This document shows positions 1 to 42,910 of a stretch of 42,910 nt of DNA, piece after piece. The stretch lies in the NCBI GenBank assembly GCA_019694755.1, contig JAIBBI010000030.1:1-42910 (forward strand). Reading direction: 5' to 3'. The number at the start of each line of letters is the position of its first letter. Within the stretch, counting starts at the first letter, position 1. The notes beneath the pieces are model-generated. The model was given only the letters and a program-made list of their open reading frames with translations, did not search any database and was not told the DNA's origin. The DNA comes from Gemmataceae bacterium (lineage in GTDB: Bacteria; Planctomycetota; Planctomycetia; Gemmatales; Gemmataceae). The translations under genes and the position numbers were made by a program.

Positions 1-819
1 GCTGATCTCGGGCACCAGCACGATCGCCTGCCGACCCTGCGCCAGCACCGATTCGATCGCCTTGAGATAAAGCTCGGTCTTGCCCGACCCGGTCACCCCG
101 TGCAGCAGGATGGGGTGAAACCCGCCACCGGTGATGGCCGAGTCGATCTGCGCCCACGCCTCCCGCTGCGCGGAGTTCAGTTCCACCGGAGTCTGCTCTT
201 CGGGCGGCCCGTCGCTGCTGCCGCCTGATTCGACCCGTCGCTGCTCGCGGAGCAGGACCTTCTTGCCGACGAGGGCGGTGACGATGGCTGGCGTACACTT
301 GGCCGCCCGGGTGAGGTGCGCGACCTCGACCCAGCCGCCGATCCGGCGGGCGTGTTCCAGCACGACCGATTGCCGGGGCGTGAGGATCGGCACGTCCTCG
401 AGTTCCTCCCGCGGCACGGCCCGGACGAAGGCGACGTTCCGCGTCCCGGCCTTCTCGCGGACTCCCGCGGGCAGAACGGCCTGGAGCGCCTGCCCCCAGC
501 CGCACAGGTAATAGTCCGCGAGCCAGCGGGTGAGCTTGAGGAGCGGTGAGGTCACGAGCGGGGCGGCATCCAGCACCTGCACGACCGCCTTCACGGCCCG
601 CGACGGAGGAACACCATGGACGTTGACGACGTACCCCGCGGTCAGCTTGTCGCCTTTGCCGAACGGCACATTGACCCGGACGCCGGGGACGACGCCGGCG
701 AGACTCGCGGGGATGGAGTAGGTGTAGACCTGATCGAGCGGCCGATCGAAGACGATCTCCGCGAACTGGCCCGGCTCCGTGGGCGGATCGGCAAACAACG
801 CGGGCCCGGGCTCACTCAT
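1..819 (-). CDS. priA: Primosomal protein N' (PriA), N-terminal part, cut by window edge
   Basis: PriA is the 3'-5' superfamily 2 helicase that restarts stalled replication forks by loading the replisome. About 273 residues are visible, read from an ATG at 819 to the window edge; the rest of the helicase lies outside. The N-terminal part matches the PriA DNA-binding region (AEIVFDRPLDQVYTYSIP, then VRVNVPFGKGDKLTAGYVV), and the helicase core begins with a Walker A segment LLHGVTGSGKTELYL followed by IVLVPEIS, both typical of PriA. It starts 13 bases after the stop of the UbiA-type gene, so the HlyD, UbiA and PriA genes probably share a transcript. The family call is firm. The missing C-terminus, including the zinc-binding cysteines, cannot be checked. 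Confidence 0.93.
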   Translation of the reverse strand, partial: MSEPGPALFADPPTEPGQFAEIVFDRPLDQVYTYSIPASLAGVVPGVRVNVPFGKGDKLTAGYVVNVHGVPPSRAVKAVVQVLDAAPLVTSPLLKLTRWLADYYLCGWGQALQAVLPAGVREKAGTRNVAFVRAVPREELEDVPILTPRQSVVLEHARRIGGWVEVAHLTRAAKCTPAIVTALVGKKVLLREQRRVESGGSSDGPPEEQTPVELNSAQREAWAQIDSAITGGGFHPILLHGVTGSGKTELYLKAIESVLAQGRQAIVLVPEIS

Positions 820-832
820 GGAGATTACGGTA

Positions 833-1732
833 TCACCCGCCGAGGGCCGGCCGCCAGCCCCGTAGCACGATTTGATCGACGAGGATCAGCACAAACAGGC
901 CGACGCTGATGACGCCGTTCACGGTAAAGAACGCGGCATTGACCCGGCTCAGGTCGTCGGGCCGGACCAGGCGGTGCTCATAGACCAGCAGCCCTGCCAC
1001 GGCCAGCACGCCCGCCAGGTACGCCGCGCCGAGCGGCGGGTCGGCCACGAAAAACAGGGCGGCGAGCGCAACGACCATCACCGCATGGCACACCGCCGCG
1101 ATCCGCAGCGCCCCGGCCACGCCGACGGCCGCGGGCACGCTGCGGAGCTTGGACTGGCGATCGAACTCGGCATCCTGGCAGGCGTAGAGAATGTCGAACC
1201 CGGCCACCCAGAACAGCACCGCCAGGCCGAGCAGGCCGGGCGTCGCCAACCCGTCCAGCCCGCGGATGGCGATCCACGCGGCCAGCGGCGCGAGCAGGAG
1301 CGATGCGCCGAGCCAGAAGTGGGCCAGCGCGGTGAACCGCTTGGTGAGCGAGTAGCAGCAGATGAAAACGAGTACCGGGACGGAAAGCTTCAGCGGCCAG
1401 TCGTTGGGCAGGAACAGGCAGGTCGAGGCGACGAAGGCGGCCGAGCAGATGACAAAAAACGTGGTCACGGCCGGCACGCTGAGCAGCCCGGCCGGGAGGT
1501 GCCGGCCCGCGGTCCGCGGGTTGGCCGCATCAATCCGGCGATCCGCCAACCGGTTAAACGCCATGGCCGCGCTGCGGGCGAACACCATGCACAACAGTAT
1601 GCCGACGAGTTCGAGCCACCGGAACCCCGCGACCCGCCAGGCGAGCGTCGCACCGGCCAGCGCGAAGGGCAGCGCGAAGACCGTGTGGCTGAACCGGATC
1701 ATCTCGAGAAATCGCCGGACCGTCTGACCCAT
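833..1732 (-). CDS. ubiA: UbiA-like polyprenyltransferase (4-hydroxybenzoate / futalosine-pathway MqnP type)
   Basis: An integral membrane prenyltransferase of 299 residues, the usual UbiA length. Both aspartate-rich Mg-prenyl-diphosphate motifs are visible: NRLADRRID near residue 65 and DILYACQDAEFD near residue 185, with about eight hydrophobic segments. The opening IRFSHTVFALPFALAG and the stretch after the second motif (LRSVPAAVG) look most like the putative 4-hydroxybenzoate polyprenyltransferase subgroup that includes MqnP of the futalosine menaquinone route, so a menaquinone role is more likely than ubiquinone; this is inference. The ATG at 1732 is chosen because an ACGAGGG ribosome-binding site lies about 9 bases upstream and the start follows the HlyD stop by 20 bases. 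The frame stays open further upstream, but that stretch is coding for HlyD in another frame. Confidence 0.88.
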   Translation of the reverse strand: MGQTVRRFLEMIRFSHTVFALPFALAGATLAWRVAGFRWLELVGILLCMVFARSAAMAFNRLADRRIDAANPRTAGRHLPAGLLSVPAVTTFFVICSAAFVASTCLFLPNDWPLKLSVPVLVFICCYSLTKRFTALAHFWLGASLLLAPLAAWIAIRGLDGLATPGLLGLAVLFWVAGFDILYACQDAEFDRQSKLRSVPAAVGVAGALRIAAVCHAVMVVALAALFFVADPPLGAAYLAGVLAVAGLLVYEHRLVRPDDLSRVNAAFFTVNGVISVGLFVLILVDQIVLRGWRPALGG

Positions 1733-1752
1733 GCCGGGGGTGCCCTCGTCGT

Positions 1753-2946
1753 TCAATCCCGCGGGACAACGTTTACGCCCGGCTTCACGCGATCGCCGGG
1801 GTGTAGGACGACCTCGTCGCCGGCCGCCAACCCGCCGAGCACCTCGGCCTCGACCGCGTTGATCCGGCCGATCTCGAGCTTCTGCAAGGTCGCGACGCCG
1901 CGGACCACCTTGAACGCGGCATGTTGGCCGTTGTCGCGGAACAGCGCACCGGCAGGGATCTTCACCGCGTCCGGTTTCTCCCAGACGACGATCCGGCTCT
2001 CGACCCGGAATCCGTCGCCGAGCGATGAGCGGGTCTCGAACGGGTCGACGAAGTCGAGCAGCACGTTGACGCGCTGCTCCTCCACTCCCAGCGCGGAGAT
2101 CTTGGTGAACCCCGCGGGCTCGATCCGGCGGACCCGTGCCCGCAACGGCTTGTCGCCGCCCCATTGCTCCAGAAGCGCCTCCGCGCCGGGGCGGATCTGC
2201 ACGGCATCGCGGGAAAGCGCCTGCACGACGACCTCCAGATCCCGCGGGTCGCCCAGTTCGACAAGCGCGGCCCCCGAGGTAACGACGCCCGCGCTCTCGC
2301 GGGTGACGCCGAGGACTGTACCGGTGATCGGGCTGGGCACCGGGAGCCGGGGCTGCTCGCTGGCCGCACTGCCCGTCGGACTGATCTGAAGCAGTGCGGC
2401 TTCGGCCTGCTCCAGTTCGAACTTCGCGATCTGCTCCGCGAACGTGGCGGCCTTCAACTCGACCTGCCGGGTGCGGTGAAACATCTCCGCTTCCTTGAGC
2501 GCCTGCTCGCTCGCGCCGCGGCTCTCGAAGGCGGTCTTCGTTCGCGTCAGCTCCGACTGGGCGAAATCGAGGGCGACCTTCGCCTTGTCGAGCAGTTGGG
2601 CCGTCTGTTCTTTGGAAGCCTGAGCCGAATTGACGCGGGCCTTTGCCGATACGACCGCCCGGGCGTCGAGCAGCGCGGGGTCGGCAGGTTCAATGATCGT
2701 GATGACAGTCTGGGCCGCGGCCACCGGGTCGCCGGGCTTCAACTCGATGCGGCGCATCTGTCCGGTCAGCGGTGCGACGACGGTGTACCGCTGGCGGATC
2801 CGCGTCTTGCCCTCTTCGTTGACCGTGACCTGCATCGGCCCGGACGTGACACGGGCGAGATCGACCGGCACCGGTTGCGGGCGCAATCCCCACACGATCA
2901 GGCCGATCAGAAACAACCCGCCGCCGATGTAGATCAGTTTTTTCAT
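1753..2946 (-). CDS. HlyD-family efflux periplasmic adaptor
   Basis: A 397-residue membrane-fusion adaptor of the RND/ABC efflux type. The N-terminus (MKKLIYIGGGLFLIGLIVWG) is a single membrane anchor or uncleaved signal. Then come the first half of the lipoyl/barrel-sandwich domain (TVVAPLTGQMRRIELKPGD), a long alpha-helical hairpin of about 130 residues rich in Ala, Glu and Lys, the second lipoyl half (PVPSPITGTVLGV), and beta-barrel and membrane-proximal domains ending in GDRVKPGVNVVPRD. The ATG at 2946 is taken because it places the anchor at the N-terminus; an in-frame Met at 3048 would add residues with no family match. No inner-membrane transporter is adjacent. The TolC-type gene at 23254-24645 is too distant to be called its partner. 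A TACAAT hexamer at 3002-2997 (minus strand) could be its -10 box, without a clear -35. Confidence 0.88.
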   Translation of the reverse strand: MKKLIYIGGGLFLIGLIVWGLRPQPVPVDLARVTSGPMQVTVNEEGKTRIRQRYTVVAPLTGQMRRIELKPGDPVAAAQTVITIIEPADPALLDARAVVSAKARVNSAQASKEQTAQLLDKAKVALDFAQSELTRTKTAFESRGASEQALKEAEMFHRTRQVELKAATFAEQIAKFELEQAEAALLQISPTGSAASEQPRLPVPSPITGTVLGVTRESAGVVTSGAALVELGDPRDLEVVVQALSRDAVQIRPGAEALLEQWGGDKPLRARVRRIEPAGFTKISALGVEEQRVNVLLDFVDPFETRSSLGDGFRVESRIVVWEKPDAVKIPAGALFRDNGQHAAFKVVRGVATLQKLEIGRINAVEAEVLGGLAAGDEVVLHPGDRVKPGVNVVPRD

Positions 2947-3133
2947 TTCGCCCGATGGGAGGTCGCTGGGGCCCGGGACGCGATCCTTTACTGACAATTG
3001 TAGGGACTCGGCCCGCCCGCCGACGGTTCGGAGCGTCGCCGGGCCCACAAAGGAAACCGGAATCCCCGCGGCGAGTCAACACCGGGAAACGCCCTGGGGG
3101 GATGACGCACGCTCTTGAAACCCGGCAGCCTTA

Positions 3134-3222
3134 TTCGGGATCGCACACACCGGGCGCAACTTCAAGCGGATGAGGATTCCGTCCCTGGGGCGTCATCGCT
3201 TCTTCAGTCGGTGGGCCGGGAA
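3134..3222 (-). repeat. Array block A, copy 1
   Basis: Plus-strand core TTCAAGCGGATGAGG at 3161-3175, one base different from the commonest core. It is followed by a CCGTCCCTGGGGCGTCATCG stretch and CAGTCGGTGGGCC, all matching other copies in order. The last codons of the membrane-protein gene ending at 3204 lie inside it. This is the left-most copy; nothing repeat-like is seen between it and the HlyD gene. Confidence 0.8.
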
Positions 3223-3548
3223 AGCGATTTGGCGATTCCACGCTTGTTTGCGGAGCGGGACACGAGCCACAATAACCCGGCGATCGGGCCCCACAGCGCG
3301 ACGAAGTTTATGATCGCCGGGAGCCAAATGACCAGCCACAGGTCAGATTGCTCGAAAGCTGCTGGCACCGGGATCCGGTCCAATGCCAAGAACGCGGGGA
3401 GCCCCAATAAGCCGATGGCCCGGTCGTAGCGGCCATGTCCGCCCCCGAACCCGCCTTGGCAAGCGAACAGCAGTGAAGCGGCCGCGCCACAAGCGATCGG
3501 TATGGCGGCAGAGATGACCGCCATGTGTTGAATCGCACGCGGCCCCAC
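3204..3548 (-). CDS. Small predicted three-helix membrane protein (array gene 8)
   Basis: About 114 residues, family not recognised. Three hydrophobic segments are visible: MAVISAAIPIACGAAASLLF near the start, AIGLLGLPAFLALDRIPV in the middle, and a long one (LWLVIWLPAIINFVALWG onwards) near the end; the tail RGIAKSLSRPTD is basic and polar. The GTG at 3548 is preferred because GAGAGG lies 7 bases upstream. A GTG at 3566 and an ATG at 3524 are also possible, the latter without a ribosome-binding site. The last codons fall inside repeat block A copy 1, where a TGA ends the frame earlier than in the two array genes that read through the block. As the last gene of the array it has no further array gene downstream. 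Function unknown; an immunity role would be inference from position only. Confidence 0.6.
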   Translation of the reverse strand: MGPRAIQHMAVISAAIPIACGAAASLLFACQGGFGGGHGRYDRAIGLLGLPAFLALDRIPVPAAFEQSDLWLVIWLPAIINFVALWGPIAGLLWLVSRSANKRGIAKSLSRPTD

Positions 3549-3705
3549 GGGAACGCCTCTCGCCACGCCGAACGAAATCTCTAACTTCCGAAACGGCTTA
3601 GCAGCTCGCCGAAACAGCGACAGGACGCTTCCCTTGCCTTAGAAAGTAGTGGGCCGGGCCTGTCGTCAAGTTGGCTATTGAATGACCTATCCGGGCACAG
3701 CCAAA

Positions 3706-3832
3706 TGGAAAGCCAACATTGTCAAACAAGATCGCAGACGCCGAGCGTAACTTCAGGCGGATGAGGAAGTCGCCCCCGGGGCTTCAACGATTCTTGAGTC
3801 GGTAGGCCGTGAACACGGTTCGCCGTCGCGGC
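3706..3832 (-). repeat. Array block A, copy 2
   Basis: Contains the consensus core TTCAGGCGGATGAGG at 3752-3766, the upstream element GAAAGCCAACATTGTCAAAC at 3708-3727, and the far element GGCCGTGAACACGGTTCG near 3805-3822, whose CCGTG-AA-CACGG is a short inverted repeat. It follows the stop of the SMI1/KNR4 gene by about ten bases. The preceding stretch 3567-3705 has no gene. Part of it (near 3651-3690) resembles the stretch at 5790-5825 before copy 4. Confidence 0.85.
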
Positions 3833-3840
3833 TACACAAA

Positions 3841-4338
3841 TTAGTCCTCGCCGGACGGGGCAAGGCCGGCTACGAACTCGGTAAACGAGTTGGCGAGCAG
3901 TTGCAGATTGCCCGCCGACTCCACCGCCCCGTCCCAGTCGTCGCCCGGCTCGTTCTCGTGGTCCCAGAAGTACACTCGCCCGCGATGCGGTCCGTTCACC
4001 CCGACGCAGATGGCGTTTCCGAACGGGTCGTCCGCAACCCATACCAGGGCGGCCGGGATGCGCCCGGCATAGCACTTCCGTTTGTCGTCCAGGGAGAAGT
4101 AGTTTTCCTCACGGAACCCGCCGACGTGGTGAAGGCCGGCGTCAGCGGCCAAGCCTTCCGGGGTCGGCCCTTTAAACCACAGGGAGCCACCGATATGCCC
4201 GCCGTTGCAGGCCACGAGGAATTGACGGTAGTCGTCGGGCAGCGTGTGACCGATGGCACGTTCGAAAGACGCGAGATCCTCCAAGGGGGCCGGCGGCTGC
4301 TTGTCGTCGATCGCCGCGTAGAGTTCATCGATCGTCAT
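3841..4338 (-). CDS. SMI1/KNR4 (SUKH) family protein (array gene 7)
   Basis: 165 residues with the SUKH/SMI1-KNR4 fold signature. There is an N-terminal acidic helix, then ALEDLASFERAIG-like text (seen as LEDLASFERAIGHTLPDDYR), the hallmark turn FLVACNGGHIGGSLWF, a central AGRIPAALVWVADDPFGNAIC, and RVYFWDHENEPGDDWDG before the final helix LLANSFTEFVAGL. SUKH proteins in bacteria are best known as immunity proteins that bind and neutralise polymorphic toxins, often in tandem loci; here no cognate toxin is in view. The ATG at 4338 is chosen because GGAGG lies 5 bases upstream. An in-frame ATG 15 bases earlier overlaps that ribosome-binding site. The ATGGCGGAGGG start context recurs at other array genes. 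Block B precedes the gene and block A follows it. Confidence 0.88.
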   Translation of the reverse strand: MTIDELYAAIDDKQPPAPLEDLASFERAIGHTLPDDYRQFLVACNGGHIGGSLWFKGPTPEGLAADAGLHHVGGFREENYFSLDDKRKCYAGRIPAALVWVADDPFGNAICVGVNGPHRGRVYFWDHENEPGDDWDGAVESAGNLQLLANSFTEFVAGLAPSGED

Positions 4339-4342
4339 GCGC

Positions 4343-4470
4343 CCCTCCGCCATCGAACGTCTCGCTCACCGGCCGGGGCAATCGTCCGGCTGACTTCAAG
4401 CTGCAAAATGCAAACGACCCGGTGAAAGTCTATGACGCGATGCCAGTCCGAAAGACTGGGAGTACCTTTC
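4343..4470 (-). repeat. Array block B, copy 1
   Basis: Conserved 5' block upstream of the SMI1/KNR4 gene. On the plus strand it reads CTCCGCCATCGAACG, then a segment at 4366-4400 containing GGCAATCGTCCGGCTGACTT, then CCCGGTGAAAGTC and GACGCGATGCC. Its gene-proximal end carries the GGAGGG ribosome-binding site. It contains a perfect small hairpin CCAGTC-CGAAA-GACTGG at 4443-4459 that is not shared with the other copies. Probably carries the promoter or 5' leader of the gene; no clear -35/-10 pair was found. Confidence 0.75.
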
Positions 4471-4471
4471 A

Positions 4472-4580
4472 GACAGGCAGCAATCCGGTTTGAGATCGCA
4501 ATCCCGCCGGTGCCGGGTGTACCTTCAGGCGGATGAGGAATCCGTACTCGGGGCATCGTCGTCTTTTGTGTCGGTGAGCT
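4472..4580 (-). repeat. Array block A, copy 3
   Basis: Consensus core TTCAGGCGGATGAGG at 4524-4538, preceded by GCCGGTGCCGGGTGTACC and followed by a GGGGCATCGTCGTCTTTTG stretch. It directly abuts block B copy 1, so the two make one intergenic module. The stop of the neighbouring gene (TGA, 4525-4527) lies inside the core, so that gene reads into the block. Confidence 0.85.
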
Positions 4581-5007
4581 GTGAGAGAGGTCCGGCGAGC
4601 CTTTGCTCCGCGGCCTGTGCCCGGAAAAACTCGTCCCAAGACGCTGCCGCCCTATCCCAGCACCGCAGCGACTCGGGGCCGAGCATGGCCCGGAACTGGG
4701 CCGGTTCGGTGCCGTGCTCGTGCAGGTTCCAGTTCTGCAAGTCCTCCAGCAGCCCCTCCGTGGCCGCCGTGTGGACGTACTCGTCCCCCTCCAAGTGCCA
4801 CCGCTCGACCACACGGAACACGGCCGGCAGCTCGCCCCCCTCGCCCCGCTCGACCAGCCCGATCAGGTGCCAGGCAAGGTAGCTGAGGGCCACGTAAAGC
4901 GGCAGGTCGGCCTCGCCCTGCCACTCGGCAAGGAATTCCTGCCACGCCGGGGCGAACGACGGGCAGGCGTCGAGGAGCACGGGCAGCATGTCGTCCTTGG
5001 TGATCAT
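4525..5007 (-). CDS. DUF7674-like protein (array gene 6)
   Basis: 160 residues, mostly alpha-helical and acidic. The layout resembles the DUF7674 type family: DMLPVLLDACPSFAPAWQEF near the start, YVALSYLAWHLIGLVERGE, then LPAVFRVVERWHLEGDEYV and ATEGLLEDLQNW. The similarity is remembered, not searched, so the family name is tentative. The last residues (DDDAPSTDSSSA) are encoded by repeat block A copy 3 and recur almost unchanged at the end of another unrelated array gene (7888-8292). The ATG at 5007 has GGAGGG about 9 bases upstream, within the conserved start context of block B copy 2. Biochemical function unknown; an immunity-type role is inferred from the SMI1/KNR4 neighbour. Confidence 0.75.
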   Translation of the reverse strand: MITKDDMLPVLLDACPSFAPAWQEFLAEWQGEADLPLYVALSYLAWHLIGLVERGEGGELPAVFRVVERWHLEGDEYVHTAATEGLLEDLQNWNLHEHGTEPAQFRAMLGPESLRCWDRAAASWDEFFRAQAAEQRLAGPLSQLTDTKDDDAPSTDSSSA

Positions 5008-5017
5008 CGGCCAGACG

Positions 5018-5085
5018 CCCTCCGCCGCCGAACCCTCACCGGCCGGGGCAATCGTCCGGCTGACTTCACACTACACGACGCGACT
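5018..5085 (-). repeat. Array block B, copy 2
   Basis: Carries CCTCCGCC, then CTCACCGGCCGGGGCAATCG and TCCGGCTGACTTCA, identical to copy 1 over about 35 bases, and then diverges after ACTACACGACGCGAC. Unlike copies 1 and 3 it is not joined to a block A; it runs instead into the region behind the low-GC gene at 5174-5647. Confidence 0.75.
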
Positions 5086-5173
5086 GCCCCGGGCAGGCGC
5101 GGCGGCTTGATCGGCAAAGCTATGACCAGCGAATTGCACCCGTCAATCCCGAAGAAGCGAGTTAGTTTCAACG

Positions 5174-5647
5174 TCACAACAGTCCCTTGAACCATGCCCT
5201 TGCAAATGCACTAAGGACTGCGCCGCCGAGCCCATAAAGCGTCGGCACACTTATCGTCAACACGATCGAACGCCATCCTTCGACGTTGCGAGGTAAGACA
5301 AATTGCCCGAAAACAAATCCAAGGACTGCAGAACCAATGGCCAAGTATTGCTGTACAGACAGGCCGGCAAGACCTGCGTTTTCCGGACTGATATGCACGC
5401 TGGCAATTGTTCGATCGCCGCTCTGCGTAAACACCATCACATTTCCATCTGCTTTTTTCCAAAATGCAGTTTCTACTTGTGGGTTGCCCATCTTCGCGAT
5501 CGCTTCATCGTACCCCATTCCAATTTGAATGGACTGATCATAAGGACTTGGTGACCGAGATGAATCAGGTCGCACGAATGGCATTAGCACCAATGCGACC
5601 ACCAGAACATCGAACATCACAAATAATATTCGCCAATGTCTCTTCAT
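5174..5647 (-). CDS. Predicted membrane protein with a BamE/SmpA-like motif (array gene 5, low GC)
   Basis: 157 residues. An N-terminal membrane segment (RILFVMFDVLVVALVLMPFV) is followed by an extracytoplasmic stretch and two C-terminal membrane segments (YLAIGSAVLGFVFGQFVL and IVLTISVPTLYGLGGAVLSA). The soluble part, about residues 40-95, contains IQIGMGYDEAIAKMGNPQVE, which resembles the short helix-turn motif of SmpA/OmlA/BamE-like and related small inhibitor domains; this is a loose likeness. Base use differs from the surroundings: the row 5401-5460 has 28 G/C in 60 (47%), far below the flanking genes. No block A follows it, so it shares a repeat-to-repeat interval with the DUF7674-like gene. 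Start ATG at 5647 (MKRHWRIL); AGTGACATG context without a strong ribosome-binding site. Function unknown; base composition suggests recent acquisition. Confidence 0.72.
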   Translation of the reverse strand: MKRHWRILFVMFDVLVVALVLMPFVRPDSSRSPSPYDQSIQIGMGYDEAIAKMGNPQVETAFWKKADGNVMVFTQSGDRTIASVHISPENAGLAGLSVQQYLAIGSAVLGFVFGQFVLPRNVEGWRSIVLTISVPTLYGLGGAVLSAFARAWFKGLL

Positions 5648-5841
5648 GTCACTTTCCCGTAAGCGACTCCGCCGCCAAACAAAAGGCCACCGGCCTGGGC
5701 GGCGCTGGAGCTAGACCATTGAGGTATCCTATCTTCCGCCCGCGCCCGGTGCAACGACTGGATACTCCTCACGGCCGCAATGGTGACGGACCGGGCCAGT
5801 CGCCAAGGTGACCGATGATGGAACTATTCCGGTACCGCCCG
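5648..5841. other. Non-coding spacer in the array
   Basis: Together with block A copy 4 this makes a 366-base stretch without a gene. No open frame with coding character was seen. The segment near 5790-5825 (ACCGGGCCAGTCGCCAAGGT) resembles 3651-3690 before copy 2, which hints that some A copies have a longer conserved flank. Confidence 0.5.
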
Positions 5842-5972
5842 TTTGAAAGCTAACGGTGTCTAACTGTATCGCCGGTGCCGGGTGTACCTTCAGGCAGATG
5901 AGGAATCCGCTGCAGGAATGGCCATTGCATCTTGAGTCGGTGGGCCATGAACACGGTTCGGCGTGCCTTGGC
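5842..5972 (-). repeat. Array block A, copy 4
   Basis: Core TTCAGGCAGATGAGG at 5889-5903 (one change from the commonest core). It is preceded by TTTGAAAGCTAACGGTGTCT and GCCGGTGCCGGGTGTACC, and followed by CTTGAGTCGGTGGGCC and ATGAACACGGTTCGGCG. It lies 40-170 bases behind the stop of the ankyrin gene, so here it is entirely non-coding. A GTCTAAC at 5858-5864 matches the RYYYAAC half of an integron attC site, but no matching partner half or long palindrome is present. Confidence 0.85.
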
Positions 5973-6013
5973 TACCAGAACCGCCACCATGGGCAACGCC
6001 GCGGCACAACCCC

Positions 6014-6406
6014 TCACCAGCCCTGGTGCTCCAACGCCCGCCGGCTGCGCACCTCGGTGTCGGCGCGCGTCGGCACACCGCCACCCCACTCCGACGCGCC
6101 TCGCGACACGAGCAATTCGAACACCGGGGTGTACTTGGCCCAGTCAATGAGGAACTGCGCCTGCATAACCAGATCGAGCACCTTCGGGGCATAGATCGAG
6201 GAGGCCGGCTCGCCGGCCTCCAAATTCGGGTCCGCGCCAAAGTCGAGCAGAAGCCGGACCATCTCAACGTCACCAGCGAGGCAAGCGACGAATAGAGCGG
6301 ACGCGCCCTGATCGCAGCGGGCATTGATATCGGCCCCGGCCGACACGAGTCGCCGCACTTCGTCGCGGTTTCCTGTGGCCACGGCTTCGAGGATGTGTCG
6401 CTCCAA
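6014..6406 (-). CDS. Small ankyrin-repeat protein (array gene 4)
   Basis: 130 residues with two clear ankyrin repeats and parts of a third: ILEAVATGNRDEVRRLVSAG, then GASALFVACLAGDVEMVRLL with LDFGADPNLE, then a degenerate repeat ending PVFELLVSRGASEWG. Ankyrin repeats bind proteins. Small free-standing ankyrin proteins are found among immunity proteins of polymorphic toxin loci, which would fit the SMI1/KNR4 neighbour, but no partner is in view. The start is probably TTG at 6406, with AGAGAG about 8 bases upstream; no ATG is available in frame near the first repeat. Block B copy 3 precedes it and block A copy 4 follows. The tail after EWGGGVPTRADTEV is basic and not repeat-like. Confidence 0.82.
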   Translation of the reverse strand: MERHILEAVATGNRDEVRRLVSAGADINARCDQGASALFVACLAGDVEMVRLLLDFGADPNLEAGEPASSIYAPKVLDLVMQAQFLIDWAKYTPVFELLVSRGASEWGGGVPTRADTEVRSRRALEHQGW

Positions 6407-6423
6407 GGGAAGCTCTCTTTCGC

Positions 6424-6535
6424 CGAACGACGCGACTCGGCTGCCTGGGCAATCGTACGGCTGACTTCAAACTACAGTACGCCACCGACTCGGTGAGAGC
6501 CCGTGCCGCGATGCTGGTCCGGCGTTCAAGTAGAA
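6424..6535 (-). repeat. Array block B, copy 3
   Basis: Aligns with copy 1 over about 100 bases: GGGCAATCGTACGGCTGACT, TTCAAACTACAGTACGCC, CGACTCGGTGAGAGCCCGTG and GCGATGCTGGTCCG all have counterparts in the same order. It sits directly upstream of the ankyrin gene and runs into block A copy 5, forming the second complete B+A module. Confidence 0.75.
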
Positions 6536-6555
6536 CTTTTCAATCTACAATTCCA

Positions 6556-6692
6556 CTGGTTGAAATCGCAACACTGTGAGGCGGATTCGCGGACGCCGGG
6601 TGCGACTTCGGGCGGATACGGAATTTGGCCTCGGGACCACATTGTCACCTGAGTCGGGAGGCCATGAGGACGGTTAAGCATGCCTTTGCTCC
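6556..6692 (-). repeat. Array block A, copy 5
   Basis: The most diverged copy: core TTCGGGCGGATACGG at 6607-6621 (three changes). It still has GACGCCGGGTGCGACTTC before the core and GAGTCGGGAGGCCATGAGGA then CGGTTAAGC after it, in the same order as the other copies. It lies immediately behind the stop of the lipoprotein gene ending at 6699. Confidence 0.75.
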
Positions 6693-6698
6693 TCGCAC

Positions 6699-7142
6699 CT
6701 ACGTGTCCCACTCGCAGTAGAACCACTTGTCGTCGATGGTCACAAACTTCCAGTACCCCCACTTGGCCCCACCGGGATGGCCGCCGTTGCGGTACTCCTC
6801 GGGGACGCCCTCCAGCCCGCGCGGCGAGTAAATGTAAAGTGGTACTGCGTCGGTGGGCATGAACCAGAAGTAGATCTCGACACAGTCTGCCCGGCGGATC
6901 ACCTCCTTAACGTCGTTGTCAATGAAGAGTTGGGGCAGGAAACATCTCTGCTCGTCGTGTCGAACTTCACCCCGCTCCAGCCGCTCGACATACGAGTCGA
7001 ACACCGGCCGATGCTTGTTGAAGAACGCGATCCTTGTTTCAAGAGAGTTCGGCTTGGACGAACAGCCCATCACTTGGAGGGACGCCAGCGCAACGACCAG
7101 CCATGGGAACAGGCACAATAAGGCGATGCCGATTTTTCGCAC
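6699..7142 (-). CDS. Predicted lipoprotein of unknown family (array gene 3)
   Basis: 147 residues. Read from a GTG at 7142 the protein opens with VRKIGIALLCLFPWLVVALA and a lipobox-like SLQVMGC, so it is probably exported and lipidated, with Cys near residue 27. The mature part is acidic and aromatic-rich, with LETRIAFFNKHRPVFDSYV, QRCFLPQLFIDNDVKEV, VEIYFWFMPTDAVPLYIYSP and a Trp-rich end (GGAKWGYWKF, then WFYCEWDT). No family was recognised. The in-frame frame stays open to 7232, but GTG at 7142 is taken because the signal peptide then begins at residue 1 and GGAGGG lies about 9 bases upstream in the array's conserved start context. Block B copy 4 precedes it, block A copy 5 follows. An envelope-located immunity or inhibitor role is possible but unproven. 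Confidence 0.7.
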   Translation of the reverse strand: MRKIGIALLCLFPWLVVALASLQVMGCSSKPNSLETRIAFFNKHRPVFDSYVERLERGEVRHDEQRCFLPQLFIDNDVKEVIRRADCVEIYFWFMPTDAVPLYIYSPRGLEGVPEEYRNGGHPGGAKWGYWKFVTIDDKWFYCEWDT

Positions 7143-7148
7143 CCGCCA

Positions 7149-7210
7149 GCCCTCCGCCATCGACCAACACGCTCGCCGGCCGGGCCAACTCCCGACCGCC
7201 TTTAGCCGAC
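7149..7210 (-). repeat. Array block B, copy 4 (partial)
   Basis: Shares GCCCTCCGCCATCGA and CGCTCGCCGGCCGGGCCAA with copy 1, then diverges (CTCCCGACCGCC in place of TCGTCCGGCTGAC). It supplies the ribosome-binding context of the lipoprotein gene. Not joined to a block A; the next gene upstream ends 62 bases away. Confidence 0.6.
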
Positions 7211-7272
7211 ACGATGGGATTGCCCACGTCATTCACTGCGCGCAGTCATGCAATCCCGATTCGAGCATGTCG

Positions 7273-7677
7273 TCACCCATTCTCTTCGAACATCTTGGAG
7301 AAAGGAATGTCTCCGTTGGCACCATTGTCCCAGACAAAGTTCAGGTCATTATTCGGGTCCGTTGGCTCGAAAACGCTTTCGACAGCACCGTAGCACGCCA
7401 ATTCATGAAAGTCGTCTTCGCCCGTCGGCACAATGACCTCTTCCTCGCCCTGGAGAAAACACATGCTGGGACGGACCTTTTCCCGCGAGCAAGTCGGGTC
7501 GGTAATGTAGTATTGGTCCCATCCCGAGCACACGTTAAAGAGAAAAGACTGTATGATCTCGCGTTCCTGGCTTTCGTCAGTGACGCCATGCTCTTGCAAC
7601 GCACTTGCCAATTGGATTGCCATGACTTGCAAGTACCGAAATGTCAACTGAAAATGGTCCTTGGTGCTGATTTCCAT
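7273..7677 (-). CDS. Hypothetical acidic protein (array gene 2)
   Basis: 134 residues, soluble, no signal peptide or membrane segment, family not recognised. An N-terminal helical half (STKDHFQLTFRYLQVMAIQL, then HGVTDESQEREIIQSFLFNV) is followed by a beta-rich acidic half (MCFLQGEEEVIVPTGEDDF, ACYGAVESVFEPTDPNNDLN). The small size, acidity and position fit the general look of immunity proteins, which is weak evidence. The ATG at 7677 is chosen because GAGGAG lies about 6 bases upstream; the frame stays open to 7707. GC content is lower than in the flanking core genes (33 of 60 in 7561-7620). No block A lies between this gene and the lipoprotein gene 130 bases downstream, so the two may move or be expressed as a pair. 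Confidence 0.68.
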   Translation of the reverse strand: MEISTKDHFQLTFRYLQVMAIQLASALQEHGVTDESQEREIIQSFLFNVCSGWDQYYITDPTCSREKVRPSMCFLQGEEEVIVPTGEDDFHELACYGAVESVFEPTDPNNDLNFVWDNGANGDIPFSKMFEENG

Positions 7678-7835
7678 TCGATCGCTCCTCAAGCGTAAAC
7701 GTGCCACTCACCAGCGTCGACAATGGACCGCCAACAACATGATAACGCGGGGGTGCTCCCGCGGCCGGTGCGCCATCGGCCAAAACGGAAGTAGCAGATT
7801 TGTGAAAGTGCTTGACGACGCCAACCAATCGCCGC

Positions 7836-7966
7836 CCGGTTGAAAGCCAACGGTTTCAAACCAGATCACCTGTGCCGGGCGTAAATTTCAGGCGGATGAG
7901 GAATCCGTCCCCGGAGCGTCGTCGCCTAATGATTCGGTAGTCGTTGAGAACGGTTCGGCGCCGCCC
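7836..7966 (-). repeat. Array block A, copy 6
   Basis: Consensus core TTCAGGCGGATGAGG at 7887-7901. Upstream of it is a near-perfect inverted repeat GGTTGAAA-GCCAACGG-TTTCAAACC (7838-7863) that is only partly kept in copies 2 and 4. Around the core, GGCGGAT-GAGGA-ATCCGTC can form a 7-bp hairpin with one G-T pair. The stop codon of the gene ending at 7888 lies in the core, and about 27 codons of that gene lie within the block. Confidence 0.85.
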
Positions 7967-8292
7967 CCAATCAGAGAGAATAGGTACTCGGTTCTCTTCG
8001 CGCAGAACCCCTTCTCAAACTCACCCTGTTCCTCCAGGGCGGTCAGCGCATCGTTGAGAGGACCAATAGCCTCTTTCGGGCAGGCGAAGTAAGCCGTATC
8101 CTCCACAATCGTGTTTACCCAAGTACCGACCGGAATACCGCGATGCTGCAACACAGCGAGTAGCCGCTTCGCATCTTCGTCCGGCGGCAATCCCGATTCA
8201 TCAGCCAAGAGTCGCGGGAATGCAAAGAAAGTCCACAGACAGTTGCCAGCTCTCCGATACGCATCGGTGTCAAAATGCATGATTGCAGTCAT
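7888..8292 (-). CDS. Hypothetical protein ending in a repeat-encoded tail (array gene 1)
   Basis: 134 residues, soluble, not recognised. The N-terminal part has AGNCLWTFFAFPRLLADES and a helical acidic middle (AIGPLNDALTALEEQGEFE). The last 27 or so residues are encoded by block A copy 6 and end DDAPGTDSSSA, almost the same as the end of the unrelated protein at 4525-5007. So either the block adds a common tail to both proteins, or both lost their own stop codons when the block joined. The ATG at 8292 has no good ribosome-binding site; an ATG four codons later is an alternative. No block B copy lies upstream. Only 33 bases separate the start from the stop of the secreted-protein gene at 8326. 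It is the right-hand end of the array. Confidence 0.65.
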   Translation of the reverse strand: MTAIMHFDTDAYRRAGNCLWTFFAFPRLLADESGLPPDEDAKRLLAVLQHRGIPVGTWVNTIVEDTAYFACPKEAIGPLNDALTALEEQGEFEKGFCAKRTEYLFSLIGGGAEPFSTTTESLGDDAPGTDSSSA

Positions 8293-8325
8293 GGAGCCCA
8301 GCCCATAGAGCCCACGTTCGCCGTC

Positions 8326-10104
8326 CTACTGCTTCTGCTTGAGCGTGATCTTGGCTTCGGTCGGGTCCGGGCCTTCCTTTACGGTGACGGGCGAGACGCC
8401 GGTGAGCGGCTTGCTACTCGTCTTCTGCTCGCTGACGAGGACGTATTCGCCGGCCGGGACGTCGGTGAAGAGGAAGTTCCCCTCCGCGTCGATCTTCCCG
8501 TCCTTCACGATCGTCTTGCCGTCTTTGGAGAGCAGCCAGACTTTCACGTCTACCTTCTGCGCCCGGCCGCCGTACTCGACCTGCCCTTTGACCCCGCCCG
8601 GGACGGGATCGACCACGTCGAATTCCGTCTTCGTGACGGTGTTCAGGCCGACCCCGTTGACGTATCGAACGTAGACCGGTACCGCACCCTTCTTGTCGGG
8701 CATGGGCAGGGCGGCGTTCCAGGCCGAGGCCTTCGGGTCGTAGACGCCCACGATCGGCTTCGGCTCCGTCGGCACCTTGCCGTCGGCCCCCGCGGCCGGC
8801 GGTTCGACGCCGACGAAGAACTCGACGCGGGCCACTTCGCTTTCGTTGTCGACGCCCACGGTGCTGACCGCGAACGGCCGATTGCGGACCGGAAACTTCT
8901 TCGGATCGCCGGGGAGGAACCGCACGTCGCGCGGGGCCGACTCGTCGAAGATCACGACCGTGCTGGCATCCTTGACATCCGCACCGCTGGTAATTGTCGC
9001 CTTCAGCGTCACCGGCCCGTATAGGCCGCGGGTGTCCGGCTGAAACGCCCAGTCTTTGACGACCGTGACCACGCTCAGCGAGCCGTCTTCACCCGCGACG
9101 ATCGACGCCTTCTGCTCGCGCGGGCCGGTGCGGTTGAAGCTCTGCGTCGCCACGCCGCCGGACGCGCCGGGGCTGACCGAGAAGGTGATCTTGCTGTTCT
9201 CCGGGGCGTTGGTCGCTTCCACCTTGGGAACGATCGCGTCGCCCGGCTTGGCGTACTTCGGGGCGCGGACCCGGAGGTCGTTCCGCGGGTCGATCGTGAA
9301 CGGACTCGAGGTCGCGCCCGTCTGGACCTTGAAGCTGCCCTTCAGGACGACAGCGCGTTCGACGCCATCCACGGTCAGCGTGGCCCGCCCTTCGCCGGCC
9401 GAACCGGGGGCGAGTACCAGTCCGCCGGCCACCAGCGTCGTACTCGGCTGGGCGGCCGTCAGCGTGCCGCGGGTGATGCCCTTCAACTCGCCCTTGTTCA
9501 GGCCCGGAACGTCATCGGGCGAGAGGACCAGTTCGACGGGGCACGGCGGGCCGGTCAGGTCACCGGCTTTCACCGCGACGTTGAGCGTGTTCGTGCCGCC
9601 TGAGAACGTGGCGACCGTCTCGCCGAGCAGAGTGGCCGGGTTCTTGAGGTTCACCGTCTGGACCGACTCGTTGGGGACCTCGTCGGCTTTGTTGGCATTG
9701 GCCACGGCGACGGACAGGCTTATCCGACTCGTCTTAGTGTCGGCCGGGAGCGGCAGGCCGGCGGGTGTCTTGGCCGCCTGGGCGAACTCCGAGAGGTTGA
9801 CCTTTTGCAACCCCTTGGGGGCCAGCCGGACCGACGCCAACTTGCCCACCGCTCCGCCCGGCGAACGTACGGTGATGCTGACGGTCGGTGTGTCTTCCGT
9901 CGGGTTGACGAGGTACAGGTACACCGGCTGCGAGACGTTCGACCGCAGGTCGATCGGCGGGGCGGCCTCGGGCTTGTCGGTGAGATCGGCCCGGGGGCTG
10001 AAGAAGCCCCACGGCCGGGTCGGCTCCTGGGCCGGGGCCAAAGCGGCGGCGAGCAACCAGGCGGCCAGTGTGGCGGGGCGGATCTTCCGTCGCAGTGTCA
10101 TCAT
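8326..10104 (-). CDS. Secreted multidomain protein with C-terminal carboxypeptidase-regulatory-like domain
   Basis: 592 residues. The N-terminus MMTLRRKIRPATLAAWLLAA ending in ALAPAQ is a cleavable signal peptide. The body is beta-rich and Pro/Thr/Val-rich, as in Ig-like or pre-peptidase-type domains, with no catalytic motif seen. The last 90 residues form a carboxypeptidase regulatory-like fold: GGVKGQVEYGGRAQKVDVKV, then IDAEGNFLFTDVPAGEYVLV. Such domains usually mediate binding at the cell surface or periplasm. The gene begins 21 bases after the stop of the caspase-like gene, so they are probably cotranscribed and may act together outside the cytoplasm. ATG at 10104 with GGGGTGAAGCG before it; a second ATG follows directly. 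Function of the main body unknown. Confidence 0.8.
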   Translation of the reverse strand: MMTLRRKIRPATLAAWLLAAALAPAQEPTRPWGFFSPRADLTDKPEAAPPIDLRSNVSQPVYLYLVNPTEDTPTVSITVRSPGGAVGKLASVRLAPKGLQKVNLSEFAQAAKTPAGLPLPADTKTSRISLSVAVANANKADEVPNESVQTVNLKNPATLLGETVATFSGGTNTLNVAVKAGDLTGPPCPVELVLSPDDVPGLNKGELKGITRGTLTAAQPSTTLVAGGLVLAPGSAGEGRATLTVDGVERAVVLKGSFKVQTGATSSPFTIDPRNDLRVRAPKYAKPGDAIVPKVEATNAPENSKITFSVSPGASGGVATQSFNRTGPREQKASIVAGEDGSLSVVTVVKDWAFQPDTRGLYGPVTLKATITSGADVKDASTVVIFDESAPRDVRFLPGDPKKFPVRNRPFAVSTVGVDNESEVARVEFFVGVEPPAAGADGKVPTEPKPIVGVYDPKASAWNAALPMPDKKGAVPVYVRYVNGVGLNTVTKTEFDVVDPVPGGVKGQVEYGGRAQKVDVKVWLLSKDGKTIVKDGKIDAEGNFLFTDVPAGEYVLVSEQKTSSKPLTGVSPVTVKEGPDPTEAKITLKQKQ

Positions 10105-10125
10105 CGCTTCACCCCTGGCGCTCGG

Positions 10126-12675
10126 TCACGACCCCATCGCGGTGCGGGCCACGTCGGCGGCCGCCCGGGCGTCCTGCGCCGCCTGTTTGTAAAAACGCAG
10201 CTCCGCCAGGCCGCGGGACCGGGCTTCACCTTCGTATCGTTCGGCTAGAGCGGTCCAGAACTCTCTCCGGAGTCGGGCACTCATGCGAGCCGGGGCGTCG
10301 GTCGTGCCGAACACGCGACCCGTGCGGTCCGTGACGGACGTCAGCGCGTCCTGGGCGGGGGGCGCGAGCGCGGTCAGCACCCGCCCGGCCAAGCCCGACC
10401 AGCCGAACGGGTCACGCTTGGCCACGAGGTCCGCCACTTCCGAACTCATCGGTCCTGTCGATTGCCCGGCCATGCTCAGCAGGCCGACGGCGACCTGTCC
10501 GCGGACGGCGGCCCGCTCGGCCTCCGGCCCGGCCCACTCCCCGGCCGCCGGCACGTCGCCGACCGAATCCGAGAGCTTCTTCTCGTTGGCCGCGATCGCG
10601 GTCGTCCGCTTCTGCAGCCACGCCAGCCGGTCCTTGCCCGTGAGCCGAGGCGTCGCCAGCACGGCGGGTGTCACCTTTCCGTCGGGTTCGCGGGCCACGA
10701 GGCTGGCGACATGCGCCCGCAGCGACTTCAGCGCGTCGTTGACGGCGGCGGCGGTGTTGGCCATCTGCTCGCCACGGTCGCCCGGCATTTCGAGTTGGCT
10801 CAGGCCGCTGGCGATCTCGGCCGCACCGTTGGCCGCGCGGTTCCACTGCTGCATCGCCCCGCCGGCGGGCAGCGGCGCGATGGCCGCTCCGAGGCCGGGC
10901 AACTCGGCCCCGGCATCCACCCACGCGCGGTGCGCGATGGCGATCCGTCGGGCGTCGTCGCGGATCTCGCCGGCCTGATTCTCGATCGCGCGGTAGCGTG
11001 TCATCGTCTCGTTTGCCGCGCTTGCCGCCCCGGTGAGCCCGTCGTTGCCCAGCGACCAGAGCAACTCCTCGGCCGCGAGGCGATCCTTGTCGTGCTTGTC
11101 GAGGCGGGCTTTGAACCAGGGAAACGCCGAGGGGACCGTCGCGAGCATCGCGACGGCTTCGAGCGTCGCCTGCTCGCCCTTGATCGCCGCCTGCACGGCC
11201 TGCCCGGGCCAGGTCCGGTCGCCACCGACGAACGGCCTCTTCCCCGCCAGGTCCGTGAGCTTGCTGAGGAAAACCGCTTCCGAGCTTTCCGGGCGCGAGC
11301 CGGGTGGGACCGCTTCGCCGCACAGGCCCGCGACCTGATCCCGCGGCAACGGCGTGTCGGCCAGCCGGATCCACGCGGCAAGAAGAATCTCGTCCGGCTT
11401 CGGCTTGGGGTCGCCCGCCACATCGGCAAACTTCTTCTTGCCGTCGAACGAGGCCAGCCAGCCCTCGATCTTGCCGAGCACGCCGACGGGCGGCGGCGTG
11501 CCGACGAGGTTTGTCTTCGGCGGCGGCGCGATGCCCTTGAACCGGTCCCACGACTGGTTCAGGCCGGATCGCGTGTCGTTCAGCTCGCGCTTGACTTTCT
11601 CGTCGGCCAGGCCGGCGAGGTATCGCGACTCGGCCTTCAGCAGCGCGTCGTCGTAGCGCGCGACGAGGTGCGGCGCTTTTTCGCGCAGGCCGGCCGCGTC
11701 CCACTCGTCGCGCTGAGTCCAGCCCTCGGCCAGCCAGGCCGGGTACGGCAGCACGGCCGGCGGCGTCTCGGCTTCCTGCACCCGGTCGTGCGGAACGAGG
11801 CGGAAGTCGCCCTCGCCGTAAAGCGCGACCGTCTGCGTCACACCGCGGGTGAAATAGGCCCACTTCGCGAGCCGGTCGCGGGTGTACGCATGAAGTTCGC
11901 GGACCTTGACCCAGCGGTCGCGGGTGCCCTCGATGTGACCGTCGGCATAGCCACGGAGACCTTCGTCGAGATACCCGGCAAACGCGGTGGTCCGATACGT
12001 TTCGTCCATCAACGGAAACTCGCCGGGCGAACACGACACAAGCACCAGGCCCGGCAGCTTGCCCTCGTCGGCCCGCGACTTCAACAGACCGTGAACTGCG
12101 ATCGCGGAGGTGTCGGCCAGGATCCCGCGGTCGGCCCGGGCCACGGGGTGAATCACGTCGAGAATCAGCAGCTTTTCCTTGGCCTGGCACGCGGCGACGG
12201 CGGCCAGCAGGTCGCTCAGCGGGTGCCAGTTCTTGTCCGGCGTCCCCGGGGCAGCCTTGCTCGATAGTAGGTACGGCTTGCCTTCATGTACGACGCACAG
12301 GGCGGAGATGTGAAGGACCAGCGGGCGGTCGCCCAGCGACTTCAGGCTGTCGAGCTTCCGGCTGAACAGTTCTTCTTCCTGATTGTTGAACGCCTTCTCG
12401 CCGCCGGGGAAATGTTTAAGCAGTCGCTCGGCATCGGCCTCGGCATACGGCACCGCCGGCCAGGCAGGATGTGAATGCTCGCTGAGCGGCAACGCGATGT
12501 ACCGCACGGTCGATTCGCCGCCGCTGACCAGCCAATAGCCGAACCCCGCGAGAACGCCCGCCAGAGCGACCGCGAGCAGCCCGGCCACGAAGATGTTGGC
12601 CTTGGATTGCCCGCCTCCGCCCGCCGGGGCGGTGCCCCCCGCTCGCCAATCGCGCTGCGGCCGACCGTCACTCAT
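10126..12675 (-). CDS. Membrane-anchored caspase-like protein lacking the catalytic dyad
   Basis: 849 residues. One membrane helix (residues 28-50, IFVAGLLAVALAGVLAGFGY) follows a Gly-rich cytoplasmic tail. Residues 55-290 follow the caspase (C14) fold: PYAEADAERLLKHF, then the strand RPLVLHISALCVVHEGKPYL, LLILDVIHP, VLVSCSPGEFPLMDETYRTT and AGYLDEGLRGYADG. Active family members have SGHG and DACHS at the two catalytic positions; here they read SALC (His to Leu126) and DVIH (Cys to Ile175), so proteolysis is unlikely. The remaining 550 residues are helical, without a recognised domain. ATG at 12675 is taken because AGGAT precedes it; the frame is open to 12699. It starts 28 bases after PxpC and leads into the secreted-protein gene. 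A scaffold or sensor role is inference. Confidence 0.75.
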   Translation of the reverse strand: MSDGRPQRDWRAGGTAPAGGGGQSKANIFVAGLLAVALAGVLAGFGYWLVSGGESTVRYIALPLSEHSHPAWPAVPYAEADAERLLKHFPGGEKAFNNQEEELFSRKLDSLKSLGDRPLVLHISALCVVHEGKPYLLSSKAAPGTPDKNWHPLSDLLAAVAACQAKEKLLILDVIHPVARADRGILADTSAIAVHGLLKSRADEGKLPGLVLVSCSPGEFPLMDETYRTTAFAGYLDEGLRGYADGHIEGTRDRWVKVRELHAYTRDRLAKWAYFTRGVTQTVALYGEGDFRLVPHDRVQEAETPPAVLPYPAWLAEGWTQRDEWDAAGLREKAPHLVARYDDALLKAESRYLAGLADEKVKRELNDTRSGLNQSWDRFKGIAPPPKTNLVGTPPPVGVLGKIEGWLASFDGKKKFADVAGDPKPKPDEILLAAWIRLADTPLPRDQVAGLCGEAVPPGSRPESSEAVFLSKLTDLAGKRPFVGGDRTWPGQAVQAAIKGEQATLEAVAMLATVPSAFPWFKARLDKHDKDRLAAEELLWSLGNDGLTGAASAANETMTRYRAIENQAGEIRDDARRIAIAHRAWVDAGAELPGLGAAIAPLPAGGAMQQWNRAANGAAEIASGLSQLEMPGDRGEQMANTAAAVNDALKSLRAHVASLVAREPDGKVTPAVLATPRLTGKDRLAWLQKRTTAIAANEKKLSDSVGDVPAAGEWAGPEAERAAVRGQVAVGLLSMAGQSTGPMSSEVADLVAKRDPFGWSGLAGRVLTALAPPAQDALTSVTDRTGRVFGTTDAPARMSARLRREFWTALAERYEGEARSRGLAELRFYKQAAQDARAAADVARTAMGS

Positions 12676-12703
12676 GGGATCATCCTGAACTGTGTTCAAG
12701 CGG

Positions 12704-13600
12704 TCATCTTATGGCGGCAGCCAGCCGGGCAACAATCCCGCGGAGCCACGCGTCGCGCTGGCCTGCCAACTGCTCCGCGTGCTCAATACCGATGCGATCG
12801 AATCGTACCGCTTGCCCGGGCCGAAGCTGCCCGAGCCGATCGAGGTCGGTATCGCAGACCACGGCCACCTTCGGATACCCGCCGATGGTCTGGCCGTCGA
12901 CACCGAGGACGATGCAACTGCCGTCGTTGACCACTTGCACCGAACCGGGCACCACCGGCTCGCTGACCATCTCCCGGCCGGGCAGCTTCAGCGCCAGCCC
13001 GGCCAGCCGCAAGCCCATCCGGTTCGAGGCGGGTGTGACTGTAAAGGTCGGTCCGAAGAACTCGGCATCCGTGAACCAGTGGTGTTGCGGCCCGGCAACG
13101 CAACGAATGGACTCGGAGCCGATGTTGCACCAGGGCTCGGCGATAGACCGGCCGGGGGAACAGGAGCCGGAACATGCGAGCCGGTCACCCTTACGAATCG
13201 GCTCCAGGGCCGACCGGCTTTCCATGATCACCGGCACGTCGAAGCCGCCGGCCACGCACAAGTACCCGCGGAACCCCTGCGCGGGCGGCCCGATCTTGAG
13301 CGTGGAACCAGCCCGGAATACGAATGTCACGCCCGGTCGGACGGGATGACCATCGATCATCACCGAGAACGGTGCGCCGAACACGACGCAACCCGCGTCG
13401 GTTTCTGCCAGCAGCGTCGGTCCGACGGCGGCGAATTCGAGGCCGGCAGCATCCGGGGGATTCCCGACGAGGGCGTTGCCCTGCACGAGCGCGGCGCGGT
13501 CGGCCGCGCCGCCGAGTGGCACGCCGAACGACCGCCAGCGTGGCCGACCGAGGTCGACGACGAGCGAGAGCGGCCCCGGCTCTACGACACGGAAGCTCAT
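12704..13600 (-). CDS. pxpC: 5-oxoprolinase subunit PxpC (biotin-dependent carboxyltransferase family, KipA/AHS2)
   Basis: 298 residues, the normal length. PxpC works with PxpA and PxpB to hydrolyse 5-oxoproline to glutamate with ATP. Family text is visible throughout: FGVPLGGAADRAALVQGNAL near residue 38, GNPPDAAGLEF, then VAGGFDVPVIMESRSAL, a central AEFFGPTFTVTPASNRMGLR, and SCIVLGVDGQTIGGYPKVAV with DLDRLGQLRPG near the end. ATG at 13600 overlaps the PxpA stop (ATGA, 13597-13600), showing translational coupling. The frame is open to 13693, but that part is PxpA coding sequence in another frame. PxpB, normally encoded between A and C or fused to C, is absent here. Confidence 0.9.
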   Translation of the reverse strand: MSFRVVEPGPLSLVVDLGRPRWRSFGVPLGGAADRAALVQGNALVGNPPDAAGLEFAAVGPTLLAETDAGCVVFGAPFSVMIDGHPVRPGVTFVFRAGSTLKIGPPAQGFRGYLCVAGGFDVPVIMESRSALEPIRKGDRLACSGSCSPGRSIAEPWCNIGSESIRCVAGPQHHWFTDAEFFGPTFTVTPASNRMGLRLAGLALKLPGREMVSEPVVPGSVQVVNDGSCIVLGVDGQTIGGYPKVAVVCDTDLDRLGQLRPGQAVRFDRIGIEHAEQLAGQRDAWLRGIVARLAAAIR

Positions 13601-14283
13601 GTCACCGACCCGAACTCGTAACCCTTCCCGGCCAGCCCCGACTTGAGCTGACGAAGAAACTCCAGCGCTCCGGGGCCGTCGCCGTGGACGCAAATGGACT
13701 GGACGCCGCGATCATTCACGAGCCACTCGACCTGGCGGGCGGCCTCGGCCGGGTCGTGAATGAACGCGCCGGGTTCGGTGCGTGGCACCAGTTGCCCGTC
13801 GGGCCGGTAGCCGCGGTCGGCGAACCCTTCGCGGATGAACTGCACCCGCCCGGCCGACTGCTGCTCCAGTTCCGAGTTCGGCAATGCGAGAATGGGCAGC
13901 CCGAGTTCAGCCGCCAGCCGCACCACGGGCCGGGCCACGGCCGGGTCACGGCAGGCCTGGTTGTATAGCGCGCCGTGCGGCTTGATGTGGCGGAGCGGAA
14001 TGTCCGGTGCGAGCGATTGCAGGAACTCCACCTGACGACGAAGTTCGTCGAACAAATCATCTTCGGCGAAAGTCATTTCGCGCCTGCCGAACGACTCGCG
14101 GTCCGGGTAGCCGGGGTGGGCCCCGACCGCGACGCCGCGCCCGGCCGCCCACTCCATCGTGGCGCGACTGGTCATCGGATCGCCCGCATGAGCGCCGCAG
14201 CACACGTTCGCCGTGGTACATAATTCGAGAAGCTCGGCATCGTGGCCCGCGCCTTCGCCGAGATCGCAATTGAGGTCGATCAC
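13597..14283 (-). CDS. pxpA: 5-oxoprolinase subunit PxpA (LamB/YcsF family)
   Basis: 228 residues, slightly shorter than the usual 240-255. Family motifs in order: IDLNCDLGEG at the start, ANVCCGAHAGDP, GAHPGYPDRESFGRR, HIKPHGALYNQA, REGFADRGYRPDGQLVPR and ICVHGDGPGALEF. PxpA carries out the 5-oxoproline-binding and cleavage part of ATP-dependent 5-oxoprolinase. The start is GTG at 14283, overlapping the ManA stop (GTGA, 14280-14283); the same four-base overlap joins its own stop to PxpC, so ManA, PxpA and PxpC are translated as one coupled unit. The frame continues upstream to 14529, but that reads through ManA and has no family match. Confidence 0.92.
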   Translation of the reverse strand: MIDLNCDLGEGAGHDAELLELCTTANVCCGAHAGDPMTSRATMEWAAGRGVAVGAHPGYPDRESFGRREMTFAEDDLFDELRRQVEFLQSLAPDIPLRHIKPHGALYNQACRDPAVARPVVRLAAELGLPILALPNSELEQQSAGRVQFIREGFADRGYRPDGQLVPRTEPGAFIHDPAEAARQVEWLVNDRGVQSICVHGDGPGALEFLRQLKSGLAGKGYEFGSVT

Positions 14284-15116
14284 GGGAGGACGCACTCGAA
14301 GAGCCAGCCGCCCGGTGAGGGGGCAACTCGCAACTCGCCTTCGCTGCTCGCCAGCGCGATGGCTCGACCGGCCGGCACGCGCACGCAGCCGTCGGCATCG
14401 CCGCCGTAAGCGACGAGCAGTCGCGGCCGGCCGTCGCCGCCGATCGTCGCTGCATCGCGGTGGACGTGCAGCTCGAAGTACGGCGTGACCAGCGACCGCT
14501 CGCCGCGCCGCGGATTCACCGGCCCCCATTCCGAGATGCAGGCCAGCGCGTCTTCAATATGCAGCTCGCGAGGCAGGCCGGACTTCGGGTCGACCCGGCC
14601 CCAGTCGTGCAGCCGGTACGTGACGTCGGAGCTCTGCTGAATCTCAAACACGGTCACGCCGCCGCCGAGGGCGTGGACCGTCCCGGCGGGCAGGTAGATG
14701 AGGTCGCCCTCGGTCGGCTCGAACCAGTACAGGGCGTCCTCGATCCGGCCTTCCGCAAGCTCCGAAACACTCGCACCCTCGTTGAGCCCCGCGTAGATCC
14801 GGCTGCCGGGGTCCGCGTGCAGGACGACCCACGCCTCGGTCTTCCCGCTCTCGAATCCCCGGGCCCTGGCGTTTTCATCATGCGGGTGGACCTGTACCGA
14901 GAGGGGCAGGCGGGCGTCGAGAAACTTCGCGAGCACGGGCAGCGGCCGGCCCAGCGCGTCGCCGGGCGACTTTCCCTCGTGAATGCCGTGAGCGACCCGC
15001 GTCGGCCGGTGGGCTAGGTCGCTGGCCAGCCAGATCTCGGCCACGTCCGGCGCGAGCCGGCTGCCGCCCCAGATGGCTCTCACGTGTTCGGGATTCAGCT
15101 CGATCGGCTCTGACAT
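14280..15116 (-). CDS. manA: Class I mannose-6-phosphate isomerase
   Basis: 278 residues, the short bacterial class I type. It interconverts mannose 6-phosphate and fructose 6-phosphate using zinc, linking glycolysis to mannose and GDP-sugar supply. The zinc site is visible as LSVQVHPHDENAR (Gln, His), KTEAWVVL (Glu) and IYLPAGTVHALGGG (His), and the family-specific FEIQQSSDVTYRLHDWGR follows. ATG at 15116 with GAGAA about 8 bases upstream. It is the first gene of the five-gene minus-strand run. Transcription is divergent from the kinase gene at 15220, with 103 bases between them for both promoters; a GGGCGG/CCGCC inverted repeat lies in that gap but no clear promoter boxes. Confidence 0.92.
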   Translation of the reverse strand: MSEPIELNPEHVRAIWGGSRLAPDVAEIWLASDLAHRPTRVAHGIHEGKSPGDALGRPLPVLAKFLDARLPLSVQVHPHDENARARGFESGKTEAWVVLHADPGSRIYAGLNEGASVSELAEGRIEDALYWFEPTEGDLIYLPAGTVHALGGGVTVFEIQQSSDVTYRLHDWGRVDPKSGLPRELHIEDALACISEWGPVNPRRGERSLVTPYFELHVHRDAATIGGDGRPRLLVAYGGDADGCVRVPAGRAIALASSEGELRVAPSPGGWLFECVLP

Positions 15117-15219
15117 GACATTCTCAGGATACGACCGACCGCGACGGGCGGATTCCGCCGCCCGATCGACCGCGGAAGTTCGTATCATTTTCCTCTCAGG
15201 TATCGGGAGAAGTGCCCCC

Positions 15220-16083
15220 GTGAATGTTGGCGAGAAAATCGGAGCATTTCAAGTCCTGTGCCCGCTCGGCTCCGGGGCGCACAGCACTGTCCTGCACGTC
15301 CGTCGGAAGGCCGACGGCAAGCAGTACGCGCTGAAGGTGGTCTCGCTCGACACACCCGAAGACTGGAAGTATCTCGAGCAGGCCCGCCACGAGTTCCGCG
15401 TCGCCGGGATGCTCGATCACCCGAACATCCTCAAGGTGTACGCCCTCGAAGAGCAGAAGAACTGGCTCTTCAAAGTGACCAAGGCAAACATCCTGCTGGA
15501 ATACGTCAACGGCAAGACGCTCGATGCCGCGCCCGCCCTTTCGGCCACGCGGCTGGTGCAGGTGTTCCAAAAAGTGGCGGCGGCCCTCGTCCACATGCAC
15601 CGCCGGCAGGTCCTGCACGCCGACCTGAAGCCGGGTAACATCATGCTCGGGCGCAACGGGCAGGTACGCGTCATCGATTTTGGCCTGGCATGGATCAAGG
15701 GCGAGCCAAAAGACCGCGTGCAGGGCACGCCGGAATACATGGCCCCCGAGACGGCGCGCAAGAAGCTCATCAACGAACGCACTGATATCTTCAATTTCGG
15801 CGCCACGATGTATCGGCTGACGACGTTCCGCCTGCCGCCGCCCGTTGGCGCATTCGAGGGCGGGGTGCCGCTCGATTCCAAATCGTGGACCGCCAAACTG
15901 GAGCCGGTATCCAAGTTCAACAAGGAAGCGCCCGAAGAGCTTTGCCAGCTCATCATGAAGTGTCTTTCGTACTCGGCCCACGACCGGCCCGAGCGCGTCA
16001 GCGACGTGCAGGCCATCCTCGACGAACTTGCCGCACGGATGGTGCAGTCGTCGAACGACAAACTCGAAGCTCTGGAGTGGTAG
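15220..16083 (+). CDS. Ser/Thr protein kinase (Hanks type)
   Basis: 287 residues, kinase domain only, with no membrane segment or sensor domain. All key motifs are present: glycine-loop PLGSGAHSTVLHV (residues 15-27), ALK with Lys39, HADLKPGNIML with catalytic Asp135, DFGLA with Asp153, and GTPEYMAPE in the activation segment. It should therefore be active; substrate unknown. The start is GTG at 15220, with GGGAG about 10 bases before it; the frame is open to 15073 but that region is the divergent ManA leader. Its stop is followed at once (TAGATG) by the TMEM143-like gene, which in turn overlaps the aminotransferase, so the three are coupled. The membrane neighbour is the most obvious candidate partner. 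Confidence 0.92.
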   Translation: MNVGEKIGAFQVLCPLGSGAHSTVLHVRRKADGKQYALKVVSLDTPEDWKYLEQARHEFRVAGMLDHPNILKVYALEEQKNWLFKVTKANILLEYVNGKTLDAAPALSATRLVQVFQKVAAALVHMHRRQVLHADLKPGNIMLGRNGQVRVIDFGLAWIKGEPKDRVQGTPEYMAPETARKKLINERTDIFNFGATMYRLTTFRLPPPVGAFEGGVPLDSKSWTAKLEPVSKFNKEAPEELCQLIMKCLSYSAHDRPERVSDVQAILDELAARMVQSSNDKLEALEW

Positions 16084-17289
16084 ATGGCCGTCTACCGCGA
16101 CCGGGAACATTACATTCCGCTGCGCCGCAGTGACATCATCGAGTTGCTCGCGGGTCAACTCGATCCTGGGCGGGCAGCCCTGTTTCGCCGGCTGTGCCAA
16201 CTGCTGACCGACCGCGTACACCTCGAGTTTTACCGCCTCTTCGACCGGCTTAAGGACGATTACGCGCCGTTCGACCCCGATGCCGACACCAAGTCGCTGA
16301 CATCCCCCGAGCCGGCCGCGCGATTCGCCCGGGCCGACCGTTTGTTCTCGGCCTTCGACCGGCTGCTGCAGCGGGCCAACTTCCGCCGGCTCACGGAAGA
16401 CGAAGTCATCAACTGCCAATCCGGTGCGAGCCCCTGGGGCTTGAACATGTCGATCGACCTGGCGGCGTTCGAGCGGTTCGCGCTGTACGTCCGCGGCAAG
16501 TCGACCGGCACACGCGTGTTGCGATCCTGGAGGACCTGGTACAAACGCAAGCCGTTTTCGGTCGAGGTGTATCAGCGGCTCGTCATCATCCTCAAGCAGC
16601 GACACCACAAGCGGCTGGGCCGCGACCCGGACACCCGCAGCGTCTTCCTGAAGCTGTTCAAGGACATTCCGACGGCCGACCTCGAGATGCTCATCCCCGG
16701 GGCCCGGCTCTCGATGCCGACGGTCGAGCGCGGAAAGCTTGGCTTTTCGCTCTTGTCCGGCCTCGTGCTGCTGCTCTGGCAGTTTCTCAAGCCACTCTTC
16801 GTGATCGCGAAGGCGGCGGCCGGGGGCGCGGTGGCGTTCGGCCCGTTCGGCATCGTGGCCGCCCTCTTCGGCTACGGCTACCGGCAATACTACGGCTACC
16901 AGTTTTCGCTCAAGACCTACAACCTGCAACTGGCCCAAAGCCTGTACTACCAGAATCTCGACAACAACTCGGGCGTACTGTACCGCCTGCTCGACGCGGC
17001 CGAGGAACAGGAATGCCGGGAGACGATCCTCGCGTATTACTACCTCCATACGGCCGGCGATCAGACCGCCTCGCAACTCGACGACCGGATCGAGGCCGAT
17101 CTCGAGCGCCTGACCGGCTTGAAGGTCGATTTCGAGATCGACGACGCCTTGCGGAAGATCGAGCGGATCGGGCTCGGCTCGCAGGCTGGCGACCGCTGGT
17201 CGGCCGTGTCGCTGGAAGACGCGCTGGAACGCCTGGCCGCCCTGCCGGCCGAGCCTGTGTTCGCCCGGGAGGTTCTCGATGGCGGTTGA
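16084..17289 (+). CDS. TMEM143/DUF3754-like membrane protein
   Basis: 401 residues. The N-terminal soluble part (RSDIIELLAGQLDPGRAALF, then HLEFYRLFDRLKDDYAPFDP), a middle with KPFSVEVYQRLVIILKQR and LFKDIPTADLEMLIPGARL, two adjacent membrane helices near residues 217-268 (LGFSLLSGLVLLLWQFLKPL and AVAFGPFGIVAALFGYGY), and a helical C-terminus with ECRETILAYYYLH match the TMEM143 (DUF3754) family, whose eukaryotic member is mitochondrial and poorly understood. No catalytic residues are known for the family. The ATG follows the kinase stop without a gap, and the last 11 bases overlap the aminotransferase start at 17279. Linkage to a kinase suggests phosphorylation control; that is inference. 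Confidence 0.82.
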   Translation: MAVYRDREHYIPLRRSDIIELLAGQLDPGRAALFRRLCQLLTDRVHLEFYRLFDRLKDDYAPFDPDADTKSLTSPEPAARFARADRLFSAFDRLLQRANFRRLTEDEVINCQSGASPWGLNMSIDLAAFERFALYVRGKSTGTRVLRSWRTWYKRKPFSVEVYQRLVIILKQRHHKRLGRDPDTRSVFLKLFKDIPTADLEMLIPGARLSMPTVERGKLGFSLLSGLVLLLWQFLKPLFVIAKAAAGGAVAFGPFGIVAALFGYGYRQYYGYQFSLKTYNLQLAQSLYYQNLDNNSGVLYRLLDAAEEQECRETILAYYYLHTAGDQTASQLDDRIEADLERLTGLKVDFEIDDALRKIERIGLGSQAGDRWSAVSLEDALERLAALPAEPVFAREVLDGG

Positions 17290-18394
17290 TTCCTGGATTT
17301 CGCAGCGGGCCCACGACATTGAGATGTCCGGCGTCCGCAAGATCTTCGAGCTGTCGCGCGGGCTCAAGGATCCCATCGATCTCAGTATCGGCCAGCCGCA
17401 CTTTCCCGCCCCGGACGCCGTGAAAGCGGCGGCGATCCGAGCCATCGAGACCGACAAGGCCGGCTACTCCGTCACACAGGGCATTCCCGAGCTGCGCGGC
17501 AAGCTCAAGAAATGGACCGACGAGAAATTCCGGCACGACGACCGCGAAGTCCTCGTTACCAGCGGCACCAGCGGCGCGCTGATACTCGCCATGCTGGCGA
17601 CCATCAACCCCGGCGACGAAGTCATCCTCTTCGAGCCGTACTTCGTGGCATATCCTGCGATGGTGACGCTGGCCGGCGGCACTCCCGTCGTCGTCGAGAC
17701 GTATCCCAAGTTTGAGATCGATATCGACCGCGTCCGGGCCGCGATCACGCCGCGGACCAAGGCGATCCTGTTCAACTCCCCAGCTAACCCGACGGGCGTG
17801 GTGCCGCAGGCAGGGCCGGTCGCCGAACTTGCCAAGCTCTGCCACGAACGCGGCATCCTGCTCATCAGCGACGAGATCTACCGCGCATTTACCTACGACG
17901 GCCCGGCCGTATGCCCCGCGACCTGGAACCCCGAGACTCTTGTCATCGACGGATTCGGCAAGACCTACGGTATCACCGGCTGGCGGTTGGGGTTCGCCCA
18001 CGGGCCACGCACGCTCATCGAGCAGATGGCCAAGATGCAGCAGTTCACATTCGTGTGTGCGCCGAGCATGGTCCAGCACGCCGGGGTGGCGGCGATGGAT
18101 GTGGACGTCGCGCCGCTCGTCGCCGAGTACCGCAGGAATCGCGACCGGCTCGTCGCCGCCCTGAGCGGCAAGTACGAACTCGTGAAACCGGGTGGAGCGT
18201 TCTATTTGTTTCCAAAGGTGCCGTGGGGCACGGCCAGCGAGTTCGTCGCCAAAGCAATTGAGCACAATCTGCTCGTGATCCCCGGCAGCGTGTTCGGCCG
18301 GCGCGACACCCACTTCCGCATCAGCTTCGCGACGAAGCCGGAGACGCTGGAACGCGGCATCGAGGTCCTGCTGCGAATTGCAGATCGGCCGTAG
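17279..18394 (+). CDS. PLP-dependent class I/II aminotransferase
   Basis: 371 residues, typical aspartate-aminotransferase-like fold type I. Visible motifs: IDLSIGQPHFPAPDAV near the start, YSVTQGIPELR, VTSGTSGALILAM (phosphate-binding loop), FNSPANPTGVV, LLISDEIYRAFTYDG (Asp that binds the pyridine nitrogen) and DGFGKTYGITGWRLG with the Schiff-base Lys228; the C-terminal FRISFA supplies the carboxylate-binding Arg. The exact amino acid substrate cannot be read from sequence. The ATG at 17279 lies inside the end of the TMEM143-like gene, so translation is coupled. An enzyme at the end of a kinase-membrane protein operon is unexpected and may only be convenience of expression. Confidence 0.9.
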   Translation: MAVDSWISQRAHDIEMSGVRKIFELSRGLKDPIDLSIGQPHFPAPDAVKAAAIRAIETDKAGYSVTQGIPELRGKLKKWTDEKFRHDDREVLVTSGTSGALILAMLATINPGDEVILFEPYFVAYPAMVTLAGGTPVVVETYPKFEIDIDRVRAAITPRTKAILFNSPANPTGVVPQAGPVAELAKLCHERGILLISDEIYRAFTYDGPAVCPATWNPETLVIDGFGKTYGITGWRLGFAHGPRTLIEQMAKMQQFTFVCAPSMVQHAGVAAMDVDVAPLVAEYRRNRDRLVAALSGKYELVKPGGAFYLFPKVPWGTASEFVAKAIEHNLLVIPGSVFGRRDTHFRISFATKPETLERGIEVLLRIADRP

Positions 18395-18453
18395 AATACT
18401 CCCGGATCTTGTTACACTGTCGCCGCACGGAAGTGCGGAAGGAGAAACGCGAT

Positions 18454-18897
18454 ATGAAACGACTGCTGTGGGCCCCCTGCTTCGCGATTGCCCTGACCGG
18501 TTGTGGCGAGAGCGCCCCGCCGAAGCCCAAGATGCCGTCGACCGACAAGGTCGTGGGCGCGGTGAAGGACGTGGCGAACAAGGCAGCTGATGCCGCGAAG
18601 ACGGTGGCTGATGAGGCGAAGAAGAAGTTCGAATCCGCGCGGGAGACGTTCACGAAGGAAGTAAACGCCAACATGCCGGCCGCGGAGAAAAAGATCGCGG
18701 AGCTGAAGACCAAGGCGGCCGCCGCCACGGGCGACGCCAAAGCTAAGCTCGAAGCACAGGCCAAGTCCTGCGACGAGAAATTGAAGACGCTCCGTGACAA
18801 GCTGTCCGGCCTCGCGGCCGGGACGCCGGAAACGTGGGACGCCCTGAAGAAGGCCGTCAGCGACGCGTGGGACGACCTCAAGAAGGCGATGGAATAA
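18454..18897 (+). CDS. Helical lipoprotein
   Basis: 147 residues. The signal peptide MKRLLWAPCFAIALTGC gives a lipobox (ALTGC, lipidated Cys17). The mature part is almost entirely Ala/Lys/Asp/Glu-rich amphipathic helix (DVANKAADAAKTVADEAKKK, then KIAELKTKAAAATGDAKAKL), as in YtxH-like or apolipoprotein-like coiled coils, ending AWDDLKKAME. Probably an envelope structural or stress-related lipoprotein; no enzyme motif. ATG at 18454 with GGAAGGAG about 8 bases upstream. It lies 59 bases behind the aminotransferase, so it may have its own promoter, and it ends just before a strong terminator. Confidence 0.82.
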   Translation: MKRLLWAPCFAIALTGCGESAPPKPKMPSTDKVVGAVKDVANKAADAAKTVADEAKKKFESARETFTKEVNANMPAAEKKIAELKTKAAAATGDAKAKLEAQAKSCDEKLKTLRDKLSGLAAGTPETWDALKKAVSDAWDDLKKAME

Positions 18898-18906
18898 TCG
18901 CAAGGC

Positions 18907-18941
18907 AACACCCCGCCGACCGCGAAGGTCGGCGGGGTGTT
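18907..18941. terminator. Bidirectional intrinsic terminator
   Basis: A perfect 15-bp stem (AACACCCCGCCGACC / GGTCGGCGGGGTGTT) with a GCGAA loop, followed on the plus strand by TTCATTT and preceded by an AA-containing flank. It lies between convergent genes: 10 bases after the helical lipoprotein stop and directly next to the stop of the cytochrome-WD40 gene, so it can serve both. Confidence 0.9.
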
Positions 18942-20399
18942 TCATTTGGCTCCCGCTTCCAACCCCGGGGCGGCGACCCACCTGATTCGTTTTCCTTCAT
19001 CGTTCATGTCGTAGACCGCGACCGTCCCCTGCAAGCCACCGACGGTCAGCCGAGCCCCGTCGCCGGTGAGCGCAAGAGAAGTCGGCACGTCGCCGAAGTC
19101 GTTGATGACCCGGCCCGTTCCACCGTCGCCCTTCCAGACGCGGATTGTTTGATCCGCCGAGCCCGAAACACACCGCCCGGATTCCGGGTCCACAACCAAC
19201 CGCAGGACCTCCCCGCGCTGTTGTGGCGACTGATTCACCTGCTTCATCTCGCTGCCAAAGGTCCAGAATCGCAGGCGATTGTCGGCCCCCGCACTGACTC
19301 CGCGGTCGCCGGCGCGGAACACGCCGACAGCCTGGACCGCGGCCTGATGTTCGGGGAAGCTGGCGAGCGGTTCATTCTTCTCGATGTCGAAACATTTGAC
19401 AGTCTTGTCCCGCCCGGCCGTGAGCAGATACCGGCCGCTCGGTGAGAAGGCGCATGCCGTCACCCAGTCGGCATGCGACTCGTACGTAGCCAGCGACTTG
19501 GCCACCGCGGGCCCGGCCGACGTGTCCCAGATCCGCACGGCCCGGTCCGCCCCGGCGGCCGCCAACCGTTTGCCGTCGGCACTCAATGCCACGGCCAGCA
19601 GACAGTCGTCGGCATCGTGCAGTTGCCGGAGCAGAACTTTTCGGTCGTTGCTTCCTTCAAGAAAGCGCACGTCGTTTCGCATCTCGCCGGGTGTTGCCAT
19701 CGAATACACCGCGAGGGTGCCCGACAACCCGGGTTGGCCCCCGGCCACGATCAGCGTGCCGTCCGGGTGAAACAGCAGCGCAGTCGTCCGCTCGATGCCG
19801 GTCCGGATACGGGCAGTCAGGCGACCCGTCGAGGCCTCCCACTCGCATAACTCATACTGCCCGCCTGTGACTACCCGCCGGCCGTCGGGCGAGAAGGCCA
19901 GCGCCGTGACCGGGACCGGCCGGGCATACCGACCCGGTGGCGACGGCGGCGTCGATCGTTTGCGCAATTCCCGAGCGATGTCCGCCCGCGGGTCCAGCCC
20001 CGCGTCCGGCTTCGCGCCGGCCTCAACCCATTTCCGGATCGTTTCGATCTGGCTTGCCGGGAGCGGCGTGCACTTGTCCCGGGGCGGCATGGCCCGGGGG
20101 CCGGCGTCGGTGAGGAGCGTGACCAGTTCCGACTCGGCCGGCCTGCCCGGGACGACCGTAGACTCGTGGACCCCGCCGGTCATCAGCCCGGCAAAGCTGG
20201 TCAGGTCCAGCTTGCCGGACTTGCGCTTGGTGTTGTGGCAGGAAAAGCAGTTATCCCGCAGGACGGGTGCGACGTCGGAAAGGAAGCCCGCGGGAGAATC
20301 GGCCCGCGCTTCCGGCGCGCCGGCCAGCGCGATGATGATCGCGATCAGGGCCGTGGCCACCGCACAGACGATGCACAAGCGGTAAGAGTGGATTCTCAC
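18942..20399 (-). CDS. Planctomycete c-type cytochrome domain fused to WD40 repeats
   Basis: 485 residues. A signal peptide (about residues 1-33, with IVCAVATALIAIIIALAG) precedes a PSCyt1-type domain with one haem site C51-F-S-C54-H55 followed by NTKRKSGKLDLTSF and later ESELVTLL and RAMPPRDK, the usual planctomycete pattern. Residues 165-475 hold about six WD40 blades (for example VTALAFSPDGRRVVTGG, ADRAVRIWDTSAG, CAFSPSGRYLLTAGRDKTVK, SADQTIRVWKGDG). It is exported, probably to the periplasmic space. The role of these cytochrome-WD40 fusions is not established. The start is GTG at 20399; the 118-base gap to the divergent lipoprotein gene at 20518 carries a TATGAT that could be its -10 box. 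Confidence 0.88.
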   Translation of the reverse strand: MRIHSYRLCIVCAVATALIAIIIALAGAPEARADSPAGFLSDVAPVLRDNCFSCHNTKRKSGKLDLTSFAGLMTGGVHESTVVPGRPAESELVTLLTDAGPRAMPPRDKCTPLPASQIETIRKWVEAGAKPDAGLDPRADIARELRKRSTPPSPPGRYARPVPVTALAFSPDGRRVVTGGQYELCEWEASTGRLTARIRTGIERTTALLFHPDGTLIVAGGQPGLSGTLAVYSMATPGEMRNDVRFLEGSNDRKVLLRQLHDADDCLLAVALSADGKRLAAAGADRAVRIWDTSAGPAVAKSLATYESHADWVTACAFSPSGRYLLTAGRDKTVKCFDIEKNEPLASFPEHQAAVQAVGVFRAGDRGVSAGADNRLRFWTFGSEMKQVNQSPQQRGEVLRLVVDPESGRCVSGSADQTIRVWKGDGGTGRVINDFGDVPTSLALTGDGARLTVGGLQGTVAVYDMNDEGKRIRWVAAPGLEAGAK

Positions 20400-20517
20400 A
20401 GGTCGGCTCGCTCGGGGCGGTCAGGATCATCATAGCCCGTGGAACGGCGGTGGAACGCGGTTCGGATTGTCAGCCGGGAGCCGATCGGGTATGCCCCGCG
20501 GCTTGGAGGATGATGCG

Positions 20518-21321
20518 ATGCGTCTCGGACGATGGTGGGCGGTGATCGGACTGGCGGCGGCCGGCTGTTTGCAGACCGACGAGCCGAACCTGAACTACTT
20601 CCGCCGGCCCGAGCCGCTGATCAACCCGGCCGCCCTGACCCCGGCTTCGACCGAGACGGCCGCGCGGGTCGATTGCGTCGGCCGGAAGCTCCTGGCCGCC
20701 AACCCGCAGATCGGTGCGAGGCCCCAATTCCACACCGTCGGGGCCCCGCACGCCGAGGTGTTTCATCGCGGCACCACCGACATCTTCATCACCGAAGGCC
20801 TCGTTCAGAACTGCCCGGACGACAGCCAACTCGCAGCCATCCTCAGCATCGAGCTGGGCAAACTAGTCCGCGACCGGGAAGCCCGCGTGCCCGGCGAAAT
20901 CCGCACGAAAGAGATTCTGCCGCCCATCGACTCGCGGTACGGCAACGACGACATGATGGGCGGTACAACGGACCGCAGCAACACCCGGCAATGGGAAGAA
21001 CTCGACCGCGAACGCAAGACCCGTCGGCGTCCGCCGCTACCGGACGCCTACTTCCTGGCCAAAGACTACCTGCGGGCGGCGGGCTACGACCCGGCCGCGA
21101 TGAACGCCGCGGAGCCGCTGCTCCGCGATGCCGCCAGCCGGAATCTGCTCGAGAAGCAGCTGTCGCCGAGCGTCGCGCCGCATCCGGGTTCGGGACCGAT
21201 CCCGGACATGACGCCGCCGCCGGGCGTCACGCCGATCCGCGACCTGCCGGCCCCGCCGCCGGGCAACTTCCCGGCCCCGAACACGACATCCCCGCCGCCG
21301 GGCGTGACGCCCCTGCCCTGA
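20518..21321 (+). CDS. Lipoprotein resembling an M48 peptidase with lost zinc ligands
   Basis: 267 residues. MRLGRWWAVIGLAAAGC is a lipoprotein signal with Cys17. Residues 50-125 line up with the M48 metallopeptidase pattern: VDCVGRKLLAANPQIG, AEVFHRGTTDIFITEGLVQN and DDSQLAAILSIELGKLVRDR. Where active members have HExxH (as in the M48 gene at 42049-42910, GHEIAH), this protein has I111-E-L-G-K115, so both His ligands are missing and only the Glu remains. It is therefore probably not a peptidase. The C-terminal 50 residues are Pro-rich with PPPGVTP twice. ATG at 20518 with GGAGG about 8 bases upstream; a further in-frame start at 20467 lacks the signal peptide. The downstream hydrolase gene is convergent, ending 3 bases away. 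Confidence 0.72.
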   Translation: MRLGRWWAVIGLAAAGCLQTDEPNLNYFRRPEPLINPAALTPASTETAARVDCVGRKLLAANPQIGARPQFHTVGAPHAEVFHRGTTDIFITEGLVQNCPDDSQLAAILSIELGKLVRDREARVPGEIRTKEILPPIDSRYGNDDMMGGTTDRSNTRQWEELDRERKTRRRPPLPDAYFLAKDYLRAAGYDPAAMNAAEPLLRDAASRNLLEKQLSPSVAPHPGSGPIPDMTPPPGVTPIRDLPAPPPGNFPAPNTTSPPPGVTPLP

Positions 21322-21323
21322 CA

Positions 21324-22730
21324 CTATTTCGGCAGCGCGAGGATCCAGCGCGAGACGGCCTCGAGCGCTTCGGGGGCTACCGTCTCCTCGATCGTGCCGT
21401 ACTCGCTCGGCACTCCGGTCTTCGTGTGCTGGAACAGGTGATTGAGCCCGGGGAGGACCTTCACGGTCACCTTCTTGTTGCCCCCCTCCGCCAGCGCCTT
21501 CGCCACCGCATCGGTGTTCAGCGGAGCCGTCACCTGCAGATCGAATTCGCCGTTGAGCGCGAGCACGGGGCAGCGCACCTGCTTCAGTGTCGGGCGGGGG
21601 TCGTAGTTCAGAAACGCTGTCATCCATTCGGACGCCAGCCCTTCGTAGTCCTTGTCCTCCGTCTTCACATCCTTCTCGACGAGCTTACGGTCTTCGGGAC
21701 TGAGCGTGGCGAGATGCGCCTTCACGAGTTCGGCGAGCTTGTGCTTCAGCTCGTCCTTCTTACCGCCCTCTTTGACTGCTGCGAGCAACTTCCGCTGCAT
21801 GGCCTGCCTCAGCTCGACCTCGTGCGGTTTCGCGCCCATCGCCTTGAAGATCGCCGCGAGTTGATCCACGAGGATCTCGTCGCCCGGCACGCCGGGGCCG
21901 GCGAGGAGCACGATGAACGACACGTCGTCCGGGTGCTTCGCGGCCACAATCGGCGCGATCAGACCGCCTTCGCTGTGGCCCGCGAGGCCGCACTTCTTCG
22001 GATCGATTTCCGGCCGGCCACGCAGGAATTTAAGCGCGGCGTAGGCGTCCGTCGCGAAGTCCATGCTGGTCGCGCCGTCCTGCTTGCCGGTCGACTTCCC
22101 GACTCCACGGTCGTCGCACCGCAGCACGGCGATGCCCTGGCGGGTGAGGTGGTCGGCCAGCACCAGGAACGGCTTGTGCCCGAGAATCGTCTCATCGCGA
22201 TCCTGCGGACCCGACCCGGTGATGAGCACGACCGCGGGAAACGGCCCGCCTTCCTTCGGCCTGGTGAGCGTCCCGGCCAGCTTGATTCCCGCCGATGCGT
22301 TTTCGACGACGACATCTTCCGCGATGTACGGGTAAGGTTTGACCGGAGTCTGGGGCCGGCGGACCTCCGTGATCTTCTCGACCCGGCTCAACTTCAGCGG
22401 CATCTCACGCCCGGCCTGCTTCCAATCGCCGGACATCGCCTTGCCGTCGGCCGACAGCGTGCCGACATACTCCGCCTTGAACTTGGACAGGTCGAACGTC
22501 ACCTTGTCGCCGTCGACCTTGATCCCGCCCAGCGGAATGTCCTTCGCCCCCTGGTCCGGGGAGTCCATGGTCCCTGTCAGCGTCCCGTCCGGCTTCTTTT
22601 CGATCTTGAACGCCAGGCGCAACTTGATCGCGCCGACCTCCAGTGCGCCTTCCCAGAGTCCGACGGCGTCGGCCGCCGCCGCCGTCGATTGAATCACCAT
22701 CAGCACCACCACCGCCATTGCCCGGATCAT
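21324..22730 (-). CDS. Secreted alpha/beta hydrolase
   Basis: 468 residues. A signal peptide (MIRAMAVVVLMVIQSTAAAA) is followed by a beta-rich N-terminal domain of about 110 residues (LWEGALEVGAIKLRLAFKIE, then KAMSGDWKQAG) common in bacterial alpha/beta hydrolases of this type. The catalytic domain shows VVLITGSGPQDRDE, the nucleophile elbow GLAGHSEGGLIAP (Ser), the acid loop LALNGEFDLQV (Asp) and PGLNHLFQ (His). A helical insert of about 90 residues (near MQRKLLAAVKEGGKKDEL) sits in the cap position. Substrate unknown; probably an esterase or peptidase-like enzyme outside the cytoplasm. ATG at 22730. A long inverted repeat lies 16-43 bases upstream of the start. Confidence 0.88.
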   Translation of the reverse strand: MIRAMAVVVLMVIQSTAAAADAVGLWEGALEVGAIKLRLAFKIEKKPDGTLTGTMDSPDQGAKDIPLGGIKVDGDKVTFDLSKFKAEYVGTLSADGKAMSGDWKQAGREMPLKLSRVEKITEVRRPQTPVKPYPYIAEDVVVENASAGIKLAGTLTRPKEGGPFPAVVLITGSGPQDRDETILGHKPFLVLADHLTRQGIAVLRCDDRGVGKSTGKQDGATSMDFATDAYAALKFLRGRPEIDPKKCGLAGHSEGGLIAPIVAAKHPDDVSFIVLLAGPGVPGDEILVDQLAAIFKAMGAKPHEVELRQAMQRKLLAAVKEGGKKDELKHKLAELVKAHLATLSPEDRKLVEKDVKTEDKDYEGLASEWMTAFLNYDPRPTLKQVRCPVLALNGEFDLQVTAPLNTDAVAKALAEGGNKKVTVKVLPGLNHLFQHTKTGVPSEYGTIEETVAPEALEAVSRWILALPK

Positions 22731-22745
22731 GACACGCCCTCGAGT

Positions 22746-22773
22746 CGATAATTCGATGTCTATCGAATTATCG
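22746..22773. promoter_or_regulatory. 12-bp perfect inverted repeat, candidate operator
   Basis: CGATAATTCGAT and ATCGAATTATCG separated by GTCT: perfect 12-base arms, AT-rich in a GC-rich surrounding. It lies between the DUF2784 gene (whose stop codon is inside it) and the start of the hydrolase gene, both on the minus strand. There is no T-run after it on either strand, so an operator for a dimeric regulator is more likely than an intrinsic terminator. No regulator gene is adjacent. Confidence 0.6.
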
Positions 22774-23184
22774 CCCTGTCGTCGACTCGGGCCGGCGTTT
22801 TTTCCAGTTCGGCGGGAAGGCGAACAACGTGAGCAGCACGAGGAATGCGAACGAAACGTAGGCCGCGGTGAATGCCGCGGTGGGCAAGTCGTAGAAGATC
22901 AGACCATGAAGTAACCGGCCGATGAAAGTCTCGCCGGATACGGGTTGACCGGCCGCGATACGCAGGTCGCGTTCCCACTCCGTCAGCGGGCAGGGCCAAC
23001 CGGCCACCGCCTCGATGGCCACCGTGCAGATCGCAATCATGTGGGCGAGGCGAAACCAGCGGTTCCGCACCCAGTGCCATCGCCGGATTCTACCGACGAC
23101 GATGCACACAAGGCCCAGCGTCACGAAAGCAACGTAAGCTACGTGGACGGCGACGATCAAATCGGCTGCGACACCATACCACAT
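22768..23184 (-). CDS. DUF2784 family membrane protein
   Basis: 138 residues with four membrane segments: VAADLIVAVHVAYVAFVTLG, a second around MIAICTVAIEAVAGW, a third near LIFYDLPTAAFTAAYVSF and the last FLVLLTLFAFP. The hallmark of the family, an RxxH..E..AGWPCPLTEWERDLR segment, is present (HMIAICTVAIEAVAGWPCPL, then TEWERDLR). Function of the family is unknown. The start is ATG at 23184 (MWYGVAADL). The stop codon lies within the inverted repeat before the hydrolase gene. It could be cotranscribed with the hydrolase (37 bases between them). Well recognised as a family, not as a function. Confidence 0.87.
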   Translation of the reverse strand: MWYGVAADLIVAVHVAYVAFVTLGLVCIVVGRIRRWHWVRNRWFRLAHMIAICTVAIEAVAGWPCPLTEWERDLRIAAGQPVSGETFIGRLLHGLIFYDLPTAAFTAAYVSFAFLVLLTLFAFPPNWKKRRPESTTGR

Positions 23185-23253
23185 CGTGCAAACTCACCGG
23201 GCCCGGCTACCTGATGACTTACGCCCGGGGATCGACAACATCGAGTCCCGCAG

Positions 23254-24645
23254 TCACGGCCCGTGCGAAACCTGCTGCCCGATCGCGCTCTGGTACCGGG
23301 CCAGCGACCGCCAGTAGTTGGCCCGGCTGGTGATGAATTGCCGGTAAGTCTCGCGGTAATTCCGCTGGGCGTCGAGCACGTCGAGCAGTGGCTTGTCGCC
23401 CGCCCGGTAGGCCGTGTTGATCGCCTCGCGGACCGACTCGGCCAGCTTCAACTGGTCCTGCGACACCGCGTCGGCATTGGCGCGGGCGGTTCGGAAGTCG
23501 GCAATTGCGCTCTCGAGTTCGGCCCGGAGTTCCACCTCGCGCGTCGCGACCTCGAATCCGCCACGGACGACCTGCGAGGCCGCCTTCTCGCGATTGCCCT
23601 GGTTGCGGTCGCAGAGCGGCAGGCCGACGGTCAGGCCCAGCGTGTAGGTATCCACGTCGCCCGCGCCGATGGGCCGCTGATACTGCTTCGACCAGCCGAC
23701 CAGCGGGCTCACCCGCGGATACGCTTTGCGCCGTTCAGTTTCCACGTCGGCGCGGGCCTGGGCGAGTTTCCAGCGGACGGCATGCAGGTCGGGTCGATTC
23801 TCGCAGGCCACGGCCATGGCTTGATCGACGCTAAGTGGCTCGGCCGGCTCGGCGATATCGGGAGTGCCGGCCACGTCGAACGCGGCATCGGAATCGCACC
23901 GCCCCAGCTTGCTCCGCAGCCTTGCCCGCGCGGACACTAGAGCCGCTTCGGAATCGCGGAGCACACGCCGGCTGTTCAGCAGGTCGAGCCGCACGCGGTC
24001 GCCGTCGACGCGGGCCTGCACGCCGGCATCGATGTTCTTCTGAATCAGGCCGGCTACCTTCTCCAAGTTCTCGACGTCCTGCCGGGAAAGGTCGACGAGG
24101 GCCTTCGCCTCGACCACGTCGTAATACGCCACGGCCGTCTCGGTGACGCGCTGGCGCACGAGATCTGCATACTCCGCCTCGGTCACCTTGATGGCGAGGC
24201 TCGCGCTGGCCATGGCGGCGACGCGTTTGCCGAAGAGGAACCAGTCGATGGCGTACGTGAATTGCAAGTCCTGCTGGGTCGGTCCCCCCGGCCGGTCCGG
24301 GCTGAACGGCCTGCCGAGCGGCAGAAGCTGCCCGTCGATGAACATGTCCGGGTTGGGTGGCAGCGATGCAGTGAGGGCGTCGGCATTCGCCTGGGCGATG
24401 GTCTCGAAGCCCGCGCGGAGTTTGGGGTCGGATTGCAGGCAGATCGAGATCGCCTGGTTGAGCGAGATTGGGCCGGCCGGCTGCGCCTCGGTGTGTTGAA
24501 CCTGTTTCACATTGGCTGGCGCGGACGCAGGTTTGGCGGCGAGCGGCGGCGCGGCTGTCAGTGGCGCGACGTCCGGACCCTGCCGTGTCGACGCACAGCC
24601 GGCCACGAACATCAGGCCGACCACACATCGCACCGGCTGCCTCAT
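23254..24645 (-). CDS. TolC-family outer membrane efflux lipoprotein
   Basis: 463 residues. The N-terminus MRQPVRCVVGLMFVAGC is a lipoprotein signal (lipobox VAGC), then a Pro/Ala-rich linker, then two OEP repeats: the first begins ISLNQAISICLQSDPKLRAG and the second LSVDQAMAVACENRPDLHAV, each with long heptad-rich helices. The end (GDKPLLDVLDAQRNYRETYR, then YQSAIGQQ) is the typical OEP closing pattern. It should form a trimeric outer-membrane channel or a CusC/NodT-like relative. ATG at 24645 with AAGGA about 8 bases upstream; the frame is open far upstream but that is the rhomboid gene in another frame. No adaptor or pump is next to it; a HlyD-type adaptor gene lies at 1753-2946, too far to assign as partner. 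Confidence 0.9.
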   Translation of the reverse strand: MRQPVRCVVGLMFVAGCASTRQGPDVAPLTAAPPLAAKPASAPANVKQVQHTEAQPAGPISLNQAISICLQSDPKLRAGFETIAQANADALTASLPPNPDMFIDGQLLPLGRPFSPDRPGGPTQQDLQFTYAIDWFLFGKRVAAMASASLAIKVTEAEYADLVRQRVTETAVAYYDVVEAKALVDLSRQDVENLEKVAGLIQKNIDAGVQARVDGDRVRLDLLNSRRVLRDSEAALVSARARLRSKLGRCDSDAAFDVAGTPDIAEPAEPLSVDQAMAVACENRPDLHAVRWKLAQARADVETERRKAYPRVSPLVGWSKQYQRPIGAGDVDTYTLGLTVGLPLCDRNQGNREKAASQVVRGGFEVATREVELRAELESAIADFRTARANADAVSQDQLKLAESVREAINTAYRAGDKPLLDVLDAQRNYRETYRQFITSRANYWRSLARYQSAIGQQVSHGP

Positions 24646-24761
24646 TGAGGTTCCTTCCGCCTGACCGATGGCGCGGGCGCGCACAACGGGTCGATCATGT
24701 CTCGTTATCGGCACATCCGGTCGTGGAATTCCGGAAATCCCGGATCGTAGAACCTTTTTCC

Positions 24762-25757
24762 TCAAGTCATGCGAAAGAGCATGAAAAGGAAGGCGGAAAA
24801 GGGGATGGAGGTGACCAGCGACAGGGCCAGGATCGATCGCCACAGTGGGCCGGAGTTGGCGACGATCAGCAGGGCGGTGGCCAGGCCGCCGCCGATCGCC
24901 CCGCCGAGGTGCCCGCCCCAGCTGACGCCGGGGGTCATGCTGATGACCGTGAGCAGGATCACGGAACTGAGGAACTGGCTCTTGATGTTCTGCCACTCGG
25001 CTTCGCGGAACAGGTGGCGGTTCATGACGGCCCAGACGATCTCGGCGGCGAAGATCCCGCACAAGCCGCCGGACGATCCGACCGTCGCACCGCGGGGCGA
25101 CGACAGGACCGCGCCGACGCCGCCGCACCAGACGGCGATGAAATAGACGGCGGCAAACCGCCAGCGGCCGAAGATACGCTCGACGATGCTCGCCGCGGTG
25201 ACGTGGCCGTACAGGTTGAAGCCGAGGTGGATCAGGTTGCCGTGCACGAACGCGTAGCTGAGTAGCGTCCACCAGTCGCCGAGCCGGATCGCCTGATCGG
25301 ACACGGCCATTTCCGACCGCAGCGGCGAGTCGGCATTGCGCAGGTAGTGCGAGAGGTCGCCGCCCCGCTGCATGAACTGGGCCAGGCCGAGCAGAAAGAC
25401 GCCCACCTGCGCCGCGATCAACAATCGGGTGATGACCGCATCGGAGCTGTTGCGGATGGGGCGGGTTGTCATCGCGGGGCGGGCCGGCGGTGCCCCTGAT
25501 TCAACGATTGGCGCCCGGCCCGAGACTGCCCGACGGCCTTCCATCGTGAGGACATAGCCCTGCCCAGTCCCCGGTTGCCAGTCGGTAAGCCGAACGAATC
25601 CCTGCACCCGGAGCAGGGCCAGCGGCTCATCGATCGCGTCGCGCGGCAGGCCGGTACGCTCGACATGTTGTGCCGGATACCAGGGGTTCGGATCGGCAGC
25701 CGCGATCGCCCGCAGGAGGTCGATCAGGACGGCATGCGACGGGTTCGGCGTCGTCAC
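24762..25757 (-). CDS. Rhomboid intramembrane serine protease with N-terminal winged-helix-like domain
   Basis: 331 residues. Residues 1-85 look like a winged helix-turn-helix (LIDLLRAIAAADPNPWYPAQ, then LRVQGFVRLTDWQPGTGQGY and EGRRAV). Residues 105-331 form a six-helix rhomboid core: HGNLIHLGFNLYGH (His172, His177, Asn181), GSSGGLCGIFAAEI with catalytic Ser229, and WGGHLGGAIGG with catalytic His283. It should cleave membrane proteins within or near the bilayer. The N-terminal domain would be cytoplasmic. The start is GTG at 25757; 191 bases of divergent promoter region lie between it and the McrB-like gene. Confidence 0.88.
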   Translation of the reverse strand: MTTPNPSHAVLIDLLRAIAAADPNPWYPAQHVERTGLPRDAIDEPLALLRVQGFVRLTDWQPGTGQGYVLTMEGRRAVSGRAPIVESGAPPARPAMTTRPIRNSSDAVITRLLIAAQVGVFLLGLAQFMQRGGDLSHYLRNADSPLRSEMAVSDQAIRLGDWWTLLSYAFVHGNLIHLGFNLYGHVTAASIVERIFGRWRFAAVYFIAVWCGGVGAVLSSPRGATVGSSGGLCGIFAAEIVWAVMNRHLFREAEWQNIKSQFLSSVILLTVISMTPGVSWGGHLGGAIGGGLATALLIVANSGPLWRSILALSLVTSIPFSAFLFMLFRMT

Positions 25758-25870
25758 AGAGCGGGAGTCCGGTTCCGGGGATTAGTCGTGCTGGCGGCTC
25801 ACGTTCATCTTAGGCGGTCGGGCCTCCGGTGCGCAGGCCGGGCCATTTCTTCCAGCACTTGAGCAGGCCC

Positions 25871-25876
25871 TATAAT
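25871..25876 (+). promoter_or_regulatory. Probable -10 box of the McrBC-like pair
   Basis: TATAAT, a perfect sigma-70 type -10 hexamer in a GC-rich divergent intergenic region, 73 bases before the start of the McrB-like gene. The -35 region is weak (TTCTTC at 17-18 bases). Confidence 0.45.
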
Positions 25877-25948
25877 CAGGGAGCGGTCTACTTTGCGCCC
25901 GGGCCGGCCGCATTTGTGTCTCGAACCTTGTCTCTCTTTGAGGAAGTT

Positions 25949-28345
25949 ATGGCGGATTATGACCCGACACGCGAACAATATCTTGCCATTGTTTCCGAGT
26001 GGATCGGCTTGGGAAAAAGCTCCGCCAGCCGGGTGGGAAATGCTTATCCGATCTTCAGCCTGACCAATAACCGAGTTGTCTCCGAACCCCTCAAGGAATT
26101 CCCGAATCCCGGATACGTCTTTCTCGTAAACCGCGGTGACCTTCGCGGCGGCGACTTCGTGCGCGTCCAACCTTCGGAAAACATCCAGAAGCCGTACAAG
26201 ATGACGGATTGTGCCTTCGTCATCAAGGGGATGGTCACGCCGGTCGACCCGGCCGGCCTGCGCGTCGCGACCGTACTCGAAGTGCCGGGCTTCGAACCCG
26301 ACGGCGAGCCGGTGATCCGCCGGCCCGAGCAATCCGTCACGCCGCTCTTCTTCGTCCGCAACGGCACGAAGACCTACGGCCCCCTGCGTCGCGAGCAGTT
26401 ACTGACCGGGGCCAACGAGGGCATCTACGAGGCCCTGCACTGGTCGGCGGCCGGGCGGGACCACGTCTTTTACGAATTCTCGAGCCAGTCATTGAAACAA
26501 CTCGGGCTCACGGAGATGACGTATACTCCCGCGCCCGTCGCCGAAGTTTACAACGAGGTCATCCGCAAACCGTTTCATCTGCTGCTCGGCCCCGTCGACC
26601 GCGTGACCTCGAGCCACCCGCACGACCGGCTTCCCGAAGCGCTGCTCGCCGAGTGGTATCTCAAGACGCAGAAGATCGAAGACGTGCCGCCGGAGGTCGT
26701 CCAGCGGCTGCGCTCGTCCAGCGACCATGTTCCCGAAGGCGCGGACGAGGTGATCCGCCAGCGTTGCCGTCGCGTCTCCCGATTGTTCATGTCGCTGACG
26801 GCGTTTCAGTCCGAGCGCTCGGCCGTGGCCGGGCGGTACTTGCGGACCGAGGAGGGGAAGAAGTCGCTCGACGAGGCCGTCCAGCGCGAGGTGGCCGTGC
26901 GCTCGAAGGACATCGACGCGCAGGTCCGCCAACTTCAGGCCGACCAGGTCACGGAACGCCAGCGACTCGCCGAGGACCTGGATCGTCGGAAGAAGGAGCA
27001 CGCGGCAGCGGTCGCCGAACTCGAAGCGGAAATCCGGACGATCGAATCGCGGCGCGAGTCGTTGGTACGCGAGGAAGGGCTGCTGAAATCCCGGCTCCGC
27101 GACGGCATCGGGAAGATCACCGATCAGATTCGCGAGCAGGTGCCGCTGGTGGCCGCACTGGCCGGGGGTGTGACGGTGTCGCACGCACCGGCCACGAACG
27201 GCGCGGCGGGCAAGCCGGCGGTCGCCCCGTCGTGGGATACAGTTATGCCGGCCGAGCCTTCGAAGCCGCTCCACCCGGCGAGCGACGAGGTCGCGCTGGT
27301 CGATCGGCTCTCGTCCGAGTTTGCCGCGTCCGGCCTGGGGTTGGCCCGCGACTTCGTCGCCAACTTGTACGTCTCGCTGAAGTCCCAGGGGCTGAACCTG
27401 ATCATGGGCCCGCCGGGCCACGGCAAATCCAGCTCCGTGACCACGCTGGCCCGCGCGCTGGGGCACGCCAACGCGCTGCTCGAAATCGCAGTCCGCCGGA
27501 CGTGGTCCGACGACCGGTACCTTCTTGGTTTCTTCGACAGCTTCCACGGGCGGTATGATCCGGGTCCGACCGGGCTGGCCACCCGGCTCGCGCAGGCGAT
27601 GCACGACTGGGACGCGAAGAAGCAGGGGTTGTACGTCGTGCTGCTCGACGAGTTCAACCTCGCGGCCCCGGAGTACTATTTCTCGCAACTGTTGCAACTG
27701 GTCACCCGGCCCACGGATCAGCCGCGGGTTCTTCGGCTCTTCGACCCCGCCCTACGGACAGCCGAGAGCGCGGGGCAGATCGATCAGGTGCGCGTGACGC
27801 CCAACGTCAGCTTCTGGGGCACGATCAACTACGACGAGACGACGGAGCGGCTCAGCCCGCGGTTGCTCGACCGCACGGGCATGATCGTGCTGCACCCGCA
27901 GGATGTCGTGCCGTCGGAAGTCACGACTTCGGGGATGACTCAGGGCGTTCCGGCAGCGCAGATCGTCGGCGACTTCGTCCGCAAGCCGGAGCAATGCCCG
28001 GACGAATCGTGGGAAATCGTCCGGCCTCTGATCGAATTGCTCGCCGAGCCGCGGGAGGGCTGGGGCGCGGCCGTGCATCTGTCGCCGCGTGCCGTCGAGG
28101 GTGTGCGTCGGTATCTCGCCAATGCCGACAAGCTACTGCCGCCGCGTACGGCCGCCGACTTCGCGTTTCAGCAGCGTGTCATACCGGTGACTCGCGGCCG
28201 GGGCCCGGGCTTCACCGCCCGGGTGCGGGCCCTGGCCGAGGAGTTGATGGCGGCCGGGCTCGAGCGTTCGAACCGGCACGTCCGCGACGCGCTCGCGCTG
28301 GCCGACGCTCATTACGGTGACGTCGAGATGCTCGCCTACGTGTAA
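25949..28345 (+). CDS. McrB-like AAA+ NTPase with GYF-like and coiled-coil regions (defence)
   Basis: 798 residues. Residues 1-120 form an unrecognised N-terminal domain (beta-rich, with GYVFLVNRGDLRGGDFVRVQ). Residues 132-170 resemble a GYF_2-type domain (FFVRNGTKTYGPLRREQLLT). Residues 310-390 are a strong coiled coil (DIDAQVRQLQADQVTERQRL). The AAA+ core has Walker A GPPGHGKSS (487-495), Walker B LYVVLLDEFNL with D567-E568, and NYDETTERLSPRLLDR from 627, in the place of the McrB signature MNxxDR. This is the McrB-type motor of two-component type IV restriction systems, in which it drives DNA translocation and activates the McrC nuclease. The ATG at 25949 has GAGGA at a good distance; it is followed 3 bases later by the nuclease gene. 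Confidence 0.8.
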   Translation: MADYDPTREQYLAIVSEWIGLGKSSASRVGNAYPIFSLTNNRVVSEPLKEFPNPGYVFLVNRGDLRGGDFVRVQPSENIQKPYKMTDCAFVIKGMVTPVDPAGLRVATVLEVPGFEPDGEPVIRRPEQSVTPLFFVRNGTKTYGPLRREQLLTGANEGIYEALHWSAAGRDHVFYEFSSQSLKQLGLTEMTYTPAPVAEVYNEVIRKPFHLLLGPVDRVTSSHPHDRLPEALLAEWYLKTQKIEDVPPEVVQRLRSSSDHVPEGADEVIRQRCRRVSRLFMSLTAFQSERSAVAGRYLRTEEGKKSLDEAVQREVAVRSKDIDAQVRQLQADQVTERQRLAEDLDRRKKEHAAAVAELEAEIRTIESRRESLVREEGLLKSRLRDGIGKITDQIREQVPLVAALAGGVTVSHAPATNGAAGKPAVAPSWDTVMPAEPSKPLHPASDEVALVDRLSSEFAASGLGLARDFVANLYVSLKSQGLNLIMGPPGHGKSSSVTTLARALGHANALLEIAVRRTWSDDRYLLGFFDSFHGRYDPGPTGLATRLAQAMHDWDAKKQGLYVVLLDEFNLAAPEYYFSQLLQLVTRPTDQPRVLRLFDPALRTAESAGQIDQVRVTPNVSFWGTINYDETTERLSPRLLDRTGMIVLHPQDVVPSEVTTSGMTQGVPAAQIVGDFVRKPEQCPDESWEIVRPLIELLAEPREGWGAAVHLSPRAVEGVRRYLANADKLLPPRTAADFAFQQRVIPVTRGRGPGFTARVRALAEELMAAGLERSNRHVRDALALADAHYGDVEMLAYV

Positions 28346-28348
28346 GCC

Positions 28349-30139
28349 ATGACACTCAAGATCGAAATCCGCGATCCGGCATCGGGCCTCTGGCAGTTGC
28401 CGCAGCCCGGGCCGGTCCGGCTCGGGGAGCGTGCCCGGCTGCGCCTGTCGATCCGCCGGCCGGGGGCGGCCGCCCGGCTCTTCGTCGGCGACGTCCTCGT
28501 CGCCTCCTCCGAGCGCGACGATCAGGCCGAGTACAAGATCCTTCGTATCGGCTACCCGGCCGTCAGTTGGGAATGCGTCGGCAAGCTCCTCCGCGACTGG
28601 GTCGGCGAGACCGATATCCGCTTCGAGACCTGCGACGCGTCCGGCGATTGGACCGTCGCGGAAACGGTATCGCCCGTCTACGTCGAGCCCGAGCGGTTGC
28701 GGCCCGAGGAATTTGCCGCACTTTGCGACGCGGTCGCGGCTGAGTCGGCCGACCTGCTGTACGACGTGTACGGCAAGACCGGGTTCGGCTCCGTGCGCGG
28801 GGGGCGGTCGTCGGTCGCGCCGGCGGCCATTATCGCCCGGGTGCGACATGCCGTCGATCAACTCGCGACCGCGCTGGCCGAGATCGCCCGGCAGCCCGCC
28901 TACCGGCTCAAGACCCGGCGGGTGCGCGAGCCGGCCGTGCCCGGCCAGGCCGTCACGGACCTGACGCTCGAAGAAGCGTGCCTCGATCCGTCGCTGGCGA
29001 TTGCGGTCGGCGGGCGGGTCCACTTCCGCGATCAGGTGCGGGAGGTGGCAACGCTGAACTTTCGACTCGACGAGAACCACATCATCGCCGACTTCCTGGC
29101 GTTCCTCCGCCAGCAACTCGGCGACCTGCGGACCGCACTGGATTCCGAAATCACCTGGCGCGAGGCCCAGCGGCCGGCCCGCGACCGGCCGGGCCCGGAA
29201 GGCCAGCCGTCGTGGTGGGCGACGGAAGACCGGCCCCGCATTGAGGAGTGCCGGCGTATCATCCGGCAGGCGGACCTCGCGGAGACGGAGATCAACCGAC
29301 TCGCGAAGTTTGGATTCCTTCCCGTCGGATCGCCGTTGACCGCCCTGCCCGCGGTCACGCCGCTGTTCCGCAGTCATCGGGCGTATGGCGCGGCTTATCG
29401 CGTCATCGCGGAGCATTTCGGCGGCCACCGCCTGCGGATCGACGCGGCCCACCTGATTACGCGGGCCCGGTCCGTTCCCGTCCTCTATGAATGGTGGTGC
29501 GCCCTTGAAGTCCTGCGCGTATTGAGAACCTGTCTGCAGGCGTCCGGGCCGGGCGGGCTGGGACGAAGATTGGAAACCGATCAGGGTCGGTACGTCGTCG
29601 ACTTCGCGCCCAACCAACGCATCGAATTCACCGACGCGGCGGGCCGGCGCGTGCGGTTCCGCTATCAGCCGAGCTACCGACCGCCGGACGGGACCGAGGC
29701 TTACGGCCTGCTGGGCCGCGGAGCGGTGCGGACGCCGGACTTCAGCGTCGAGGTGTTCGGCTCCGGTTCGTCGCCAGTCCCGGACTTGATCATCATCCTC
29801 GACGCCAAATATACCTCCGCCCCGCACCTGGCCAAGCTCGAATCGGTGAAGCTGCGGTACGACCGGATCGGCTCGTTTCACGACGGGCGGGTCCTGGGCC
29901 GGCAGGTCTGGGCGCTCGTGCCGTCCCGGCCGACCCGCGTCGAGACCCGCGAGGCGGGCTGGTCGGTCGCCTGCCAGTCGGACAACATCGGGCTGTTTCA
30001 GGAAGGATTCGATATCAATTCGTTCGCCGCCGGGGTGATTCACGCGGCACCGCTCACCGGCCCCGGGCGATCGTCGGTCGAAATGCTGCTCCGGCATCTG
30101 CTCTTGCGTTGCGGGCTGAAATTCCGCTCCCCGGCCTGA
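28349..30139 (+). CDS. McrC-like DUF2357 protein with PD-(D/E)XK nuclease domain (defence)
   Basis: 596 residues. The first 150 residues are beta-rich; the middle (about 160-420) fits DUF2357, with RLKTRRVREPAVPGQAV, LNFRLDENHIIADFLAFLRQ (like the ENRFL element of McrC) and WWCALEVLRVL. The nuclease core has RTPDFSVEVF (Asp464) and PDLIIILDAKYTSAPHLAKL (Asp485, Lys487), followed by LRYDRIGSFH, giving the D...DxK pattern of PD-(D/E)XK enzymes. It is encoded 3 bases after the AAA+ gene, so the two make an McrBC-like pair that probably cuts modified or foreign DNA. ATG at 28349. No methylase or other subunit is next to the pair. Family placement is by motif, not by search. Confidence 0.82.
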   Translation: MTLKIEIRDPASGLWQLPQPGPVRLGERARLRLSIRRPGAAARLFVGDVLVASSERDDQAEYKILRIGYPAVSWECVGKLLRDWVGETDIRFETCDASGDWTVAETVSPVYVEPERLRPEEFAALCDAVAAESADLLYDVYGKTGFGSVRGGRSSVAPAAIIARVRHAVDQLATALAEIARQPAYRLKTRRVREPAVPGQAVTDLTLEEACLDPSLAIAVGGRVHFRDQVREVATLNFRLDENHIIADFLAFLRQQLGDLRTALDSEITWREAQRPARDRPGPEGQPSWWATEDRPRIEECRRIIRQADLAETEINRLAKFGFLPVGSPLTALPAVTPLFRSHRAYGAAYRVIAEHFGGHRLRIDAAHLITRARSVPVLYEWWCALEVLRVLRTCLQASGPGGLGRRLETDQGRYVVDFAPNQRIEFTDAAGRRVRFRYQPSYRPPDGTEAYGLLGRGAVRTPDFSVEVFGSGSSPVPDLIIILDAKYTSAPHLAKLESVKLRYDRIGSFHDGRVLGRQVWALVPSRPTRVETREAGWSVACQSDNIGLFQEGFDINSFAAGVIHAAPLTGPGRSSVEMLLRHLLLRCGLKFRSPA

Positions 30140-30173
30140 GTTCGGCGGCCGCCTCAGCACGTCCCGGGCCACT

Positions 30174-30208
30174 TTTTTCGCCGCAACCCGACATGCGGCA
30201 AAATAAAA
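30174..30208. other. AT-flanked inverted repeat upstream of tadB
   Basis: TTTTTTCGCCGCA and TGCGGCAAAATAAAA flank an 8-base loop. The T-run is before and the A-run after the stem on the plus strand, so it is not an intrinsic terminator for the McrC-like gene. It lies 65-100 bases before tadB and may be part of its promoter or operator. Confidence 0.35.
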
Positions 30209-30272
30209 AGCTAGCTTTCGACTGACCGGACGGCAGGCACCCGTCCCGGAGTGCGGATTTGCGAGGCACCCC

Positions 30273-31241
30273 ATGTTCAGCAGCACTTTCGTAGTCGCAT
30301 TTGCGGCTTTCGTCGTGGTCTCAGGCCTTGTCGGCCTGGTCGCCCTGCGAATTAAGGCCTCCGAAGGGGGCCGGGCCGAGGGCCGACTCGACCAACTCGT
30401 CGGCCGCGGTGGCCGGCGCGACTCCTCAGCGGATATGCTACTCAAGCAAGCGCTGCAGGACGTCGACAAAAAGACGATCATTGACGCCATCATGCCCGCG
30501 ATGCAGTCGTATTCGCGGTACTTTGAGCAGGCCGACGTTACCATCAAGCCCGGCACCCTGCTCGCCATGTCGCTGCTCGCGGCGATGGGCGGCGGGTTCA
30601 TCAGCGCAGTACTGGCGCAGACCGTCTATGTTGCGCCGGTGGGCGGAATCATCGGTCTGGCCTGTCCTTGGATCTGGCTGTGGTGGAAGCGGAAATCCCG
30701 CCTCGCCAACTTCGCTTACCAGCTTCCGGATGCCATGGAACTGACCGCCCGGGCCCTCCGGGCCGGCCACTCGCTGGCCGCCGGTCTGCACGTCGTCGCC
30801 GAGGAAATGCCCCCGCCGATCTCGAAGGAGTTCGGCCGGGTCTACGACGAACAAAACATGGGTATCCCGCTCGAAGAAGCCCTGCGGTCTCTCGCCGAGC
30901 GCGTGCCCAACCTCGACCTCAAGTTCTTCTGCACCGCGGTGCAGATCCAGCGGCAGACGGGTGGCGACCTCGCCGAGATTCTCGACAAGATCGGCTACGT
31001 CGTCCGCGAGCGCTACAAGATTCTCGGCCAGGTGAAGGCCCTCACCGGCGAAGGCCGGCTCTCGGGCATCGTGCTGATCCTGCTGCCGTTCGCCATGTTT
31101 GTGTTCATGCTGCACACGAAGTACGACTACATCCAGATGCTCTGGACCGACGACCTCGGCATCAAGATGAGCATCGGGGCCCTGATCCTTCAAGTCGCCG
31201 GGGCCATTTGCATCAAGAAGATCGTGGACATCAAGGTCTGA
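30273..31241 (+). CDS. tadB: Type II secretion F family protein, TadB
   Basis: 322 residues. A single N-terminal membrane helix (FVVAFAAFVVVSGLVGLVAL), a membrane pair around residues 90-135 (GTLLAMSLLAAMGGGFISAV, then GGIIGLACPWIWLWW), the T2SSF cytoplasmic domain with LPDAMELTARALRAGHSLAA, VYDEQNMGIPLEEALRSLAE and FFCTAVQIQRQTGGDLAEIL, and two C-terminal membrane helices. TadB is one of two inner-membrane platform proteins of the Tad (tight adherence) pilus. ATG at 30273. It is followed 49 bases later by TadC. The pair normally sits behind the TadA/CpaF ATPase gene, which is absent here; the McrBC-like pair occupies that place. Confidence 0.92.
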   Translation: MFSSTFVVAFAAFVVVSGLVGLVALRIKASEGGRAEGRLDQLVGRGGRRDSSADMLLKQALQDVDKKTIIDAIMPAMQSYSRYFEQADVTIKPGTLLAMSLLAAMGGGFISAVLAQTVYVAPVGGIIGLACPWIWLWWKRKSRLANFAYQLPDAMELTARALRAGHSLAAGLHVVAEEMPPPISKEFGRVYDEQNMGIPLEEALRSLAERVPNLDLKFFCTAVQIQRQTGGDLAEILDKIGYVVRERYKILGQVKALTGEGRLSGIVLILLPFAMFVFMLHTKYDYIQMLWTDDLGIKMSIGALILQVAGAICIKKIVDIKV

Positions 31242-31290
31242 CCGGAACGCGCCGCCGTCCCCCTCACACTCGCCCTGCGGAGACTTGATC

Positions 31291-32238
31291 GTGGATTACG
31301 AAACACTCCTGCCGATGGTGGTCTTCCTGCTCATCATGGGCGGAATCTACTTCGCATTGCAGCTTCTCTCCAACCGGACTTCGCACACGGAAGAGCGGCT
31401 CGAGCGGATCGGCCGGCCGAAGTCGCTCATGGAAATCGACCTGAACACGCAGCCGCGGGCCGAGCGGTTTACGGGCCTGAAAGACGCGGCCACGTCGCTC
31501 GGCGGTGCGCTCGAGCCGCAATCGGAACTCGAACGCAGCGCACTGCGCATCAAGCTGGCCAACGCCGGCTTCCGCAGCGAGTCCGCGGCCTCCGTGTACC
31601 AGGGCATCCGCATGGCGACGTTCCTCGCCTTCATCGTCTGCGGCGGCCTCTACTTCACGATCAAATACGGAATGACGTTCAAGGCCGCACAGTACGTGCT
31701 GTTCTGCGGCGGCGTCGGCTTCTACGTCCCGTCGCTCGGACTGGCATTCCTCCGCAGCCAGCGGCAGCAGCAGATCTTCCTGTGCCTGCCCGACGCGCTC
31801 GACCTCATGGTCGTGTGCGTGGAGAGCGGCCTCGGCCTCGACGCGGCCATGCGGCGCGTCACCGACGAGATGAAAGGCCATGCCAAGGTCCTGGCCGAGG
31901 AGTTCGGCCTGGCCAACCTCCAGCTCCAGATGGGCCGGCCTCGCCGCGAGGTGCTGCACGACCTCGGCGTCCGCACGGGAGTCGACGACATGCGGAGCCT
32001 GGCGGCGATTCTGATCCAGGCCGACCGCTTCGGGGCGTCGATCGCCCAGGCCCTCCGCGTGCAATCCGACTCGATGCGGACCCGCCGGAAGCAGATCGCT
32101 GAAGAAAAAGCCGCCAAGACGGCCGTGCAACTGATCTTCCCGCTCGTGCTCTTCATCTTCCCCGGGATCTTCGTGGTGCTGGTCGGGCCCGCCGCCATCC
32201 AGATCGCGAAGAACCTGCTGCCGAAGATGGGTGGATAA
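31291..32238 (+). CDS. tadC: Type II secretion F family protein, TadC
   Basis: 315 residues. N-terminal membrane helix (LPMVVFLLIMGGIYFALQLL), a pair of membrane helices near residues 108-152, T2SSF domain with LPDALDLMVVCVESGLGLDA, MRRVTDEMKGHAKVLAEEF and MRSLAAILIQADRFGASIAQ, and a final helix (LIFPLVLFIFPGIFVVLVGP). Second platform protein of the Tad apparatus, expected to pair with TadB in the inner membrane. GTG at 31291 is preferred because GGAG lies 8 bases upstream; a TTG two codons earlier is too close to it. The following 157 bases before the next gene carry no obvious gene. Confidence 0.92.
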   Translation: MDYETLLPMVVFLLIMGGIYFALQLLSNRTSHTEERLERIGRPKSLMEIDLNTQPRAERFTGLKDAATSLGGALEPQSELERSALRIKLANAGFRSESAASVYQGIRMATFLAFIVCGGLYFTIKYGMTFKAAQYVLFCGGVGFYVPSLGLAFLRSQRQQQIFLCLPDALDLMVVCVESGLGLDAAMRRVTDEMKGHAKVLAEEFGLANLQLQMGRPRREVLHDLGVRTGVDDMRSLAAILIQADRFGASIAQALRVQSDSMRTRRKQIAEEKAAKTAVQLIFPLVLFIFPGIFVVLVGPAAIQIAKNLLPKMGG

Positions 32239-32395
32239 TCCCGGCTTTCCGGGTGAACAGGGAAAGACTGTTGAAGCGGGCAAGACGGATATGCCGATAT
32301 TGACTCGGAAGCCGTTCTGACAAGACCGGCCATCGCATGGATGCGACGACCCCCCGCCGGCGGGAATCACCCGGTCGGCCGCCAAGGAGTGGACG

Positions 32396-33043
32396 ATGAA
32401 CCGAGTCATCAGCAAGACGCTGGCGGCGACGACGCTGGCGAGCGGCCTGGCCGCAACCGGTTGTACAAACCTGGGTAAGTGCATCGACCCGTGCTACCCC
32501 GAACGATACATCGCGAGCGCGCGGTCTTCCGTGACCGCGGCATTCGCCCCGCAAGTGCAAAACGGCCATATCCTCGACCAGACGGTGTGGAACTACCACT
32601 TCGAGACTGGCAAGGATGAGCTGACGGCCGGCGGCCGGGATCACCTCGACGGCCTCGTCCGCCGTCGGCCGAGCCCGGACCCGCGGGTCTTCATCGCGAC
32701 GGCTCGGGACCTGGTGTACGACGCCGGGAACCCGGACAAGTTCGTGGAACTCCGCCGCGACCTCGACGAAAAGCGGGCGATCGCCGTGCAGAAATACCTG
32801 GCGGCCCAGACGGCCGGCCGGCCGATGCAGTTCGAAATGGTCGTCCACGACCCGAGCGACGTCGGCCAGCACGCCTACCCGACCAACCGGTCCATCCTGT
32901 TGAATCACAACACGACGACCGGCAGCGCGATCACCGGGTCGTCGGCCAGCACGGCCGGGCAGGGCCAGAGCAACAGCAATCAGGGCGCGTCGGGCGGCCA
33001 GGGCGCTGGCGCCGGCGCGGGAAGCTCCGGCGGAAACCGCTGA
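32396..33043 (+). CDS. Lipoprotein with OmpA-like domain, Tad-associated
   Basis: 215 residues. MNRVISKTLAATTLASGLAATGC is shortened here to its lipobox LAATGC (Cys23). Residues 60-165 resemble a diverged OmpA-C domain (WNYHFETGKDELTAGGRDHL, then VELRRDLDEKRAIAVQKYLA), the type that binds peptidoglycan; key Asp/Arg residues are not clearly kept. The last 45 residues are low-complexity Gly/Ser/Asn/Gln (GSAITGSSASTAGQGQSNSN). Such lipoproteins are found in planctomycete Tad loci and may anchor the secretion channel. ATG at 32396 with AAGGAG about 7 bases upstream. Confidence 0.78.
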   Translation: MNRVISKTLAATTLASGLAATGCTNLGKCIDPCYPERYIASARSSVTAAFAPQVQNGHILDQTVWNYHFETGKDELTAGGRDHLDGLVRRRPSPDPRVFIATARDLVYDAGNPDKFVELRRDLDEKRAIAVQKYLAAQTAGRPMQFEMVVHDPSDVGQHAYPTNRSILLNHNTTTGSAITGSSASTAGQGQSNSNQGASGGQGAGAGAGSSGGNR

Positions 33044-33116
33044 CGCTTCGCGAGTCCACTACGAACCACCCGCGGCGGCCGGCCTGCACGGTCGCCGCGG
33101 GCCCTTGAACACCATC

Positions 33117-33362
33117 ATGATCCGCATCCTTGCCGCCATCGTGCTCCTTTCCTTTCTCGCCGCGCCGGCCCGCGCCGTGTCGCCTCCCCCGCGTGCTACA
33201 ATGGTGTGCATCGGCGACCTCCCCTCCTTCGACTGGGATTGGGATAGCTTTCGCAAATACTGGCGCAACCAGTTCGGCAAGACGACTGGCGCGTTCGGCA
33301 TCGTTGCGGTCGTCGTCGGTATCGGCATCGTCATCGTGATGAGCGCCAAAAAGAAAACCTGA
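33117..33362 (+). CDS. Small secreted/membrane protein in the Tad region
   Basis: 81 residues, not recognised. Signal peptide (MIRILAAIVLLSFLAAPARA), a short polar middle with SFDWDWDSFRKYWRNQFGKT, then a membrane helix (AFGIVAVVVGIGIVIVMSA) and a basic end (KKKT). ATG at 33117; a TTG four codons earlier is possible. No clear ribosome-binding site. It sits 17 bases before the AAA ATPase gene and 73 bases after the lipoprotein, so it is probably part of the same transcript. Could be a minor structural or assembly component of the Tad apparatus; that is from position only. Confidence 0.62.
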   Translation: MIRILAAIVLLSFLAAPARAVSPPPRATMVCIGDLPSFDWDWDSFRKYWRNQFGKTTGAFGIVAVVVGIGIVIVMSAKKKT

Positions 33363-33379
33363 CGACCGGGGAGTCGTCC

Positions 33380-34726
33380 ATGACTACGGCCCGTCCGAAA
33401 TCCACGTTCCTCGAATGGGAAGGCTCGGGTGCCCCCGACGCCCCCAGCTCACCGGAATCGCTCCGCGAGGCCGGCCTGAGCATGTCGCTGCTCACCGACC
33501 TGATCCTGCGGACGCTCTACCAGCGCGGCTCGATGCTGGGCCTCGATCTGGCCCGATACCTCTGTTTACCGTTCAAAATCGTCGAAGACGGCATCCGGTT
33601 CCTGAAAGACGAGAAGTGCATCGAGGTCACCGGCGGCGAAATCATCGGCCGGGTGAGCTACCGGTTCACGCTCACCGACCTCGGCCGGGAGCGGGCCCAC
33701 GACGCGATGCGGCAATGCGCCTACGTCGGCCCCGCGCCGGTCCCGCTCGAAGATTACATCGAGCAGACCTACCGTCAGACCGTGACCGGTATCAGTTGCA
33801 CGCCCGAGGTGCTCCGGGCTCCGTTCTCGCACCTCGTCCTGCCCGAGACCATGTTCAGCGCGCTCGGCCCCGCGATCGTCAGCGGCAAGAGCGTGTTCAT
33901 TTACGGTCCGCCGGGCAACGGCAAGACTGCCATGGCCCGGTCGATCGGCGACTTCATGAACCAGCAAGGCGGGAGCATCTTCCTGCCCTATGCGTTCCTC
34001 GCCGAGGGCAGCATCGTCACGGTGTTCGACCCGTCGGTCCACGTGCCCGACGAAGACCGGGCCAAGGACGACGGAGCAGACACCCGCGTCCGCGACCTGC
34101 TCGTCACGCACACCGTCGACGCCCGCTGGGTGAAAGTCCGCCGGCCGGTCATCGTGACGGGCGGCGAGTTGAACCTGGAAATGCTCGACCTGCGGTACAA
34201 CCCCGCGGCCAACTACTACCAGGCCCCGCTGCACGTGAAGGCCAACGGCGGCGTGTTCCTGATCGACGACTTCGGCCGGCAGCTCGTCAGCCCGAAGGAA
34301 CTCCTCAACCGCTGGATTCTGCCGCTCGAAGACCGGCACGACTTCCTCACGCTTTCCAACGGCAAGAAGTTCCAGGTGCCGTTCGAGCAGTTGATCCTCT
34401 TCTCGACCAACCTCGACCCGAAAGACCTCGTCGACGACGCGTTCCTCCGGCGTATCCGCCACAAGGTCCAGGTCCACGCCCCGACCCGCGAGATTTATGA
34501 GAAGATCTTCTACGGCGTGGCCAAGCGGCTGGGAATGGGCCAGTGCCCGGAGGCGATCGACTACCTCTACGAGCGGTATTACGAGCAGGGCCGGTCGCCG
34601 CGAGCCTCGGACTGTCGGGATTTGCTGGAGATCGTGCAGTCGATTTGCCGATACCGGCGTCAGCCCGTCGTCTTGACCCGCGACCTGGTCGCCGAGGCCG
34701 CCTCGACGTTCATCGCGGAATTCTGA
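33380..34726 (+). CDS. AAA ATPase with N-terminal winged-helix domain, Tad-associated
   Basis: 448 residues. Residues 30-110 look like a winged helix (SLLTDLILRTLYQRGSMLGL, then IRFLKDEKCIEVTGG). The AAA core has Walker A VFIYGPPGNGKTAMARS near residue 175, Walker B GVFLIDDFGRQ near 292, a sensor-like LILFSTNLDPKDLVDDAFL and an arginine pair LRRIRHKVQ. It is not the TadA/CpaF secretion ATPase, which has a different fold order. ATPases of this shape occur beside planctomycete pilus genes; their role is not known to me. ATG at 33380, with ACCGGGGAG 10-15 bases before it. Next gene follows after 39 bases. Confidence 0.85.
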   Translation: MTTARPKSTFLEWEGSGAPDAPSSPESLREAGLSMSLLTDLILRTLYQRGSMLGLDLARYLCLPFKIVEDGIRFLKDEKCIEVTGGEIIGRVSYRFTLTDLGRERAHDAMRQCAYVGPAPVPLEDYIEQTYRQTVTGISCTPEVLRAPFSHLVLPETMFSALGPAIVSGKSVFIYGPPGNGKTAMARSIGDFMNQQGGSIFLPYAFLAEGSIVTVFDPSVHVPDEDRAKDDGADTRVRDLLVTHTVDARWVKVRRPVIVTGGELNLEMLDLRYNPAANYYQAPLHVKANGGVFLIDDFGRQLVSPKELLNRWILPLEDRHDFLTLSNGKKFQVPFEQLILFSTNLDPKDLVDDAFLRRIRHKVQVHAPTREIYEKIFYGVAKRLGMGQCPEAIDYLYERYYEQGRSPRASDCRDLLEIVQSICRYRRQPVVLTRDLVAEAASTFIAEF

Positions 34727-34765
34727 TGCGGGCGGGGTGCAGGACGTGCCCCGGGGGATTTCGAC

Positions 34766-35626
34766 ATGCACGGACGCGTTCGGTTTGCCGGCCTGTTTCT
34801 CGCCGCCCTCGCCGGCTGCCAATCCAGCAATCCATCGACCAATCTGACCTCGCTTCCGTCGCCGAAGATGATGAAGCCGGCGGCCGGCGAAGCGACCGTG
34901 GCCCGCGCCATCGCTACGACCGATCCGAAGAAGCGCAACGAGCCGATCAAGCCTTCCACGTACGTCGCGCTGGGCAACTATCGCGACCAGTTGGCGGCCA
35001 ACCCCGAGTTGTCGTTCGGCGATGCCGAGCAGATCCGCTCGTCGGCCCGCGCCGCCTATCACGAAGCCCTCAAGGTTGATCCGAAGTGCGCCGCGGCTTA
35101 CATCGGACTGGCCAAGAGCTACGTCGCCATCGAGGACGCGCAGCAGGCTTTCGCCATGTACGAGAAGGCCCTGCAGAACGTGCCCAACGACGCGGCCCTG
35201 TGGTACGAAAAGGGCCTGACCCACGCCAGGTTCAAGGACTTCGACGGGGCGATTGCGAGCTTCCAACACGCGACCAAGCTCGACCCGGATAACCGCCAGT
35301 ACAAGCGGACCCTGGGAATCACGTACTCCCGCACCGGCAAGTTTGAAGAAGCATTCGCCACGCTCCGCGGCTGCATGAAGGAAGAAGAAGCCCATTACAC
35401 CCTGGCCCGGATGGCGTGCCACCTCGACCGCCCGGACGTCGGCCGGGAGTACCTCGCGCTTTCGCTGAAGGCCCACCCTACGTTTATGCCGGCCCATCAA
35501 ATGCTGATGGAACTGAACAACGGACACGCACCCACGACGGCTCCGGACAGCGGCATCGCGCAGGTGGGATACTCGCAGCCGCAATGGACGCCCGCGCCGC
35601 GGGTGCAGGTGGGCGGGGTCGAGTAG
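34766..35626 (+). CDS. TPR lipoprotein, TadD-like
   Basis: 286 residues. MHGRVRFAGLFLAALAGC is a lipoprotein signal (Cys18). Residues 85-235 contain four or five tetratricopeptide repeats (AAYIGLAKSYVAIEDAQQAF, ALWYEKGLTHARFKDFDGAI, KRTLGITYSRTGKFEEAFAT). The tail is Pro/Gln-rich (YSQPQWTPAPRVQVGG). TadD proteins are TPR lipoproteins needed for assembly of the Tad secretin, which fits the context. ATG at 34766, with GGGG and no clear SD. It ends the Tad-related run; the next gene starts 133 bases later. Confidence 0.85.
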   Translation: MHGRVRFAGLFLAALAGCQSSNPSTNLTSLPSPKMMKPAAGEATVARAIATTDPKKRNEPIKPSTYVALGNYRDQLAANPELSFGDAEQIRSSARAAYHEALKVDPKCAAAYIGLAKSYVAIEDAQQAFAMYEKALQNVPNDAALWYEKGLTHARFKDFDGAIASFQHATKLDPDNRQYKRTLGITYSRTGKFEEAFATLRGCMKEEEAHYTLARMACHLDRPDVGREYLALSLKAHPTFMPAHQMLMELNNGHAPTTAPDSGIAQVGYSQPQWTPAPRVQVGGVE

Positions 35627-35759
35627 CCGGCCGGGAACTTGAGCCAATCTGAAAATTCGGTGCGGCCCGCGCCCGCGCAAGTCGCACATTCCGTCGCCTT
35701 CGCCGGCACGCCGACCAAAAACCGGGTAGAGTTGGGGATACCGACCCGGAGCCGACCCG

Positions 35760-36521
35760 TTGGACCCCATTCTCGCCGCCATTTGTGCGGAACCGGACGA
35801 CGACCTGCCCCGTCTGGTCTGGGCCGACTGGCTGGAGGACCGGGGCGATCCGCGGGCCGAATTCGTGCGCCTGCAGATGGCCGAGCACCTCGGCGAGCCC
35901 GGCGATCCCGCGCGATGTAGCGAACTTCTGAAGCAGTTTGGCCGGAAGTGGGCAGGGCCGCTGGCCGACTGGTCGTTCGACATCACCTGGCGGCGCGGTC
36001 TGCCCGACCACCTCGTGCTCCCCGCGGAAGTTTTCATCGACCTGGCCGGGCCGATCTTCGAGTTGGCCCCCGTCCGCGGCGTCACCCTGCTCGGAGCGGC
36101 ACGCCGGATGCGCGAACTTGTCCGCGTGCGGGAACTGGAACGGCTGCGGTCGCTTCACTTCACCGGCGGGCGGATCGGCGACAGTGGCGCAGCGAAACTT
36201 GCGGCGTGTCACCAGTTCCAGAACCTGCACACACTCCGCCTCGGGACTTGCCACCTCTCCAGCGCGGCCCTCGACGACCTCCGCCACAATGACGCCCTGG
36301 CGGGCCTGCGCTCGCTCGACCTGCACGACAACGCCATTGACCGTTGGGGCGTCCGCCGGCTTGCGGAGTCGAGCGCGTTTCCGATGCTCGAGTCGCTCGA
36401 CCTCCGGCAGAACGACTGTAACGAGGCGGACCTGAAGGCCTTCCGGCATTCGCCGATCCGCCGGCGGCTGGTAGACTTGCTTGCGGACGGGCCCGCGCCG
36501 TTGAGCGCGATTGCCGGGTGA
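35760..36521 (+). CDS. TIGR02996 domain protein with leucine-rich repeats
   Basis: 253 residues. Residues 1-45 match the TIGR02996 domain, a short repeat-companion domain largely confined to Gemmata-like planctomycetes: MDPILAAICAEPDDDLPRLV, then WADWLEDRGDPRAEFVRLQ. Residues 120-235 are LRR-like (LERLRSLHFTGGRIGDSGAA, then LAGLRSLDLHDNAIDRWGVR and LESLDLRQNDCNEADLKAF). Such proteins are probably protein-binding; no enzymatic motif. The start is TTG at 35760, since the domain begins directly there and no ATG is available. This gene is the best taxonomic clue in the window. Confidence 0.88.
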   Translation: MDPILAAICAEPDDDLPRLVWADWLEDRGDPRAEFVRLQMAEHLGEPGDPARCSELLKQFGRKWAGPLADWSFDITWRRGLPDHLVLPAEVFIDLAGPIFELAPVRGVTLLGAARRMRELVRVRELERLRSLHFTGGRIGDSGAAKLAACHQFQNLHTLRLGTCHLSSAALDDLRHNDALAGLRSLDLHDNAIDRWGVRRLAESSAFPMLESLDLRQNDCNEADLKAFRHSPIRRRLVDLLADGPAPLSAIAG

Positions 36522-36549
36522 CCCGTTCGCCATGCCGGAGCCCTACGCC

Positions 36550-37002
36550 ATGAAGCCGATTGTCTGCGACGTATTCGTACAGGCCCCGCCCGACCGTGTG
36601 TTTCGTCTCGCCAGCGACTTTCCGAGAGCGGCCGGCCGGATTCCCGACATCATCAAGATCGAGATGCTGACACCCGAACCCGTCGGCGTCGGCACGAAGT
36701 TCAAGGAAACGCGGAAGATGTTCGGCAAGGAAGCGACCGAGACGATGGAAGTCGCCGAATTCGACCCCCCACGCAGCTACAAACTGCACGCCAACTCCTG
36801 TGGAACGATCTACGAATTCCGGATGACGTTCACGCCCGAGGGGAATGGCACGCGTTTGGCGGCGAGTTTTACCGCCACGCCCGTCAGCTTCTGGGCCAGG
36901 ATCATGTCACCGATGATGTACATGATGTCGGGATTCATGAAGAAGTGCCTGTTGGGCGATATGAACGCCATTCGCACAGCCGCCGAGCAGACCGCGCACT
37001 GA
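36550..37002 (+). CDS. SRPBCC family protein
   Basis: 150 residues, START/Bet v1-like (SRPBCC) fold that makes a deep hydrophobic ligand cavity. The opening MKPIVCDVFVQAPPDRVFRL, the central IEMLTPEPVGVGTKFKETRK, EVAEFDPPRSYKLHA and RMTFTPEGNGTRLAASFTAT match the polyketide-cyclase/dehydrase type, with a hydrophobic final helix (MSPMMYMMSGFMKKCLLGDM). Ligand unknown. ATG at 36550 with GGAG 9 bases upstream; an ATG at 36532 is an alternative that would include this ribosome-binding site. It starts 28 bases after the LRR gene. Confidence 0.83.
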   Translation: MKPIVCDVFVQAPPDRVFRLASDFPRAAGRIPDIIKIEMLTPEPVGVGTKFKETRKMFGKEATETMEVAEFDPPRSYKLHANSCGTIYEFRMTFTPEGNGTRLAASFTATPVSFWARIMSPMMYMMSGFMKKCLLGDMNAIRTAAEQTAH

Positions 37003-37026
37003 CCGCACCGGCCGCGACCGCGTAAC

Positions 37027-37048
37027 ATCTCCGGACAGCCCCGGAGAT
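37027..37048 (+). promoter_or_regulatory. Hairpin that encloses a ribosome-binding site
   Basis: ATCTCCGG-ACAGCC-CCGGAGAT: an 8-bp perfect stem with a 6-base loop, ending 4 bases before the ATG of the esterase gene. Its right arm contains the GGAG ribosome-binding site. Folding of the mRNA would hide that site. It may also mark the end of the SRPBCC transcript, but no T-run follows. Confidence 0.5.
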
Positions 37049-37051
37049 ATC

Positions 37052-38581
37052 ATGATGCGGTTTCCCTCGGTCATGCTTGTGCTCGTGTGTCCGCTCCTGA
37101 TCGCGGCGGAGCCCGCGCCGTTCCGGATCAGCGTCCGACTCGACCCCAAGATCACGGCGAGCGTAGCGGGCGAGCGCGTCATCGTCGTGCTCGGCCGGGC
37201 CGGGTCGAAGAACCCGCGGAGCAGCATCGGCAACACGGGGATGGACGCCGCCCCGATTCTCGGCACCGACGCGACTGCCCCGCGGGCTGATGGCGTCATT
37301 GCCGAACTCGACAACAAGTCGATTCACTTCCCGCTCCCGAGCCTCGCGGCACTCAAACCAGGCAAGTACTCCGTCCAGGCGGTCGTCCACCGCAACCGTG
37401 ACCTCAACTTCCCGAACGCCCCTGGCGACCTGTACGGCCCGGCCGTCGATGCTGACATCGATTTCAGCAAGCCCGGCAACCTCGCGCTGACCATCGACAG
37501 CGCAGTCCCCGACGAAGCCGTGCCGGCGGACACCGACCGCGTCAAATTCCTGAAGTTCCCTTCAAAGCTACTCAGTGACTTTCACGGCCGGCCGATGTTC
37601 TACCGGGCCGCAGTCGTGTTGCCGGCCGACTTCGATAAAGAGCCGACCCGTAAATACCCCCTCCGCGTCCACATCGGCGGATACGGGTCGCGTTACACAA
37701 TGGCGCGGTCCATGGGCATGCGACGGCCTACCGAGCCGAAGTTCCTCACGCTCGTGCTCGACGGGGCCGGGCCGTTCGGCGACCCGTATCAGGTCAACTC
37801 CGCCAACACCGGCCCCTTCGGCGACGCGCTGACCCGCGAACTGATCCCGCACGTCGAGGCGACCTATCGTGGCGTCGGCGCGGGCCATGCCCGCTTCACC
37901 GACGGGCACTCGACCGGCGGCTGGGTCTCGCTCGCGCTGCAGATCTTCTACCCCGACTACTTCGGCGGCTGCTGGTCGTTCTGCCCGGACCCTGTCGATT
38001 TCCGGGCGTTCGAAGTCATCAACATCTACAAGTCGCAGAACGCGTACGTCAACGACTACGGATTCGAGCGGCCCGCCAAGCGACTCGTCAACGGCGACGT
38101 GGTTTACACTGTTCGCCACGAGAACCACGTCGAGCGGGTCCTCGGCCGGGGCGACCGCTGGACGCTTTCCGGCAAGGACTGGGGCGCGTGGAATGCCACG
38201 TTCGGCCCGCGTGGCGACGACGGCCTGCCGAAGCCCCTTTGGGACGGCGCGACGGGAGCCATCGACAAGTCGGTCCTCGATCACTGGAAGAAGTACGACC
38301 TGCGACTGGTGGCCGAAGAGAACTGGGGCACGCTCGGTCCGAAGCTGCGTGGCAAGTTGCACATCTATGCCGGCGATTGCGACGACTACTTCCTGAACAA
38401 CGCCGTCCGGCTCATGGACCGGTTTCTCCAGCAGGCGAAGCCCCCGGCCGAGGCGACAGTCGTGATCGGCCCATACGCCAGCCACTCGTTCCACCCGCTG
38501 AGCGAAAAGCAGACGCTCGACGCCATGCAGGCCGCGTTCGAGAAGGGCGGCGGCGCTACACGGACCGTGCCGGCAAAATGA
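37052..38581 (+). CDS. Secreted esterase-like alpha/beta hydrolase
   Basis: 509 residues. Signal peptide MMRFPSVMLVLVCPLLIAA; a beta-rich N-terminal part of 160 residues; then an esterase (PF00756-type) domain with YRAAVVLPADFDKEPTRKYP, VHIGGYGSRYTMARSMGM, LVLDGAGPFGDPYQVNSANT, and the nucleophile TDGHSTGGWVSLAL. The acid is likely in LHIYAGDCDDYF and the His in YASHSFHP. Probably an exported esterase; substrate unknown. ATG at 37052, just behind a hairpin that holds its GGAG ribosome-binding site. Its last 26 bases overlap the end of the convergent fumarylacetoacetase gene. Confidence 0.85.
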   Translation: MMRFPSVMLVLVCPLLIAAEPAPFRISVRLDPKITASVAGERVIVVLGRAGSKNPRSSIGNTGMDAAPILGTDATAPRADGVIAELDNKSIHFPLPSLAALKPGKYSVQAVVHRNRDLNFPNAPGDLYGPAVDADIDFSKPGNLALTIDSAVPDEAVPADTDRVKFLKFPSKLLSDFHGRPMFYRAAVVLPADFDKEPTRKYPLRVHIGGYGSRYTMARSMGMRRPTEPKFLTLVLDGAGPFGDPYQVNSANTGPFGDALTRELIPHVEATYRGVGAGHARFTDGHSTGGWVSLALQIFYPDYFGGCWSFCPDPVDFRAFEVINIYKSQNAYVNDYGFERPAKRLVNGDVVYTVRHENHVERVLGRGDRWTLSGKDWGAWNATFGPRGDDGLPKPLWDGATGAIDKSVLDHWKKYDLRLVAEENWGTLGPKLRGKLHIYAGDCDDYFLNNAVRLMDRFLQQAKPPAEATVVIGPYASHSFHPLSEKQTLDAMQAAFEKGGGATRTVPAK

Positions 38582-39824
38582 CGCCGGTGACTTCGCCGAG
38601 CCCCACGCGGTAGCCGTCGCCCTGGCACCAGCCGGTCATCGTCACGCGGTCGCCGTCCTGAAGGAAGCTGCGCGTCTCGCCGTTGGGGAATGCAATGGGC
38701 TTGGTGCCCCGCCAAGCCAACTCCAACATGCTGCCGAACGATTCCGGCACCGGCCCGCTGATCGTGCCCGTGCCGAGCAGATCGCCGGGGCGGAGGTTGC
38801 AACCGTTCACGGTATGGTGAGCCAGTTGCTGGGCAAAGCTCCAGTAGAGATACCGGGCGTTCGACCGGCACACGACGTGCGGCCGATCCATCTTCGCCCC
38901 CTGGATGCTCACTTCGAGTTGGATGTCGTAGCCTTCCGGGCCTTTCGTCTTCAGGTAGGGCAGCGGCTCCGGGTCCTGCTTCGGGCCGGCCACGCGGAAC
39001 GGCTCCAGCGCTTCGAGCGGCACCACCCACGGGGAGATCGACGTGCCGAAATTCTTGGCCAGGAATGGCCCGAGCGGCACATACTCCCACGCCTGAATGT
39101 CGCGGGCAGACCAGTCATTGAGCAGCACCACGCCAAAGAGATGATCGGGAGTCCGGTCTGCGGGTATGGCCGTGCCAAGGTCGTTGCCCGTGCCGATGAA
39201 CGCGCCCAACTCCAACTCGAAGTCGACATTCTTGCTCGGCCCGAACAGCGGGGCCGGGGCGTCGGCCGGCTTGGTCTGGCCGCACGGCCGGCGGAGATCC
39301 GTGCCGCTGACGACAACGCTGCTGGCCCGCCCGTGATAGCCCACCGGCAAGTGCAACCAATTCGGCTGCAGGGCGTTGTCCGCCCCGCGCATCATCGTGC
39401 CGACGTTGGTCGCATGTTCGCGGGACGCGTAGAAGTCGGTGTAATCGCCAATCTCGCACGGCAGCAGCATCTCCACGTCGCGCTGAGCGACCAGCGCCTG
39501 GCCGCGCAGGGCGGAATCGTCGCGCAGCCTCGCTTCGTCGGCCGAGAGCAACCGGCTGATGACAGCCCGAGTGCCGGATTGCACCGCCCGCCCGGCCGCG
39601 AAAAACGCGTTGAGCGAGGGGCGATCGAAGTAGCCGCCGGGTAACAGGTCGCGGGCCGCCAGCACGGACAGGTCGAGCACCTGATCGCCGATGGCGACAC
39701 CGACCGCGGCCGGGCCGCCGGTCTGCCGACGGAACACGCCGTACGGCAGGTTCTGAATCGGGAAGTGCGAGTCGGCCGGCACGGGGATCCAGGAAGTCAG
39801 CCGGGGGTTCGTCGTCGGATTCAT
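38556..39824 (-). CDS. fahA: Fumarylacetoacetase
   Basis: 422 residues, the full length for the enzyme (EC 3.7.1.2), which hydrolyses fumarylacetoacetate to fumarate and acetoacetate in the last step of tyrosine breakdown. Visible motifs: NLPYGVFRRQ near the start, GDYTDFYASREHATNVGTMM (metal-binding Asp and catalytic His), LPVGYHGRASSVVVSGTDLR, KNVDFELELGAFIG (metal ligands), VLLNDWSARDIQAWEYVPLG and FGTSISPWVVP, and QLAHHTVNGCNLRPGDLLGTG. The ATG at 39824 overlaps the stop of an unknown gene (ATGA, 39821-39824). No homogentisate dioxygenase is in view. Confidence 0.94.
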   Translation of the reverse strand: MNPTTNPRLTSWIPVPADSHFPIQNLPYGVFRRQTGGPAAVGVAIGDQVLDLSVLAARDLLPGGYFDRPSLNAFFAAGRAVQSGTRAVISRLLSADEARLRDDSALRGQALVAQRDVEMLLPCEIGDYTDFYASREHATNVGTMMRGADNALQPNWLHLPVGYHGRASSVVVSGTDLRRPCGQTKPADAPAPLFGPSKNVDFELELGAFIGTGNDLGTAIPADRTPDHLFGVVLLNDWSARDIQAWEYVPLGPFLAKNFGTSISPWVVPLEALEPFRVAGPKQDPEPLPYLKTKGPEGYDIQLEVSIQGAKMDRPHVVCRSNARYLYWSFAQQLAHHTVNGCNLRPGDLLGTGTISGPVPESFGSMLELAWRGTKPIAFPNGETRSFLQDGDRVTMTGWCQGDGYRVGLGEVTGVILPARSV

Positions 39825-40720
39825 AGAAGTCCCAGGGCCCGGAGGTCGTCACGCGGTTCGTCGAAGCTGCAACTGCCGAACGAGGTCAGGCCGATGCGCG
39901 ATTCGTGAATGAAGTCAGGAGCGAAGCAGTTGTCGCGGTAGCAGAACTGGTCACCGATCCGGAAGGACTTCGGATCATCGTCTTCGAGTACCTGCTCCAG
40001 CGTCGCAGCGGGCACACCGCGGGCGGCCATGAGCCCGGCCGCGTAGACGTTGAGGAATCCGTGCATCTTGCAATTTACGCCGAGATCGAATCGCCGCACG
40101 GGGTGATGGAGGCCCGCGGTGAATTTGATACGCACCGTACGTCGGGCCGCCTCAGCGAGCGCGAACGCCACCTGCGCTGACGTGGGGAATGCCGCGGGCT
40201 CAAGGCCGCCGCACCGGAGCTTGACGCCCGACTGACCGACATGATCGAGTAGCGCCGTCACCTGAGCCTGCCAGCCGCCGGCCAGCGTGAACTCCCAATA
40301 AGTGGCGACATCGGCCGGCGCGGTCAATGAGTCGTATGCCGCAACCGGCGGCTTGACCTCGAACACGCCGATCTCAATACGTGAGCCGTGCGCCGAACGG
40401 AACTCGTTCATCGCGGCGGTGTCGGCCGCGAGGCCGGCTTGAAACGCGGCCACTTCCGCACCGCCCCGGCCGAGGACGGAAAGGCGGAGGGGATCGCCCG
40501 CGGCAAACAACTCGGTGATGTACGGCGACAACTCCCGCAACCGCCCGGCCGGGATGATGAATCGCCCGAGCATCCACGCCTCGGGCGTGGCCCGGTAGCG
40601 GGCATAGTTGCGGATGGCGGTATCAAGATCGAGCGCGGCCGGGGGAAACAGCCCGGCATAATCAATCGCCCCTGCGAGCAAAGCCCGCAGAGCCGGCGCA
40701 TCGGCAGCACGATTCGACAT
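39821..40720 (-). CDS. Conserved-looking protein of unknown function coupled to fahA
   Basis: 299 residues, soluble, not recognised. Notable stretches are AGAIDYAGLFPPAALDLDTA near the start, FIIPAGRLRELSPYI, GVKLRCGGLEPAAFPTS, IKFTAGLHHPVRRFD and MHGFLNVYAAGLMA. The many short Gly/Pro turns and the spacing of LRCGG, KFTAGLHH and GFLNV suggest a TIM-barrel-like enzyme, which I cannot confirm. The stop overlaps the fahA start, so the two are translated together; a role in tyrosine or homogentisate breakdown is the natural inference. ATG at 40720. The C-terminus carries a Cys/Asp-rich stretch (IGDQFCYRDNCFAPDFIHES). Confidence 0.82.
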   Translation of the reverse strand: MSNRAADAPALRALLAGAIDYAGLFPPAALDLDTAIRNYARYRATPEAWMLGRFIIPAGRLRELSPYITELFAAGDPLRLSVLGRGGAEVAAFQAGLAADTAAMNEFRSAHGSRIEIGVFEVKPPVAAYDSLTAPADVATYWEFTLAGGWQAQVTALLDHVGQSGVKLRCGGLEPAAFPTSAQVAFALAEAARRTVRIKFTAGLHHPVRRFDLGVNCKMHGFLNVYAAGLMAARGVPAATLEQVLEDDDPKSFRIGDQFCYRDNCFAPDFIHESRIGLTSFGSCSFDEPRDDLRALGLL

Positions 40721-40745
40721 GCCGTCAGTTTACGAACGATCGCGG

Positions 40746-41060
40746 TTAATCGAAGATGTGCGGAATCACGTCGAGCGGCTTGATGCCGAGCCAGGGGTAC
40801 GGCTTCCCGTCGCCGAGGTAATAAATGCAAGGGTAGTCGAGGACCACGCGCGGGCGGAACTGGCCGCCGCGGTCCACCGCCATGTACTGCCAGCGGTCGT
40901 ACATGCTGGTCCGCGTGAAGGTCATCGACTCCGGGCCGGGAGCCGGCATCGGGGCCGGCGTCACCCTGGCCGGCGGGTGCAGTTGCTTCAGTTCCGGGTC
41001 CGCGGCCGCCGCGGGCAACGAAGTCACAGTGAGCACGACGGCAGCGCGGAACAGATTCAT
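40746..41060 (-). CDS. Small secreted protein of unknown function
   Basis: 104 residues. Signal peptide MNLFRAAVVLTVTSLPAAAA; then a Pro-rich stretch (PPARVTPAPMPAPGPESM) and a compact C-terminal part rich in aromatic residues (MYDRWQYMAVDRGGQFRPRV, then YPCIYYLGDGKPYPW). No family was recognised. ATG at 41060 with GGAG about 7 bases upstream. It lies 25 bases after the gene at 39821-40720 is read in the other direction (same strand, upstream of it), so it may lead the fahA transcript. A divergent promoter region of 128 bases separates it from the gene at 41189. Confidence 0.72.
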   Translation of the reverse strand: MNLFRAAVVLTVTSLPAAAADPELKQLHPPARVTPAPMPAPGPESMTFTRTSMYDRWQYMAVDRGGQFRPRVVLDYPCIYYLGDGKPYPWLGIKPLDVIPHIFD

Positions 41061-41188
41061 GTCGAGTCTCCGTGGGGCAAATCTACACGGCGATCGCCCG
41101 TCGCTCCTGAAGTAAATCCTTACAATCGACGACGGGATCGCTCTTCGCGTCCGCGCAACCCGCCCGACTGGAACTTGAGGAATCACTG

Positions 41189-41509
41189 GTGTCCGACGAC
41201 TATCTGATGCTGACGGTGAAGTCCCGCCCCGGAGAGCCGGAAGCGGAGTTCAAATCGCGATTGAGCGCGTTCTGGACCGGGCAACTGCGTTCCCACCCCG
41301 ACGAGTTCGAAAAGGTGTATGCCGAGACCGTGGAGTTCGAGAACGAAGCCGGGGTACTGACCCGGCAATACCTCTTCGAGGCGTCGGTCGCGGCCCTGCT
41401 GGAAAAGGAACTTCGGGCCGGCGAAGTCGACTTTTCGCCGCTCGACCGCGACGACGTGTACTCGAAGTACGAAGCTGCCCCGCCCGACTGGATGTGGATC
41501 GAGCACTGA
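41189..41509 (+). CDS. Small soluble protein of unknown function
   Basis: 106 residues, acidic, mixed alpha/beta, no signal peptide. MSDDYLMLTVKSRPGEPEAE, LSAFWTGQLRSHPDEFEKVY and FEASVAALLEKELRAGEVDF are the notable stretches; the end is DWMWIEH. No family was recognised. The start is GTG at 41189, with GAGGAA about 7 bases upstream. It ends just before a hairpin that separates it from the convergent VOC gene. Confidence 0.72.
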   Translation: MSDDYLMLTVKSRPGEPEAEFKSRLSAFWTGQLRSHPDEFEKVYAETVEFENEAGVLTRQYLFEASVAALLEKELRAGEVDFSPLDRDDVYSKYEAAPPDWMWIEH

Positions 41510-41512
41510 CGC

Positions 41513-41539
41513 GGTGCGGAGCCGGGTTGGCCCCGCACC
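41513..41539. terminator. Candidate terminator hairpin between convergent genes
   Basis: GGTGCGG and CCGCACC form a 7-bp outer stem, with an inner GCC/GGC and a GGGTT loop; TGCCGGTTGTTTCGTT follows on the plus strand. It lies 4 bases after the stop of the 106-residue protein and before the end of the VOC gene. Confidence 0.55.
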
Positions 41540-41553
41540 TGCCGGTTGTTTCG

Positions 41554-41949
41554 TTACTTCTTCAGCGGCGTCGAGAATGCCCATTCGAGGCCGAACGGGT
41601 CGACGACCTTGCCGTAGCGGTCGCCCCAGAACATGTCGGAGGCGGGCATGGTCACTGTCGCGCCCGCCTTCTCGGCTTTGGCCATGGCCGCATCGCAGTC
41701 GGCCACTTCGAGGTGCAGCGTGATCGGCGTGCCGCCGAGCGTCTTCGCCGACCGCGAGTTGCCGCAGTTGTACTCGGGGAAGTCGTCGCACATGAACAGT
41801 TTCTGATTGCCGATCTTCATTTCTACGTGCATGAGCCGGTTGCCGTCCTGCTCGGGCATGCGCATTACTTCGACGGCGTCGAAAGCCTTGGTGTAGAACG
41901 CGCTGGCTTCGGCAGCGCCGGACACGACGAGATGCGGAGTCAGAATCAT
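41554..41949 (-). CDS. VOC family protein (glyoxalase/PhnB-like)
   Basis: 131 residues, the usual length of PhnB-like VOC proteins: MILTPHLVVSGAAEASAFYT, then FDAVEVMRMPEQDGNRLMHV, KLFMCDDFPEYN, PITLHLEVADCDAAMAKAEK and a C-terminal FWGDRYGKVVDPFGLEWAFS. The last motif is the conserved VOC metal-binding-type end. Substrate unknown; these proteins often act as glyoxalases, dioxygenases or resistance proteins. ATG at 41949. It lies 99 bases downstream of the M48 gene end on the same strand. Confidence 0.9.
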   Translation of the reverse strand: MILTPHLVVSGAAEASAFYTKAFDAVEVMRMPEQDGNRLMHVEMKIGNQKLFMCDDFPEYNCGNSRSAKTLGGTPITLHLEVADCDAAMAKAEKAGATVTMPASDMFWGDRYGKVVDPFGLEWAFSTPLKK

Positions 41950-42048
41950 CGAGGCTTCCCCTGTTGACGATCCGGCCGGCGGTGCGACGTGCCCCGATTC
42001 GGCCGGGTTCGAGATTGGCGATACAGGGGCTCCGCCCCGCCGCCCGGT

Positions 42049-42910
42049 TCAGGAACCGGGCAGCCGGCGGTCTCCGTCCACAGCTTTGTTCGAGCGTTCG
42101 TACAGGTTTCGGACTTCCGATTGCCAGCCTTGCAGCTCCGCGATCCGCCGTTCGTGGCTCGGATGCGTCGACATGAACTCCGGGGGCCGGCCGCCCGCGC
42201 CGGTCGCCTGCTGCATCCGCAGCCAGAACTTCGGCGCCTCACCCGGGTCGTACCCCGCGACGGCCATCAGGTAGAGCCCGAGGTGGTCGGCCTCCGTCTC
42301 ATGGCTGCGACTATATGACAGAATGCCGAACTTCGCCCCAGCGTTGATGAGCATCATGACGCGCTGCCGGCTCGCGGCATCCATGTCGGAGATCGAGCCC
42401 ATCGCGCCCATCTGGCCGATGTTCACGAGTTGCTGCTGGGCCATGCGCTCCGATCCGTGCCGGGCCAGCGCATGGGCGATTTCATGGCCCATCACCACGG
42501 CGAGGCCAGCCTCGGTCTGGCAGACCGGCAGGATGCCCGTGTACACGACGATCTTGCCGCCCGGCAGGCAGAACGCGTTGACCTCCCGGCTGCGGACGAC
42601 GCGCAGGCCCCACTCGAAGTCGCGCTTCTCCAGCTTCACGGCCGACAGGAAGGCCGGGTTCTCGGCCGCGGCGATAAGGCGGTCCGCGACGCGGCGCACG
42701 GCCGCGTTGACGGCCTGGTCGGTGACAATGTTTCCCTGCTGTTCGCGGAGCACCTGCTGAAACGCCTGGGCCCCCATCCGCGATTCTTCGGGCAGCCCGA
42801 GCGCGACGACCTGCTTTCGGCCGAACGGCCCGTCCTCGCATCCCTTGAACGCGAAGACGGCCGCGACGACGAGCGCGATGAGGATCGGTGCGGCCCGGGC
42901 GAGTAGGCCC
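42049..42910 (-). CDS. M48 family metalloprotease, N-terminus cut by window edge
   Basis: At least 286 residues, running off the right edge. A membrane segment (AAPILIALVVAAVFAFKG) followed by Cys suggests a lipoprotein or signal anchor. The peptidase domain has VNAFCLPGGKIVVYTGIL, then the zinc motif VVMGHEIAHALARHGSERMA (HExxH) and the third ligand in SYSRSHETEADHLGLYLMAV, followed by MSTHPSHERRIAEL. This is a typical periplasmic or envelope M48 peptidase of the LoiP/YcaL type that probably works in envelope quality control. A diverged relative without zinc ligands is at 20518-21321. An internal ATG at 42777 is not the real start, because the frame and the membrane segment continue to the edge. 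Confidence 0.9.
   Translation of the reverse strand, partial: GLLARAAPILIALVVAAVFAFKGCEDGPFGRKQVVALGLPEESRMGAQAFQQVLREQQGNIVTDQAVNAAVRRVADRLIAAAENPAFLSAVKLEKRDFEWGLRVVRSREVNAFCLPGGKIVVYTGILPVCQTEAGLAVVMGHEIAHALARHGSERMAQQQLVNIGQMGAMGSISDMDAASRQRVMMLINAGAKFGILSYSRSHETEADHLGLYLMAVAGYDPGEAPKFWLRMQQATGAGGRPPEFMSTHPSHERRIAELQGWQSEVRNLYERSNKAVDGDRRLPGS

What the first reader, a model, noticed from the sequence alone, without database searches (positions are those of the whole stretch)
3134..8292. Repeat-separated array of small unrelated genes: a candidate polyimmunity or gene-cassette island
Eight small genes on one strand, with no likeness to each other, are separated by copies of the same conserved blocks (A downstream, B upstream). 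One is a clear SMI1/KNR4 protein and one a small ankyrin protein, both types met among immunity proteins of polymorphic toxins. The repeats rather than the genes are conserved, which is what is expected when unrelated cargo is gained and lost through shared flanks. No toxin, recombinase or integrase is in view. I know of no described system with exactly these flanks, but I could not search.
Basis: partly seen in the sequence, partly recalled or inferred. Interest (0 to 1): 0.85.

Follow-up and report, generated by a model that had tools for sequence, protein, structure and literature searches.

The report
Integron cassettes tagged by miniature insertion elements
The repeat-separated small genes are a decayed array of integron gene cassettes in a Gemmataceae bacterium, and the conserved repeat is the leftover of an RNA-guided-type insertion sequence (IS1111 family) that inserts at one fixed spot inside the cassettes' own recombination sites.

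Summary
Confirmed: eight small, unrelated minus-strand genes (3204-8292) are separated by repeats, 6 of block A and about 4 of block B.

Block B is the 3' half of integron attC sites. An attC covariance model, built from textbook attC sites elsewhere in this genome, finds 57 sites genome-wide, one of them significant in the window (5027-5115). Three weak matches in the window lie exactly at gene starts. The genome has a genuine integron integrase with divergent cassettes on contig C68. Each cassette's R'' complements that same cassette's start (45 cassettes, P 5e-5), as circular cassettes require. So this is an integrase-less, partly decayed cassette array (CALIN).

Block A is not part of a normal attC. 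It is one end plus adjoining non-coding region of an IS1111-family insertion sequence, lodged between R'' and the attC stem. A full-length relative (348-aa transposase, 1.9-kb insert) sits at the same position in another Gemmataceae genus; removing it restores a perfect attC. In this genome about 50 copies remain, all on the cassette strand and without a detectable transposase. Several share identical internal deletions, suggesting spread as miniature elements.

"Gene-cassette island" is right. "Polyimmunity" is not supported: 97 cassette ORFs are functionally diverse.

The parts
7888..8292 (-). cassette gene 8, 134 aa, no Pfam match; C-terminal tail AEPF...DDAPGTDSSSA* is read into block A
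   Evidence: ORF list; Pfam; stop inside block A
7273..7680 (-). cassette gene 7, 135 aa, no Pfam match
6699..7145 (-). cassette gene 6, about 148 aa, no Pfam match
6014..6406 (-). cassette gene 5, ankyrin-repeat protein
   Evidence: PF13637 4.9e-13
5174..5647 (-). cassette gene 4, 157 aa, only sub-cut-off Pfam matches
4525..5007 (-). cassette gene 3, DUF7674; tail DDDAPSTDSSSA* from block A
   Evidence: PF24722 1.2e-19
3841..4338 (-). cassette gene 2, SMI1/KNR4 (SUKH-1)
   Evidence: PF09346 9.1e-20
3204..3566 (-). cassette gene 1, 120 aa; ends in block A (RPTD*)
5027..5115 (-). attC site between gene 4 and gene 3 (R'' GCCGATC, R' GTTCGGC)
   Evidence: attC model R1, 30.2 bits, E 1.4e-6 over 12 kb, 6.5e-4 over the whole genome
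6422..6523 (-). degenerate attC before gene 5 (R'' GCCGGAC, R' GTTCGGC)
   Evidence: R1 16.8 bits, E 0.007 over 12 kb; not significant genome-wide
5674..5767 (-). degenerate attC stem before gene 4 (R' GTTTGGC), directly after the insertion element
   Evidence: R1 14.9 bits; boundary
4352..4441 (-). degenerate attC before gene 2 (block B), R' GTTCGAT
   Evidence: R1 12.9 bits; weak on its own
5956..5962 (-). attC R'' GCCGAAC of gene 5's cassette, complementary to that cassette's start TTCGGC at about 6424
   Evidence: sequence; rule tested
5761..5955 (-). miniature IS1111-attC-type element (195 bp), both ends present, no transposase
3624..3817 (-). second miniature element of the same deletion form, right boundary diverged
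7846..7960 (-). block A (RE plus NCR of the IS) after gene 8
6569..6680 (-). block A after gene 6
5850..5963 (-). block A after gene 5 (part of the element 5761-5955)
4500..4597 (-). block A after gene 3 (R'' CGCCGGAC against own cassette start GTTCGGCG)
3712..3825 (-). block A after gene 2 (part of the element 3624-3817)
3123..3234 (-). block A after gene 1, end of the array; R'' decayed to CGCCAAAT

Best explanation
The region is an integron cassette array without its own integrase (CALIN), in a genome that carries an integron integrase on another contig. Each cassette is a promiscuous small gene plus an attC site, captured as a circle by IntI (established mechanism; the attC sites, the integrase and the cassette logic are shown here, recombination is inferred). 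Block A plus the variable modules after it is a transposase-less derivative of an IS1111-family insertion sequence of the attC-targeting type. It is inserted in fixed orientation directly 3' of R'' (GCCGAAC|C), so the attC reads R''-[insert]-stem-R'. Block A is the IS right end (3-bp extension, subterminal repeat TCTCATGGCC) and the adjoining non-coding region; the far end is GGCCATGAGA plus a 6-7-bp extension. The insert was presumably placed by a seekRNA-guided DEDD transposase that reads the R''/stem junction (inferred). Deletion derivatives that kept both ends then spread to about 50 cassettes, probably with transposase supplied in trans, and are now fossil or waiting (inferred). Consequences: genes read through R'' into the element and gain a DSSSA tail (seen), and R'' is moved 140-460 bp away from the attC stem, which probably lowers or blocks excision (inferred).
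For: Integron: TIGR02249 integrase, 355 bits against a 265 cut-off, best solved relative V. cholerae IntI4, 1.6e-71, divergent from its first cassettes with attI-like GTTAGGTC. attC hairpin: 9 pairs with two-sided changes, 18 such cells, 0/500 shuffles, two extrahelical bases. 57 model hits in the genome, many on the same contigs and strand as block A. R'' complements the start of its own cassette (45 cassettes, P 5e-5; attC-ended alone P 5e-5; block-A-ended alone, n=13, P 0.03), e.g. GCACCTAAC/GTTAGGTGC and CGCCCAAC/GTTGGGCG for block-A cassettes. IS: profile relatives of block A in 17 other family genomes, beside attC sites in most of the loci read; common right boundary ...GGCCATGAGA(A/T)GTATC|C; longer forms hold an antisense IS110-type N-terminus; full-length copy in L088 with 348-aa PF02371/PF01548 transposase, long downstream NCR, and an empty site that refolds as attC. 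The 6-7/3-bp extensions, sTIR, transposase length and NCR position match IS1111 (PMC11187229). The same internal deletion in five copies at three loci.
Against: Only one attC in the window is significant alone; the others score 12.9-16.8 bits. The commonest form in the genome (X form, 13 copies, none in the window) shares block A but has a different module and no C97-type stem, so its right end is unresolved. No copy of the transposase is found in this genome, although a draft assembly can lose repeats. The block-A-only test of R'' complementarity is weak (P 0.03). The sTIR core is 10-11 bp, at or just below the usual 11-13. No genome of the same species with an empty site was available.
Confidence: 0.88

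Rival explanations
1. Block A plus stem is a lineage-specific, oversized attC site (200-460 bp) in which the extra segment is a native part of the recombination site, not an inserted element.
For: Block A starts with the true R'', is very numerous, has a covarying short hairpin, and X-form copies share one stem family.
Against: C97-type attC sites in the same genome lack it and are otherwise the same; a full-length copy encodes an IS110/IS1111 transposase and its removal restores a canonical attC; it has subterminal inverted repeats and deletion forms.
Confidence: 0.07
2. Polyimmunity locus: an array of immunity genes against polymorphic toxins, moved by homologous recombination between repeats.
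For: SUKH-1 and ankyrin genes in the window; two CdiI_N hits in other arrays.
Against: 97 cassette ORFs are functionally mixed, with no family over two members; no toxin in view; attC sites and integrase explain mobility.
Confidence: 0.03
3. Block A is a shared 3' regulatory element (terminator or stability hairpin) unrelated to mobile DNA.
For: Always at gene 3' ends and in gene orientation; short conserved hairpin.
Against: No Rfam match in the window, no T-run, only next to integron cassettes, and sequence continuity with a full-length IS.
Confidence: 0.02

Closest known systems
CALIN / chromosomal integron cassette array (attC sites without a neighbouring intI)
   Same: Tandem single-ORF cassettes on one strand, attC with R'', L'', L', R', extrahelical bases, R''/cassette-start complementarity, integrase elsewhere in the genome
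   Different: Most attC sites in the window are decayed or split by an insert; cassettes start with a constant GGCGGAG Shine-Dalgarno-like stretch and many are preceded by leader modules
IS1111-attC group insertion sequences (Tetu and Holmes 2008; Post and Hall 2009; ISKpn4, ISPst6, ISPa25 in PMC11187229)
   Same: IS1111-type ends (subterminal repeats, 6-7/3-bp extensions), DEDD plus PF02371 transposase of 348 aa with NCR downstream, insertion at one end of attC in fixed orientation
   Different: Gemmataceae lineage; in this genome no transposase remains and about 50 short derivatives occupy cassettes; several internal-deletion forms; guide RNA only inferred
Group IIC-attC introns
   Same: Also insert in attC, near R''
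   Different: No intron domain or reverse transcriptase found; Rfam search of the window negative; the element has an IS110-type transposase instead
Polyimmunity loci of polymorphic toxin systems (PMC3482391, listed)
   Same: Contains a SUKH and an ankyrin gene
   Different: Cargo is mixed; mobility comes from attC

Membership tests
Integron cassette array (CALIN) | attC hairpin with R''/R' and extrahelical bases at cassette ends | tested here: met
   Model from 8 sites, 0/500 shuffles; 57 genome hits; window 5027-5115 30.2 bits, other window junctions weak
Integron cassette array (CALIN) | R'' of a cassette complements the start of the same cassette | tested here: met
   45 cassettes, P 5e-5
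Integron cassette array (CALIN) | integron-type tyrosine integrase in the genome | tested here: met
   C68, TIGR02249 355 bits; 2A3V 1.6e-71; 46 of 95 family genomes have one
Integron cassette array (CALIN) | actual excision or integration by IntI | not testable with these tools
   needs an experiment
IS1111-family / IS1111-attC | subterminal inverted repeats, 11-13 bp, with 7 (or 6) and 3 bp extensions | tested here: met
   TCTCATGGCC / GGCCATGAGA (10-11 bp), extensions 3 and 6-7 bp (rule); length at the lower limit
IS1111-family / IS1111-attC | DEDD (PF01548) plus PF02371 transposase of 330-350 aa with NCR downstream | tested here: met
   Met in the full-length relative L088 (348 aa); not present in the window or this genome
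IS1111-family / IS1111-attC | insertion at one defined position and orientation in attC | tested here: met
   Right after R'' in this genome and in other genera
IS1111-family / IS1111-attC | NCR-encoded seekRNA with target matches | tested here: inconclusive
   24-nt core GCCGACCCCGTAGAGCTGTTTGGC conserved across genera, in the expected order; matches short and imperfect, RNA not shown
Miniature (transposase-less) element | several copies sharing the same internal deletion at unrelated sites | tested here: met
   Five copies of the about 200-bp form at three loci, two of the 261-bp and two of the about 383-bp form; 13 X-form copies
Polyimmunity locus | array dominated by immunity-protein families | tested here: not met

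The most novel reading that the evidence does not exclude
A miniature, transposase-less, RNA-guided-type element has made integron attC sites its standing home in Gemmataceae. It moves both by IS1111 transposition (in trans) and as a passenger of integron cassettes, and by separating R'' from the attC stem, extending the cassette protein and bringing a leader it has become a control element that fixes or tunes cassettes.
Probability: 0.25. Interest if true: 0.7.

Novelty: new variant of a known kind. Interest (0 to 1): 0.52.

Why it matters
Attack of attC sites by IS1111-group elements is known from integrons; a multi-copy population of short, transposase-free derivatives lodged in attC was not found in the papers I could search. 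It gives a natural series of attC sites with R'' displaced by 140-460 bp to test what integrases tolerate. It suggests that attC finders limited to short sites will miss such arrays. It also gives an RNA-guided IS family a clear, repeated target (R''/stem junction) across many genera, with a conserved 24-nt candidate guide.

Tried and rejected
Block A as attC by itself: no consensus hairpin on either strand. BLAST of block A in 95 family genomes found only this genome, and an exact pattern in 84,980 species found none; both were misleading, since a sequence profile then found relatives in 17 other family genomes. Polyimmunity: rejected by the Pfam census; PADLOC gave few hits. The original IS1111-attC paper (PMC2447020) is not held, so its details are from memory or from papers citing it. 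The X-form module (promoter-like, GCATGCC hairpin) was examined but its relation to the attC stem stayed unresolved.

Full report
What was checked. The eight small minus-strand ORFs and the two repeat families exist as described. Block A is far beyond chance: BLAST finds 33 copies in the genome, a profile 44-51, in clusters on one strand and beside the 3' ends of ORFs on the same strand.

Integron identity. The genome holds a true integron integrase on contig C68 (TIGR02249, 355 bits, cut-off 265; best solved relative V. cholerae IntI4). It is divergent from its cassettes, with GTTAGGTC before the first cassette and GACCTAAC at that cassette's end. Contig C97 carries textbook attC sites of about 95 bp: R'' GCCGAAC, long stem with two extrahelical bases, R' GTTCGGC followed by GGCGGAGG before the next start codon. 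Eight sites gave an alignment with nine pairs changed on both sides, 18 such cells and 0 of 500 shuffles as good. The derived model finds 57 sites in the genome, many interleaved with block A on C109, C12, C56, C104, C1 and C151.

Cassette logic. In an integron, R'' of a cassette pairs with the start of the same cassette, because both meet in the circular form. Over 45 cassettes with a model-defined start, observed R'' fits the own start better than shuffled partners (P 5e-5). For attC-ended cassettes, matches to the own start number 136 of 192, against 116 for the adjacent R'. It holds for cassettes that end in block A too (n=13, P 0.03): GCACCTAAC with GTTAGGTGC, although the neighbouring R' is GTTCGGCC, and CGCCCAAC with GTTGGGCG. 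So the first eight bases of block A are the real R'' of the cassette's attC.

What block A is. After block A the sequence runs on, ends in ...GGCCATGAGA(A/T)GTATC, and then the attC stem resumes with CAGGCGCTGCA; the insert is 138-459 bp in the short copies measured. A profile of block A finds relatives in 17 other Gemmataceae genomes from several genera. Where I read them, most lie beside attC sites, often with an R'' that fits the own cassette start, and several share the same right boundary. Longer copies carry, antisense to the cassette gene, the N-terminus of an IS110-type transposase (YKTQHSYYCGVDLHARSHFVNVHD). In L088 (another genus) the insert is 1.9 kb with an intact 348-aa ORF matching PF02371 and PF01548 and a long downstream non-coding region; joining its flanks gives a perfect attC hairpin with R''/R' paired. 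Published IS1111 features are subterminal repeats of 11-13 bp, extensions of 7 or 6 and 3 bp, transposases of 330-350 aa, NCR downstream, and attC-targeting members such as ISKpn4 (PMC11187229). All fit, with the repeat at the short end (10-11 bp). This genome has no PF01548 match.

Miniature forms. Five copies at three loci (two of them in the window) share one internal deletion (about 200 bp from R'' to boundary, one shortened further); others share a 261-bp or a 382-384-bp form, counted with R''. Thirteen copies form an X type with a different module. Shared deletions at unrelated cassettes are most simply explained by movement after deletion, that is, as miniature elements served by a transposase in trans; this is inference. 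A 24-nt stretch of the non-coding region is identical across genera and carries, in transposase orientation, GCCGAC then GCTGTTTGGC, which resemble the complement of GTTCGGC and the target CTGGTTCGGC, in the order reported for IS1111 seekRNAs. That is a candidate guide, not proof; the window copies lack it. Block A itself holds a short covarying hairpin.

Cargo. The 104 ORFs paired with attC or block A have a median of 163 aa. Pfam of 97 shows mixed functions with no immunity bias; PADLOC gives few hits. Integrases occur in 46 of 95 family genomes, so the setting is common in the family.

Shown: attC sites, integrase, cassette logic, position and ends of the insert, its full-length relative. 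Inferred: recombination activity, seekRNA guidance, spread in trans, and the effect on excision. Not solved: the right end of the X type, whether the arrays form one integron, and whether any element still moves.

Noticed in passing
L088:1784-2830 (+), G092:C613: Apparently intact IS1111-type transposase (348 aa) inside an attC of another Gemmataceae genus; candidate autonomous parent of the miniature elements.
   Followed up: yes
L043:8431-8454 (+), and L077, L079, L083, L084, L088, L092: 24-nt sequence GCCAAACAGCTCTACGGGGTCGGC, nearly invariant across genera in the IS non-coding region; candidate seekRNA guide core, retained in one copy of this genome among the stretches read.
   Followed up: partly
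L031, L032, L036, L037, L039, L040, L042, L044 after block A: X-form module of about 205 bp with a GCATGCC...GGCATGC hairpin and a promoter-like TTGTAC-N17-CAGAAT just before the next gene; may be a divergent attC stem or a leader.
   Followed up: partly
window 7888-8292, 4525-5007; L034, L035, L036, L039, L043, L044: Unrelated cassette proteins share a tail like (P/A)G(A/T)DSSSA because they read through R'' into block A; a genome-wide false protein 'motif'.
   Followed up: yes
L053:1762-2862 (+): C68 integrase has about 35 extra residues (234-268) relative to V. cholerae IntI4, and a 7-bp tandem repeat (GACCTCC) lies just after the gene.
   Followed up: no
G006: Genome with 13 IS110-type transposase matches, several on contigs C14 and C18 within a few kb of an integron integrase (C14:1281594, C18:77189).
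   Followed up: no
L077 (G088:C124:12000-23763): Array with at least five copies of the element in neighbouring cassettes on one strand, the longest about 460 bp; good material for ordering insertion events.
   Followed up: partly
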